Shown here piece after piece: positions 1 to 64,000 of a DNA stretch of 64,000 nucleotides. Origin of the DNA: Circinella minor (Eukaryota; Mucoromycota; Mucoromycetes; Mucorales; Lichtheimiaceae); NCBI GenBank assembly GCA_016758965.1, contig JAEPRB010000085.1, positions 82,843-146,842 on the forward strand, in the 5' to 3' direction. The notes beneath the pieces are model-generated. The model saw only the letters and a program-made list of their open reading frames with translations, searched no databases and had not been told where the DNA came from. The translations under genes and the position numbers were made by a program. Position 1 is the stretch's first letter. Each line of letters begins with the position of its first letter.

Positions 1-176
1 ATTATGTTGGAGGCAAACACCGGTAAAAAATTTAACAGAAAATAATAAATAGACCACGTATATATTAGTGGGTGTCTAATATGCTTCATATTATATAGTT
101 AATATTTCTTTGTGATAACACCAATTACTAAAGAAAAAGTATATGAACGCTGTAGATACACTCAATGTTGGTACTA

Positions 177-460
177 TAGTAGAGCTATGTTAGTTGCATT
201 GGTTTTCCTAATAGATTAGATAGTTGCTATCATCTAAACAAACTACTTTGTGTAACTTCTTTATCACAGAAACCCAATTAAAGCCTTTCTCAAGTCATGT
301 TTTGTAATGCCGCTTAATTTCAAGCCCTGAAAACCATTGTGAAAGTGAAAATAAAGGGGATGTGAAAGTTGACACTATGTTTTGTAATTATTCCTGGCAA
401 AAACAAGTAAATTAACGGGGGTTGAAATTAAACATGGATGAAATTAACGGGGCTCTACTG
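177..460. mobile_element. Small TA-flanked DNA transposon remnant (MITE-like)
   Basis: The right end reads as the complement of CAGTAGAGCCCCGTTAATTT and is followed by TA. The left end, TAGTAGAGCTATGTTAGTTG, is a degenerate inverted copy preceded by TA. Terminal sequences of this style with a TA target duplication are typical of Tc1/mariner/pogo elements. No transposase frame lies inside, so this would be a non-autonomous element. The left end is weakly matched, so the boundary is approximate. Confidence 0.45.
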
Positions 461-930
461 TAATTTTACCCGATAGATCCCACGAATAAAATATTTGAGT
501 TTAAGGGACATTACGAAAAAAATTGAAAAAGAAAGAAAACTAAAGAAAACATTGTCATCTCAATGTAGCAATATATTAGTACCTTTACTAAGTACCTTTT
601 TTTAATTACGTATAACTTTATTAGTAATAGTTGACAGCTTAAAAGATATTTTATTTTCTTTTTTGTGTCACCCCCGATTTTTACATGCCTTTGGGTCAAA
701 ATCCCATATATGCAAAAAACGGAGTTTTACTGTACATAACCATAACCGATCATCTATCAATTGAAATTAATTAGCATGCGAATAGAATAATTTTGTAAAT
801 ACTTGCATGACATCATATACTTTTTTTTACAAATCATTTGAACACCTTCGATCACTTTTAACTCTTACTGGAAAAAGAGAAACGTGCCGTATAATAACAC
901 TGTGAATAGCAATTATGTATGTGAAACTAT

Positions 931-1230
931 GGAATATCGATTGCAATCCCCCGATAGCTCATATGAAGTTGTATCTGCATAATACCCTGCCCCTTTACGT
1001 ATTAATGCTGCTATCAACTATGAAAATAAAATACCTGTTTCACCTGCTGTTATTCCGTTTTTCTTAGCTTCGACATCATCGTCATTAAATCGCACAGCAG
1101 AAAATACCCCTAATAACATCACAAACAGTAGTACCACAAGCATTATATGTAATGGTGTAAGACCATTACGACGATATATTCAACCATGAGGTTGTTGATC
1201 TACATGCTTATCCGTAGATTATGTACTAAG
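931..1230 (-). pseudogene. Decayed small membrane-protein reading frame
   Basis: On the minus strand one frame stays protein-like for about 90 codons but is broken by in-frame TGA and TAG codons. It holds a hydrophobic stretch around IMLVVLLFVMLLGVFSAV, then an acidic/basic turn (RFNDDDVEAKK), then a tail with LIRKGAGYYADTTSYEL. The order looks like one membrane segment and an outside or cytosolic tail. I do not recognise the family. The stops could mark introns I failed to place, but none of the GT...AG pairs I tried restores the frame, so a pseudogene is more likely. Confidence 0.3.
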
Positions 1231-1408
1231 GATAGATGATAGCATAGTTGAGCGTGTGGTTGGATATAGAAATATTAAGATAAATATTCTATGTAGAAAT
1301 GTTGATTATTGATATTAGATATATTAGTTAGACATTAATTAGCCCCTGATATTTCGAGATATATAAATAAAGGGTTTCCTGACAACCTAGAAACAGTAAT
1401 CGTTTTAT

Positions 1409-1618
1409 TCATATATACACTCGAGCCGTCTTTCTATTTCTACCTATTTCTATATAATTACGCTTCCTCACATTGACCGGCAGAACACGATTGTAAGTAT
1501 ACAATAACTGATTATGCGCTATTACATTATATACCAATAACAGCAGAAGTAATGAAAGGATTACCAAGAAAAAAACACGAAGATCAGAAAGAAAAGTAGT
1601 GATACCAGTAATACCCAA
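1409..1618 (-). CDS. Possible small single-pass membrane protein, hypothetical
   Basis: A 69-codon frame starts with ATG and contains one strongly hydrophobic helix (residues about 15-34, FFLVILSLLLLLLVYNVIAH) followed by a basic, Tyr/Arg-rich tail. It is on the same strand as, and just upstream of, the decayed membrane-protein frame at 931-1230, so both may be remains of one gene or of two related genes. There is no recognised domain, and no promoter or splice evidence decides it. AT-rich DNA often yields hydrophobic chance frames, hence the low confidence. Confidence 0.2.
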   Translation of the reverse strand: MGITGITTFLSDLRVFFLVILSLLLLLLVYNVIAHNQLLYTYNRVLPVNVRKRNYIEIGRNRKTARVYI

Positions 1619-1619
1619 C

Positions 1620-2690
1620 CATCGTCTCTAACTCCATTTAGAAAAATCTTACCATTTACATCACCAGAAGTGTTCTTAATTCTCCCCATCAAAATCCATT
1701 TTATTTAGCTAATCAGTGTTTTTAATAACGAGGGTGATACATATTATGTATAATTACAGCCCTGCAAATTCCATACTTCTTCCACCTTTTTGATGCTTCA
1801 AAGAAAAGAAGGCCTAGTTATCAATATCATTGATGGACTGATTAGTATAACTAAATAGTTGATTTTAAACAATGATAATAAATTTTCTTTTCCCCTAGAC
1901 ATATTACCTGGGCTAATAATGGGACACTAAATTGAAACTCTAGTGTCCACGAAATTATAAATTATCTCTAATAAAACTAAAATATTTCCCAGGTAAGCAA
2001 TTAGATAATCCAGTATATGAATTATATGTAATATTAACGATATATACATATCACCGATTAAAATTATCCTGTAAATACTACTACTGCTACTATTTGCATT
2101 AAAGAGAATAAATGCGATTGAATGCCTGATCCAAATTTTGTTTTTTAGTAGTCATGAAGAAAAAATGAGTTATCTGGTCGAATATATCATCCATCACCAC
2201 CATCGTGATTATATTACCTGAGATTTTCAACTGAAAAATAATGGCAGTGAGCACACACTGTATTGGCTGAAAATTTGTAGGGCTTACCTACCACTTTCAC
2301 TTAGGTCGTCTCGGGCTAGTCCATAGACTACTATTAACACACACCAGGTAAACTAATAGATTCCTTTGCCACTACCACGGAAGACCACATGTGGAAAAAC
2401 AATATGCTGACTGGCAAAAAATAACAACATCAATGTTGAAAAGCAAATATATATATATATATATATATCTACTTATCGACATACTATCACACCAACTATG
2501 TTTGTCAACGCAAAGGATTATTATCTACTTTGAATAATAATAATAAATTACAATTGATTAGTGGGAGTATATCACCATGTTGTAAAAGGAGAACATTCAC
2601 AAAAATCTGTTAAAGATATCACACCGGGCAAAATAATGTTGGGCAATATCGTGTTTATCATAATCCATAACCTATAAATAAAGCGTCTTA
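1620..2690. other. Intergenic, no gene seen
   Basis: No coding-like frame, RNA gene or clear element end was found. It includes a (TA)n tract near 2,447-2,468. The left edge of the large tandem duplication lies at its end, near 2,690. Confidence 0.4.
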
Positions 2691-2825
2691 TAACAAAATA
2701 ACAAAGAATAATTAGTAGAAAGATTGCACCCAAAAATATAAACAAATGTTACGAGACCATGGAAGTGGTGGTAACAGAAAAAAGTAATGAAAAAGAAGTA
2801 ATAAGAAATAATAACATGGCAAGTG

Positions 2826-3230
2826 TTTACGAGTAAGCTTTGCCCAGTGCATGAACAAAGCTGTATAGCAAAAAGTTACTCGGTTCGATGCTGTGATCCT
2901 GTAGTGGTACTCCTGGCATCTTTTTTAAAAGAAAATAAATAAATATAAAAATGTCGCAACTTTTTACGAGTAAGCTTTGCCCAGTGCATGAACAAAACTG
3001 TATAGCAAAAAGTTACTCGGCTCGATGCTGTGACCCTACAGTGGTCCTCCCGGCGCCTTTTTTAAAAGAAAATAAATAAATATAAAAATGTCGCAACTTT
3101 TTACGAGTAAGCTTTGCCCAGTGCATGAACAAAATTGTATAGCAAAAAGTTACTCGGCTCGATGCTGTGACCCTGTAGTGGTCCTCCCGGCACCTTTTTG
3201 AATAAAAAATAAAAACGTTGCGACTGTTTA
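2826..3230. repeat. Three tandem copies of a 137-bp hairpin-forming unit
   Basis: Units begin at 2,826, 2,963 and 3,100, a period of exactly 137. Each holds CGAGTAAGCTTTGCCCAGTG and, about 45 bases on, AAAAAGTTACTCGG. CGAGTAA/TTACTCG can pair, and in the first unit GCTTTG/CAAAGC can pair inside it. The third unit is truncated at its end. A single related unit lies at 17,157-17,270 in copy B, so amplification happened in copy A, or loss in copy B. The segment GGTTCGATGCTG loosely resembles a tRNA B box, but no tRNA folds here. Confidence 0.7.
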
Positions 3231-4600
3231 CGAACGCGCTAAACGAACCATTTCACGGTGAACTACTTCAACACCAAAAAGAATTAAGTCACTTCCAATG
3301 TCCGGCTACCAAAGAGATAGTTGATTCGTCAAAAATAATTTTCGTTGGGGGGCTAATAATGAATCTTTTTTTACTTAGACACTCTTTACCTATGAAAGTA
3401 ATACTTTTGGTTGATAGAAACACCGTAAATAACACACATACACGCAATCAATATATATATTACATTGACTTATAATACAATACCGCTGTTATGTTTCTAA
3501 ATATAAATGTGAAATGGTTTATCTTAAATTACGCATTTTGCTTTCTTCATCTTTTTTTGATTAATAATGTGCGTATTTTATGGATTATTTTTACTTTTTT
3601 TTTTTAGTATGAAGATATATTGGTTTATAATCAACTTTCACACCACTGTATTTACAATTTTATTCCAGCCCTGTTATAATTTCGTACCCTTGTATTATGA
3701 GAATTGCTATGGACACTCCACTTTGATAATTTTTCAAAGGCACACAACAATTTGATATAATTACATCGTATCCGGCTATTTATACATTATCTATACAGCT
3801 ATCTTCGTTATAAAACTTAAAAAAGTTTATGGGGCTTATATTAGCAGCTCAACTTTTTATGACAACATTCAGTCAATATTCCTTATGCTTTCTTACTACT
3901 ATATTCATTTATGTACTCAAGTGGGAGTTATAGTCCTTATGAAGACAAAACAAACAAGATATAATGTTTATTTTAATGTTAGATATGAGCGCTATTGGTG
4001 TTGATAACGCTGTTACTATAATTTATATGGTCTAAGAATTTAGTTGATAACTGTTTATTTGTGGGGTGTCCGTAAGCAAAATATGGGGTGTCCGTAGCAA
4101 TTCCCTTATATTATATATAATATAATTGTACAATTTTTTTTAATTTATCCTGTGCTTAAATAAGTTGCATACGTTAATTCATTGTCATTATACTACTAAG
4201 TAGTAAAAATGGAGAATTACTCGAAACGAAACAAAAGCTTCGTTTTTTTAACGTCATCACATGTTAGAAAATATTATTCATGCAACTTGCAGGGAAGAGT
4301 AGTAACAAAGGATCAATGACTCGACCAAACACAGCGGAATAAAATAAACACAGTCATGGGGGGGACGGCACGACCGCAGGAAGGCACAACTTTTAGTACC
4401 TACCGGGAAAATCCTGCATTTTGCTTGTTGCTATGAGATCGGTCGGAAATTCAATGTTGCTAAGCTACATGACTTTCTGTCGCGATAGTAACTGCGCACG
4501 CTTCTTCGTTCTTTGACAATATGCCAGTTGCACCAATGCATTACAGGAGTAAGTTTAACCAAATGCGCGTTTATACTTTTTTTTTCTTTTACTAACAAAG
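3231..4600. other. Non-coding stretch shared by both duplication copies
   Basis: It matches 17,290-18,420 with many small indels. No supported gene was found; the open frames are short and not conserved between the copies. An upstream exon of the gene beginning at 4,601 must lie here, because that gene's first visible exon has no ATG. I could not place it. Several copy A/B differences in this stretch are 4-base CGTA insertions in copy B. Confidence 0.5.
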
Positions 4601-6596
4601 GTTTATAGTGTTTGAATCGTATTTTCAGACCGCAAGTGATCCCTCCCTGAAAGACTTTGTAGAAACGCAAACTCACGCGATTGCGACTTTGCACAAAAGC
4701 AACGAGAATTTAAGAAATGTCTGGACCGAACGCTATAAAAAAGCGCATAAACTATTTTATGGTCAAAAAGAAAAAAGTACAAAACCGAGATTAAGCACGA
4801 AAAAAGTTAACTGGGGCTCTGTAGCACTCTCTGTACTTGAAGTAGGTATCATAGTATTTAACATGCATGCAAAAAAGAAAAAGAATTTTTGACTGAGAGA
4901 GATTCACCAGATTCAAAGTAGAAAAGATTCAAACTCTGCCCTCAAAAAACAACAACAACAAGAACAAGGAGAAGAAGAACAAGGAGAAGGAGAAGAACAA
5001 GGAGAAGGAGAAGAACAAGGAGAAGAAGAAGAAGAACAAGGAGAAGAAGAAGAACGAGAAGAAGAACATGATGTAATCTCAACATCCTCTGTAATTGAAA
5101 TAAGCAGCACATCCAGTAAATCCACCACCACTACATCTATACCCAAAGTTACCGAAGCATTTACCAAAAAAGTTCGAGAACAGTTTGAAGAAATGGTACC
5201 AGACAAGAAATGGATACTCTCTACTGGCAAAGTAGTCGAAAATACACTGTATAACTTTGGTTTGAAAGAAGGGCATGAGCAGTAAGTAAATCCTTTTACA
5301 ACTTGATTGGAAGTTACAACAAAATTAGAATAAACTGTTCTAAATTTCTAAACATTTGTTCATTATGCTTAGTTCGTGTCATAGCTTTATACTTGATTTA
5401 GGAGATGAAAAAATAAGAAAAGAATTTACACAAGAAGAACTCGACGAGATTTGTAGAAAAAATCCGCATCCATTGCCGCCTGCAACACCTCAACTTCTTG
5501 ATTATGTCAATGGATTTATCAATTTGGTATGAGTCCTGTGTTATCTAGTTTTAACTATATATATGTATATATTTGTGAGCAAAAAAAAAAAACTAATCGA
5601 GACGGGTATATATGTTATATAAATGAATAGACGACTATCGATGAACTTGAAAAACGAGTGAGAAAACGCATGTTTGATTTTGACAAAGAATTTATTCTTG
5701 ATTGGGCCCAATACTCGTTACAGACTGTCATCCGACTCTTCCATTCTAACTTTTTCCCAATAACCGATCAAACAGAAGGTGATATGATTCGACGCATTTG
5801 GAACTTCATTGATTATGCATTTGACAATATGAAGGTGGATATAAGAACGTAAGTAAACAGATTCATTGTTTTTTCTTAGTCAGCGAGAAGTTAGTTACGT
5901 ACAAAAATTAATTAATCCATTTTCTTTTTTTCAAGCGGGGAAATGGAGAGTGCTGCAAGTGCTGAACGACGCAACGAACAACTTACTGAAAATGGGCGGA
6001 AATTACACGGACACAAAACAGATTTATTGATCAAAGTAGTTAAGGGTGAAATCGGTTGTACTGAAGTAGGAAAAAAGGACCATGGTGTTGCTGGTTCGAA
6101 AGAAACGAAAGAACTTGGATTGAAAGTTCCTAAGATGTTAAAGGATCAATTATACAATCTCTCGAAAGTGTGTCCGGAAAAAGTTGAAAAGTTGGTCGTG
6201 GTTGGTTTTGTAATGATGGGTAAGTTAAAGCAGAAGTTGAATTATCAATTATCTTGATAAAGTTTATTATTTGTGTGGCAGCTAATACATGTATTTGGAT
6301 TAAATATAGGACTGAAACTTCGTGTTGTTGTCATGGATAATCCGTCCACCTATGTATGCCGAATCAATCGAACCGACCCGTACTATTTCCCATCGACAGT
6401 TGTTACAGTTGGCAATGATTTTGGAGCCATGCTAATTTTGATCTCTCAAGTAAGAGAATTAGTAGATCAAACTATCAAAAAACTCAATGAACCGTATGTT
6501 CTTAGAAGCATGTCTTTCGCAAATGTTGTAAGCCCACCTACAATAATTCTTCCATGCGCACCATCTCCTAAACTATCACCGAAAAAAACTCAGTAA
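4601..6596 (+). CDS. Multi-exon protein of unknown function, possibly nuclease-like C-terminus
   Basis: Visible exons are 4601-4841, 4911-5281, 5373-5526, 5631-5848, 5936-6219 and 6310-6596. Phases agree at every junction, giving about 517 residues and ending KKTQ. The first exon follows TACTAACAAAG, a plausible branch site and 3' splice site, and lacks an ATG, so the start is in an unplaced upstream exon. Exon 2 encodes a Glu/Gln/Gly-rich low-complexity run. The C-terminal half contains DLLIKVVKGE then EVGKKDHG, a D...E-x-x-K spacing that recalls PD-(D/E)XK nuclease folds, then a mixed strand region ending in a helix (VRELVDQTIKKLNE). My impression is of a dispersed family in early-diverging fungi; the nuclease idea is inference. 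The paralog in copy B is broken, but its C-terminal exons are nearly identical. Confidence 0.7.
4970..5070 (+). repeat. Coding minisatellite for E/Q/G-rich segment
   Basis: Imperfect repeats of GAAGAACAAGGAGAAGGA lie inside exon 2 of the gene at 4601-6596. In the copy B paralog (18,770-18,890) the same segment differs in length and composition and includes an in-frame stop. Confidence 0.7.
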
Positions 6597-6599
6597 TCA

Positions 6600-8250
6600 T
6601 TTTATTTACCTTCATATCACAATACCCAATCTATTATTCATCAATTGCATTTACCTTCTCAATATTCGCAATTTTTCATCATTCATTTTTTGACTTAGCG
6701 ACTCATTCCAGGTTTATAACATTTTTCTATCACATCTTTCTCTTATTTTATCATTTTGTTATACATGTACATATTTTCTAATCATTGCTGACCTTATAAT
6801 TATACTTATTAAAAAAAATCATGGACTAATTTGTACACGTACGTAGTAATTCATTTAAGTGACTTATTTGTAAACTAATAATGTTTAGCACGTAAACACA
6901 TTAAAGCGTACCTGTCCCTTTTTTTAATACAGGAACAAAAATCATTTTACGTACTTGAACTTATTAACCATTAAAAAACAGAATGGTTTTGGTAAACCCA
7001 CTTCAATCATAAAAAAACTTTATTAAAAAAACCAACAATAAAAAAAAAATTAATAATAACCAAAAGTTATTATTATTAAAAAAAAACCAATAAAAATTTT
7101 TTTTTTTTATTTTAAAAAAAAAAAAAAAAAAAAAGAAAGCAATTTCCAAAATTGCTTTCAAAATTTCAAAACTTCAAAAAGCTCATGTTCGAAAGAACTC
7201 AGAGAAGTCTTATTGAAAATCAGAGAAATCTTATTAGTTAAAAAACTCAAGAAATCAGAGATATCTTATTGAAATTCAGAGAAATCTTAAAGAAGAAACT
7301 CATGAATTGCAGAGAAGTGAAGAAAAAAAAGAAGAAAAAAAAAAAGTAGGAAAAAGTTCCCCCTTTTTATAACTTTTTTTTCGTGACCGTTTTCAAAAAT
7401 TTGAATTTCCGTAGTTATGACGCGTTTATGACTGTTCAATTGAATTTAAATACCGAAAGAACCATGTGACATTGCTAGATGAAGCAAAATATAGTAAGCT
7501 GTAAGAATGAAATAAAGAGGAATAATGGGAAAAGAAAACTGTTAAAGGGTTAAAGAAGTACATAATTCGTTTCATGCCGATCCATTTTATTAGTTTGTTT
7601 CACAAAGCTACTCCGAAAAAGCACAGACCCCCTTTTCCCACATTCTTTTTTTTAAGTTTGTCGCTGAGTTTTTTTTTTAACGAAGAAAATTTTTGCGTTG
7701 GGGGGACTATTACATTGGTTAGAATTATTATCCATTTGTCGCATGACGAATTAGTGGTTTATAATTTACCACTCACGTAGTTTTTATAAAATAATTTATT
7801 TCTTTGGTGATAAAGTATAAATTGCCTAAAAAGACATGATAAATATAAAATTATACAGATAAATACTACATGATTCTCTCTTCAAGTACATAGGATAAAA
7901 AAAATCACAACAAAATTTTTTTTGTGAATTTTCGAGCTCTTCCAAAAGGGCGAGTGGGATTCCAAAAGAGGGAGTGGAATTCCAATCTTGTAAAGTTTGT
8001 AAAGTTTGTAAAAATGTGTGATGATAAGCGATACGGATTTCTTATCGCAATTGTTTTCATGATCTTTATGATCACTTAGGAAACATCGTTTACGACACCA
8101 GAAACAGTTTTTTGGTTTTTATTGTTGAAGTTGGGCCATAAGGTATAGAAGCCCAAGTAAATTATTTTTCCTATATTTTTTTTCTTTTACACGCGCGTCT
8201 GACTTCAGGTAAGTCTTAATAATTTTAACTCGCCTCAACAACCAATTCCC
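6600..8250. other. Intergenic with homopolymers, a hairpin and short direct repeats
   Basis: No gene was found. 6,990-7,135 is almost pure A/T. GAAAGCAATTT and its complement AAATTGCTTTC form an 11-bp hairpin at 7,135-7,159. 7,198-7,320 holds about five imperfect repeats built on CAGAGAAATCTTATTGAAA. Up to 6,830 the sequence matches copy B (to 20,630); beyond that it is specific to copy A. Confidence 0.45.
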
Positions 8251-8255
8251 ATTGC

Positions 8256-9591
8256 CATGAACTCTCTTCCGACCACTGCCAACGAACTAATGCTATCAAA
8301 TTCACAAAGGAATTCGACCCAACACAATCAGTCATTTGACCAATTTTCTATCCAACTCGTCAACTAGCAACTACAACTAGATCAACCCACTATTATTCAA
8401 CAACACCCATCTCAATAGTTTTTTTTCAGCCAGCCCTTCCTCAATTTCCACAACAGCTTCCTCCATCATATACTGAACTATGTGAAAGAATGGAACGATT
8501 AGAACAAACTGTTCAGTCTATTTACAATGTTGTTGACCGCATTGACAAGAAGTTTGATTTGCTGATTAGTAACCAAAGACAAGAATCATTCGATAATTTA
8601 ATGTCTGAGGAACAAGCGGCTGAATCGCTAACTCGTAAAGACTTACGCTCAGAATTTGTTGACCAACCAAGGAATGAGGATGGAAGTAAAAGGGTTAGTG
8701 TAAAAAAAAAAGATGTAGTTAAAGCATTAAAGGTTTTATACAAGTATAACGAAGAGTTGGTGAAAACGAAGATGGCTGGATTGGAACAGTATCTAAATGC
8801 ATCTATTAACTTTATGAAATCACTGTTGCCAGATAAAGCTAAGCATTATATATCGTGCGAAAGCTCTCGAAGAAATAAATAGCCAGCAGAAGGAAAATTG
8901 TCATGAAAAGATTTATCGAAATGGTTTCTACGATAGGGGAAGAAGAAAGGTAAGTTATTGAATTAGTATCTGGGCAATAAGGGTTACGTAGTATTTTTTT
9001 TTTACTTTGATTCGAAAATGATTACATAAAGTGCAAGTATATCCACTACACGTTATTCAATATTACTTGGCTCGACCTCAAGATCTTTGCAACAAGCACC
9101 AGAGGGTGAGAGGTATGTATTTTTACGTAGAAGTATAATAGATATTACTGTTGGATATGCGATCCTTCTATTTTATCTTGTCTTTTATTGTTAACTTACA
9201 CAATAGCTCCCGCTCAACATATGGTCAATAGCATCAACCCCCACCTACAACTCTTAGTCGAGATGTATCAATGTATGTCATCACAATGTTTTATTTAACT
9301 TCAAAATTTATTATTTACGTATTGTATTCTAATTTGGTCCTGTTACTTATATATAGGCATGATCTGAATAGTGATGGTGGTTTAAGTAGTGTAAACAGGT
9401 ATGGTAATAACAATAATAATTTTTCTTGGATGAATTTTAATGTTTATATAATGATTGTAATAGCCCTGTGTTTTATATTTTCTTTTAGCAGATTAGCAAA
9501 GAACAAAAGGTCAGAAGGAGTACCGGAGACCACAGCAAACAGTGGTCGTAGAGTTAGTCGACGTAGATTAATGAATCAAAATAAAGATTAA
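8256..9591 (+). pseudogene. Decayed gene with Gln-rich N-terminus and coiled coil
   Basis: Starting at an ATG near 8,256, one frame reads as a Ser/Asn/Gln-rich protein but contains TAG where CAG (Gln) would fit, twice. After a frame change at a T-run near 8,424, the frame continues PALPQFPQQLPPSYTEL and then a heptad-rich segment (MERLEQTVQSIYNVVDRIDK, from 8,490). A second frame change near 8,850 shifts from the frame ending SSRRNK to one reading YRAKALEEINSQQKEN. GT...AG introns then follow at about 8,951, 9,114, 9,273 and 9,402, and the last exon ends in a basic tail (RRVSRRRLMNQ) at 9,591. It looks like a formerly spliced gene, perhaps regulatory given the composition, but I recognise no domain. 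It lies only in copy A. Confidence 0.5.
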
Positions 9592-9599
9592 TCACAAAA

Positions 9600-11640
9600 A
9601 AATAACTGATGTGTTAATAAATTTCAACTATATTAATTCCAAAATAATAAATAATAATAGTAAATATATATTATATTACCCTGCTGCTGGTCTATTAAAA
9701 AACGTTAGAGAAGCTTTCCATTTCTGTCAATCTGTGTCACATTTTAGTTTTGTGAAATCGATGTTTTTACAATCTTTCACAAAATTTCACAAAAATGTTT
9801 TTGTAGTGATCTCAGTGATTAATATTATTAATTGAAAAATTTTTCTTATAACTAGTTAGACTCTCTGTAAGTAATCTTTTGTATAATATTTTGCATTACA
9901 AATTTATAATTTTTGATATTATTGCTCTAAAAGCTCTTTACTTTTTTTAAAGATAAAAATAAATAAAAATGGTTTTACAAATTCAGGCGTTGTTGTTTTA
10001 ATACTGTACCGTTTATAGTATATGACACAAAGCCATGATATAGCATTTTATTATTATAAGTATTGTTGTTACCCATATTATGTATTTGCCTTACGCAAAA
10101 ATGAAAATTTAAAACGGGTGCACAATGAGTTTTAGGGGAAAAGGTAACAAGTTTTTAAAAGCATGTACATCGTGTCAAAAGTAATTGCAGTAAAACTCGG
10201 TACAATATTCCGGTGGTTACTTTATTGTGACAAGTTGGTTTTAAGGTTTTGATCGTCATCTTGTGTGTAACACTAACTTGTATTATTGCATATAGATAAG
10301 ATGATACAGTACTATGACCCTATATTAAAATTACGACTACTGTCTACATCATGTTTGCTGTTGTATGTAAGTATAATATTGATAATACCCAATAAATAGC
10401 CAAAGATGCAAAAAAAACGAAACCTATGAAAGTGAGTCTAATTTTGTTTTATGTTCGAATATAATATATTTTAACGTATATAAATGGTTTCACGACATGA
10501 ATAAACTGTTCATGGATATTAGTACTACACATTTTTTCAGGTACACCCGAAACTTTTTCAATGCCACACAGTAAAAATGCCATGGTCTGTAGTTTGTCGA
10601 CCGCGTCGTATCTTTACGCAAAAGATGAACCGATTTTCAATTATATATAAATGTTGTAATTACCAATGTTGGCATTAAAAAGCACCCTATCATGTATCTT
10701 AAACATAATCGTTCCATCGAAGGACTGAAAGCGGTTTATCTTTTTTTTTTTTAAAAAAAAAAAAAGGATCGATTCAATAATAGGGAACAACATGTTCCGT
10801 TTTCGCGTTTTGATAACCTTGAACTAAAATCATATAATCCAGTTACAAAAATCAGGCTGGTAAATGTAGATATTTGTAGACTGTTAGATAAAATATTGCT
10901 TATTACGTTTGGCCCGAACCCGCCCCCCTCAACTGGCCATTTCCTTCCTTTTATTTTAACTTTACTAGCATTTGGTCATGGTCATATATTTATTAAGATT
11001 TCATACGGTTAATACAATATTTCTATACCATGTTTAACTTAATTTGATTTATATGTTCATCAAAGAAAAAAGGCTAAAATAAATATATTGACTACAGCAG
11101 TAAATGGTAACGCGCTTTTTTTTTTTTGACAAGCGGCACCACTACTTGAGATGAGATATATTCATTTTTTATTTTATTTTTTTGCCAATGATATATTTTT
11201 CTGCAAGGGGAACGGATTGTTTGTTGGAAGTTCTGTGGTATTTTTTTTTTTTTTTTTACTTTTCGCTTCCAAATACAGAAATAATCCATTTGTGTACTTT
11301 TAAATTTTTGAGTAGTTTTCGAGGGGGGTTACACTTTTAAACTATTGTAATTATTTTGGTTAACACTTAAAAAGCAGAGTAGAGTAGGCCTATTTTGTAC
11401 ATAAAAAAGTGATCGCGATTTTTATTTATTTTTTAAAATTAAAAGATTGTTACGTATTCCAAAGAACTCATTAATGTATTTTTATTTTTATGATAACTGA
11501 ACTATACTATGCACTCTATCGTACAACCTTACAAATGCTCTCTGTATTAAGCAATAAACAAATAAAAAGAAATATCCAGTAGTAATGTTTCTGTAATATA
11601 AAGTGGTTACATAGATATGCATAAAACGTTTTAATTTACA
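9600..11640. other. Intergenic, no gene seen
   Basis: AT-rich with poly-A/T tracts near 10,740-10,765 and 11,240-11,260. None of the short frames looks coding. A TIR-like string, CAGTAAAACTCGGTA, occurs near 10,190 without a convincing partner. Confidence 0.4.
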
Positions 11641-11642
11641 TA

Positions 11643-11846
11643 ATGCTGTATAACGGTACACAAGAAGAGCTTACATTGATTCAAATTGCCACATCACGAA
11701 ATTTATGTATATTAAAACTTTTCACCTTGTCTGACCTACCAGAGGTGTTACAACATTTTCTGCAAGATGGGGGAGATAAAGAAAGCTGTTCAAACTTGAT
11801 CACCTACGTATGGAATATTGTTTTATTTGAAATTGGAAAGGATTAA
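11643..11846 (+). pseudogene. Fragment resembling a DnaQ/WRN-type 3'-5' exonuclease core (copy A)
   Basis: A 67-codon frame reads LYNGTQEELTLIQIATSRNL followed by LFTLSDLPEVLQHFLQDG. This pattern (a strand with LIQIAT, then a helix ending in a short-loop LxDG) is what the start of DEDD-type exonuclease domains of the WRN group looks like. The catalytic DxE and downstream acidic residues are absent, and the frame ends soon after, so it is a fragment. The equivalent frame in copy B (23,496-23,699) is about 90% identical. Family assignment is tentative. Confidence 0.35.
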
Positions 11847-11921
11847 ATAATTTATTACCTTTATATATCGTTGTAGTCGTGGCATAATATATCTTGAAAG
11901 GAGAAATGCATCCGAAAATTT

Positions 11922-12113
11922 ATGTCTTTTCGACCAAATCCTGAATTGGCACGACCAGGAATAGCAGATATTTATACCAAACATGGTTGTATGATAACAT
12001 GGGTACAAGAAAAAAATATAAAGTATTTCATTCTTAGTAAACCACAAATAAATATCATTGGAAATAAGCTATTATTATCAGAGATACAGAACTTATTTTC
12101 TATATATACATGA
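11922..12113 (+). CDS. Short conserved frame, hypothetical
   Basis: A 63-codon frame (MSFRPNPELARPGIADIYTK...) is repeated without change in copy B at 23,772-23,963. About 300 bp of DNA around and after it is also virtually identical, so conservation does not by itself argue for coding. It follows the exonuclease-like fragment and may be another piece of the same decayed gene. No domain is recognised. Confidence 0.2.
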   Translation: MSFRPNPELARPGIADIYTKHGCMITWVQEKNIKYFILSKPQINIIGNKLLLSEIQNLFSIYT

Positions 12114-13787
12114 ATATATATTTATAAAAAAAAAACAAGATGAATATTATGTTTTGACATCAAATCACAAACTAATTTAGTATCATAAAATTATGTCGTT
12201 TCCTGACACGGTTTCCGACGCCATCATATCCTCATGTAACAATTTAAAAATTTAAAGGATTTGATTCTGACACACCAAGAAGATAATATTTGGCCCCTAT
12301 TTTTTTTTTATAATTTCAAAGTCAATTTGGCGCGTGACGAATTATAACTTTGTGCTTTGTTATTTATTTTTGCTTATTGATAATATCACAATGATGCATG
12401 TTGAAGAATTGGAATATAACAAGAAGACTGCAATAGTAGATAAATCATACGATGAGTTTATATATCCAAACATACCTACGATTATGAATAATTAAGGACC
12501 CCCATAGAAGCTTAAGATCTACACAATACAGTCAACTCTGATTATAGAAGAGGTGAAAACGTTCCATTTTCTCTTATGTAATTACCAAAGGCTGTGAATC
12601 ATTTGGAAAAGGCAAAAGTAAAATGAAGAGGTCACACGAAAAATAAGGGTACAAATCATGCTCTACATCCCCTATTATTATTTTTACAGAAAATATTCTG
12701 TTCTTTTTGATAATACGTACATCTCCACCATGCGAATTTTTTAGATACTAGAGTTTACTATATTTTATTATTATTATTGTTATTATCATTTACTATTATT
12801 TGCCAGAAATGGGTCTACATATCTGATATATTTATGTATCTACTTTTTTTTTGAACAAAATAAAAATAAAACTTACAAATATTATTATTGATATCCCCTG
12901 AATAACCCCTTAAAAAATGGCAAAATGATTAGAGATGTAACGCATCCCATGAAAATGCTTCTAAATAGTAATAATATTTACAAATAAAAATGCGGTGTTG
13001 CTGAATATGGCCGCAATGCATGACAATGCATCTTTTCTGTGTTGTTGTAATGAGATCAGATCTATTTTGGATAAGCTGTGATCGACTATTTAATATAGTC
13101 CATAGGTACATGTTCAGGGAAAGAAGAGTAAAGAACCCCAAAAAAGTCGCCAAAAGAAATGGGTAATCTATGAGAGTTTATTTTATTAACGAAAGACTGA
13201 ATTGATCTAGACTTCTATGTATATGGTTTCTTCCTTGTGAGACGTTAAGTAAGAATTATATAACAGTAAAAGAATATGTGGCGTTAATAGGACCCCCCCC
13301 CAAAAAAAAAAAAAAAAAAAAAAAGCGAGAAAACGATAACTATAGTGTATTCAGGGGTAGAAGAGGGGTTTAGACGACTACATTATTAGTTAACAGTATT
13401 CTACAAAGAACGATAAAAAAAGATAAACAAATGATTTCATTGATACTGATGATTCATACATTGGAATAAATTATACGATATAATATTATACGGATCGGGA
13501 ACTTTGCTTTATGGTTCTGTCAACACGTCGTTACGTGGATGTAAAAAAAAAATAGGAGCAGTTTGCATTACGTTACAGAAATAAAAAGACAATCGTTAAG
13601 CCCCCTATATCCTTGTTCTTATTTCAAGGAAGCGACCATATGGCTAAATGCGCCTGTAAGTACTTAAGTAGTAGATATATGAACACGGACGAGAGAAAAA
13701 AAAGGAAATAAGAAGACTATATAAAGAGAAATTTCTTTTTCTATTAAATCGACTACATCTTTCTTCATTCAGCGACAAATCACTATT
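12114..13787. other. Upstream region of microexon gene, shared with copy B
   Basis: It contains no supported gene. It matches 23,965-25,659 over most of its length with many small indels, so the promoter and upstream flank of the peptide gene were duplicated with it. Confidence 0.5.
13718..13726 (+). promoter_or_regulatory. TATA box of microexon peptide gene A
   Basis: TATATAAAG lies about 62 bp before the ATG at 13,788, and the same string sits at the equivalent place before copy B. The leader between it and the ATG is conserved (ATCTTTCTTCATTC). Confidence 0.6.
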
Positions 13788-16528
13788 ATGAAATATTCTA
13801 CTATTATTTTCTTTGCCTGTGCTTTGGTTCTTTCCACAGCATACACTGGTAATGCTCAACCAGCTAGTGGCATTCAAAACGTTGACAGTAATGTTGCCAG
13901 TCATCAAAACAGTGGTAAGCTACAATATAAAGGAGTAGAGTTCACGCTTTTTATAATAATAGAGAAAAGAACAAATACTAACAGAAATCACTGTTTAAAT
14001 TATAAACAATGCCCATTGCTTTAAAAACAAATGTGTTGGTTATCAGCACCTCGTAAGTTAAAAAATAAGAGAGTAGAGTTCACGCTTCTTAAAACGACAG
14101 CAAAGAGAACCAATACTAACTGAATTCAATGACAAAATGATAACTAACATCTGTTACTTTTATAAAACCAAATGTGTGAATTATTAATAGAGAGTAAGTT
14201 ACGAAAAGGAGTAGCGCTAACAGATCTTATACGTAATATCACAAGAGAAAGATTAAATACTAACAGAATTTATTGTAAAAATGATTGATGACATCCATTA
14301 CTTTAAACCAAATGTGTGCATTATTAATAGAAAGTAAGTTACTAAAAGGGTGGCGCTGACAGTTCTTATACGTAATATCACAAGAAAAAGATCAAATACT
14401 AACAGAATTTATTGTAATAATGATTAATGACATCTGTTACTTGAAAACCGAACGCTTGGATTATTAATAGAACGTAAGTGAAACAGTATGTAAGGGAGTT
14501 AACACGTCTTATAATGTTACAAAAAACAACAAATACTAACAGAATCCATTATAAAATTTTCAAATGACACTGATTACTTTAAAACCAAATGTTTAAATTA
14601 TTGATAGCTTGTAAGTTATAGTATATAAGAGAGTGGAGTTAACTTAGTTTACGATGACCTAAAAAGAACAAAGACTAACAGAATTCATTGAAAAATTATA
14701 AATGACACTCATTGCTTTCAAACCAAATGTGTGGATTATTAATAGGTGGTGAGTTACAAAATAAGGGATTGAGGTTGATGTTTCTTATAATGGGAGAAAA
14801 ATAGAATAAAAAAATACTAACAGAATTCATTTCAAAAAAATTATAAATGACATCCATTTCTTGAAAACCAAATGTGTGAATTACGTATAAATAGGATGTA
14901 AGTTAAAAATAAGGGAGTGAGATTAATGTTTCTTAATAGGATAGGAGGAAAAAGAACAAACATTAACAAAATTCAATGTAAAAATTATCAATGACACTGA
15001 TTACTTCGAAACTAAATGTGTGGATTATTAATAGTTTGTAAGTTACAAATTTAAAGGAGTGAAATCAATGTTTTTTATAATGGGAAAAAAAAGAACAAAA
15101 AACATTAACAGAATTCATTGTAAAATTTATAAATGGCATCCATTTCTTTAAAACCAATCATGTGAATTATTAATAGGCAGTAAGTTTAAGAAGAATAAGG
15201 GGCTCGGGTTAATATTTCTTATCATGGCACAAAAATGATCAAATACTAACAGACCTTATCGTAAAAATTATAAATGACGTCCATTGCTTTAAAATCGAAT
15301 GTGTGAATTATTAATAGGCGGTAAGTTAGAAAATACGGAAGTGGAGCTATAAGGCTCATATAAGGGCACAAAAAAAATACTAACAGAAGTTATTGTAAAA
15401 ATTATAAATGACTTCCATTATATTAAAACCGAATATTTGAACTGTTAATAGGAGGTAAGTTAAATTACAAGCGACGAACGTAAAACTTTATTAAACGTCA
15501 CAAAAAAGAACAATATTAACAGAGTTCATTTTAAAAATTATAACATCCGTTATTTTAAAACGTAATGTTTGGATTATCATTTATAGAGGGTAAGTTAAAA
15601 AAAAAATAAGAGAATTGAGCTAACCTTTATTATTATCGCACCAAAAAGATCAAATGCTAACATAATTCATTATAAAATTTTTAAATGACACTGATTACTT
15701 TTAAAACCAAATATTTGAATTACGTATAAATAGGATGTAAGTTGAGGATTTAAGGGAGTGGGATTAATGTTCTTATAATGGGAGGAAAATAGAACAAAAA
15801 ATACTAACAGAATTCATTTTAAAAAAATATAAATGACATCGATTTCTTGACAACCAAATGTATAAATTATTAATAGGCAGTAAGTTTAAAAAGAATAAGG
15901 GGTTGGAGTTAACATTTCTTATCATGGCACAAAAAAGAGCAATTACTAACAGAATTTATTGAAAAAATGATTAAAACCAAATGTGTGGATTATTAATAGA
16001 GCGTAAGTTAATAAAGGAGTAGCGCTAACAGATCTCATACGTAATGGCACAAAAATAATCAAATACTAACAGAGTTTATTGCAAAAATTATAAATGACAA
16101 CCATTATTTTAAAACGAAATATTTGGATTATTAATAGATAGTAAGTTAAAAAATAAGAGAGTTGATCTAACTTTGTTATTATCGCACCAAAAAGATCAAA
16201 TACTAACAGGATTCATTTTAAAAATTATAAATAACACTGATTACTTTAAAACCAAATGCGTGGATTATTAATAGCTAGTAAGTTACAGTATAAGAGAGTG
16301 GAGTTCACTTATTTTATGATGACCTTAAAAGAACAAAGACTAACAGAATTCCTTGTAAAAATTATAAATGACACTGATTACTTTTAAAACCAAATGTGTG
16401 GATTATTGATAGCTTGTAAGTTACAAAATAAGGGAGTGAAGTTAGCATTTATATACGTAATGGCAAAAATCACTTTAATAGAACCAACAAATACTAACAA
16501 AGTCTATTTAAAAAATTATATAGGCTAA
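13788..16528 (+). CDS. Secreted Cys-rich peptide encoded by single-codon microexons (copy A)
   Basis: Exon 1 (13,788-13,914, 127 nt, ending in phase 1) encodes a signal peptide (MKYSTIIFFACALVLSTAYT, likely cleaved near GNA|QP) and a short Ser/Asn/Gln-rich stretch. A GTAAGC intron follows. A 6-nt exon CACCTC sits at 14,047. Seventeen 3-nt exons follow at 14191 AGA, 14331 AAA, 14471 AAC, 14608 CTT, 14746 GTG, 14895 GAT, 15035 TTT, 15177 GCA, 15318 GCG, 15452 GAG, 15587 AGG, 15734 GAT, 15877 GCA, 16000 AGC, 16138 ATA, 16275 CTA and 16413 CTT. Each lies between ...ATAG and GTAAGT (once GTGAGT). The terminal exon begins at 16,524. Joined in order, the tail reads APQKKPCGFCSGEGCKHTTC, with a TAA stop just inside the terminal exon: 62 residues, cysteine spacing C-x2-C-x4-C-x4-C. 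All splice sites are inferred from sequence. Function is unknown; a secreted signalling or effector-like peptide is one guess. Confidence 0.75.
13915..16523 (+). repeat. Tandem array of about 19 intron-repeat units (copy A)
   Basis: Unit lengths run from 123 to 149 bp, mostly 134-143. The consensus order is GTAAGTTA, a GGGAGTGGAGTTAACG-like segment, TTATAATGGCACAAAAAAGA, AAATACTAACAGAATTCATT, TATAAATGACATCCATTACT, TTAAAACCAAATGTGTGGAT and TATTAATAG, then three variable bases. Between the TACTAAC branch-type motif and the closing ATAG, about 70 bases, AG is essentially absent except right beside the branch motif. Every unit thus looks like a full intron, and the array looks like repeated duplication of intron plus codon. 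Confidence 0.9.
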
Positions 16529-16569
16529 AACCAGTAAATGCACTCATTGGGTTGAAGTCATATAATAGA

Positions 16570-17014
16570 AACCATGGACCGGACCATTAGGCTTGGATAA
16601 ACGGAGTAGCAAGAATTAATTATTCTCTTGTAATATATGATCACTTATATTTTTAAAAACAACCCCATTAAATCACTGCATACTGCATTTGTTAGTTCTA
16701 TAAAACTCCCCTGAAATGGTTTTTCTTTTTTACATTACGTACAATTAGATCCATTTTGTTCATATGTTTTACTGCGTAAAAATAAAACTATTTATTATAT
16801 TCAGGGAATTAATATAATTATGAAGATTTTAATATTATGGGTAGAACAATACCCAAGTAAATAATTATGATCAATATTATATCATGATTATTTACTACAA
16901 ATAATTGTACGTATGATAAATAACATAAATACTTTATTCAATCTAATATATACTGTAAAACATATTTTAACGCATTGTTTGGTGTGTAAAAATTAAAGAA
17001 ATAGGCTATGACGA
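16570..17014. other. 3' flank of copy A and empty insertion site
   Basis: 16,560-16,620 matches the 3' flank of copy B (27,560-27,620), including TTAGGCTTGGATAAA. GGTAGAACAATACCCAAGTA at 16,840-16,859 is the uninterrupted counterpart of the site holding the Tigger element in copy B. No gene was found. Confidence 0.6.
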
Positions 17015-17269
17015 CAAAATAATAAAGAATAATTAGTAGAAAGATTGCACTCAAAAATATAAACAAATGTTACCAGACTATGGAAGTGGTGTCAACAGAA
17101 AAAAGTAATGAAATAAAAGAAGTATGTAATAAGAAATAGTAACGTCACAAGTGTTTAGGAGTAAGGTTTGCCTAGTGCATGAACAAAGCTGTATAGGAAA
17201 AAGTTACTCGGCTCGACGCTGTGATCCTGCTGTGGTCCTCCCGGCACCTATTTCAAATAAAAAATAAAA

Positions 17270-18420
17270 ACGTTGCGACTGTTTACCAAAAAGAATTTAG
17301 TCACTTCCAACGTCTGGCTACCAAAGAGAGAATTCATTCGCCAAAATAATTTTCGTTGCGGGGGGGGGGGAATGGGGGAGGAGGAAAAATGTTTGACAAT
17401 GTGATATAAAAACTTCGTAATAATAAGATTATTTTTACATATGTATACAGCTAATACGTATTATTCTTATTTATCAGGAAGCTACGTAATAATGAATAAT
17501 TCTTTACGTAAACACTCTTTACCTATAGAAGTAATACTTTTAGTTGATGGAAACACCGTAAATAACACACACACACAATCAATATAATATATATTACATT
17601 GACTTATACAATACCGCTGTTATGCTTCCAAATATAAATGCGATATGGTTTATCTTAAATTACACGTTTTGTCTTCTCCATCATTTTTTGATTAATTATG
17701 TGCGTATCTTATGGATTATTTTTACTTTTTCTTTACGTAGTAAAAAAATATATTGGTTTATAATCAACTTTCGCATCACTGTACATTTATACTTTTTATT
17801 CCAGTCCTGTTATAATTTCCATTCGTACCCTTGTATTATATATACGTAATATAATTGTACAATAATTTTTTTTTTAATTTATTCTGTGCTTCAATAAGTT
17901 GAATAAGTTGTTTCATTGTCATTACGTATACTACTAAGTAAAAATGAAAAATTACTCGAAACAAAACAAAAGCACTGTTTTTTCAACGTCATCATGAGAA
18001 AATATTATTCATGCAACTTGCAGCATGTGAAGTGAATTTTATTGACGGTCCATGAAAAAAGTTCTGATTTTCATTATTACCTATTCTTAATAGATCCAAA
18101 TTTTCCCACGAGCCTGATTTTTGATATTTTGAAAATATATACTTTTGCCCTCCCACTCCCCTTTCTTTTCTCTTCACACATTTTTTTTTCTATAAGAATA
18201 GTAAGTTCTATATATTTTATCAGAATTATCAGAATATATTTATTCATTCAGATTATCCAATAAATAGTCAATATACATCCGATTTTATTTCGACCTACAT
18301 CAGTAGACAGATTTTTAACAAACAGACATAACTATATACTTATTGACTATTTAAGGACTTGAAATGGCATTTGCTAGAACTTGGACGGGACTCGATTGGG
18401 GCCTAACAAAGGTTTATAGT
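17270..18420. other. Non-coding stretch homologous to 3,231-4,600
   Basis: No supported gene was found. A G-run is at 17,359-17,368. The last part (18,000-18,410) differs from copy A. It contains ATGGCATTTGCTAGAACTTG at 18,364, which runs without a splice signal to the GTTTATAGTG start of the paralog's first exon but in a different frame. Confidence 0.4.
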
Positions 18421-20583
18421 GTTTGAATCGTATTTTCAGACCACAAGTGATCCCTTATTTGAAAGACTTTGTAGAAACGCAAACTCACGCGATTGCGACT
18501 TTGCACAAAAACAACGAGCGAGGATTTAAGAAATGTCTGGACGGAACGCTATAAAAAAGCACATAAACTGTTTTATGGTCAAAAAGAAAGAAGTACAAAA
18601 CCGAGATTAAGCACGAAAAAAGTTGACTGGGGCCCTGTAGCACTCTCTGTACTTGAAGTAGGTATCATAGTATTTAACATGCATGCAAAAAAGAAAAATA
18701 ATTTTTGACTGAGAGATATTCACTAGATTCAAAGCGGAAAAGATTCAAACACTGTCCTCGAAAAACAACCAGAAGAAAAAGGAGAAGAAGAACAACAACA
18801 AGAAGAAGAACAAGAAGAACAACAAGAACAAGAACAAAAAGAAGAACAAGGAGAAGAAGAACGAGAAGAAGAATAACGAGAGGAAGAACATGATATAATC
18901 TCAACATCCTCTATAATTGAAATAAGCAGCACATTTGGTAAATCCACCACCACTACATCAATACCCAAAGTTACCGAAGTATTTACCAAAAAAGTTCGAG
19001 AACAATTTGAAGAAATGTATACTCTCTACTGGCAAAGGAGTCGAAAATACATTGTATAACTCTGGTTCGAAAGAAGGGCATGAGCAGTAAGTAAATCCTT
19101 TTACAACTTGATTGGAAGTTACAAAAAAAGTAAAATAAACTGTTCTAAATTTCTAAACATTTGTTCTTTATGTTTAGTTCGTGTCATAGCTTTATACTTG
19201 ATTTAGGAGATGAAAAAATAAGAAAAGAATTTACACAAGAAGAACTCGACGAGATTTGTAGAAAAAATCCGCATCCATTGCCGCCTGCAACACCTCAACT
19301 TCTTGATTATGTCAATGGATTTATCAATTTGGTATGAGTCTTGTGTTATCTAGTTTTAACTATATATATGTATATATTTGTGAGCAAAAAAAAACTAATC
19401 GAGACGGGTATATATGTTATATAAATGAATAGACGACTATCGATGAACTTGAAAAACGAGTGAGAAAACGCATGTTTGATTTTGACAAAGAATTTATTCT
19501 TGATTGGGCCCAATACTCATTACAGACTGTCATCCGACTCTTCCATTCTAACTTTTTCCCAATAACCGATCAAACAGAAGGTGATATGATTCGACGCATT
19601 TGGAACTTCATTGATTATGCATTTGACAATATGAAGGTGGATATAAGAACGTAAGTAAACAGATTCATTGTTTTTTCTTAGTCAGCGAGAAGTTAGTTAC
19701 ATCGAAAAATTAATTAATCTATTTTCTTTTTTTCAAGCGGGGAAATGGAGAGTGCTGCCAGTGCTGAACGACGCAACGAACAACGTACTGAAAATGGGCG
19801 GGAATTACACGGACACGAGACAGGTTTATTGATCAAAGTAGTTAAGGGTGAAATCAGTTGCACTGAAGTAGGAAAAAAGGACCATGGTGTTGCTGGCTCG
19901 AAAGAAACGAAAGAACTTGGATTGAAAGTTCCTAAGATGTTAAAGGATCAATTGTACAATCTCTCGAAAGTGTGTCCGGAAAAAGTTGAAAATTTGGTCG
20001 TGGTTGCTTTTGTAATGATGGGTAAGTTAAAGCAGAAGTTAAATTATCAATTATCTTGATAAAGTTTATTATTTGTTTGGTAGCTAATACATGTATTTGG
20101 ATTAAATTAGGACTGAAACTTCGTGTTGTTGTCATGGATAATCCGTCCACCTATGTATGCCGAATCAATCGAACCGACCCGTACTATTTCCCATCGACAG
20201 TTGTTACAGTTGGCAATGATTTTGGAGCCATGCTAATTTTGATCTCTCAAGTAAGAGAATTAGTAGATCAAACTATCAAAAAACTCAATGAACCGTATGT
20301 TCTTAGAAGCATGTCTTTCGCAAATGTTGTAAGCCCACCCACAATCATTCTTCCATGCCCACCATCACCTAAACTATCACCGAAAAAAACCTCAGTAATC
20401 ATTTTATTTACCTTCATATCACAATACCCAATCTATTATTCAACAATTCCATTTTCCTTCTCAATATTCGCAATTTTTCGTTCTTCATTTTCTGACTTAG
20501 CGACTCATTCCAGGTTTATAATATTTTTCTATCACATCTTTGTCTTATTTTATCATTTTGATATACATGTACATATTTTCTAA
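18421..20583 (+). pseudogene. Broken paralog of the multi-exon gene at 4,601-6,596
   Basis: It aligns with the copy A gene exon by exon, but exon 1 has 1-nt and 4-nt insertions. The Glu/Gln-rich exon has an in-frame TAA at 18,874, and 14 bases are missing near 19,016, each breaking the frame. The 69-nt intron (18,658-18,726) has the same borders as in copy A, which supports that intron in both. From the exon with SCHSFILDLG onward (about 19,175-20,390) the sequence is nearly identical to copy A and open. A C insertion near the end changes KKTQ-stop into a longer tail (KKTSVIIL...) to 20,583. A shorter protein made from the 3' exons alone cannot be excluded. Confidence 0.75.
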
Positions 20584-20639
20584 TCGTTGTTGATCTTATA
20601 ATTATATTTATTAAAAAAATCATGGACTAATTTGTACAC

Positions 20640-22630
20640 GTAATAATGATATTGCATCATTTTATAAACAATGTTAAAGTGTGAAAGAGATTTAGTGCTT
20701 GTTGTTCGTCACCTGGAGTGGATCAAACTACATTGTCATGTTCTTTTTTAAAGCATGATGCTAGTAGTTGTATAGATTGTTATTTTGGCTATTCATCATC
20801 AATTGAAAATTGAGTATTTTGGAATTAGTGCTATTGTCTAGATAATGAAAAACATTTGTATATATACATATATGAAAAACCCATGTTTTTGTAGGCGAGG
20901 GAAACAAAGTGTCGTTAGTTAAATTGTACGCAGGCTTTTACAATTCTGCTATAAAATGTGTATAATTATCATAATCACGTCAATTGAAACAATTCGGGAA
21001 AAAAAAATTCCTTGCCGGTTTATTATCTCTCTCTCTTACCTTTGCAACGTTTATAAACTAATACCACATTATACGTAATTATAATGTTATTACTCGATGC
21101 TAAATGTATACATTTGATTTCAGTACAAGAATCATCCTATATTTTTGTTATACCAAGGAAATAAATCATCATTATTGGTAGTTTCTCGCTATCATTATTT
21201 GGTAATAAATTAGACATAAAAGATGTATAAAACTTGATTTCGTTGATTTAATCCGTGCTTGTATTACGACTATTTCCATATATAGGCACTTGGAGGGAAA
21301 AAAACACATGAAGTAGGAATCTCTTATGCTGTCAACACAGCTTCAAATAAACCATGATAATTATCATTACGGCTAGTGCTAACATTTTATTAGTACGTGT
21401 GATTACGTCGGGTTTTGCTGCGTCAGTGTAGAAGTCTTTTTTCTTTTCGGTGCTGCAGAAATTCACAGCGTCGATCCAAGACCATTTTTGATTAATTTTT
21501 TGACGTTTTCTAATGTTCAAAAAAAAAGTGAAGTCAGTACATTGCGTATAATATAACCAACCGATTACCAAGAATCACAAAGAAAAATTCAATGAGAGAT
21601 GCGTGGGTACTAGTCAAAAATAATAGTAGTAATAATTATTACTGTTATCATCGTAATAGTAAATACCATCAATATATCAATGAAACAATGTAAATATCGC
21701 TTATGTTGTAGTGAGAATAATCCAAGAAAGCACCATATGTTGTATTCCGTTACGTTAAAATAAGAATAAAAGTTAACATAGTTTCATTAATTAACTAGTG
21801 CAACGTCGTGCAGTGTAAAAAATATTTGGCATTTTAAAGAGAGGAATAGTATTGTATATCTGTGATGATCAAGAATAAAATAAATTCGTCCACGTCAAAT
21901 TCATACGTAATCGTATAGATATAGTTGTGTTCGTCCTTATGAAATATTGTAAGATTATAATAAAGTGTCATAATAATAAAAAAAAAGGTCTGTGATTATT
22001 TTGATCGGTAGATGTAAAAATAAATTTGGAATCTAGAGGAAACTGAGAAGAGATGGACTACGTATGTTGTTGTAAAAAGGCGTAAATAGAAAAGAGAAAA
22101 GAAAAAAGAAAATGTAAAAAAGAATAAGCCCAAGAGATTTACGCATATTTAATGACAACTAATTCCTTTGATAACCCATATATGCCCATTACGTAGATAT
22201 AAATTTTTATTTCATATTAATAACAGTAATATCCAAAAAAAAATATGAAAACAAAGTAACTTCATATTCAAAGTGGGCAAAAGGACTATTCGCACATAAA
22301 ACTTTATTGATAATAGTGTATAAACAACTCCTTTTCCAAATACCTTCATCTGTGTACACCAATAATAATAAGTCATCCATTAGTCCATATCCATAACACT
22401 TGTCAATAAAAAAAGCAAAAAAAAAAAAAACTGGATGGCAACAGTGATTTAACTCAGAAGCATACATAATATTAAAAAAAGATAAATAATACTTTACAAC
22501 TATCATTATCGTGTATGGTGAAAACTTGAATGTCATCGATTGTATCAGAGATAATGATACTTACCAAGTAAAGCAAAAATCAATAGTTGACAGTTCCTGT
22601 GAGCATATGGTTATTAAAGTAGGAAGAAAG
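20640..22630. other. Copy B-specific intergenic stretch
   Basis: It has no counterpart in copy A. No convincing gene was found; the short minus-strand frames at 21,332-21,571 and 22,207-22,536 are not protein-like enough to call. It may be inserted DNA, since the adjoining 22,632-22,940 is a hAT remnant. Confidence 0.4.
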
Positions 22631-22631
22631 C

Positions 22632-22940
22632 TATTTCCATCAACAAGTTGAGGATGAATGGGCCAAATACATGCTGGAATCGGAACAACAACGGTTGTGT
22701 ACTTCAATCGATGCTGGCGATGGTGACTACGAACCAAGGACAATTGAGGAAGTTGCTAATGAAATTAAAGATGATAAAGCACAAATATTATATCCAATGG
22801 GAAGAAGATTACTTGTACCTGCGAGCTCGGTATCAAGTGAATGTTGTTTCTCTTGCACGGAAAGGGGGCTTATTTATACCTACTCAATACAACAGTAGAT
22901 GGGAGCCAAATGCTTTGAAAGAATCTGTGCTGATTGATTG
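22632..22940 (+). pseudogene. hAT transposase C-terminal fragment
   Basis: One frame reads VEDEWAKYMLESEQQRL... and then LYPMGRRLLVPASSVSSECC followed by FSCTERGLIYT. The order RRLLVPASSVSSE-x2-F matches the conserved dimerisation block near the C-terminus of hAT transposases, usually written as ARDYLAIPATSAPSERVFS. The frame stops soon after and no N-terminal or catalytic region is visible, so it is a remnant. I could not find terminal inverted repeats. Confidence 0.55.
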
Positions 22941-22944
22941 ATTC

Positions 22945-23495
22945 ATGGGTCCAATTCAAAGAAAGTTATAGTGATGAATTCAACAATGTTTTTGAAACAG
23001 AAAAATAAAATAAAAAAAGAGATTTACGTTATAATTTACCCCGACATATGCACTATACATACTCAAGTTTATTCACTCTATTATTGATTGGCTGAATACA
23101 GTATATAATATATGTATATTAATTAATATTATTCTCGTCTCTTTTTTGAAAAAGAACAAAAAGAACGCTTGTAATATCTACTTTGAATAACGATTTTAAT
23201 AAGGTTACAAATAATTTATCACCTACAGTAAAAAGAACGTAAAATTAGACCCATTTTGTGCATAAAAAAGTGATCTCTACTTTTATTTTTGAGAACTAAA
23301 GATTGTCGTTCCAAAGAACTCAATGATTTATTTTTTACTTTTATGATAACTGAGCTATATTATGTACTCTATCGTACAACCTCACAAATGCTGTCTGTAT
23401 TAAGCAATAAACAAATAAAAAGAAATATCCAGTAGTAATGTTTCTGTAATATAAAGTGGTTACATAGATATGCATAAAACGTTTTAATTTACATA
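22945..23495. other. Intergenic, joins copy B-specific and shared sequence
   Basis: No gene was found. From about 23,250 the sequence again matches copy A (from about 11,390), marking the right edge of the block that differs between the copies. Confidence 0.45.
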
Positions 23496-23699
23496 ATGCT
23501 GTATAACGGTAAACAAGAAAAGCTTACATTGATTCAAATTGCCACATCACGAAATTTATGGATATTGAAACTTTTCACCTTGTCTGACCTACCAGAGATG
23601 TTACAACATTTTCTGCAAGATGGGGGAAATAAAGAAAGCTGTTCAAACTCGATCACCTACGTATGGAATATTGTTTTATTTGAAATTGGAAAGGATTAG
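23496..23699 (+). pseudogene. Fragment resembling a DnaQ/WRN-type exonuclease core (copy B)
   Basis: This is the paralog of 11,643-11,846, with LIQIATSRNLWILKLFTLSD and LPEMLQHFLQDGG. It also lacks the acidic catalytic residues and ends early. In another frame the sequence after LQDG reads EIKKAVQTRSPTYG, which would continue the domain better, suggesting a frameshift that predates the duplication. The assignment is tentative. Confidence 0.35.
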
Positions 23700-23964
23700 A
23701 ATAATTTATCTTATATATCGTTGTAGTCGTGGCATAGATTATCTTGAAAAGTGGAATGCATCCAAAAATTTATGTCTTTTCGACCAAATCCTGAATTGGC
23801 ACGACCAGGAATAGCAGATATTTATACCAAACATGGTTGTATGATAACATGGGTACAAGAAAAAAATATAAAGTATTTCATTCTTAGTAAACCACAAATA
23901 AATATCATTGGAAATAAGCTATTATTATCAGAGATACAGAACTTATTTTCTATATATACATGAA

Positions 23965-25659
23965 TATATATTTATAAAAAAAAAACAAGATGAATATTAT
24001 GTTTTGACATCAAATCACAAACTAATTTAGTATCATAAAATTATGTCGTTTCCTGACACGGTTTCCGACGCCATCATATCCTCATGTAACAATTTAAAAA
24101 TTTAAAGGATTTGATTCTGACACACCAAGAAGATAATTTTGGCCCCTATTTTGTTTTTTCATTTTGACGTTAGAATGTTTTATAATTTCGTAGTCAATAT
24201 GGCGCATGACGAATCATAACTTTGTGCTTTGTTATTTATTTTTGCTTTTTGATAATATCACAATGGCGCATGATAAATTGAAATATAACAAGACTGCAAT
24301 GGAAGGTACATTATATGATGAGTATATATATATATATACAAACAGACATACAATTATGAATGATTAAGAAGCCATAGAAGTCCAAGAAAATCTACACAAT
24401 ATTGTCAACCTTGATTTTGGAGATAAAAACAGTCTACTTTCTCTTATGTAATTGACAAAGGTTGTGAATCATTTGGAAAAGATAAAAGTAAGATGAAAAG
24501 GTCATATGGAAAATAGGATACAAATCATCATGTTCCATACTCTTCCATACTGTTATTATTTTTACAAAAAACATTTTGATACGTAGTATATTTTCACTCT
24601 ACGTATTTTTAAATTAGGCGTATGATTTTTATTTCTTTACTACGTAACCGTACTAGACTATAATTTCCTTTTTTTTATTGCTAGTATCATTATCAATATT
24701 ATTTTCCTGAAATTTTCTACGTATTTGATGTATTTACATATCTATTTTTTCTAAAAAAAAAAATTACCCACCTGTATCTATCCGTTCTGTCATCTTGTTT
24801 TTGAACAAAATAAAAATAAAACTTACAAATGTTATTATTGATATCCCGTAAATAACCCCTTAAAAAGTGGCAAAATGATTAGAGATGTAATACATCACAT
24901 GAGAATGGTTCTAAATAGTAATAATATTTAGAAATAAAAATACGGCGCTGAAGATCACCACATGGACAAAAATACATCTTTTCTTTTGTCAAAATGAGAT
25001 CAGATCTATCTTGGAAAAGTTGTGACTAATTATTTAATAGTGTCGCCGGAGATACATGTTCAACATACAAAGTGGGGCAACCCCCCCCTCCAGAATTGCC
25101 AAAAAAGATGGGAAATCGATCAAAGTTTATTTTATTCAATGAAGATTGAATTGGCCTGAACGTCTATGTATATGGTTTCTTCCTTGCGGTATTTTAAGTA
25201 AGATTATATATCAGTAAAAGAATAGATGGCGTTAACTGAACACCCCAAATCCAAGAAAAGTTACATTAGTGTTTTAAGGGGTAGGAGTGGGGAATAGACG
25301 GCTGCATTACAGCTGACGGTATTCTAAAAAAAACAAATGCTTTCACAGGTACGTACTGATGATCCATACATTGGAATAAATAATAGAAAGTATAATATTA
25401 TGTAGATCTGTACTTTTGCTTCATAGTTCTGTCAACACGTCACTACGTGTAAAACAGAAACTAGAAATAACTTGCATTAAAGTAACAAAAATAAGAGAAC
25501 ACTTATTAAGCCCCTACGCCCGCTACATCATTGTTGTTTATACTACTAAATAGTAGAGTCATGAACGCGGGCGAGAAGATTAAAGGACTGTATATAAAGT
25601 GAATTTTTTTTATTATCAAATTAACTATATCTTTCTTCATTCCACAATCAAACACCATC
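23965..25659. other. Upstream region of microexon gene B
   Basis: Homologous to 12,114-13,787. No supported gene was found. It keeps the TATA box and leader; differences include C-runs and several TACGTA sites. Confidence 0.5.
25591..25599 (+). promoter_or_regulatory. TATA box of microexon peptide gene B
   Basis: TATATAAAG lies 61 bp before the ATG at 25,660, the same spacing as in copy A, and is followed by the conserved leader ATCTTTCTTCATTC. Confidence 0.6.
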
Positions 25660-27556
25660 ATGAAATATTCTACTATCATTTTCTTTGCCTGTGCTTTGGT
25701 CCTTTCCGCAGCATACACAGGTAATGCTCAACCAATTGTTGACACTCAAACTACTAATAGTAATACTGGCGCTCAGAGAAACAGTTGTAAGTTAGAATAT
25801 AAGGGAGTGGAGTTCATGGCTCTTATAATAAAAGAATAAATATTAAATACTAACAGGATTTATTGTAAAAATGATCAATGACATCTATTACCTTTAAACG
25901 AAATGTGTGAATTATTAATAGTCGGTAAGTAGTGGAGTTAACGTTTTTTATAATGACCAGAGTGAAAGAAACAAATACTAACAGAATTCATTGTAAAATT
26001 ATATATCATATTCAATACTTTAAAACCAAATGTTTGGATTACGTATTAATAGTGGGTAAGTAGTGGAGTTGATGTGTTTTTTTTTATAATGACAGGAAAA
26101 AAAAGAACAAATATTAATAGAATTTATTATAAAAATTATGAATGGCACCCATTACTTTAAAATCAAATCAATAGCTCGTAAGTTAAAAAAATAAAAAAAG
26201 TGGAGTTAACTTTTGTTATAACGGCTCAAAAAAAAAAAAAAAAAAAACCAATACTAACAGAATTCTTTGTAAAAATTATAAATGACATCCATTATGTACT
26301 TTAAAACCCAATGTACGGATGATTAATAGGTCGTAAGTTAAAAATAAAGGAGTCGAGCTAACCTTTGTTATATTGAACAAATACTAACAGAATTCAATGT
26401 AAAAATTATAAATGACATTTATTACTTTAAAATCAAATGTTTGGATTACGTATTAATAGAGGGTAAGTGAGAAAATAAGGAAGTGGAGTTAACGCTTCTT
26501 ATGATGGAATGAAAAAGACCAAATACGTACTAACATAACTTATTATAAATATTATAAATGATATGCATTACTTTGAAATCACTGTATGGATTATTAATAG
26601 ATGTAAGTAGTATAGTTACGTAGCGTTTTTTATAATGACAGGACAAAGAACAAATACTAACAAAATTCATTGTAAAATTATATATGATATTCAATACTTT
26701 AAAATCAAATGTTTGGATTCTTAATAGTGGGTAAATAGTGGAGCTGATGTTTTATTCATAATGACAGGAAAAAGAACAAATATTAACAAAGTTTATTGTA
26801 AAAATTATAATTATCATCCATTACTTTAAAATCAAATGCGTGGATTATTAATAGCCTGTAAGTAGTGAAGATCATGTTTTTTTTATAATAAAAGAAAAAT
26901 TATCAAGTACTGACAGAATTTATTGTAAAAATTATAACTGGCATTCATTACTTCAAAACCAAATGTATGGATGATTAATAGGGAGTAAGTATAAATGGAG
27001 TTATGTAACGCTTTTTATAATGACAGAAAAAAAAACAAATACTAACAGAATTTATCATAAAACTATCTATGATATTCAATACTTTAAAATCAAATGTTTG
27101 TATTATTAATAGTTTGTAAGTTAAAAAAAAATAAGGAAGAGCAGTTAACATTTCTTATAATGACAGAAAAAAGATCAAATACTAACAAAATTTATTGTAA
27201 AATTACAAATGACATTCATTACTTTAAAATCAAATGCGTGGATTATAAATATAGCCAGTAAGTCAAAAAAAAAGAAAAGTGAAGGAGCGGCGCTAACAGT
27301 TCTTTTAATGATACAAAAAAGTGCAAATACTAACAGAATTTATTATAATAATTATAAATTAACATCCATAAATTTGAAACCAAATATGTGGATTATTAAT
27401 AGTCGGTAAGTTAGAAAATAAGGGAGCGAAATTAGCATTTCTATAAAGACAAAAATCACTTTTATAGAACTGGGTAGTCGTTCAAAAAAGAACAAATACT
27501 AACAGAGTTCATTGTAAAAAAAAATATAGGCTAGAACCAGAAGTGACCCTGTCTGA
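25660..27556 (+). CDS. Secreted peptide encoded by single-codon microexons (copy B)
   Basis: Exon 1 (25,660-25,786) is again exactly 127 nt and ends in phase 1; its signal peptide differs from copy A only in STAYT to SAAYT. Microexons follow at 25922 TCG, 26053 TGG, 26175 CTC, 26330 GTC, 26460 AGG, 26601 AT (two bases), 26728 TGG, 26855 CCT, 26982 GGA, 27113 TTT, 27255 CCA and 27403 TCG. The terminal exon starts at 27,530. Using all of them gives the tail FVARQDWPGFPSARTRSDPV with stop TGA at 27,554. Skipping the 2-nt exon gives FVARQVAWISIG and TAG at 27,532, the position equivalent to the copy A stop. The tail has no cysteine and no resemblance to copy A. The 5' site after the eighth exon is GTAAAT. 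Because of the 2-nt exon this copy could be damaged; which splice form is used is unknown. Confidence 0.65.
25787..27529 (+). repeat. Tandem array of 13 intron-repeat units (copy B)
   Basis: Units of 122-155 bp have the same consensus order as copy A. Some carry a CGTA insertion at a TA inside the otherwise fixed motifs, for example GGATTACGTATTAATAG at 26,037 and 26,444 and AAATACGTACTAAC at 26,521. Unit number differs from copy A (13 against 19). Confidence 0.88.
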
Positions 27557-27853
27557 GTTGAAGTCATATAATAGGAACCAACGGACAGACTATTAGGCTT
27601 GGATAAAAGGAGTGGCAAGAATCAATTATCTCCTATACTGTAGCTATGATTACCTGTTTGTTTGTTTCTTGAAAATAATTCTATTAAGATCATTAGCTAT
27701 TATATTGGAGATATTATTGTTACTACAGAAATAATTCTTTTATACTGTGATATAATGCATTTCATTTTATGATTGATTGCCTAAAAATAACACTTTTTAT
27801 TCGGGGGATTATAATTATGGAAAGTTTAATCTTGTGGGTTAGAACAATATATA

Positions 27854-30250
27854 CAGTAAGTATTCGCTAAACCGGTACTCGTTAAACCGGTATTTCGCTA
27901 AACCGGTAGTGTCTCTCAATTATTTTTTATATACTTAGTAAAATACCGGTAATTCCCTAAACCGGTATCCGGTGAACCTTTCCAAATATTTACCGGAGTT
28001 ATATTAGTCTTTTTTCCTTATATATATATATATGTGTGTGTGTATATAGATAATATTAATTTTTTTATTGGTTCTGTGATCAAATCGGATAATATTTTTA
28101 TGATTTAATTGGTAAAATCAGTGATTCGAGCTTGTTTATATGTCACCTCAGCTCTTTCCTTTGTTTCTAGAAGCTTAATTTTTTTTCGGACCAAGTAAAA
28201 AATATCCAGATCGTCCTGGTCATCTAGGGAAAGTCTGTTAACAAATTGCTGGTAGTATTGCCTTTTTTCCGCCAATTTGAGACGGAGACTTTCTTCTTCT
28301 TCCTCGATTACATCTTCCTCAATTTCTTCATCTACTTGTTTTTCATCATCTACTATATAATTGTGTTGTTAATAAAATTTATTCCTGCTTATTTATACAA
28401 CTGCTTAACATACTCGATATTAATACATACTTTGTTGCGAATTCATCAACTGATTGAAACGCTGATCCATTGTCAAAATTTCATGAATGTCATCATTTTC
28501 ATCATTAGAAGATAGGTTGACTGTATTAAGACTATCTTCGCCTGTACCAACTGTTACAAGATGACTGTTGATTTGTTCATTTAAATCAAGATCATCTTTC
28601 AAAACGGCGGCTTCCTGTGCAGCAAGTTCTTCTTCAGAAACTTCATTAGACATAAGGCCAGTGTGAAGAAAACAATTCCTGATTGTTTCAGGTGTTACTC
28701 TTTCCCATGCCATTTTTGACCAATCCAGAGCCTGTTTCAATTTGATATCATAAAGTTTTTCAAGCTTCCCTTCATTATATCTAATAGTCGCTTGATGGAA
28801 TAACATGGCACTAGATATATAATAATTATGTAAGTTATTTAAACAGAAAACTGATGATTAAAATGTGTATAAAAGTATACTATTAAGGTATCATGCATAC
28901 CGGTATTTCTTTTTGAATGCAGCAATGATTCCAGCATCGAGGGGTTGGTAATGCGAAGTAGTATTTGGTGGGAGCATGCAGATCTCAATGTTTTCTAGCT
29001 TTATGTCCAAATTTTTATGTGAAGGAGCATTGTCCATCAGCAAAAGAACTCTTTTACCTTTATGAGCGGCGTATACAGCACTATCAATTTTTCTTAAGAT
29101 TTTTCTGAAAATCTCTTTTGTCATCCATGCCTTTGTGTTGTTATAGTACTTGTACGCATTGGAAACTATAGACAAAATAATTTAAATCATAAATAAAAAC
29201 TTTAAATTTTAATTATGAGCCAAATATATTTACTTACTTTTTCCATTAAATCCTTGCCCAGTTTCATATCGACCAATAAAATAAGGAGAGATTCGATGGG
29301 ATCCATCAGCATTACAAACACAAACAACAGTAATTCGATTCTTATCGACTTTGAGACCACCAATTGACTGTTTAGATATAGTTCGCCGTGGTACTTGCTT
29401 ATAAAAGAGCCCTGTCTCATCAATATTATAGATGCGTTCAGGTGGAAACTCAGAAATCTTCGCTTTCACAGCATTGAATTCATCTTGAATGTTATCAGCA
29501 TTAACCTCCACCTCTCCAGATTCACCATGGATACGACGAGATTTAAAACCATATCGCCTCATAAACTTAGTTAACCAGCCAATGGAAAACTGGAAATCCT
29601 CTGGTACTTCAAGCTGTCGACGCCTACACTGGATTTTGGCTTGGTGAATAATGCTTGCCATGGAGATAGGTTGGCTTGCATTAGCCATATCAGTAATGTA
29701 CTGGGCAAGTAACAATTCAAGTTCTGGGAGTGCAGGTTCTCGAATTTTTTTGGCATTAAGACGGTGTTCAGTCATTGCCATATATTCTTCTTCTTTCTTC
29801 AAAATATCACTTATAGTTTGTTGACCAGGTAATTTATCCAGCTTAAATTCGTCTTTAGCCCATCGAGCAAGTTCAGATTGAGTTATTTTTTCTCTTTGCT
29901 TTTTCAAACAAATAGCAAGTTTTTGGCGGTTTGTCAATGAAGATTTTTTGCCCATTATTGATAATAATTAATAGTCGATAATTGAATACAGTAAAGTAAG
30001 AATAAAATAAAAGAATAAAAACGATCTTTATTAAAGAAAATGTCATCTTTCTTTATATAATATAGCTTAATTTAATTATAGTTATTCTTCCAGTATATTC
30101 TACATATTACTACCAGCTTAATTTGGCTATAGTTATTTTTCCAGTATATTCTATTACTATAGACTGAGTTTCAATTCGTTAAACCGGTAATTCGCTAAAC
30201 CGGTGCCAATCCTCACATATATTGGGTACCGGTTTAGCGAATACTTACTG
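27854..30250 (-). mobile_element. Intact Tigger/pogo DNA transposon
   Basis: Perfect 24-bp terminal inverted repeats lie at 27,854-27,877 (starting CAGTAAGTATTCGCTAAACC) and 30,227-30,250, flanked by TA on both sides (27,852-27,853 and 30,251-30,252). Subterminal copies of TTCGCTAAACCGGTA repeat just inside both ends. It encodes one apparently complete transposase on the minus strand. The matching uninterrupted site is at about 16,848 in copy A, so insertion followed the duplication. Confidence 0.93.
28420..29955 (-). CDS. Tigger/pogo-type DDE transposase
   Basis: Cuts and joins its own element at the terminal repeats. Exons on the minus strand are 29955-29238, 29165-28901 and 28810-28420. 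Phases agree and the total is 457 residues. The N-terminus (MGKKSSLTNRQKLAICLKKQ) starts the first helix-turn-helix of the CENP-B/pogo type. A second DNA-binding block follows (FQFSIGWLTKFMRRYGFKSR, about residues 120-140). The catalytic core shows the acidic triad in NIDETGLFYK, LLMDNAPSHK and YQPLDAGIIAAFKKKYR. The tail is acidic. Both introns have good GTAAGT or GTATGC and TAG borders. No stop or frameshift was found, so the element may still be active; this rests on sequence integrity only. Confidence 0.92.
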
Positions 30251-30284
30251 TAAGTACAAAATAATTGTAATCAATGTTATACAG

Positions 30285-30440
30285 TGATTATTCTTTAAAC
30301 CGGTACTCGTTAAACCGGTAGTGTTTCTTAATTATTTTTATATACTTAGTAAAATACCGATAATTCGCTAGACCGTTTTTATATGGTGAACCTTTCCAAA
30401 TATTTACCAGAGTTATCCGTATTAGTCTTTCGGTTGCTTT
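30285..30440. mobile_element. Second Tigger terminal fragment
   Basis: AAACCGGTACTCGTTAAACC and the following 120 bases repeat the left subterminal region of the intact element (27,870-28,010), including TATACTTAGTAAAATACCG and GGTGAACCTTTCCAAATATT, but are more diverged. It is a solo fragment just outside the intact copy, marking an older insertion at nearly the same place. Confidence 0.7.
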
Positions 30441-30907
30441 TTTTCTGTTGATACGTATGAATACTTTTTTATAACCGTTTTCTAATACAGTCCCTCCACT
30501 CCCAAAGTTCGTAAACCTACAAATGAAATTCGTTTGACAACAACCAAATGAAAATAGGATGTATAATAACTTTGCTGACATAATAATACGATTTTCTGTA
30601 ATATAAAGACATTATTATACAGGTATGATGAGTACAACAAACACACAACATTTTGCTCAGATATTATAAAGTACAGTATATTTTTGGTAAAGATAAATAA
30701 ATAAAAGTACATCGATACAAAAATTTTGGAATTGAGAAAGAAAATTAATAATATTTGAAGTTGTATAGTATACTTATTACAAAAACAGGTCGACGAAATG
30801 CATTAAAAAATATAAAGTACGTACAAAGAACAAAAAAAAAATTAATATAACCAAGCAAGAGATTTTGTAATGAAAATAAATGTATGAGATTTTGGTACGT
30901 TGACATT

Positions 30908-32782
30908 TTAACGAATTTCAAACATTCGTTCTTCCAGTATGAGATCATCGAAAAAGTGATTATCATCTTTTACAGAACACATACCGATTGCCTCGTAGTA
31001 ATCTTGGTTCCTCTTGATAACAGGGTAGCGTACAGTGTCGTTTTTATGCGTTGTAAACCGTACACCGGTGAGTATTACATATTGTCTATCAGCTTGAAAT
31101 ACTTCTGTTAAATCATCAAAACTAAACCATGCTACCGGAAGATCGGAACTTTCAGGTATCCATTGAAGATTCTTTTTTATCTGAAAAAAGTGTGATAAAT
31201 TTGGAATAGATACCATGATATCAACATAAGCTCCAGGGAATAGTTGGGTGTCCCCTCTTCGTATTTTGTAAAGCCCTATAAGCTTTTCATTAGAAGAGTC
31301 TGGTAATCGTAATCTAATCACTAGTGTCCAGCAACCCTCGCCATTCAATTTTTGTTGAGGAAGAGATGGTATATCTTCGAATGCGATAGATTGAAAGTCC
31401 AACATTTCGGTATAATATCGTCTATTCGGTATTCCACAACATGTTACCTGTAAAGTTTCTTCAATGACCATGTAATTGTTCATACATGTTTCGTAACCAC
31501 CATATTTATAATGCTCTCCATTAACACCTGTCCAAGATGGTAAATCATATTTTTTTATGGGAATACCGTTTTCTGTACCTCTTTTGGTGTCATCTTCGAT
31601 ACCACGGTTGTTGAATGCGGTTTTACACATGGTTTTATAACCATGATCTGTATATGGTCCAAAACATAGAATACTGAGATCTTTTTTTGCTAAAAGATAA
31701 TAAAATCGCATCATCAGTTCTTCAATATCTTGATTGTAATCAATTGTAATTTGTTCCATAATCTCCGGAAAGATGTTTGCAAGTGCAAATACGCGGTCAT
31801 GTTCTTTGGTGCTTGTGCGTGCGTGGGCATAATGTAAGATAGTGGCAACATCGCAGTCAAATTCCCTGTGACAAATTGGAAATATTTCCTTGGACATGCG
31901 ATTTGACCAACAATTTACGTAGGGACCCACAAAAAGCATGTTTCTTGATAGTAGTGTCTCTTCCAAAGTCCACATACGCTTCATCCATTGAGATCCTAGA
32001 AAATGGTCGTAATCAATTTCGTAAGACCAAAAGTCGTTTCCAAGGACGAAACTGAGTAGCTTTGTCACTACCATTGTTTGTGTTGATTGTGTTGTCACTA
32101 ACTCTAATACCGATGGTGTTGTCACTAACTCTGATACTGATAGTCGTTTCAGAATAATTGACAATAACAATGCTCTTATCGCAAAGTCTGGTTTAAATGG
32201 TATTTTCGTTAACTCTGGTACCAATGCTATTGTACAATGTGCATTTTTGTATATCTTATGCATCTGACGAATTTCACAGCGTTTTTCCTCGTCGTCATTT
32301 TGGTTGATGCACATTTGATCATACCAAATATATTTAATATTAAAATCCTTGCATATCTCTTGTATAACTTTTTCAAATGTGACAGACTTGGTTAGTTTAA
32401 GAAATTTTAAAATTTTTTGTAAACGCGTGGCTGGATATACAATTTTGTGTTTTCCTTCATCATTCCGTTCTGTATTCCCCGTGGTTACATTTTTTACAAC
32501 TTTGCCGGATTGATTCCATGAATAAGATAGTGCACAATATCCTTCCTGGACTTCAGAACTTTGAACAACTACCATATCTGATGTACGAACTAGGTAACTC
32601 GGCATAAATTGTGGTCTATCCAGCGTTGATGGTACTTTATCGGCTGGTGGGACGGGGGTATAACGTTTGAAGTAACCTGGACTTTCATCTAGTTCTGGTG
32701 CAAATCGCTTCTTGGAGTATGTAATATACGTCATTGTTTTCTGTTTTGAATATAATAAATTGGTCAGTCTATATAGTCTCAT
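30908..32782 (-). CDS. HET-domain protein
   Basis: A single 624-residue exon. HET domains of filamentous fungi act in heterokaryon incompatibility and related cell-death responses; here the domain is recognised by YCALSYSWNQSG (about residues 82-93), YIWYDQMCINQ (151-161) with the following EIRQMHKIYKNA, WMKRMWTLEE, and HDRVFALANIFPE. The C-terminal half (about 400-624) shows no repeat or NTPase motif that I recognise. A short duplicated stretch (SELVTTPSV/LELVTTQST) lies near residue 220. The start may be the first ATG or the second one (MTYITYSKKR) 16 codons later. It lies beside the Tigger insertions, outside the tandem duplication. What it recognises is unknown; its role outside Ascomycota is inference. 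Confidence 0.88.
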   Translation of the reverse strand: MRLYRLTNLLYSKQKTMTYITYSKKRFAPELDESPGYFKRYTPVPPADKVPSTLDRPQFMPSYLVRTSDMVVVQSSEVQEGYCALSYSWNQSGKVVKNVTTGNTERNDEGKHKIVYPATRLQKILKFLKLTKSVTFEKVIQEICKDFNIKYIWYDQMCINQNDDEEKRCEIRQMHKIYKNAHCTIALVPELTKIPFKPDFAIRALLLSIILKRLSVSELVTTPSVLELVTTQSTQTMVVTKLLSFVLGNDFWSYEIDYDHFLGSQWMKRMWTLEETLLSRNMLFVGPYVNCWSNRMSKEIFPICHREFDCDVATILHYAHARTSTKEHDRVFALANIFPEIMEQITIDYNQDIEELMMRFYYLLAKKDLSILCFGPYTDHGYKTMCKTAFNNRGIEDDTKRGTENGIPIKKYDLPSWTGVNGEHYKYGGYETCMNNYMVIEETLQVTCCGIPNRRYYTEMLDFQSIAFEDIPSLPQQKLNGEGCWTLVIRLRLPDSSNEKLIGLYKIRRGDTQLFPGAYVDIMVSIPNLSHFFQIKKNLQWIPESSDLPVAWFSFDDLTEVFQADRQYVILTGVRFTTHKNDTVRYPVIKRNQDYYEAIGMCSVKDDNHFFDDLILEERMFEIR

Positions 32783-32789
32783 TTGATAT

Positions 32790-35260
32790 CCAATATAATC
32801 AATAAAACTGTCATTATAATAAACTTACGACAAAGTAATTTTAGTAGTAGAAAAACTAAATCCCACAAAAGGTTTTTTATGTAACCAAGGATACTGGAGT
32901 AGTGAAGATAGCAGTAATAATGATATTTTATATCAATAATTTTTTTTTTTACAAATGTTTATTTGGTTCAATATACAAGGTATTTTTTTCTTCTTGTACA
33001 CTGGATGTTGTTTAATACAAAGTTGACGAGATAATAATGAAAAGAGAAGAACTGTAAAGTAAACAAAAAAGATAGAAAAAACTGCTTGACTTTTCATTTA
33101 TTTTATTTTGATTTGAAATTTTTTTTTTTTGAAGTTGAACAAAGTGCCTACTCCAGCAAGTTTGATTGTTACACGATAAAAAAACAAAGTAAAAAATATA
33201 TTGTACGCCGGATATTGTTTACGTGCTTAGTTGAAGTACTGTACAGAGCTTAAGAAGAAAGAACATAAATACGTAATGTAGTAGCAAACGTAGTTCTTTT
33301 TATGTGAATTTATACGTAAGGTCTTCAAGTCTATATTTTATATATTTTTATGAGTTGATTATATCAAGAATTTCAATTACTTATTTTCTTTTTACAAAAA
33401 AACAAAAAGTGATGCCGCTGGTAGCTGTTTTCTGATATAATTATCTCTTGTTGTATTTCCAAGCTGAGCTCACTAGATCGGTTCTTTTCTCGATCACTTC
33501 TCTCATCAGGTGGTACAAGGGCGTTTTTTTCTTCTTAGTATTTATCATTCTGTATCAACATGTTTTATACTGTATACCAATTTACGATCCACAACGAGTC
33601 GGCCAATTTGCCCCTGTGAAGGGGACATCATCCATTTAAAAAGCATTATCTTTATATATTTTTTTTCTTACGTACGACGCGTATAGCTTTTTATACCTGC
33701 TTTTTAAAATTGAGCACAAAATGAAACTTTGATATTAGAGTATTTCCAATACGTCCTTAAAAAAAAGGTACTTCAAAATTTTCGAATGTCAATTACGTAG
33801 TAGTTGTCTTTTTTTTTTTTTTACTTGGCTAATTTCCCAGGAGAACAACAATTATATATTGAAAAGGTAAGAAAAAAAAAAAGCGAAGGTTCAGTCTTTT
33901 TGATACCATGTAAAATTCCTACTTACTATTAAATTCCACAAGCCCGGCTGCAACAAAATATTCATCTGTTCAGCCACGGAGAAAAAGCCCTTTATTTCTT
34001 TATCAATGATCAATACACGAGATCTAGGGTTGACCAATGACGAAGAAGTATTCTTGTTACCGTTTAGGTAATATTATAACCAAGATTTTAAGACGTCTTC
34101 CGTTGTACAAGACTGAAAACAAACATCTAGCTGAAACAAATGATTCTTTTCTATTCCTCTTCCATTTTCCCACTATCATCATATTTATTCTTTTATACTT
34201 CGCTGTATCATAAATTGATCTCAAACCACTATAAACTTGAATGTAGTTTCTACGTAAATGACGTAGCTTAATATTCAAAAAGCTAATACGGTCAGACATT
34301 ATATATATCCAATACATAGTACAGTATTACATATGTGGGTATGTAATAAAAAACTTTAGATTATATTAATTACCATGAGCATGAATAAAAATAAACTTCA
34401 TTTTTTTTAGCTTGTCGTATGTTGCATACTTGTAAGCTTGAGCTGTATTTTTTTTTATTACAGTCATAACTTTATGATGGTCGAAATTAATTTTAGTTCG
34501 ACTGTGCACTTATTATAGAAGGCATTAAACGTTTCTAGTAAACTTAACATCTTCCGCATTATCAATATTTGATAAACAGATATTTTTATCTACATTGTAC
34601 CGCGCTGCTGTTGTGGCTACTTCAATATGGGTCATTACTTAGAAATAATGTAACTTGCAGTTTTTGACTCATATCGATTACTTCTTTCGTGAGCAAAGCT
34701 CTTCAAGAGTTACGCGCTCTGTGAACCTTTTTTGTCCAACGATTTTAAAAAGACCTATAAGTAAATACCAAATCGCAATGCTTTGGTCCCATTACAATCA
34801 TGGAATCGTCAAACGAATAGAGCTTGTCAAGATAATCTTGGTGGGGTAACACCTCGATGTTCTCCACAGTTGGAGCAGACGGACATAAAAATCGTCGTCA
34901 GAAGTTATCTGAAAATGAAAATGAAAGGTCGGTAATTATAATGGCCGTAGGAACTTCCCAATTGAGTAAAAAATAATAATTATGCAGCACAACAATAAGC
35001 ATATATGCAATAATGTAACAATAAACCATTATTGAAATAGTTACCAACTAATCACCTTTATTTATGCATACATAAGGAACGTGCTGTGTATAATGTTATT
35101 ATTACTATACATCTTTTATATAATATAAAGACTTGGTGATCATTTACCTATCGGATATTTCAATAAAAAAATAATAAACAAAGATGCACGTAGGCGTATA
35201 GTGAAATAAATAAAATACATTTTTTCTTTTATTTTTCTCTATTTCTTTCACTTATTAACT
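32790..35260. other. Intergenic, no gene seen
   Basis: 2.5 kb with long T and A runs and several TACGTA sites. A minus-strand frame at 34,057-34,317 (86 codons) has no recognisable motif, and I do not call it. No RNA gene or element end could be supported. Confidence 0.4.
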
Positions 35261-35263
35261 TCA

Positions 35264-36600
35264 ATGATTTCTTCTTTTTCCTCTTCTTTCAATACTACCA
35301 GGACGGATGATGACAATGATACTTTTTATGGATGGATTTGTCCCAGAAAAGGTAAATAATATCGAAAATTACATGGGTATATTTACAATATATACTAGCA
35401 GAAACTAAAACATATAAAATAGGTCAACCTTTAGAATGGCGTAAACTTCCACTTAAATAATTTGAAAATGACAATGTCGAAATTGCAATTACACATTATG
35501 GTATTTGTGCAACTGATTTACATGTTATGAATAGTGGATAGAGTCCAACAGAATATCCTTTTGTTGAAGGTTATGAGTAAGTATCTATTTCTCTTTTAAT
35601 ACCCACCTTTCAAACGTACAATTTTTATTAATTAATTTCATCCACTTACTACAATCATATATAGAATCGTAGATACTATCACAAAAATTGGCAGATATAT
35701 TACTCAATTCAACATAGGGGATCATGTGGGTATAGGAAATCATTGTGATTCATGTCATCAATGTAAAGAATGTAAAAATAACCAAGAAAATGTATGTCGT
35801 CAAGGACCTCGACGAAAGATGACAGGGTATGGGTTCAATGGTGATAAAATCTATGGTGGATTTGGAAACAAATGGAGAGATAAAAGTCATTTTGTATTTA
35901 AAATCCCAATGGATTTAATTAATCATTCGTGGAAGTGGACTTTGTACATCTTTTTTTTTTTTTGTATAGCTACTTTTGCACCATTAAAAAAACATGGTGT
36001 GAAAAAAAGGATCGGTGGTAAATATCATTGGTATAGGTAAAATGAACTCATTCAATATGATCCTTCCCTTTTATCTTTTCACACGTTAAAATTTCCATTA
36101 TTATTATTGAATAGGAGGGTTAGAACATTTCGCTATTCAATGAGCAAAAGCACTAGGTGCCAAAGTCAACATCCAATGAAAAAAGAAAAAATGCTGAAAT
36201 ATTAGGTGCTGATGAATTCATTTTAACTAGCAACAACACGGGTGGTTCCAATTCATACTTGTTACTATCTCAGATGATTCTATGTACCAGTTTTGGTATT
36301 CATGAATTTAATTGGTCTTATTATCTTTCATGGATGGAACCCGATGGTATATTTATTTTAACAGCAGCATCTGAATGGAATTCCTGTTTATTTGATACTA
36401 CAACGACAAATATCAATGGTAGGAATAGCTGTTGGATCACCTAAAGAAATTCAGGAGATGTTAATATTTGTAAAGGAGCATTTAAATGAGATAAAAACCA
36501 TGGATTGAAAAAATATATTCCATGAATTAAATTGAAGAAGATAATCAAGTAGTTAAAAAAGGTTAGAGTGGTTCTTCAAGTATGTATAGAAAATTTGTAT
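35264..36600 (+). pseudogene. Decayed zinc alcohol dehydrogenase (ADH6/cinnamyl-type)
   Basis: Pieces of a medium-chain zinc dehydrogenase appear in order. They are FYGWICPRKG, EIAITHYGICATDLHVMNSG, EYPFVEGYE, then (after a GT...AG intron) GDHVGIGNHCDSCHQCKECK with NNQENVC, TFAPLKKHGVKK, GLEHFAIQ, KALGAKV, NAEILGADEFILTSNN, AVGSPKEIQEML and PWIEKIYSMN. The catalytic-zinc Cys context (GICATD) and the structural-zinc four-Cys loop are still visible. In-frame stops replace Glu, Trp and other residues at several places, and a frame change destroys the coenzyme-binding GxGxxG. The gene would have reduced or oxidised aldehydes and alcohols with NADP(H); it cannot now give a full enzyme. ATG at 35,264 is the likely old start. 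Confidence 0.9.
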
Positions 36601-36604
36601 ATAT

Positions 36605-38637
<2,033 letters not shown>

Positions 38638-38639
38638 AT

Positions 38640-38642
38640 TGA

Positions 38643-38675
<33 letters not shown>

Positions 38676-40725
38676 TTGTTTTTTTTTTAAAAAAAATATA
38701 TATATAACATAACATATAAAAAAAAACATATAAAAAAAGAATTGAAAAGCTGATATATATTTTTTTTTCTTAAAATAATTAATTCAAATTATAATCATGC
38801 ACACAACAAACAAAAACAAACAAACATAATATTATAAATTTAAAAGGTGTAGTGTTTTTTTTTGGGGGGGGTAGGGGTGGAGGAGGAAGGAGGGGGGGTC
38901 TTTGATTGATTTTCTTGATAATAATACAAGGTTTTCATTCATGGTCCATGCAACTTCATTTTTCAAAACCTGATGTTTTTTTTTTTTTTACTTGGTATTT
39001 TTTTTTTCATTTTGGCAATACTATGAGTGGTTATTTTTGGTTGTTACTCCTTTTTTTATTTTATTTTATCTCCATGACACTATTATTATCAGTAAGTATA
39101 ATTGTTTGTTCCTTGGCAACGGTTACAGCATTATAAGAAGAAGGTAGTGTAGTTGGTTGTCGTCGTTGTCGTTGAGAGTGAGTTTAAATAATACTTGATG
39201 ATGACCTGAGTAGGAGGAGGGGAGGAATGGAATTGTTATATAAAACAAGGTATCAAAGTGAGTTGTTACAAACAAGAATCCAGAAGCATGAGATTCTTGA
39301 TGAACATTATATAGACAATAATTAATAAAGTGTTATAGAGTAATAGAAAAATGATATAATTAGATGGGTTTTAGAGATGTAATAAAAAGGTTGAATTTTT
39401 CCAATATACAGTTCTTTGAGCAAAGCATGTGTATACAAAAAAGTGACCGATTATAAATGTATTATAATAAAAAAACACATTATAGTTACTTGTGTATTTT
39501 TTTTAAAAAAATAAGAGTATTCATTATGTGTTTTATGTTATAGGCTATCTGAAGCATTTTAAAGCTTTTAAAAGTATGATTGACGATTCTTATTTAGATT
39601 GATAAGTATCCAATAGTAATATTCCATTTTGGTCTAACACTGTTAGACCATTGGTTTTTTTTTTTTTTTTTTAAAAAAAAAACTCCAACTTTGAAGCATA
39701 AAACAAATCGACAAGCGATTGGATTCCAACTTTTTTTTTTCTTTGACATTAAAGATTAATACCCCGTACATTGTTCCGTTATAACGCTAATATGTCTAAT
39801 AAGAATGAGATTTAAGGATTTTATGCAATTCATTTTTCTAGAACACTGTCCGATATCGTTCTATTGAGCGGGGAAAATAATTTTTACTTATGAGTTGCAG
39901 GAACGTCTTTTTCTAAAACTCAAAAAGGTTGAAAGTGCTGAACATCATCAACTGTCTTTTATATAAAAAGTGTATGGCAAGTAGTCCAACTTTTCTCTTT
40001 TGCATGATTTTTATACAATAATAAGAACAGTTTTTTTTTGGGGGGGGCGCCTTAGTAAAATAAAGTACTCACGTTTTTTTTTCTTATGAATCAATAATAT
40101 TTAATATAATAGTGATGAGCAAGTTATAATAAGTAATAAAGACAAGAAAACTATTTATTTTTTTACAATATGAACGTCTGTGATGTTCTTTTGCAAGACA
40201 TTTATTAGATAAATGAACCCTATTTTTTTGTTTATCCGATCCATTGTAACTTTAAGATCAACAACAACAATGTGTTTATATGAGACAGTGAGTGATATCA
40301 AACACAACATGCTTCTCTTTTTTCTCGAATAATCTTTCCCCCCTGAACTTCTTTAACAAACTACGTAAAAAAAAACTTTTTTCTCCCTCCCCCATTTTTT
40401 TTCTTTTTTTATAAAAGTCCCAAAATAATTTTTTTCAAGAAAGAAAAGCACGTGGTAATTACACCAAAAAAAAGTGAACTGGGTCTCTTTTTGTATTCCC
40501 CCATTTTTTTAAATGTCCGTCGTAACTCTCTTTCCAAAAAATCAAATCAAATTAAATATATTAAAAAAACCACTTTTTTTGTTGTCCCCACACACACACA
40601 CGCACACAAAGAAACACACATCTTTCCCTCTTTCTTTTTCTTTTTTTTCTTCCTCTCTCCTTTTTTTTTTCCACGTTCCTTTTTTATATATATAAAAAAA
40701 AAGAAAGAAAAGAAAAGAAAAAAAG
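38640..40725. other. Intergenic between ARF and Ypp1-like genes
   Basis: It holds 3' simple repeats of (ATA)n at 38,645-38,673, G-runs at 38,862-38,898, and the promoter region of the next gene with C/T-rich tracts and (AC)n at 40,588-40,608. No further gene was found. Confidence 0.45.
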
Positions 40726-42722
40726 ATGGAACCACTTTCAAAATCATTACAAGCTTCTTCTGATTTAGATACAGCCCGTTGTCAAGGAAATTGGATTATT
40801 ATACCTGAACTTGCTAAAAAATATAAAAAGTATCATTCAGATGAATCAGGTATAACGCACAGACAATTCCTTCCCCTTGTTTGTTTCAAAATAAAATAAA
40901 AAAAAGAGGATTTCAACGGGATGAAGAAAAAAAAAGGGGGGTTATTTTTCTTACAAGACCATAAGTTATTAATATAACCTTTTTTTTTTTTTTAGTGATT
41001 GTATTAACATCTACTTATGAAGCCAAATTTTCAAATTATGTAAATCAACAACGTAAAGAACTTGTAACAAGTAAAGGAGATACAATTCAATCATTAGAAC
41101 AAAATTATCGTGAATCAAAAAATTGGGATATACGAAAAGAAAGTGATATTTTATTATCGCCTATATCAAAAAAAGATCCACAACAACAACAACAACAACA
41201 ACAACGAAAATCACTTTGGGGAAATAATAATGGTATCCATAGAGCATCCACAACAACACTTCATTCTACTACGACGACGACTACTGTATCTAATCATACA
41301 ACGAATAATGTACCTGAATTAATGCATGATTTAGATACAATGTATTCTCATGATGATCCATTGCATATTACTTTACCACCTTCTTTAAATCCTTTGGAAA
41401 CTGAAAAATATTTAAAACCTTTACAAGAATTAATTAAAAAACATACAAAATCAAATGATTTAAAAACAAAAGATGATCGTCAAGCACAGGTAAAAAAATA
41501 CTTCCATCTTTTTAAAGAATGAAAAGTATTATTCATATTTTTTATGATTTATATATAAATATATATATATATAAAAAGGGGGACGTGCCTTTTATATATA
41601 TATATATATATATAACACAACTCCTCTATCCATGTACAACTCCCCCCAAACCAAAATTAGAAACTAATTATCAATTTTTTTTTCATTTACTTATTTCCGT
41701 TTCCCCCACCACCACCACCACCAAAATTAGTTGGCAAAAATCGTGGTAGCACGAATTTATTTTGAAACGGGACGTTATGATAAAGCTTTAGAATCATTGG
41801 AAAGATTAGCTTTACGTATGGAAGATGTTCATTCAGGTTATGGATTAGTGTTACTTATTCAAGCGCGTGTTATTAAAGGTTCGGCATTATACACTGTACA
41901 CATAAAAAAAAAATAGATATCTATATATTTATTTATTTTTTACTAATTACTATGATTTTTATATAGCGATTTGTTTTGAAATGCAAGGAGATATTTCAAC
42001 AGCTTTAGAAACCTATGGTGCTGCATGGGATGTTTTTAGTCAACATCCAACTGAAAAAGGTGAAATGTTATCTTATTGGATTGAAGAATGTATTTATCGT
42101 GCCATTTTACTTCATGTTCGATCCCAGTAAGTTTTTTTTTTTTTTTTATACCGCCCCTACTCTTTTATATTAAAATCTTAGCACACACACCCATTTTTTA
42201 TACGGACATGTAAAAAAAAAAAAAATTAACTTTTTGATTTAGGAGTTCTGCACGTCAAGTATTACCTTTATTTAGAGGATATATGCAATTAGCATCTTCT
42301 CATTGGTCACCTTATTGGCGTATGCATAAACGATGGATCATTTTTCAACATTATGGTCAATTTCTTATAAAAACATATCAAGAAAATACTTATTTTTCAA
42401 TGCCTATTCAATCAACTACAAAACAATCGACCATAACAACAACAACATTACCTAAAAAAAAGAATGATAAAGCTTCTGCTTATGAAGAATTACTTTGTTT
42501 AACTGCATTATATAGAAATTTATTAAGTTCTATTACTATACGTTCAAATACGCAAGAAAAAGCACGTTATATTTTGGAATTGGCTAATTTTTTTGTTGAA
42601 ACACATAATGTTATTGGATGGGGTGAAATGAGTAATATTCGACGTATTCTTCAGGTAAAAAAAAAAAAACATACGTATTCAAAACAAAAGAATGACTTTT
42701 TTTTTTTTTCAAAAATCTAATG

Positions 42723-42759
<37 letters not shown>

Positions 42760-45248
42760 TCTAAAATAGTTTTTTCAAAAATCCAAAGAACATACATTTA
42801 ATAGCATGTGTATTTCACGTTTTATTTTCTTTACATTTATGCGACTTGGCAATTATGAAGAAGCTATTTATTCATTCAGAAATTATATGGAATTAATGGG
42901 ATTACCTGATATTGATAAAAATGATGCTAATGGAGTAGAAATCACACCTTATGCAGAATTGGATATTCCTGGACGTGTAGAATTAATTCTTATTAAATTA
43001 AATTCTTTACGTCATATTCAAGAAACAAAAATGAAAAATCCAGAAGAAAAAGTGACTCATTTTGAAAATGAAAATGAAATTAATGTCATTGAAGTCTTGT
43101 TGGCCGGTATCCAATTGTTTGGTCGTGAATTAAGAAATGGAAAACAAGCTGCTTTTTTGGGTGATATTGCTGTAGAATTAGCTACAAATATTGATCCAAG
43201 GATATGTGATTATACAATGGAAGAATGGGTACCTGTTATGGTTGCTTGTCATCGTATGCGTGGTACATCTTATGGTCTTTATGCTTCACAAAGTAAGTTA
43301 CTTTCTTTATGATAGGGGAAGAAAGGATTCTATTTTTTTTTATTCCTATTAACATATGGTTCAAACCATTAGCCCATGATCCTGAAAATCGTGCTATCTA
43401 TCATAATGAAGCATTAGCTTCTCTTCGACGGGCATCTGATTATGATATTAATTCATGGAAAGTCCATTACGAAATTGCTTTACAACAAGCACAAATGAAA
43501 GATATTGTTCAAGCCATGAATTCCGTTGGAAAATCATTACAATTAAAACCCGATCATATTCCATCATGGCATCTTTTATCACTTTTAAATTCGTGTAATC
43601 AATTTCAACACGTGATTCCTCAAGCATTACAAACCATTCAAGCTGGATTACAAGAATGTGGTAGTGGTACCATTAATGTACCTACCAATATTACATTTGG
43701 TATGCCTGTTTTATCATGGAATATCGATGAAAAACATTGTCGTGCGTATCATGATCAATGTGAAGCTTATTTACGTCTTCGTATGACCCAATTGGAATTA
43801 TTGGAATTATTGGATGGTCCAGAAGCTGCTTTGGGGGGTTATGGTGAATTATTTTCCATGTATACTTTGTTAGCACAAAGTTTGGGTATGAGTGAAGCTC
43901 AAGTCGCTGTACAAGCCAATGAAAGTCTTCAACGTATTGCTTCTATTCATCAACAAGGTCCATTGGATTTAAAACGAAAGAATAGTAAATCTGTACCAGA
44001 TTCATCTTTATCTACCATAACATCCAATGAAGAAGTAGAACCTTCTTCACCCAAATCATCCCGTTCATCAAGATCAAAATCATTCGATCACAGTGGTCGA
44101 CGCGTTTCAGTCTCTTCTTCTACTTCAACCAAAAAAGAACAAGATCCCATCATCCCACCTGTTCCTTCTTTAGATGATTTACCTACGAAAAATACAACGC
44201 ATACAAAAGACGATTTAAAAAATCGACGTAAATCAACAGAAACATTACGGTCTACCAAAGAAAGTACAAAATCAAGAAAAAAGAGTTTAGCAGATATTAG
44301 TAAACGTTTAGGGAGTCATCCTACTACACCTGTATTAACAACCACCATTCATGGACAATCCACTCAAGTCGCTGTGAATAATTTACGTCGAAATTCAACG
44401 ACAAAAAATAATCGACTTTTTATTAAACGTGGTTCAACAGTAGAAGAATTACGTCGTAATTCAACACCTTCTGAAATTATTGCACCTTCGATATCAACCC
44501 CTCAATTTTCAATGTCAAGTATGCGTAGTCATTCATTTACGGGTAGTACTTTATCTTTAAATTCTACTTCTACTAGTCATTCTACATCAACAACAAGTAC
44601 AACAGCTACCAATACAACTACATTTAATGCAAATAATAATGCCAATGCATTTATACGTAATCAACGTGAACGATGGCATCAACTTTTAGTTAAACTTTGG
44701 CTCATGTCTACCAATACATTTATAAAATCAGGAAGATTAGAAGAAGCAAGTAAAGCTATTGTTGAAGCAGAACAATTAGGTTTAATGGATGCTATGGTAT
44801 GGCATCAGTTAGGTGATCTTTGTATTCAAACGTATAAAAAAGAAGAACCGAATAATCATGAATTATTAGAAATTGGTTTGGATGCCTATAAAAAAGCATT
44901 AATGTTAGAACCAGATCATGTGGAAACCCATATTGATTTAGCTTCTACTTTTATGGATATGAAAGAATGGGAATTAGCAGAAGGATTATTGGAAAGAATA
45001 ACCAAAGGTCCAGGATGGGATAAACCTCAAGCTTGGTAAAGTTTCATTGTCCTTTTTTTTTTTATTAGACAGGATAGAATCAAAATATTAATTCTCTCTT
45101 TTTTTTTTTTTTGAATAGGTATCTTTTGGGTATGGTTTATAAACAACAAGAAACTTTTCAAGAATCAAAAAATTGTTTATTATATGCAATGGAATTAAAT
45201 GAAGCAACACCCATAGGTTCTTTTATTGATTTACCAAGATTTATATAA
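40726..45248 (+). CDS. YPP1: Ypp1/TTC7-like TPR protein of the PI4-kinase complex
   Basis: Ypp1 (TTC7 in animals) is the scaffold holding PI4-kinase Stt4 to Efr3 at the plasma membrane. Exons are 40726-40849, 40996-41489, 41731-41878, 41967-42126, 42243-42654, 42770-43292, 43373-45035 and 45119-45248. All phases agree, giving 1,217 residues. Helical repeat pairs are visible, for example IYFETGRYDKALESLERLAL, RLGNYEEAIYSFRNYMEL, DINSWKVHYEIALQQAQMKD and LDAYKKALMLEPDHVETHID. The end NEATPIGSFIDLPRFI matches the family's closing pattern. A Ser/Thr/Lys-rich, probably disordered insert spans about residues 820-1045. A poly-Gln run (CAA repeats) sits near residue 100. Intron 3 begins GTTCGG, an unusual 5' splice site. 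The assignment rests on repeat order and the C-terminus. Confidence 0.88.
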
Positions 45249-45249
45249 A

Positions 45250-46280
45250 CATTTTGATTCTTTATATCCCCCCCCCCCACACACACACACCGACCCTCCC
45301 CAAACCAAACCAAACCCCATTATTCCTATTTTTTTTTTACTTTTTACTTTTTAATATTTTTTATTTATTTATTTATCTTTAATTTAACAAAGCTAGCCTT
45401 AATTCTATTATAAACACAATACCAATTTTATTTTATTTATATATATCAATGTTGATAAAAAATTAAGTTTGATTTGTAAAATGACATTACTCTTTATTAG
45501 AGTATTGTGAAGAAGATTCAACATACTGTTTTCTTACGTGTGAAAACAACCTTTGCATTCAATATGAGAGACTGATGATATACACACAATGTATATTATA
45601 TACATGTTCTAATACTTTCTTTTTGTCTTTTGCAAAGAGAAGAAGGCAAATACATTTCGATACACTATTTCTAGAAGCTTTGATTCTTTTTGTCCCAAGA
45701 ACCTCCGGGTAAAGATATACACATTATTTAATTAAAAGAAGAATACAATGTTCTAGAAGAAAGTTTTTTTCCTTCTTTTTTTTTTCTGTAGTAAAGTCCG
45801 TGTGTAGAGAGGCTGAGTAGACAATTATTTATTGACTCAGAATAACCTTTTTAGTTTTTTTTTCTTTTTCTTTGCTAAAGACATATCGTTATAAGCAGAC
45901 CAAAATGACTAATCACAAGAAAATAAATGTATTTAACAGTATGTAAAATAGATAGAATTTTGCTTAATAATAAAATACTTTAGTTGTTCAAAAGGATGAA
46001 ATTGTCTGTGTAACCATTACCATTCCATTTGAGTAACGCCACAGCCACAGTTTTTTTTTTTTTTTGCATGGAAGGTCCTCCGTTCCGAACTACGGATCAC
46101 AAAAAGAAAGAATTTTTTCATATTTGTAATCAAATGATGTTGACATGATTTTTCTTAAGTATATAAATACCCCCCCCGTCTATTCTGTACATATCAGATT
46201 TCATTCATTCATTACAAAACATCAATCAAGAATAACCTTTTTTTTTTTATATTAAACAAAATTCAAAACAAGAACCCTAA
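45250..46280. other. Intergenic, ends in the promoter of a KADY-tail gene
   Basis: No gene was found. Starts with C-run and (AC)n sequence after the Ypp1-like stop. From about 46,030 it resembles the upstream regions of the other KADY-tail genes (CGCCACAGCCAC at 46,037, CCG-N5-CGG at 46,085, and a TATATAAATA box near 46,160). Confidence 0.5.
46085..46095. promoter_or_regulatory. CCG-N5-CGG palindrome upstream of KADY-tail gene 1
   Basis: CCGAACTACGG, followed by ATCA, 188 bp before the ATG at 46,283. The half-sites are kept in all five family members while the five middle bases vary. Such CGG triplet pairs are the usual sites of Zn(II)2Cys6 fungal regulators; that link is inference. Confidence 0.55.
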
Positions 46281-46282
46281 TC

Positions 46283-46567
46283 ATGATTTCTTCTTCATCC
46301 TCTCAAATCTCATTTCAAAAGATGAATGTCAATCCACTTGAACCTCGTTCCTCTTTGGATAATACCAGTATGCAATCTACTTTGTCAAGTAATATTAGTA
46401 GTATGAGTACACGTTCTTCCCTTGATAATCAATCAACATCAAGATTATCCATTTCAAGTCATTTAAAAAATAAGACATCAAAAAGAAGTCTTTTTGGCAA
46501 TTTAAAAAGAAAACGTACTACTATTACCTATCAAACCAAGGCAGATTATCTTTTATTCCGAAAGTAA
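46283..46567 (+). CDS. KADY-tail small Ser/Thr-rich protein 1
   Basis: 94 residues, no intron. Ser/Thr/Asn-rich N-terminal two-thirds (starts MISSSSSQISFQKMN), a basic stretch (HLKNKTSKRSLFGNLKRKR), and the family's closing motif YQTKADYLLFRK. No signal peptide or membrane segment, so probably intracellular and largely disordered. It is the most diverged of the five copies, sharing with them the start (M-x-SSSSQ), the SxxSHLK-K basic block and the tail. The promoter keeps the CCG-N5-CGG site and a TATATAAATA box. No known family is recognised. The tail conservation across diverged copies suggests that the last 12 residues are the functional part. Confidence 0.7.
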   Translation: MISSSSSQISFQKMNVNPLEPRSSLDNTSMQSTLSSNISSMSTRSSLDNQSTSRLSISSHLKNKTSKRSLFGNLKRKRTTITYQTKADYLLFRK

Positions 46568-46569
46568 AA

Positions 46570-47374
46570 AACAAACATTGTATTTTTTTTATACCATATG
46601 ATACCTTATAATATAACCTCCTTTCTCCCCCAACAATACTCATTCTAGAATAGATATCATCATCATCCCCCCGCCTCCAATTCATATGTTATGCATGTAT
46701 TCTATTGAAAAATAATCATTAGAGAAATATCTTTAATAAATTAATAATTATCAATATAAACAATAGTCTAGTTTTTTTTTTTTATTCAACTTGATTGCTA
46801 AACAAACAAAAACTTGAATAGATTGTTGCTATGTATACATATGTACTAATATAACGGATTTCTTTGTAGGATGTAATAAATGGTATTGTCACGAAATGTA
46901 AATATTTAATTTGACATACACTCACTAGATGAACACTATAAATGTAACTCCTTACTATATAGAATCACAGTATAGATACAAATTTTAGACAACTAAAAAG
47001 ATCAATAAGATGTGTACATATATTTATATCAGTAAACATTTCAATGATTTTTTAATATGTAAAGTTTTTATTAATGAGTGAAATGCAAAAGACATATATA
47101 AAAATTCAATAAAAAAAAGTTTGTGATTAACGCGTTCTCTTGATTCTTTAGTTGTGTCATATTCTTTTTTTTTTTTATTATATTATATCCTTTTTTTTTT
47201 TATCTGAAAAGAAAAACTTGATATGAGGAGTGTAATAGGTATAAATTGTTTGCTTAAGCAAAGTTTTTTTTTTTTTTTTTTTACTCTGTGGTATTGTTAA
47301 CTTTTGTAAAATGAAATAGAAAACTATTTACGTAGTAAAACATTTTCTTAAATAGTTCAAATGTTGGTATCATT
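46570..47374. other. Intergenic between KADY-tail gene 1 and PB1 gene 1
   Basis: 46,830-47,350 is repeated in diverged form at 48,370-48,880, downstream of PB1 gene 2, with shared ATATGTACTAATATAAC and ACTCACTAGATGA. PB1 genes 1 and 2 with their 3' flanks are therefore a tandem duplication. No gene lies in it. Confidence 0.55.
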
Positions 47375-47833
47375 TTATCCGCATTCATCCAGATGAATAC
47401 AGAGGTACGTCAGTGTCACCTCATCACCCGCAGGTTGAAAGGTAGGTGGATTCAAGGGTGCTGGGCATCGGTTTAAAGCACAATCTAAATCTTCCTCGAA
47501 TTGCAATGCAATGAGATCATTGTCGTTGTCGTAGTAATAAAGTGATTTACAAGCCGTATATTGGCTACGCTTGGCAATCTTTTTGTTATATATAAAATAT
47601 TTAAAAATCAAGTTCGCCATATCGTTAATTTCACATAGTTAATAAATACGTTTTTACTATAATACATTTTAATAAAATTACTAAAAAACCTCATGTCGTA
47701 GTCCTATCAGACTAATATTTTTCTTTGTAACAAAAAACCTATATTTAACTCCGTCTGGTCTGTCTTCATCTATAACCTTTATAGTAATATAATCTACATT
47801 CCTTGGTTTAGAATTTTGTTTCATTGATATCAT
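47375..47833 (-). CDS. Stand-alone PB1-domain protein 1
   Basis: PB1 domains mediate front-to-back protein pairing through a basic and an acidic face. Minus-strand exons are 47833-47690 and 47578-47375, joined in phase. The first exon has the opening strand with the conserved lysine (DYITIKVIDED), then KYRFFVTKKNISLIGLRHE. The second has the acidic OPCA motif (YYYDNDNDLIALQFEEDLDC) and a closing strand (VTLTYLCIHLDE). About 115 residues, i.e. the PB1 fold and nothing else. Both lysine and OPCA are present, so it could in principle chain head-to-tail (type I/II). The intron starts GTTTTT; if retained it stops translation after two codons. The start could also be three codons later (47,824). 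Partner unknown. Confidence 0.78.
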
Positions 47834-47929
47834 TGTGTTGATTTTAATGTAAAAAAAAAAAAAAAAACGTTTATGGTTGAAAAGACGCGATTATAGGTAG
47901 AGTTTATCAGTAATAAGCAATCAAAAAAA

Positions 47930-48230
47930 AAACAGTCATCCAACGATTTACCGTTAAGCCGAGACCCATTAAGCTGGAACCCACTAAAACTATATTTAGG
48001 TAAACCGGTAATATTTCTCATATACTTAATAAAATACGTATTGTTTTGATAAACCGGTATTTGATGGATGTGCCCAAATATTTATTATTATTATTATTAT
48101 TCTGTAAAATGTTTACACTTTAAATGGATCGAACCAATAATAATGACCTTGCTTATAAAATGTTATTTCCACTTTTTCCTTTGTTTATAATTGCTTAATT
48201 TTTTGTTATGAAACCAATAAAAAAAAAACA
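47930..48230. mobile_element. Tigger-derived fragment 5' of PB1 gene 1
   Basis: It contains TAGGTAAACCGGTAATATTT and GATAAACCGGTATTTGATGG separated by CATATACTTAATAAAATACG, matching the left end of the intact Tigger (27,880-27,990) but diverged. It continues with CACTTTTTCCTTTGTTTATA, which corresponds to 28,150-28,175. No transposase frame remains. Confidence 0.6.
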
Positions 48231-48893
48231 TCTAACTTATCAACAAATCGCACGTTGCAAGTTGCAATTTCATCAAAGTATTTTTAACATTTCCAAAATC
48301 AAACGATGCATACGTAACTGAGAGATTTGCAAAGGTAGTAGTGAGAGGTGCAAAAACGGAATTTTGATTGTATATATATGTACTAATATAACATATTTCT
48401 TTATAGGATGTTGTAAGTAATATAGTCACAAAATGTAAAAATTCAATTTGATATGCACTCACTAGATGAGCACTGTAATTCCTTACGAATATAGAATCAC
48501 AAATTTTAAAAACCTAAAAAGTTTAATATGATAAATACACAATAATTTATCACTTTTTTTTAGTATTAATAATATGTATATATTTATAATTGGAAAAAAA
48601 ATGTTATCAATGAATAAAAAGCAAAAGATATGTATCAAAGTCCAATAAACAAAAAACCTGTGATTAGCGCGTTCTGCGATTCTTCACGTGAACCATCCTC
48701 TTTTTTTTTTTTATTATATAATATTATTATTGTTTTTATTTGAAAGTAATAAAGGGTGATATGAGAAGTGTAATATGATTTCTTATTAATTTTTGATTAA
48801 GCAAAAGTTTTTTTTTTTTTTTTTTTTTTACTGTCTGGTATTGCTACAGTTTGTAAAATAAAGTTCAAGTGTTGGTTGTCATTTTATATCCCT
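48231..48893. other. 3' flank of PB1 gene 2
   Basis: A diverged copy of 46,830-47,350. No gene was found. Confidence 0.5.
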
Positions 48894-49337
48894 TTATCTC
48901 AAATAAACACGGAGATACGATAATGATTTATCATTGCGAGTATTTTTATCAATAGGTGATTCCAAGAACGCTGGGCGTCGGTTTAAAGCACAATCTAGAT
49001 CTACATCTTTTTGCAATCGAATTAGATCATTGTCATTGTCTCGGTAATAAAGTAGTATATCTTGTGTAGAAAAGCGACGATCCAAAACCTTTTTTTTTTT
49101 TTTTTGTTATAAAAAATGTAAATAAAAATCAAGTTCCATATTGAATTTTTTTTTTATTTTTTTACTAAAATATATTATAATAACACAATAAAATATATTA
49201 AAAACCTGCTGTTGTAGTCCAGTCAGAGTAATATTCTTTGGAACAAAAAATCGATACATATCACTTTTTGAAGATCTTTCATCTATAATCTTTATAGTGA
49301 TACATCCAGCAGAAGGATTTTTAGAATCTTTTTCCAT
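48894..49337 (-). CDS. Stand-alone PB1-domain protein 2
   Basis: Minus-strand exons 49337-49206 and 49088-48894; the total is 108 residues. It shows the opening strand with lysine (GCITIKIIDERSSKSDMYRF), FVPKNITLTGLQQQ, and the OPCA motif YYRDNDNDLIRLQKDVDLDC. The junction falls at the same place as in the other four copies, after the first helix, and the intron again begins GTTTTT. The closing part (FLESPIDKNTRNDKSLSYLR) is longer than in copies 3-5, as in copy 1. Neighbouring copy 1 is its nearest positional duplicate. A Tigger-derived segment starts about 160 bp upstream of the ATG. Function beyond PB1-type pairing is unknown. Confidence 0.78.
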
Positions 49338-49489
49338 TGATAATATTGTTACGTATACGTGTGCTAGTAGTATTTAAAAATGGTATTGGTTTTAATGCAA
49401 AGACGAAAAAAAAGTTTTTTTTTTTGATTGAAGAGACGGAATAATTAGTTAGTTTATATATGTAATATTTATCAGTAATAAGCAATGAA

Positions 49490-50945
49490 AAAAAATGAAA
49501 GTCATGCAGTGATTTACTGTACCGTTAAGCTGGAACCCATCAAACTGGAACCCGCTAAAACTAAATCAGTAACATTGCTCAATTATTCTTTGTAGGTATA
49601 CTTAGTAAAATACGCGATGTTTTTTGATGAGCCTATATTTGATGAACGTATTCAAACATCTACTCTTTCTTAATTGTTAAAATCAGTAATAGAATTTTGC
49701 TTAAATGTCATCTCGACCTTTTCCTCCGTTTATAATTGGTTGAATTCTTTTTTTTTTATGAAACCAATAAAAATTATCAAGATTATCACCAAATTATTGG
49801 TAATAACATCTCTTTCCTGTCCAATTATTTCACAACTCCCATATTTTCTTCTTCATGTACAATTACTCTTCATTATCTAATATGTAATTGTGTTGTTGAT
49901 ACAATATAATGTTAGAATTTTATTTAATGTGGCTCAATAAATTCAGTAAATAATCCACTAGAATTCGAGCACAGAGTCGCAAAACTAGCTTAAATAACTA
50001 CAGTTATATTGCATCAACAGTCATTCTTTTTGTATCTCATACTGATTATTTATTCTCTGGAGTACATTTGTTCAATTACTACCAATAAAATTTAAAAAGT
50101 TAAACTATCATCACCACTCGCTATAACAATACCCTCCGTGAGACCAAAAGGGCATCGTTATATCGAATAATCGTTATAACGAATTCTTGATCTGAGTTAT
50201 AATGATCGGGTAAAATCCTATCCATATGTACTTGACCTCACATGTATCTAATTATGTCTTGCAAAAAGAAGAAAACTTTAGCACATTATATCATTTACAC
50301 TGTAAATAAGCTATAAAAATAAAATAGTTCTTTTTTTTTTTGTACAGTTTTCTTTGTCAAATATCCCCCGTCTTATTACTTTTAATTGAATTGCAACCAC
50401 ATGGTCACATAGAATTAATCCTGATTTCCTATAAGAAAAAAAAAGCGAGTACTGTATCATATTATGACAAGTATCAAAAACTGTCTACGTATTATTGTTT
50501 ACAAATTCATGCCAATTGATAAAGAAAAAGTTGGACAAGCATATTTGGGAAAAAAAGAAATCTAATTTTTATAAGAAAGAATCAGAAGTAGGATATCATT
50601 TGCTTTCTTTTTTTTTTTTTTTTTGGAAAAAGGGATGCCTGAAGATAAATTTAGTGTTCAAATTATGAGAATTAAACTCTTGACAAAAATGTTTAAAAAC
50701 TAAAGTAAGAACAGTATTATTTCCTTTTTTAAAAAAGAAAGATCTTATTTATCCGCTCGTCTGATATAACGATATTTTTGCCAAAACCCTATCGGATATC
50801 GTTATATAACATTAACGATATTTCCTTGCTTAATCCGTTTTGGACCCCAAAACCTATCGTTATAGGGAACGGTGACGGTAGCACTTTATTAAAACAGTAT
50901 AAATCCTCACATATTGAGAGTATTGCTTTAATAAAACATTAATGT
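49490..50945. mobile_element. Tigger remnant 5' of PB1 gene 2, split by another element
   Basis: 49,560-49,930 follows the left part of the intact Tigger (27,880-28,385), ending in the shared TAATTGTGTTGTTGATA-type string at 49,886. The right part reappears at 50,885-50,945 (AAATCCTCACATATTGAGAG, compare 30,208-30,226). The 765 bp between about 50,115 and 50,880 belong to a second, nested element. Confidence 0.55.
50115..50880. mobile_element. Nested non-autonomous element with CTATAACGATA-type ends
   Basis: The right end, read on the minus strand, is CACCGTTCCCTATAACGATA followed by GGTTTTGGGGTCCAAAACGG. The left end has CACCACTCGCTATAACAATA then GTGAGACCAAAAGGGCATCG. The ends are imperfect inverted repeats, with more ATCGTTATA motifs inside. 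There is no transposase frame. It interrupts the Tigger remnant, so it inserted later. Confidence 0.5.
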
Positions 50946-52081
50946 ATATGTACATATCTATATATTTCTACTGATAAATTTACCTCTTATTCTAATATAC
51001 AGTATATTGTTGTATGATACAGAGAAACTTTGTGGTACGTTGGGTTAATTTTTTGTGATTCTTCTACGTATGCAAGATAGCATATGATTGAAATAGATGC
51101 GCCATACAAATATCCAAACTTTTATTTGTATAAACATAATCAAGTACTACAAGTTTATATACATATAAATTAATTTTCAAAGGCAAAAAATGTGATTAAT
51201 GAGCAACACTATAGATAATTTACAATAATTTCGTATCCTGATTTTTTTTTTTTTTAAAAAAAAAAAGAGATATATTGTTTCCATTTTTCATTAAGCCATC
51301 TTTACATAAGTAAAGATTAATAGACTATTCTCATGTTTCAGTTAATTATATGGAAGTCCATGTAGTGTGTTTTATTTAGTTTTTAAAATGAGATAAAAAA
51401 AAAAGAATAGGGAATGACGAACAATCAGTGTACGTAGCAGTAGAATTGTTCTTTCATACCATATAATAACCACCATGAACTGAAATAGTTTATTAGATTA
51501 GAAAATATTCTTTGTCACAGTAGAAATCGGTGCTTGTTTTATGTCCTTTGTAATATTATTAAAAGTCACATAGTATCATTTCCACGATACCAATGTTGTC
51601 GCTAACATCTTTATCCCAACTAATATATAAACAATTCTGAATTAATGTAATTTTTCATGATTGATCAAAGCTACTGTATTAATAATGATCATAAAATTAA
51701 ATAGCAAGATAATATTTGATTTTTTTTTTTTGCCACAAAACAATTTATTTTGTTTACACCGAGACTAGTATAAGTGCATCATTTGATTATCATATTATTG
51801 TAATCCAGATGTTGATGATGTATATTAGTTTCTTTGCGATTTTTGAAGCGACCAAATTGAATAAATAAAAAAAAAAGAAACTAATCAGCTATTACTACTA
51901 TAGATAATTATTGAAATGACATTAATTTATTATATGTCAGATATAAATCTTTTTTATTGGTATTTGAGTATATGTATAACATACGTATCAATTGGAAAAT
52001 AATTATTATCTACTGTAATCTACATAGGATGTGGGAGGGTTTATATTACATAGTGGGATAATATTATTGTCATGCAAAACT
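50946..52081. other. 3' flank of KADY-tail gene 2
   Basis: No gene was found. From about 51,850 it matches 58,840-59,028, the 3' flank of KADY-tail gene 4, showing that the pair of genes 2 and 3 was duplicated as a block to give 4 and 5 (or the reverse). Confidence 0.5.
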
Positions 52082-52354
52082 CTACTTTCGGAGTAAAAGA
52101 TAATCGGCCTTGACTTGATAATTAGTGGCACTAGGTGGATTTGGACTTTTTAAAGAGTCTAAAAAACTCTTTGATTTTTTCTTCAAATGACTTGAGATTG
52201 ACGATCTTGTTGACTGCTTTCCAAGAGTAGAGCTTGTACTAATCGTGCTATTTCTAAGAGTAGATTGATGATTAGCATTGGCTAAAGATGAATCATTTTG
52301 AAGTTGATTAGAATCAACAGCATCGACTATGACTTGGGGTGATGAGGAAAGCAT
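52082..52354 (-). CDS. KADY-tail small Ser/Thr-rich protein 2
   Basis: 90 residues, intronless, minus strand. Begins MLSSSPQVIVDAVDSNQLQN, then a Ser/Thr/Asn-rich middle with SSTLGKQSTRSSISSHLKKK, and ends YQVKADYLLLRK. There is no signal peptide or membrane helix. It is head-to-head with KADY-tail gene 3, 1.8 kb apart, and that arrangement recurs for genes 4 and 5. The promoter carries CCG-N5-CGG at 52,571-52,581. Function is unknown; the basic cluster before the tail is the only other conserved block. Confidence 0.75.
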   Translation of the reverse strand: MLSSSPQVIVDAVDSNQLQNDSSLANANHQSTLRNSTISTSSTLGKQSTRSSISSHLKKKSKSFLDSLKSPNPPSATNYQVKADYLLLRK

Positions 52355-52570
52355 TGTTGTTCTTGGTTTTATTTTTGTCTTGTTTAATTTTTTTTTTTGA
52401 TTAATAAAAATAAAGATGGTATTCTTCTTAAGGATGTGTTTGTGATAATAGATCTAATCCAACATTGAACCAAATTTATCGTGTATTTATATTAAATTTC
52501 ATAACCATGACAACACTATTTGATTACAAATATATTCTTTTATCCAAGTAAATAAAATACTTTTGTTGAT

Positions 52571-52581
52571 CCGTAGCTCGG
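52571..52581. promoter_or_regulatory. CCG-N5-CGG palindrome upstream of KADY-tail gene 2
   Basis: CCGTAGCTCGG, 217 bp upstream of the ATG on the minus strand; read on the gene's strand it is CCGAGCTACGG followed by ATCA. Confidence 0.55.
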
Positions 52582-53921
52582 CGTATTGAGTCATGCAACA
52601 AATAATAATAATAAAAATGAAAGTGTCGCGTCATTTACATGGTATAGTGGTTACACAGAGATCTGATCTTGGGTAGGTAAATAACAGTAATATTATTAAG
52701 CAAACTTATCTGAAAAAGTGTGCTGCGCTACTGTGTGATATGATCAAAAATTAAGTTGATGTCATTTCATTTACATGTTAGTTTTTTAATCGCATTTTCA
52801 ATGTTTTTTTTATCAATTTTTAGACCATTGAGAAAGTTTAATTCAATCATTCATATATGCTCAATATCAGTTGTACCATTATCTTCTGGTGCTACGTATT
52901 TAGTTTTCTTCTTCAAATTAAAAGCAATTGCGCAGCACAACAATACTAAAAGTGACACTTAAAAAAGATCTGCTGACTACCTGGGAATTCCACTGTAGTG
53001 TATATGATACTAGAAACGCATCATGACTCACCAAACCTTGCATATGCTATTCGTTTTCAGATTTTACATATTATTAATAGAAACCGTACGTATCACTGTA
53101 TTATTATTACCTAAATTGAATGAAACTATTTATCTTTATATACATTATCTTTTTGTATGTTAATATGATTAAACCTTCTTAAATATTATTAATGAACTGC
53201 CAAACATCATTTTATTCCCATCTATCCAAATTTATCTTGTTCGTGGCTCTTGCTTTTCTCCAACTGTAACTGGTTCACGACGTATCACTCCATTCGTTTT
53301 TATTATAGAAATACGATCATTTGATAAATATAATCACCATTGCTGATTTTATGCATATAATCTTGATAGGTAATCCAGATTAATCTATTTATTCCATCTG
53401 AATCAAAACGTTTTTTTTACTGTGCAAATTTCTAGCTTTTCTCTTCTTTGTTTATTATAGTTTAATTGGTCCCACTATTTGATACGTACCTATTTTTTTT
53501 CTTACTGTATCTACTTGAACATGTGTCATATTTTCGAAGATAATAAAGAACAAAAAAACCGAAATTAATTGTATCTTAAATACAAATCGTTATTGTCTTG
53601 AACAAGAAATAACTATAAATTTTGTTTGTCCAAAATAGCGATGTCATAATACGTAGTACGTAGAAAAAAATAAAAACTGATATCTAAATAACAGTACGTA
53701 TTTTAAATTTTGATTATCTAGAACAGTAAGCGATATACTTTTTCAGCTGTAAAGTATCTACAGCCAGCCGAAAAAAAAATTGCTTAATAATATTGCTGTT
53801 ATTTACTTACACAAGATCAGATGTAGGTGTAACCATCACTAACATTTGGATAACGCCACAGCCACATTTTCAGTATTACCATTTGTAGCATGGCGCATTA
53901 CATTAGTAATGCACGGAAACC

Positions 53922-53932
53922 CCGAGTAGCGG
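53922..53932. promoter_or_regulatory. CCG-N5-CGG palindrome upstream of KADY-tail gene 3
   Basis: CCGAGTAGCGG followed by ATCA, 204 bp before the ATG. CGCCACAGCCAC lies 56 bp further up (53,854). Between them is a second palindrome, CATTACATTAGTAATG. Confidence 0.55.
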
Positions 53933-54135
53933 ATCAAAAAAAAAAGCATTTTATTTACTTGGATCAAAAAATGTATTTGTAATCAAATAGTGCTGTCATG
54001 GTAATAAAATTTTATATAAATATTTCAATAATTCTGTTCGATCCTGGAGTATACCCATTATCACAAATTATCAAGAAAATTATCTTCCTTTTCTCTTTAT
54101 TGAATAACAAGACAACAGTTAAACCAAGAACAACA

Positions 54136-54408
54136 ATGCTTTCCTCATCATCCCAAGATTCAATCCAAAATGTTGATTTCATTCAACTCCGATATGGTTT
54201 ATATACTTTGGACAATGCTAGTCATCAATCAACTTCCAGCAATAGTACTACTAGTACAAACTCTTTTGAAAACCAGTCAGCAAAATCATCAACCGCAAGT
54301 GATTTGAAGAAGAAACCAAAGAGTCTTTTGGGCGGCCTAAAAAATCAAAATTCACCTGGTGCCACTAGTTATCAAGCCAAGGCCGATTATCTTTTATTCC
54401 GAAAATAG
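54136..54408 (+). CDS. KADY-tail small Ser/Thr-rich protein 3
   Basis: 90 residues, no intron. Starts MLSSSSQDSIQNVDFIQLRY, continues with a Ser/Thr/Asn tract and a basic block (SDLKKKPKSLLGGLKNQ), and ends YQAKADYLLFRK. The frame is open further upstream to 53,998, but the ATG at 54,136 is the one shared with genes 4 and 5. It is very close to those two copies. The TATA-like TTTATATAAATA lies near 54,010 and the CCG-N5-CGG site is upstream. It faces PB1 gene 3 (minus strand, 55,751-56,157) tail to tail. Function unknown. Confidence 0.75.
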   Translation: MLSSSSQDSIQNVDFIQLRYGLYTLDNASHQSTSSNSTTSTNSFENQSAKSSTASDLKKKPKSLLGGLKNQNSPGATSYQAKADYLLFRK

Positions 54409-54409
54409 A

Positions 54410-55750
54410 ATTTTGTATGACAATATGTATTATTATACCCTATAATATAAACCCTTCTCTAAAATAGATAAAACATCAGTTCCTACCCAACATATGCTAC
54501 CATATACATATATTTAGATGCCGTTAGAAAAAAAAAACTTATATTATATAATAAATCAATGCCATATTAATAATTATCTATATAAGCAACTCTTCATTTT
54601 TTTTTTGCCATTACTAAACAAACAATAACTTGGATAAATTGTCACTACAGTATGTGAAAAGTTGTACACTCAAATGTGATAATCACTAACTTTATCGAAT
54701 TCCAGCATCTTTTTTTTTTCGCCTAAATAAAAAAAATGAAATATTCTATTTTTATCTGTTCTGTGACTAATAGAAAGATTCTTATGTTTCTTTTGGCGGC
54801 TATATCATTAAACCAGAGTTATTCATGTAATTTGAATGCCGTTTCTAAAAATGTTTTTAACTTTTAAAACTTAAAACACATGCTTTAGATTATCCGCTAA
54901 ATCATTTTCTCACTTCAAAGGAAATGATACAATTTTTGGTTTATTCAAAAACTAAATAGCATTTTGAGTAGTTGACTATAAATACACTACACCTTAACAA
55001 CCAACGTATTGTACTATACAAACTATTTGTTTGCATTGTACGTACGTAACTCAATGCAGTATGCATCACTTCAGAAATTAATATATGTTGAAATTGTTAA
55101 CGTTTTTTGGTATCAACAAGAATGAAACTAGATCTGAGCAACAATAAAATAAATACTTGTACAAATAGAAGCTTTTATCATCTTCTTTTTTATCATATTT
55201 TTTTTTATTTAAACAAAAAATGTTGGTACGTATGGTGTTCGATTGACACGATGCTAATAGGTATTCGGTCTAAATAACATCAATCAAATATTATCATGAG
55301 TTTTTGTAATACAACAAGTTTTCTCAATTGAGTTCCACTAAATTTTAGTCTCGTTACAGTAACTAGTTTTGTATGTTTACTTCTATGACCCATTTCATTT
55401 CATTTTCATTTACGTACGTATTATTTGATCTATATGGTTCAACCTTCCAATTGACTTCTGAAAATCACATGCACAGAAGTAGTAAAATAATTATAAAAGA
55501 AAAGAAAAGAAAAGAAATAAAGAAGTATCTTTTTCAATTCAAAAATTTCAAACAAGAAAGGATCATCCCCTAACTTTACGCATGACACCATACGTACATT
55601 TATTTTTATTTTTGATTATTAAACATGTTTTTTTTTTTTACATACGCTTGTGAATACTTGCTAAATTATGTGTAAAAGAAATAGGAACAATTTAAAATAG
55701 CAGGTTTGCTAAGGGTCCAAGTGCCGGGTTCTTCATATTATATTTTTTTT
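54410..55750. other. Intergenic between KADY-tail gene 3 and PB1 gene 3
   Basis: No gene was found. Mixed AT-rich sequence with several TACGTA sites (55,038, 55,411, 55,590). Confidence 0.4.
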
Positions 55751-56157
55751 TCAAAAGTCGGTAAGAACACAGAGGTAGTTAACTGACTTTACAAATCCTG
55801 CCCCTCGTTTTAAAGCACAATCTAGATCTTCGTCATTTTCCAATTCAATAACATCGTTGTCCTCGTCTCGATAACGTAATCGCAGATGCAAAACCATAGG
55901 AGAACTCTTTCGTTTTGAAATCTTTCGTTATATAATAATAAAAATTAGGCTTCATATTGTTAAAATAAGAACTTCACACAACAAATAAATACCTATACTA
56001 TGATATTATACGTATTTTTAAGGAAAATAAAAATAAAAACCTTCATTCGGAGCTCATCCATGGTAATGTTCTTTGGAACACGAAACCGAAACTTAAGACC
56101 AGAGGTGGTTTGGGGAGTAACCTTTATATTAATATACTCTTCCTCAGAATGTTCCAT
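55751..56157 (-). CDS. Stand-alone PB1-domain protein 3
   Basis: Minus-strand exons 56157-56041 and 55921-55751 join in phase to 95 residues. The opening strand is EEEYINIKVTPQ with the conserved lysine, then LKFRFRVPKNITMDELRMK; the second exon has LRLRYRDEDNDVIELENDED followed by LDCALKRG. This is the cleanest OPCA motif of the five. The closing strand is NYLCVLTDF. It is the shortest copy and still holds a complete PB1 fold. The intron begins GTTTTT and carries an in-frame stop if retained. The two exons lie in separate frames and are easy to miss in automatic annotation. A Tigger remnant begins about 130 bp upstream. Confidence 0.78.
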
Positions 56158-56289
56158 TAATGTTATTGTTGAATGCTTGTAATAGTAATATTTAAAAAAG
56201 ACGGTATTAATTTCAAAGGGGAGAAAAGAGAAAAAAAAAGTATTTTATTGAAGAAGAAAAGTGATTATATATATATCAGTAATAATGAA

Positions 56290-57030
56290 GTTATCCGTGA
56301 TTTACCGTTATACCGGAACCCGTTACGGGCCGGTATTTTGGTGAACACTAGTTACTTTTTGTATACTTGGTAAAATAACGGGTAATTTTGATAAACCGGA
56401 ATTCGATGTGCTTGCATAAATATTTACTGTTCTTTTGTATTGTTTTATATACTGTTACTCTTCAATACTGTATTAAATAATAAAATTGATAATACGAAAT
56501 CACTGAAACAGTACACCGGGTCTTATATTTGTGTATATTTCCATAATACATTTATGGGTTGAATAAAAAAGTACTGTATCCTGGTCCTCACGTGAAATCC
56601 CATCAACAAATTAATAGTAATACGTAGCATCAACTTTATATTTATGCTTTTTTTTCCTGTTTAGCTTTTTTATTTGGTTGGTTTTTGTTATCTTATAAGT
56701 GATTATGTGGTTGCTACAATTTATTTCTACAAATTTATACAATACAATTACTCACCATGTTCTATATATCGATACATCTTTTGTTATAAACCCTTCAAGT
56801 CATCCAATCGCTATGTTATTATTTTCATTACCAGTGATTACGTTTACAGTAGCAGAACCAGCTTAAACAACTAGCTACATTATATGAAATCTCATTCTTT
56901 TATCTTTTACAGCTTACTTAATCTTCCACTACATATGTTATATTACTACTAGTTAAGTCTAAAATGTTGAACTGGTATTTCATTAGCTTGGTATAAACTC
57001 TTGCATATCGAGAGTATTGCTTTAATAAAA
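56290..57030. mobile_element. Tigger remnant 5' of PB1 gene 3
   Basis: GATTTACCGTTATACCGGAA, CGGGCCGGTATTTTGGTGAA and GATAAACCGGAATTCGATGT follow the order of the other Tigger left ends. The right end is suggested by TATAAACTCTTGCATATCGA at 56,992. No transposase coding remains. Confidence 0.55.
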
Positions 57031-57069
57031 AAAATATTGTATACATGTAGTACGTAATGCCAGAAAATT

Positions 57070-57326
57070 TTGAGCTGTGGATAACAAAAGCGATTTTATT
57101 TTACTGAATAAAAAAAAATACGTACATGCAATCATTCAGTGCTGTCATGACAATCTAACTTTATATAAACACGTAACAATTCTGCTTCGATTCTGGATTA
57201 GATCCATTAGCATAAGAATCCTAAAGATAAACATTTCCTTTTTATTTATTAATTACAACAGTGATAAAACTAAGAATTACAATGTTTTCCTCATCATCAG
57301 AAGTATCAATTATATATAAAGCATAG
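57070..57326 (+). pseudogene. Truncated KADY-tail gene copy
   Basis: 57,080-57,280 repeats the family promoter (GTGCTGTCATGACAATCTAA, TATATAAACACG) and leader. The frame at 57,282 starts MFSSSSEVSII and ends at TAG after 14 codons, where unrelated sequence takes over. The CCG-N5-CGG site is missing. It is a broken copy, cut at its 3' side by Tigger-type sequence at 57,345. Confidence 0.7.
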
Positions 57327-57344
57327 AAAACTAGTATATATTTA

Positions 57345-57425
57345 GGTAATTTCACCGAATACGTACCGGTTTAATGGGTACCAATTTGACGGGTTCCAGT
57401 TTAAGGGTAAATCATTCGAATTTTT
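57345..57425. mobile_element. Tigger end fragment 5' of PB1 gene 4
   Basis: TACGTACCGGTTTAATGGGT and TGACGGGTTCCAGTTTAAGG are inverted relative to 49,510-49,570 and point the same way relative to the neighbouring PB1 gene. It is about 120 bp before the PB1 ATG. Confidence 0.55.
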
Positions 57426-57546
57426 TCTCCGTTACTACCAATAAAACATATTTAATATCGCTTTATAACAATAAAAAAAACTACTCTTTTTTTCCTCCGA
57501 TACCATCTTTGAATTTTACTATCTCAAGCATTTAGTACTCAAGTCA

Positions 57547-57944
57547 ATGGAACCTACTGCAGAGCATATTACTATCAAGATTAAAGATTGGTATTCATTA
57601 ACAGGTGATACTTTTCACCGATTTTTTGTTTCAAAGAATATTACTCTGGATGAACTACACAAAAAGGTTCCTTCTCATTCGTTGTAATAATATAATAACA
57701 TAATAGAAGTATTCATTGGTTGTATCAAAGACACATTCTAACAAGATAGAACATGATTTCTAATATTTTATAACACAAGATTTCAATACGACTGGAAGAT
57801 GTTCGACATAAGGTACTACTTTATTATCGAGACGACAACAACGATCTTATTCGATTGAAATATGAAGAAGATCTAGATTGTGCTTTAAACCGCGTCCCAG
57901 GGTTCTCTAAAGCGGCTACATATCTTTATGTTATTATGAAATAA
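57547..57944 (+). CDS. Stand-alone PB1-domain protein 4
   Basis: Exons 57547-57666 and 57780-57944 give 94 residues. MEPTAEHITIKIKDWYSLTG has the opening strand and lysine; FHRFFVSKNITLDELHKK precedes the junction. The second exon has VLLYYRDDNNDLIRLKYEED then LDCALNRV, and ends YLYVIMK. The intron begins GTTCCT, related to the GTTTTT of the other copies, and ends ACAAG. It lies just after a truncated KADY-tail copy and a Tigger fragment, and is transcribed towards KADY-tail gene 4. Both faces of the PB1 domain appear intact, so homotypic or cross-family pairing is possible. Confidence 0.8.
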
Positions 57945-57949
57945 AGAAT

Positions 57950-59028
57950 ATAAAATAGCTCCTATACTTACATCGTACAAATCTGATATCCAAAATTGCT
58001 TCTATTCTTTTCACACTGTTCAGCAAATACCCACATCTGTAAAAATATCATGTTTAATCAAAAATAAAAAAATATCTGCCATATGATTATATCATATCGT
58101 GGTTTTGTGTTAAAATAAAAAACATTATATACGTAGTGAAATTAAAAGATGGTGATACAACCAAAGGATGAAAATACATCAAGAAGACGTGAACATCAGT
58201 ACACCATTTTTAAAGCTTTTTATTGTTAAATCTTTATTTCTACTGCTTTTTATTTGTATGAATATTCATCTGAGTGTTAATAAAAAAAAGTTCGTATTAA
58301 ATTGTGTTGTGTTAACATGATTACGTATTGATTCTAAGAATGTAATAATTTTCCAATCACCTACGTATAGAATTCCGGTACAAGTTGCTGGTTTTTCACT
58401 TATAGCATTGCTAATTAACTACTTATAATAATATTTTTTCGGACTTACATCCAACAGTGTTTTTGTATTTTATATAAAGTATTATAATAACATACGTAAT
58501 GAAAAACGAAAGAAGTAGTAGTTTTGGTCTGATAATAGAGGTCAAACAAAAACATAAGTATCTTTTTATAATTTACAATACAGATATTAAATAAATTGTT
58601 TTATTTTTTTTATCAATACGAAAAGAAAAAAAAAGATCCTGGAATTTAAAAAAGTCAGTGACCGACTAGTATCACATTTGGGTGTACAACTGTTTAAATT
58701 GAATTTTGTGTTTCATCACTATATTATTATCAGCACCTTGCAGAAAACGCATTACTACTACACATGTACATAACAACAATATATTTAAAAAGTTTCCGTT
58801 TGTTTACCGTAGCGATCTTATAAAATAAAAAGAAGAACCGAGCAGTAATTGATTTAGATTATTATAAATTGACATTGATTTATTATGTAATATAAAATAT
58901 ATTTCTATGGTATTTGAATATATGTATTGGCGTATTGGCGTATTGCATATGGAGTGGGGAAAAATTGTCTATATAACCTTGGAAGTGAGAGTGTCTATAT
59001 TACATGGGGTACACAATAATCCAAAAAT
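57950..59028. other. Intergenic, no gene seen
   Basis: The last 190 bp match the 3' flank of KADY-tail gene 2. The remainder is AT-rich with TACGTA sites at 58,130, 58,325, 58,362 and 58,493. Confidence 0.4.
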
Positions 59029-59298
59029 CTATTTTCGGAGTAAAAGATAATCGGCCTTGGCTTGATAACTAGTGGCACTAGGTGAATTTTGATTTTTTGG
59101 CACGTCAAAAAGACCCTTTGACCTCTTTTTCAAATCACTTGCGATTGATGATCTTGCTGACTGCTTTTCGAGAGAGCTTGTACTAGTAGTGCTATTGCTG
59201 GAAGTAGACGGGTGACTAGCATTATCCAGAGATAAGCCATATCGAAGTTGAATGAAATCAACATTTTGGATTGAGCCTTGGGATGATGAGGAAAGCAT
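59029..59298 (-). CDS. KADY-tail small Ser/Thr-rich protein 4
   Basis: 89 residues, no intron, minus strand. Starts MLSSSSQGSIQNVDFIQLRY, has the Ser/Thr/Asn middle (SSNSTTSTSSLEKQSARSS), the basic block SDLKKRSKGLFDVPKNQ, and the tail YQAKADYLLLRK. The frame is open upstream for 12 more codons, but the ATG at 59,298 is shared with copies 3 and 5. It is head-to-head with copy 5 across 2.3 kb. Its promoter has CCG-N5-CGG at 59,501 and a CGCCATAGCCAC variant at 59,559 (read on the minus strand). Confidence 0.75.
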   Translation of the reverse strand: MLSSSSQGSIQNVDFIQLRYGLSLDNASHPSTSSNSTTSTSSLEKQSARSSIASDLKKRSKGLFDVPKNQNSPSATSYQAKADYLLLRK

Positions 59299-59500
59299 TG
59301 TTGTTCTTGGTTTAACTTTTGTCTTGTTATTCAATAAAGAAAAAGGGAATATGTTTTTCTTGAGGATGTTTGTGATAATGGATCTAATTCAGAATTGAAG
59401 CAGAATGGTTGGCTATTTATATAAAATTTTATTATCATGACAACACTATTTGATTACAAATATATTTTTTGATCCAAGTAAATGAAATGCTTTTCTTGAT

Positions 59501-59511
59501 CCGCAGCTCGG
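59501..59511. promoter_or_regulatory. CCG-N5-CGG palindrome upstream of KADY-tail gene 4
   Basis: CCGCAGCTCGG, 203 bp upstream of the ATG; on the gene's strand CCGAGCTGCGG followed by ATCA. Confidence 0.55.
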
Positions 59512-61376
59512 GGTTTCCATGCATTACTAATATGCAGCAAAAGGTAATTCTAAAAAATGTGGCTATGGCGTTGCAATGTCCGACCAATAAGAATTCATCA
59601 TTGTTATATAATGCCAAGTCATAAGAGATTCTTATACAACGCCAAATACATACGATATCTTTAATCGTTGTCAAGGTACAAAACATAGTTACCAAAAAAA
59701 ATGTGATTGCTAAAAAAAAAAAAAATAAGGTTAGTTTTTGTTCAGTATTATTATATCTTACACCGTCATTCAAATAGTATTATTGTTACACAGGGATCTG
59801 ATCTCTGACAAGTAAATAGCATTAGCATTATTAAGCAATAGAATCTCACTTTGTTATATTTACAAATCAATATGTTTGCAGTTTTATTATTCCATATGGT
59901 TAAAAAAAATAAAATAATGATATGTTCACGTCCCTTTTTTATATGTCATCTTCAATTTTTTGTATAAGTTCTGTATATTATTGTGATTTAAATGGCATTA
60001 TTGTTTTGGATAGACCTCAAAATCTTTTGGTAAAAAGACAATATTCACACTATTTTCCTATTTAATTTTTCTATGCTGTCCAAGTGCATGATGCGTTTAT
60101 ATGGTAAAAAAATAATACTGGAATTGAGTATAATTATAACATAGTCTTAACCATCGAGAACGTTCTATCGGATTATGCATGATATAATATGTTCAATGTG
60201 AGGTGTAATTATCAACTCCTTTGGTATTTTGATTTTCTTTTTCTTCAAATCAAAAGCAATTGCGCAGCACGACTATACTAAAAAAAATTAAAAATGACGC
60301 TTGCATCGAAGATCTATTTTTTTTCTTTTCATTTTTACGTAACGGAATTTTATTTTTATGTTTTTGGAATGTATATTTTGTCATGCTACTGCTGTAGATC
60401 CCAAGTTTGGGAAAGATGGTGCAATGGCCATTCGTGAAACCAAATGTATATACTAGAAACGCATGATGACTCACCAAACATTATATATCCTACGTACGTA
60501 TTCCTCATCATATATCATATATTACTAATAGCAACTACCATGTCACTATTTCATTATTATTGTCAAATTATTAATCTTTATCTATATTATCTTGTACAAT
60601 AATATGATTTAACCCTCATTTAATATTTCTATTGGGTTACCAAATATCATTTTGTTTCACTGACCAATATACAAATTCATGCTGGTCATGGCTCTTATTG
60701 TTCGTAACTGTAACTGGTTCACGATGCGTCACTCTATTCGTTTTCCATCATAGAAATATGACCATGTGTTAAATGTGATTGCCACTGCTAATTTTATGCA
60801 TATAATATTTTTGATATTCCTGATTGATCTATTTACTCAATCTGCATTGAACTTCTTTTTTTTTGCACAAATTTTTAGTATTTCTCTTCTTTGGTCTCTA
60901 TTTTTTGCTTTATCCTCATATTTCAATCTGTATCTACATCTGATATATTCGTCTACTATATTTTGAATGTGTTTCATATCTTTGGGTACGTATAAAGATA
61001 GAACACGAAAACGAAATTATATCTACAACCTGAATCTTAATGTCTTGAAGACATAAATATAAATTTTATTTGTTCAAAATAGCGATGTCATCATAATACA
61101 TTCATAGTAGAAGGGTATCAGAAGATCACAAGAAAAATTCAAGATTGTGTAAAAGTGAAACTGACGCCTAAATGACATTATCATTTTATTTGCATCACCA
61201 TATAGATCAGCGAATGTAAAGAAATGAGACACCATTGCTTAATAATATTATTCCTGCTAGTTTGCCCAAGGTCATTTTTCTGTGTAACGATTAGCACTGT
61301 TGGAGCGACGCCACAGCCACATTTTTAGTATTACCATTTGTAGCATGGCGCATTACATTAGTAATGCACGGAAACC

Positions 61377-61387
61377 CCGAGCAGCGG
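61377..61387. promoter_or_regulatory. CCG-N5-CGG palindrome upstream of KADY-tail gene 5
   Basis: CCGAGCAGCGG followed by ATCA, 200 bp before the ATG. CGCCACAGCCAC is at 61,309, and the palindrome CATTACATTAGTAATG lies between them. Confidence 0.55.
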
Positions 61388-61586
61388 ATCAAAAAAAAAA
61401 GCATTTTATTTACTTGGATCAAAAAATGTATTTGTAATCAAATGGTGCTGTCATGGTAATAAAATTTTATATAAATGCTCAGTAATTCTTTTTCAATCCT
61501 GGATCATACCCATTATTCCAAACATCCTCAAGAAAGTTATCTTTTTTTTTCTTCATCAAATTAAACAAGACAAAAATAAAACAACA

Positions 61587-61862
61587 ATGCTTTCCTCTTC
61601 ATCCCAAGGCTCAGTTCAAAATGTTGATTTCATTCAACTCCGATATGGTTTATATGCTTTGGACAATGCTAGTCATCAATCAACTTCCAGTAATAGCACT
61701 ACTAGTACAAACTCTCTCGAAAAGCAATCAGCAAGATCATCAATCGCAAGTGATTTGAAAAAGAAGTCAGAGGGTCTTTTTGACGTGCCAAAAACTCAAA
61801 ATTCACCTAGTGCCACTACTTCTTATCAAGCCAAGGCCGATTATCTTTTACTCCGAAAGTAG
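61587..61862 (+). CDS. KADY-tail small Ser/Thr-rich protein 5
   Basis: 91 residues, no intron. MLSSSSQGSVQNVDFIQLRY, a Ser/Thr/Asn tract (SSNSTTSTNSLEKQSARSS), the basic block SDLKKKSEGLFDVPKTQ, and the tail YQAKADYLLLRK. One residue is added (ATTSYQ) relative to gene 4. Copies 3, 4 and 5 differ mostly in the middle. The promoter is nearly identical to that of gene 3 over more than 150 bp, including TTTTATATAAAT near 61,468. Followed by Tigger-derived sequence and PB1 gene 5. Function unknown. Confidence 0.75.
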   Translation: MLSSSSQGSVQNVDFIQLRYGLYALDNASHQSTSSNSTTSTNSLEKQSARSSIASDLKKKSEGLFDVPKTQNSPSATTSYQAKADYLLLRK

Positions 61863-61864
61863 AT

Positions 61865-62715
61865 TTTTGCATGACAGTATTATTATCTCAATGTGTAATA
61901 TAAATCCCCCTTCATCCTAGATTATTAGATAAACAATTATTATCCACCCTTATGCTATTATATACTTATACTTAAGTAGCATTATTATAGAAACACCTTA
62001 TATAATAAATCAATACTATTCTAATACGCGCGTTTAATATACAGTTGTTCAATATTTTCTTTCTTTTGAGAATTTGATCGCTTACGTAGCAAAAACAACC
62101 TCAAAAAAATTAGTATATATACATTATGTATATCTAGATCAAAATAATATCTTGGTGTGCTTAATAGTAATTACGGAGTAGCATAAAAAAATCACCTTAA
62201 GCCAAAAAAAGATCATAAAATCTTATTATTTAATTTCACGGTGATCAATACGTACCTTAGACCAACACTGAAAAATGAAATAAACGTCCACTTTTGTATA
62301 TAATGGTCGGTGTACAGAAACTAAAAATACCGTTGTTATCGTAAAAACGATAATATGTAATTTTTCATAAGATTTTAAAAAAAATGAACGTCAATTTCTT
62401 CTATTATCATAAAATCTATTTTCTGGTGTAATAGATTATTGCAGTGCAATGCTGGTTATTATATGGTATGAAAGTACAATTTATATGCGTCTTCTACTAG
62501 TACTAATTGTTGGTTATTATTTATACCGATCTGATTCGAAGAAGGACTGCATGATAATATTATAAAAAGAATAATTTAAAGAAAAGTAAAATAGTATATA
62601 GACTTTCCAAAAAAAAAAAAAAGGATACGAGATTATTGTGCATATTGTATAACACACATGGATTATCAGTGAAAAACTATTTATATGTACCAGAGACCGA
62701 TTATTATTTATATTC
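61865..62715. other. Intergenic, no gene seen
   Basis: AT-rich 3' flank of KADY-tail gene 5, with no coding-like frame or element end. Confidence 0.4.
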
Positions 62716-62719
62716 ACAC

Positions 62720-63330
62720 AAACCTTTTGTAAACCGGTTTTCAGTGAACTTGTTTAATCTTTACCGGAGTCAGAATAGTCTTGTATAGTAATACTACTGT
62801 ATTTTTTAATTTGTAGTATTAATCATGTGAGCTTGCTTAAATGTCACTTCAACTTTTTCTTTTGTTTATTTATGCAACAAAAAAAAATCTCAGAGCATCT
62901 TTGTCGTCCACTGAAATTATTGTTTGTTAATGTTAACTTTTTTCTGCTGATTTATGTGCATGCTCTTTTCTTCTTATTCTTCACCATCAAATATGTACTT
63001 GAATGTGCACTTGATTCAAGTCATCTCTATACGTTTATACAACTAATGATCGTATTCTGTATAAATACATTATTTCTTGTAAATTTATTAATCGATCCGA
63101 TCGCTGGTTCATTGTCAATATGTAATGGCCGAATGCTATTATTTTTAACACTAAACATTAAACCGCACAGTAGAATTCTTATCTTAATCTAATTATATGT
63201 AGCCTTCTAGTATATTCTATTACTGCCCTTTGAGTCTTAAACGCCAAACAGACATTGTCTTAAACCTGTATAAACTCTTACATATCGATAGAATCAGTTT
63301 AATGGAAAGTCCGCTGCATGCTCGTTTTTG
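62720..63330. mobile_element. Tigger remnant 5' of PB1 gene 5
   Basis: TTGTAAACCGGTTTTCAGTG and TTTACCGGAGTCAGAATAGT match the left part of the intact element (compare 27,955-28,015), and TGCTTAAATGTCACTTCAAC matches 28,130-28,150. TTCTAGTATATTCTATTACT at 63,205 matches the 5' side (30,130). The transposase region is shortened and without a frame. Confidence 0.6.
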
Positions 63331-63463
63331 CATTATTATTAGTTTACTCTCCCACTATATATAAACTAATTTTTATTACATATCGCTTTTCTTCAACCAT
63401 ACTTCCATTTTTTTTACATCAAGGACAATACCGTAGTATTATTACAAATTTTATTATCAAACA

Positions 63464-63932
63464 AATGGAGCAACTTTTTTTTTGTATAACTTCTCTTCTC
63501 TTTTTAGTTTTTTGGTATCAATCACACACCATACCGTACCAATATTTAGAGGAGTTCATCACCATAAAAATCATGGAGGAGGATAACCCTGAAAGCGATG
63601 TGTATCGTTTCTTTGTAAAAACCAATATTACGATGGATGAACTACGAGAGAAGGTTTTTTATTTATTTTAATTGATATAATAAAATATTATAGTTAACCG
63701 TTTTTATTACCTGTATCAAATTCTAACAATAAAAAACTTGACTTTTTCTTATTATGTATTCCATTAACAAAAGGTTGCTGTCCGGTACTACGGGCAGTAT
63801 ATACCACTATACTATCGAGACATCGACAATGATTTGATTCGATTGGAAAATGACGAAGATCTAGATTGTGCTTTAAACCGACAGTCAGGGCTTTTAAAAA
63901 CAGTTTCGTTTCTCTGTGTTATTATTAAATAA
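63464..63932 (+). CDS. Stand-alone PB1-domain protein 5
   Basis: The PB1 part is EEFITIKIMEEDNPESDVYR, FFVKTNITMDELREK, then after the intron (63,654-63,773, starting GTTTTT) YIPLYYRDIDNDLIRLENDE with DLDCALNRQ and a closing SFLCVIIK. Lysine and OPCA are both present. The start is unclear. The ATG at 63,573 would lose the first strand. The in-frame ATG at 63,464 adds a hydrophobic leader (FFCITSLLFLVFW), and the frame is open back to 63,318. Neither looks like the other copies' starts, so a small 5' rearrangement or an unseen intron is likely. It is complete at its 3' end before the window edge. Confidence 0.68.
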
Positions 63933-64000
63933 AGAATATAAACTGTCTCCTGGTGGTTTTTATGACGTAAACAAAACTGCTATTTCAAATTGTTCTTTTT

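Follow-up and report, generated by a model that had tools for sequence, protein, structure and literature searches.

Predicted runs of single-codon exons in a family of genes for small putative secreted proteins of Circinella minor

Genes assembled from many very small exons are known from schistosomes and aphids. The micro-exon genes (MEGs) of schistosomes have 10-20 exons per gene; these are mostly 15 bp long, with a range of 3-81 bp according to the abstract of the source and of 6-81 bp according to its text, and the introns measure from 100 to nearly 5000 bp (PMC10526429). Aphid bicycle genes have ~17 exons on average and evolve rapidly, which is ascribed to strong positive selection, and megacycle spreads about 2000 aa over >100 microexons (PMC9168663), or ~20 aa per exon by our own division, so not single codons. 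Spliceosomes can include exons of 1-3 nt, as in the 1-nt exon of Arabidopsis APC11 and the 3-bp exon of Drosophila hth (PMC4674806, PMC7392893), and in recursive (ratchet) splicing an adjacent acceptor and donor are used in successive steps (PMC5126111). Within the Mucoromycota, the SP7-like effectors of arbuscular mycorrhizal fungi are a secreted family whose members are marked by a conserved intron (PMC11333574).

The family that we describe here from Circinella minor (Mucorales, Lichtheimiaceae) resembles each of these systems in part. MEGs encode signal-peptide secreted proteins, have many tiny exons that are mostly multiples of three and are hard to annotate automatically (PMC10526429); likewise, a signal-peptide-like first exon and many very short exons were found in the 13 arrays that we modelled, a likeness of gene architecture. 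Unlike the MEG exons of 6-81 bp, mostly 15 bp, the internal exons of the arrays in Circinella, a fungus, are nearly all 3 nt, up to 51 running, with closely similar introns of ~136 nt. Bicycle and megacycle genes, which encode putative effectors in insects, are rich in unusually small internal exons, almost all of which share one phase (PMC9168663), as do nearly all internal exons of the Circinella arrays. Whereas APC11 and hth carry lone ultra-short exons in ordinary genes, Circinella has runs that would encode the whole mature region. The SP7-like genes are described with one conserved intron before the first repeat rather than with a micro-exon array (PMC11333574). The abutting sites of recursive splicing are matched by a single 0-nt unit in one array, g7. 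The original prediction for this locus knew of no described gene with a run of single-codon exons; none was met in our literature search, which covered the titles and abstract openings of part of the matches, and within the same titles and abstract openings there was no description of a Circinella micro-exon family.

We analysed a stretch of 64,000 nt (henceforth the window; contig C85, JAEPRB010000085.1, positions 82843-146842) and modelled the gene g2 within it as follows, with the signal peptide called by eye.

13788..13914, forward strand: exon 1, 127 nt, with start codon, signal peptide and short polar stretch, ending in phase 1
13915..14046, forward strand: intron 1, GTAAGC...TACTAAC...ATCAG
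14047..14052, forward strand: exon 2, 6 nt, CACCTC
14191..14193, forward strand: exon 3, AGA, opening a run of 17 successive 3-nt exons
14191..16415, forward strand: run of 17 single-codon exons with 16 introns of 120-146 nt between them
16416..16523, forward strand: terminal intron, 108 nt, acceptor 26 nt from the branch point and hand-set to TATAG/GCTA
16524..16528, forward strand: coding part of the terminal exon, GC followed by the TAA stop (16526-16528)

The 3-nt exons start at 14191, 14331, 14471, 14608, 14746, 14895, 15035, 15177, 15318, 15452, 15587, 15734, 15877, 16000, 16138, 16275 and 16413, and read, in order, AGA AAA AAC CTT GTG GAT TTT GCA GCG GAG AGG GAT GCA AGC ATA CTA CTT. Altogether the model has 20 exons, 19 introns and 62 residues, with the predicted product SP...NS-APQKKPCGFCSGEGCKHTTC. 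The original prediction, which comprised the 127-nt signal-peptide exon, the 6-nt exon, the 17 triplets and the terminal exon, was thus reproduced to the base and in its totals, as was its one GTGAGT donor, the sole one in g2, at 14749. Three of its statements needed refinement: units of 120-146 nt describe the 16 introns inside the triplet run, whereas the full set of 19 introns spans 108-146 nt, the last being the shortest; TACTAAC, expected in each unit, is exact in 13 of the 19 introns and replaced in the other six by the near variants GACTAAC, CATTAAC, TATTAAC or TGCTAAC; and the first acceptor is ATCAG rather than ATAG.

A second family member, g3, lies within the window at 25660-27541 and had not been mentioned in the original prediction.

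25660..25786, forward strand: exon 1 of g3
25922..27405, forward strand: run of 12 internal micro-exons, eleven of 3 nt and one of 2 nt
26601-26602, forward strand: the 2-nt exon, with a frame shift
27530..27541, forward strand: start of the terminal exon, GCTAGAACCAGA..., acceptor hand-set

The frame of g3 shifts because of its 2-nt exon. Our chaining program had placed the terminal AG 11 nt further downstream in g2, whose frame would then run ~20 codons into the 3' region, and 34 nt further downstream in g3; both acceptors were hand-set to TATAG/GCTA because the AG at the homologous place is the one used in the nine arrays with an automatically chosen end (g1, g4-g9, g11 and g12b).

A search of the Circinella minor genome (46.6 Mb, 619 contigs) revealed ~12 loci of this family. 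The 13 arrays modelled are g1-g11 together with g12a and g12b, which lie on two contigs and may be one gene; they contain 18 (g1), 18 (g2), 12 (g3), 13 (g4), 11 (g5), 18 (g6), 51 (g7), 43 (g8), 14 (g9), 8 (g10), 32 (g11), 28 (g12a) and 23 (g12b) internal exons. Among the 289 internal exons modelled, 281 measure 3 nt, five 6 nt, one 9 nt, one 2 nt and one 0 nt, a biased count in that 3-nt sites served to train the chaining model, which scored other lengths down. We therefore counted ATAG-N{k}-GTAAGT, a measure unbiased with respect to the chaining model, on both strands of 170,783 bases of array loci: k=3 occurred at 223 sites, every other k from 0 to 15 at 0-2 sites (k=0 at one), and the reversed-motif control at no more than one. 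This excess over other spacings and over the reversed motif excludes chance as the source of the g2-type pattern. Of the 29 such sites within the window, 26 have k=3. Across the whole genome the pattern TATTAATAGNNNGTAAGTT gave 67 matches against 0 for its reversed control; a looser pattern, with 10 matches against 10 for its control, was too loose to discriminate. On viral contigs a 19-nt pattern had one match in each of 49 stretches and two in none, which we took as background.

Homology searches delimit the same set of loci. Exon 1 of g2 (42 aa) has 16 places in the genome, including itself, at E<=1, its terminal region (130 bases from ~16524) has 13, including itself, and the intron consensus has 282 matches, those listed all falling on contigs of family arrays or of two remnants. 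One of these remnants (L110, C25:38700-39300) has a single unit behind a decayed exon 1; the other (L057, C181) has three recognisable units and a terminal exon and lacks a recognised exon 1. Exon 1 ends in phase 1 in all 12 arrays that have it, with the caveats that the choice of donor was limited to phase 1 and that the donors of g11 and g12a were hand-picked; a run with unlimited donors also gave phase 1 in g1-g10, though most of its chains ended early. Early chaining broke at weak splice sites, and the model was then loosened. The internal exons keep this phase, their lengths being multiples of three save for the single 2-nt exon. The 0-nt site, in g7 (C235, reverse strand, near contig position 40703), has ATAG directly followed by GTAAGT, the form of a recursive-splicing site. 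Exon 1 of g12b lies off its contig and its frame was assumed, g12a runs off its contig and g10 has no clean terminal acceptor. Cysteines occur in the variable part of g1 (2), g2 (4), g4 (2), g5 (1), g10 (2, its end being unclear) and g11 (2), and in none of the other seven arrays. Pfam gave no family above the cut-off for the g2 product, g8 or g11. Genome searches with the concatenated tails of g8 and g11 found no contiguous copy (retrocopy), an empty result that is uninformative alone.

We asked whether the triplets behave as coding sequence, the chaining of exons having ignored codons. Joined in order, they contain no stop among 271 codons in the frame of exon 1 (12 of 13 arrays, g3 being left out for its 2-nt exon), compared with 1/283 at offset 0 and 31/271 at the remaining offset. 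Since offset 0 is nearly stop-free too, stop counts set the frame of exon 1 apart from one alternative only. Shuffling the order of the exons gave 6.0 stops on average (P=5e-5, 1 of 20,000 shuffles). In 10 of the 13 arrays, counting g2 with its hand-set acceptor and g12b with its assumed frame, a stop starts 3-15 nt inside the terminal exon; the others are g3, whose stop begins at nt 25, g10, for want of a clean acceptor, and g12a, which meets the contig end. Codon usage, scored against 1339 codons from ordinary genes of the window, favours the frame of exon 1 with +68.7 bits over 11 arrays (g3 and g10 left out), as opposed to -126.0 at offset 0 and -242.9 at offset 1, and none of 5000 order shuffles reached this value (maximum 61.9). 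Taken singly, three of the 11 arrays (g4, g7 and g8) have P<0.05, and in g2 offset 1 scores above the frame of exon 1 per codon. The predicted products include ...ARGCTVVNDSQRICF for g4, ...LDEIQYQIRETIAQLHDAISQTKDNARANLDGIVVEMLEIVVQIEQYLRDDSKN for g7, ...IDTIRDQIRAIVAELRGAIGDQKAELRARLDEIVAEIREILREALRD for g8 and ...DELIKIAAAHLDAMGKCFQDVVTCASGTQAQAGIIEN for g11. The helical hydrophobic moment exceeds that of order shuffles (P<0.03) in four of 11 arrays (g3 and g10 left out), namely g6, g7, g8 and g11, which were tested first since they looked helical and of which g7 and g8 are related. Amphipathic helices are predicted for the g7 and g8 products. From these properties we infer that the triplets are spliced and translated.

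The introns of the family are closely similar to one another, ~136 nt long and of spliceosomal type (GTAAGT, TACTAAC, ATTAATAG). The donor is GTAAGT in 251 of 293 introns and the branch point an exact TACTAAC in 194 of 281 internal introns, g10 being left out of the intron tests. Between 12 nt past the branch point and the acceptor (15,268 nt in total) we found seven AG dinucleotides where shuffles predict 646, and five of the 281 introns have any AG in this zone; from donor to branch point, 1165 were seen against 1197 expected. Since the introns are related to one another, two stricter nulls were applied to 274 of the 281 zones, which hold eight AGs: random substitutions on the consensus gave a mean of 267 (minimum 226 in 1000 runs) and permuted columns a mean of 64 (minimum 48 in 1000 runs). 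The preference of the chaining model for a distant branch point and a strong acceptor could add to this scarcity, though absence of AG was itself unscored. The exclusion implies that the first AG past each branch point must apparently be the one before the triplet, and cells thus seem to need that AG as the acceptor. The distance from branch point to acceptor has a median of 69 nt (quartiles 68-72, n=281) in internal introns, 19 of which lie outside a spacing of 60-80 nt (shortest 25), compared with 23-27 nt in all 11 terminal introns, including g2 and g3 with their hand-set acceptors. This long distance probably acts as a spacer, leaving room for both U2 and the next U1 and easing the crowding at a donor that stands 3 nt past the acceptor. 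RNAalifold, run on 80 of the 281 internal introns, returned zero energy for real and shuffled alignments alike, a result that is uninformative on conserved structure.

Codons change quickly while the introns that flank them change slowly. We aligned g7 with g8 unit by unit (44 intron pairs) and obtained a mean intron identity of 0.874 over the 43 pairs that precede an internal exon in both. Synonymous divergence (pS 0.137, four changes in 42 codons) is close to the intron divergence of about 0.126, whereas amino-acid-changing divergence is higher (pN 0.31, 30 changes in 42 codons), giving a ratio of 2.64 as compared with 1.40 in exon 1. The excess of pN over the intron rate has a binomial P of 1.8e-6; tested against pS alone, pN shows no significant excess (Fisher P=0.09). 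Over all unit pairs whose introns are 93-97% identical (n=259, of which 241 lie within g12, with g3 and g10 left out), the flanking triplets differ at 68, 64 and 36% by position. With g12 set aside, core introns diverge by 0.08 and the three triplet positions by 0.53, 0.39 and 0.43 in the 51 pairs of 90-97% intron identity. Seven successive exons of g12a read AAG; they stand among AAG units with introns up to 100% identical, which suggests that units were duplicated recently.

We therefore consider it very probable that these loci form a gene family in which a phase-1 signal-peptide exon is followed by 8-51 mostly one-codon exons and then by a terminal exon carrying the stop, with the triplets spliced in order and the protein built codon by codon. 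Donor-acceptor splicing would join the triplets in order, each step adding one codon of the mature region. Two sites separated by 3 nt are hardly likely to be bound simultaneously, and removal would therefore be stepwise: one intron is taken out, one codon is gained and the next donor is used. Judging from the sequence, all triplets would be retained in transcripts. The original reading of each triplet as an exon agrees with the open frame, the stop in the terminal exon and codon usage, and likewise with the exclusion of AG, the substitution pattern between paralogues and the 13 modelled arrays; counted against the one-codon model are its irregular members, the 2-nt exon of g3, the 0-nt site of g7 and the acceptor of g10. 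The [intron + codon] units may multiply by tandem duplication, their codons then diverging under diversifying selection. Given secretion and rapid change, a probable role for the products is as quickly evolving secreted peptides that act against other organisms or recognise them. That each codon might in addition serve as an exchangeable in-frame cassette, free to be gained, lost, mutated or skipped with the frame intact, the whole being a genome-encoded device for diversifying peptides, is a tentative idea that we regard as doubtful. If spliced as predicted, the arrays would be the most extreme subdivision into exons known to us, yielding helix-forming proteins with one residue per exon, and would challenge current ideas on how small an exon can be, how closely splice sites can stand before they hinder each other and how faithfully 50 introns in succession can be spliced out. 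They would also offer a natural system for following intron and codon evolution side by side, and would suggest that families of small secreted proteins may escape annotation and standard read mappers.

Retention of every triplet could be questioned in that nearly all are 3 nt long and in the same phase, so that any donor might be joined to any later acceptor and each gene might yield a large combinatorial set of secreted peptides. The near-uniform sequence of donors and acceptors would permit such optional use, skipping keeps the frame, and joins that skip exons produce fewer stops (50/4155) than impossible backward joins (84/3938; g3 and g10 left out of the test), though this difference comes mostly from g1, g2, g5 and g6 and may reflect position-dependent composition. 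Adjacent joins, however, have 0/277 stops, so that the full collinear product is the one that looks policed, and skipping would disrupt the helical periodicity of g7 and g8. We think optional use unlikely. A different challenge comes from the total length of the internal exons, which is divisible by three in 12 of 13 arrays and so leaves exon 1 in frame with the terminal exon as well: the two might be joined directly across one long intron in which the arrays are non-coding tandem repeats, inert or serving as recursive stepping stones. The 0-nt unit of g7 has the form of a ratchet site. Yet ratchet points are not known to leave anything in mRNA, whereas every step in Circinella would contribute a codon; a stepping stone should measure 0 nt rather than 3, and one of 289 units is 0 nt, the spacing count giving 223 sites at 3 nt and one at 0 nt. 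Inert repeats would hardly preserve a frame free of stops, the codon usage of genes and a 3-nt exon length, exclude AG or change amino acids above the intron rate, and this reading is very improbable.

Some copies are visibly damaged, which raises the further alternative that the family consists of decayed pseudogenes whose arrays were formerly expressed and are now disused. Besides the remnant on C25 and the copy on C181 that has no recognised exon 1, a copy on C321 has an in-frame TAA, and the 2-nt exon of g3 and the unclean end of g10 point the same way. Against this stand the 10 of 13 arrays that are open as far as the early stop in the terminal exon, the accumulation of amino-acid-changing substitutions without stops between g7 and g8, and the 110 bases upstream of the start codon, which are alike by eye in the ten genes displayed; general decay is the least probable of these readings. 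We also rejected introner elements, near-identical introns inserted in many unrelated genes: among the matches listed the intron sequence is confined to the family, and the insertions all share one phase and spacing.

A protein search with the g2 product (a 63-aa query with one extra G relative to the predicted 62 aa) gave no match. A profile search, from an alignment of nine rows that included the exact 62-aa product, listed three proteins, all from Circinella. P0001 of C. umbellata is identical to exon 1 of g8 at 37 of 43 residues (86%), and its gene model has no micro-exon run and reads into the intron: its last 21 residues resemble a C. minor intron read through (62%, E=1.9e-9; best E of the reversed control 0.22), so that an intron of the family type appears to follow exon 1 in C. 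umbellata too. P0002, also of C. umbellata, resembles exon 1 of g11 by eye, and its tail matched no intron. P0003, of C. minor (C216, L059), has a part like exon 1, one phase-1 intron and then an ordinary Cys-rich exon; two further two-exon genes of this kind were read by eye on C211 (L058), and the two-exon relative on C321 (19.4 kb, L032) is the copy with the TAA, which lies inside exon 1. The same kind of exon 1 is thus common to ordinary genes and to micro-exon arrays. Close to where the variable part begins there are dibasic sites, ARR in g1, QKK in g2 and VKR or AKR in the two-exon sisters, which suggest putative Kex2-type processing.

The window contains several other features. It encodes a TPR protein that is 100% identical to the Circinella minor protein INT45_009822 over 35% of the query. 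On the reverse strand, an open reading frame at 30911-32782 encodes a HET (heterokaryon incompatibility) domain (Pfam E=3.7e-18), and 29233-29955 holds a fragment of a Tc5-type transposase with HTH_Tnp_Tc5 and the start of DDE_1. At 2819-3213 a 137-nt unit is directly repeated in 2.9 copies (93% matches), and short repeats of 15/16 nt with TTCGCTAAACCG are found at 27860-27908 and 30173-30204.
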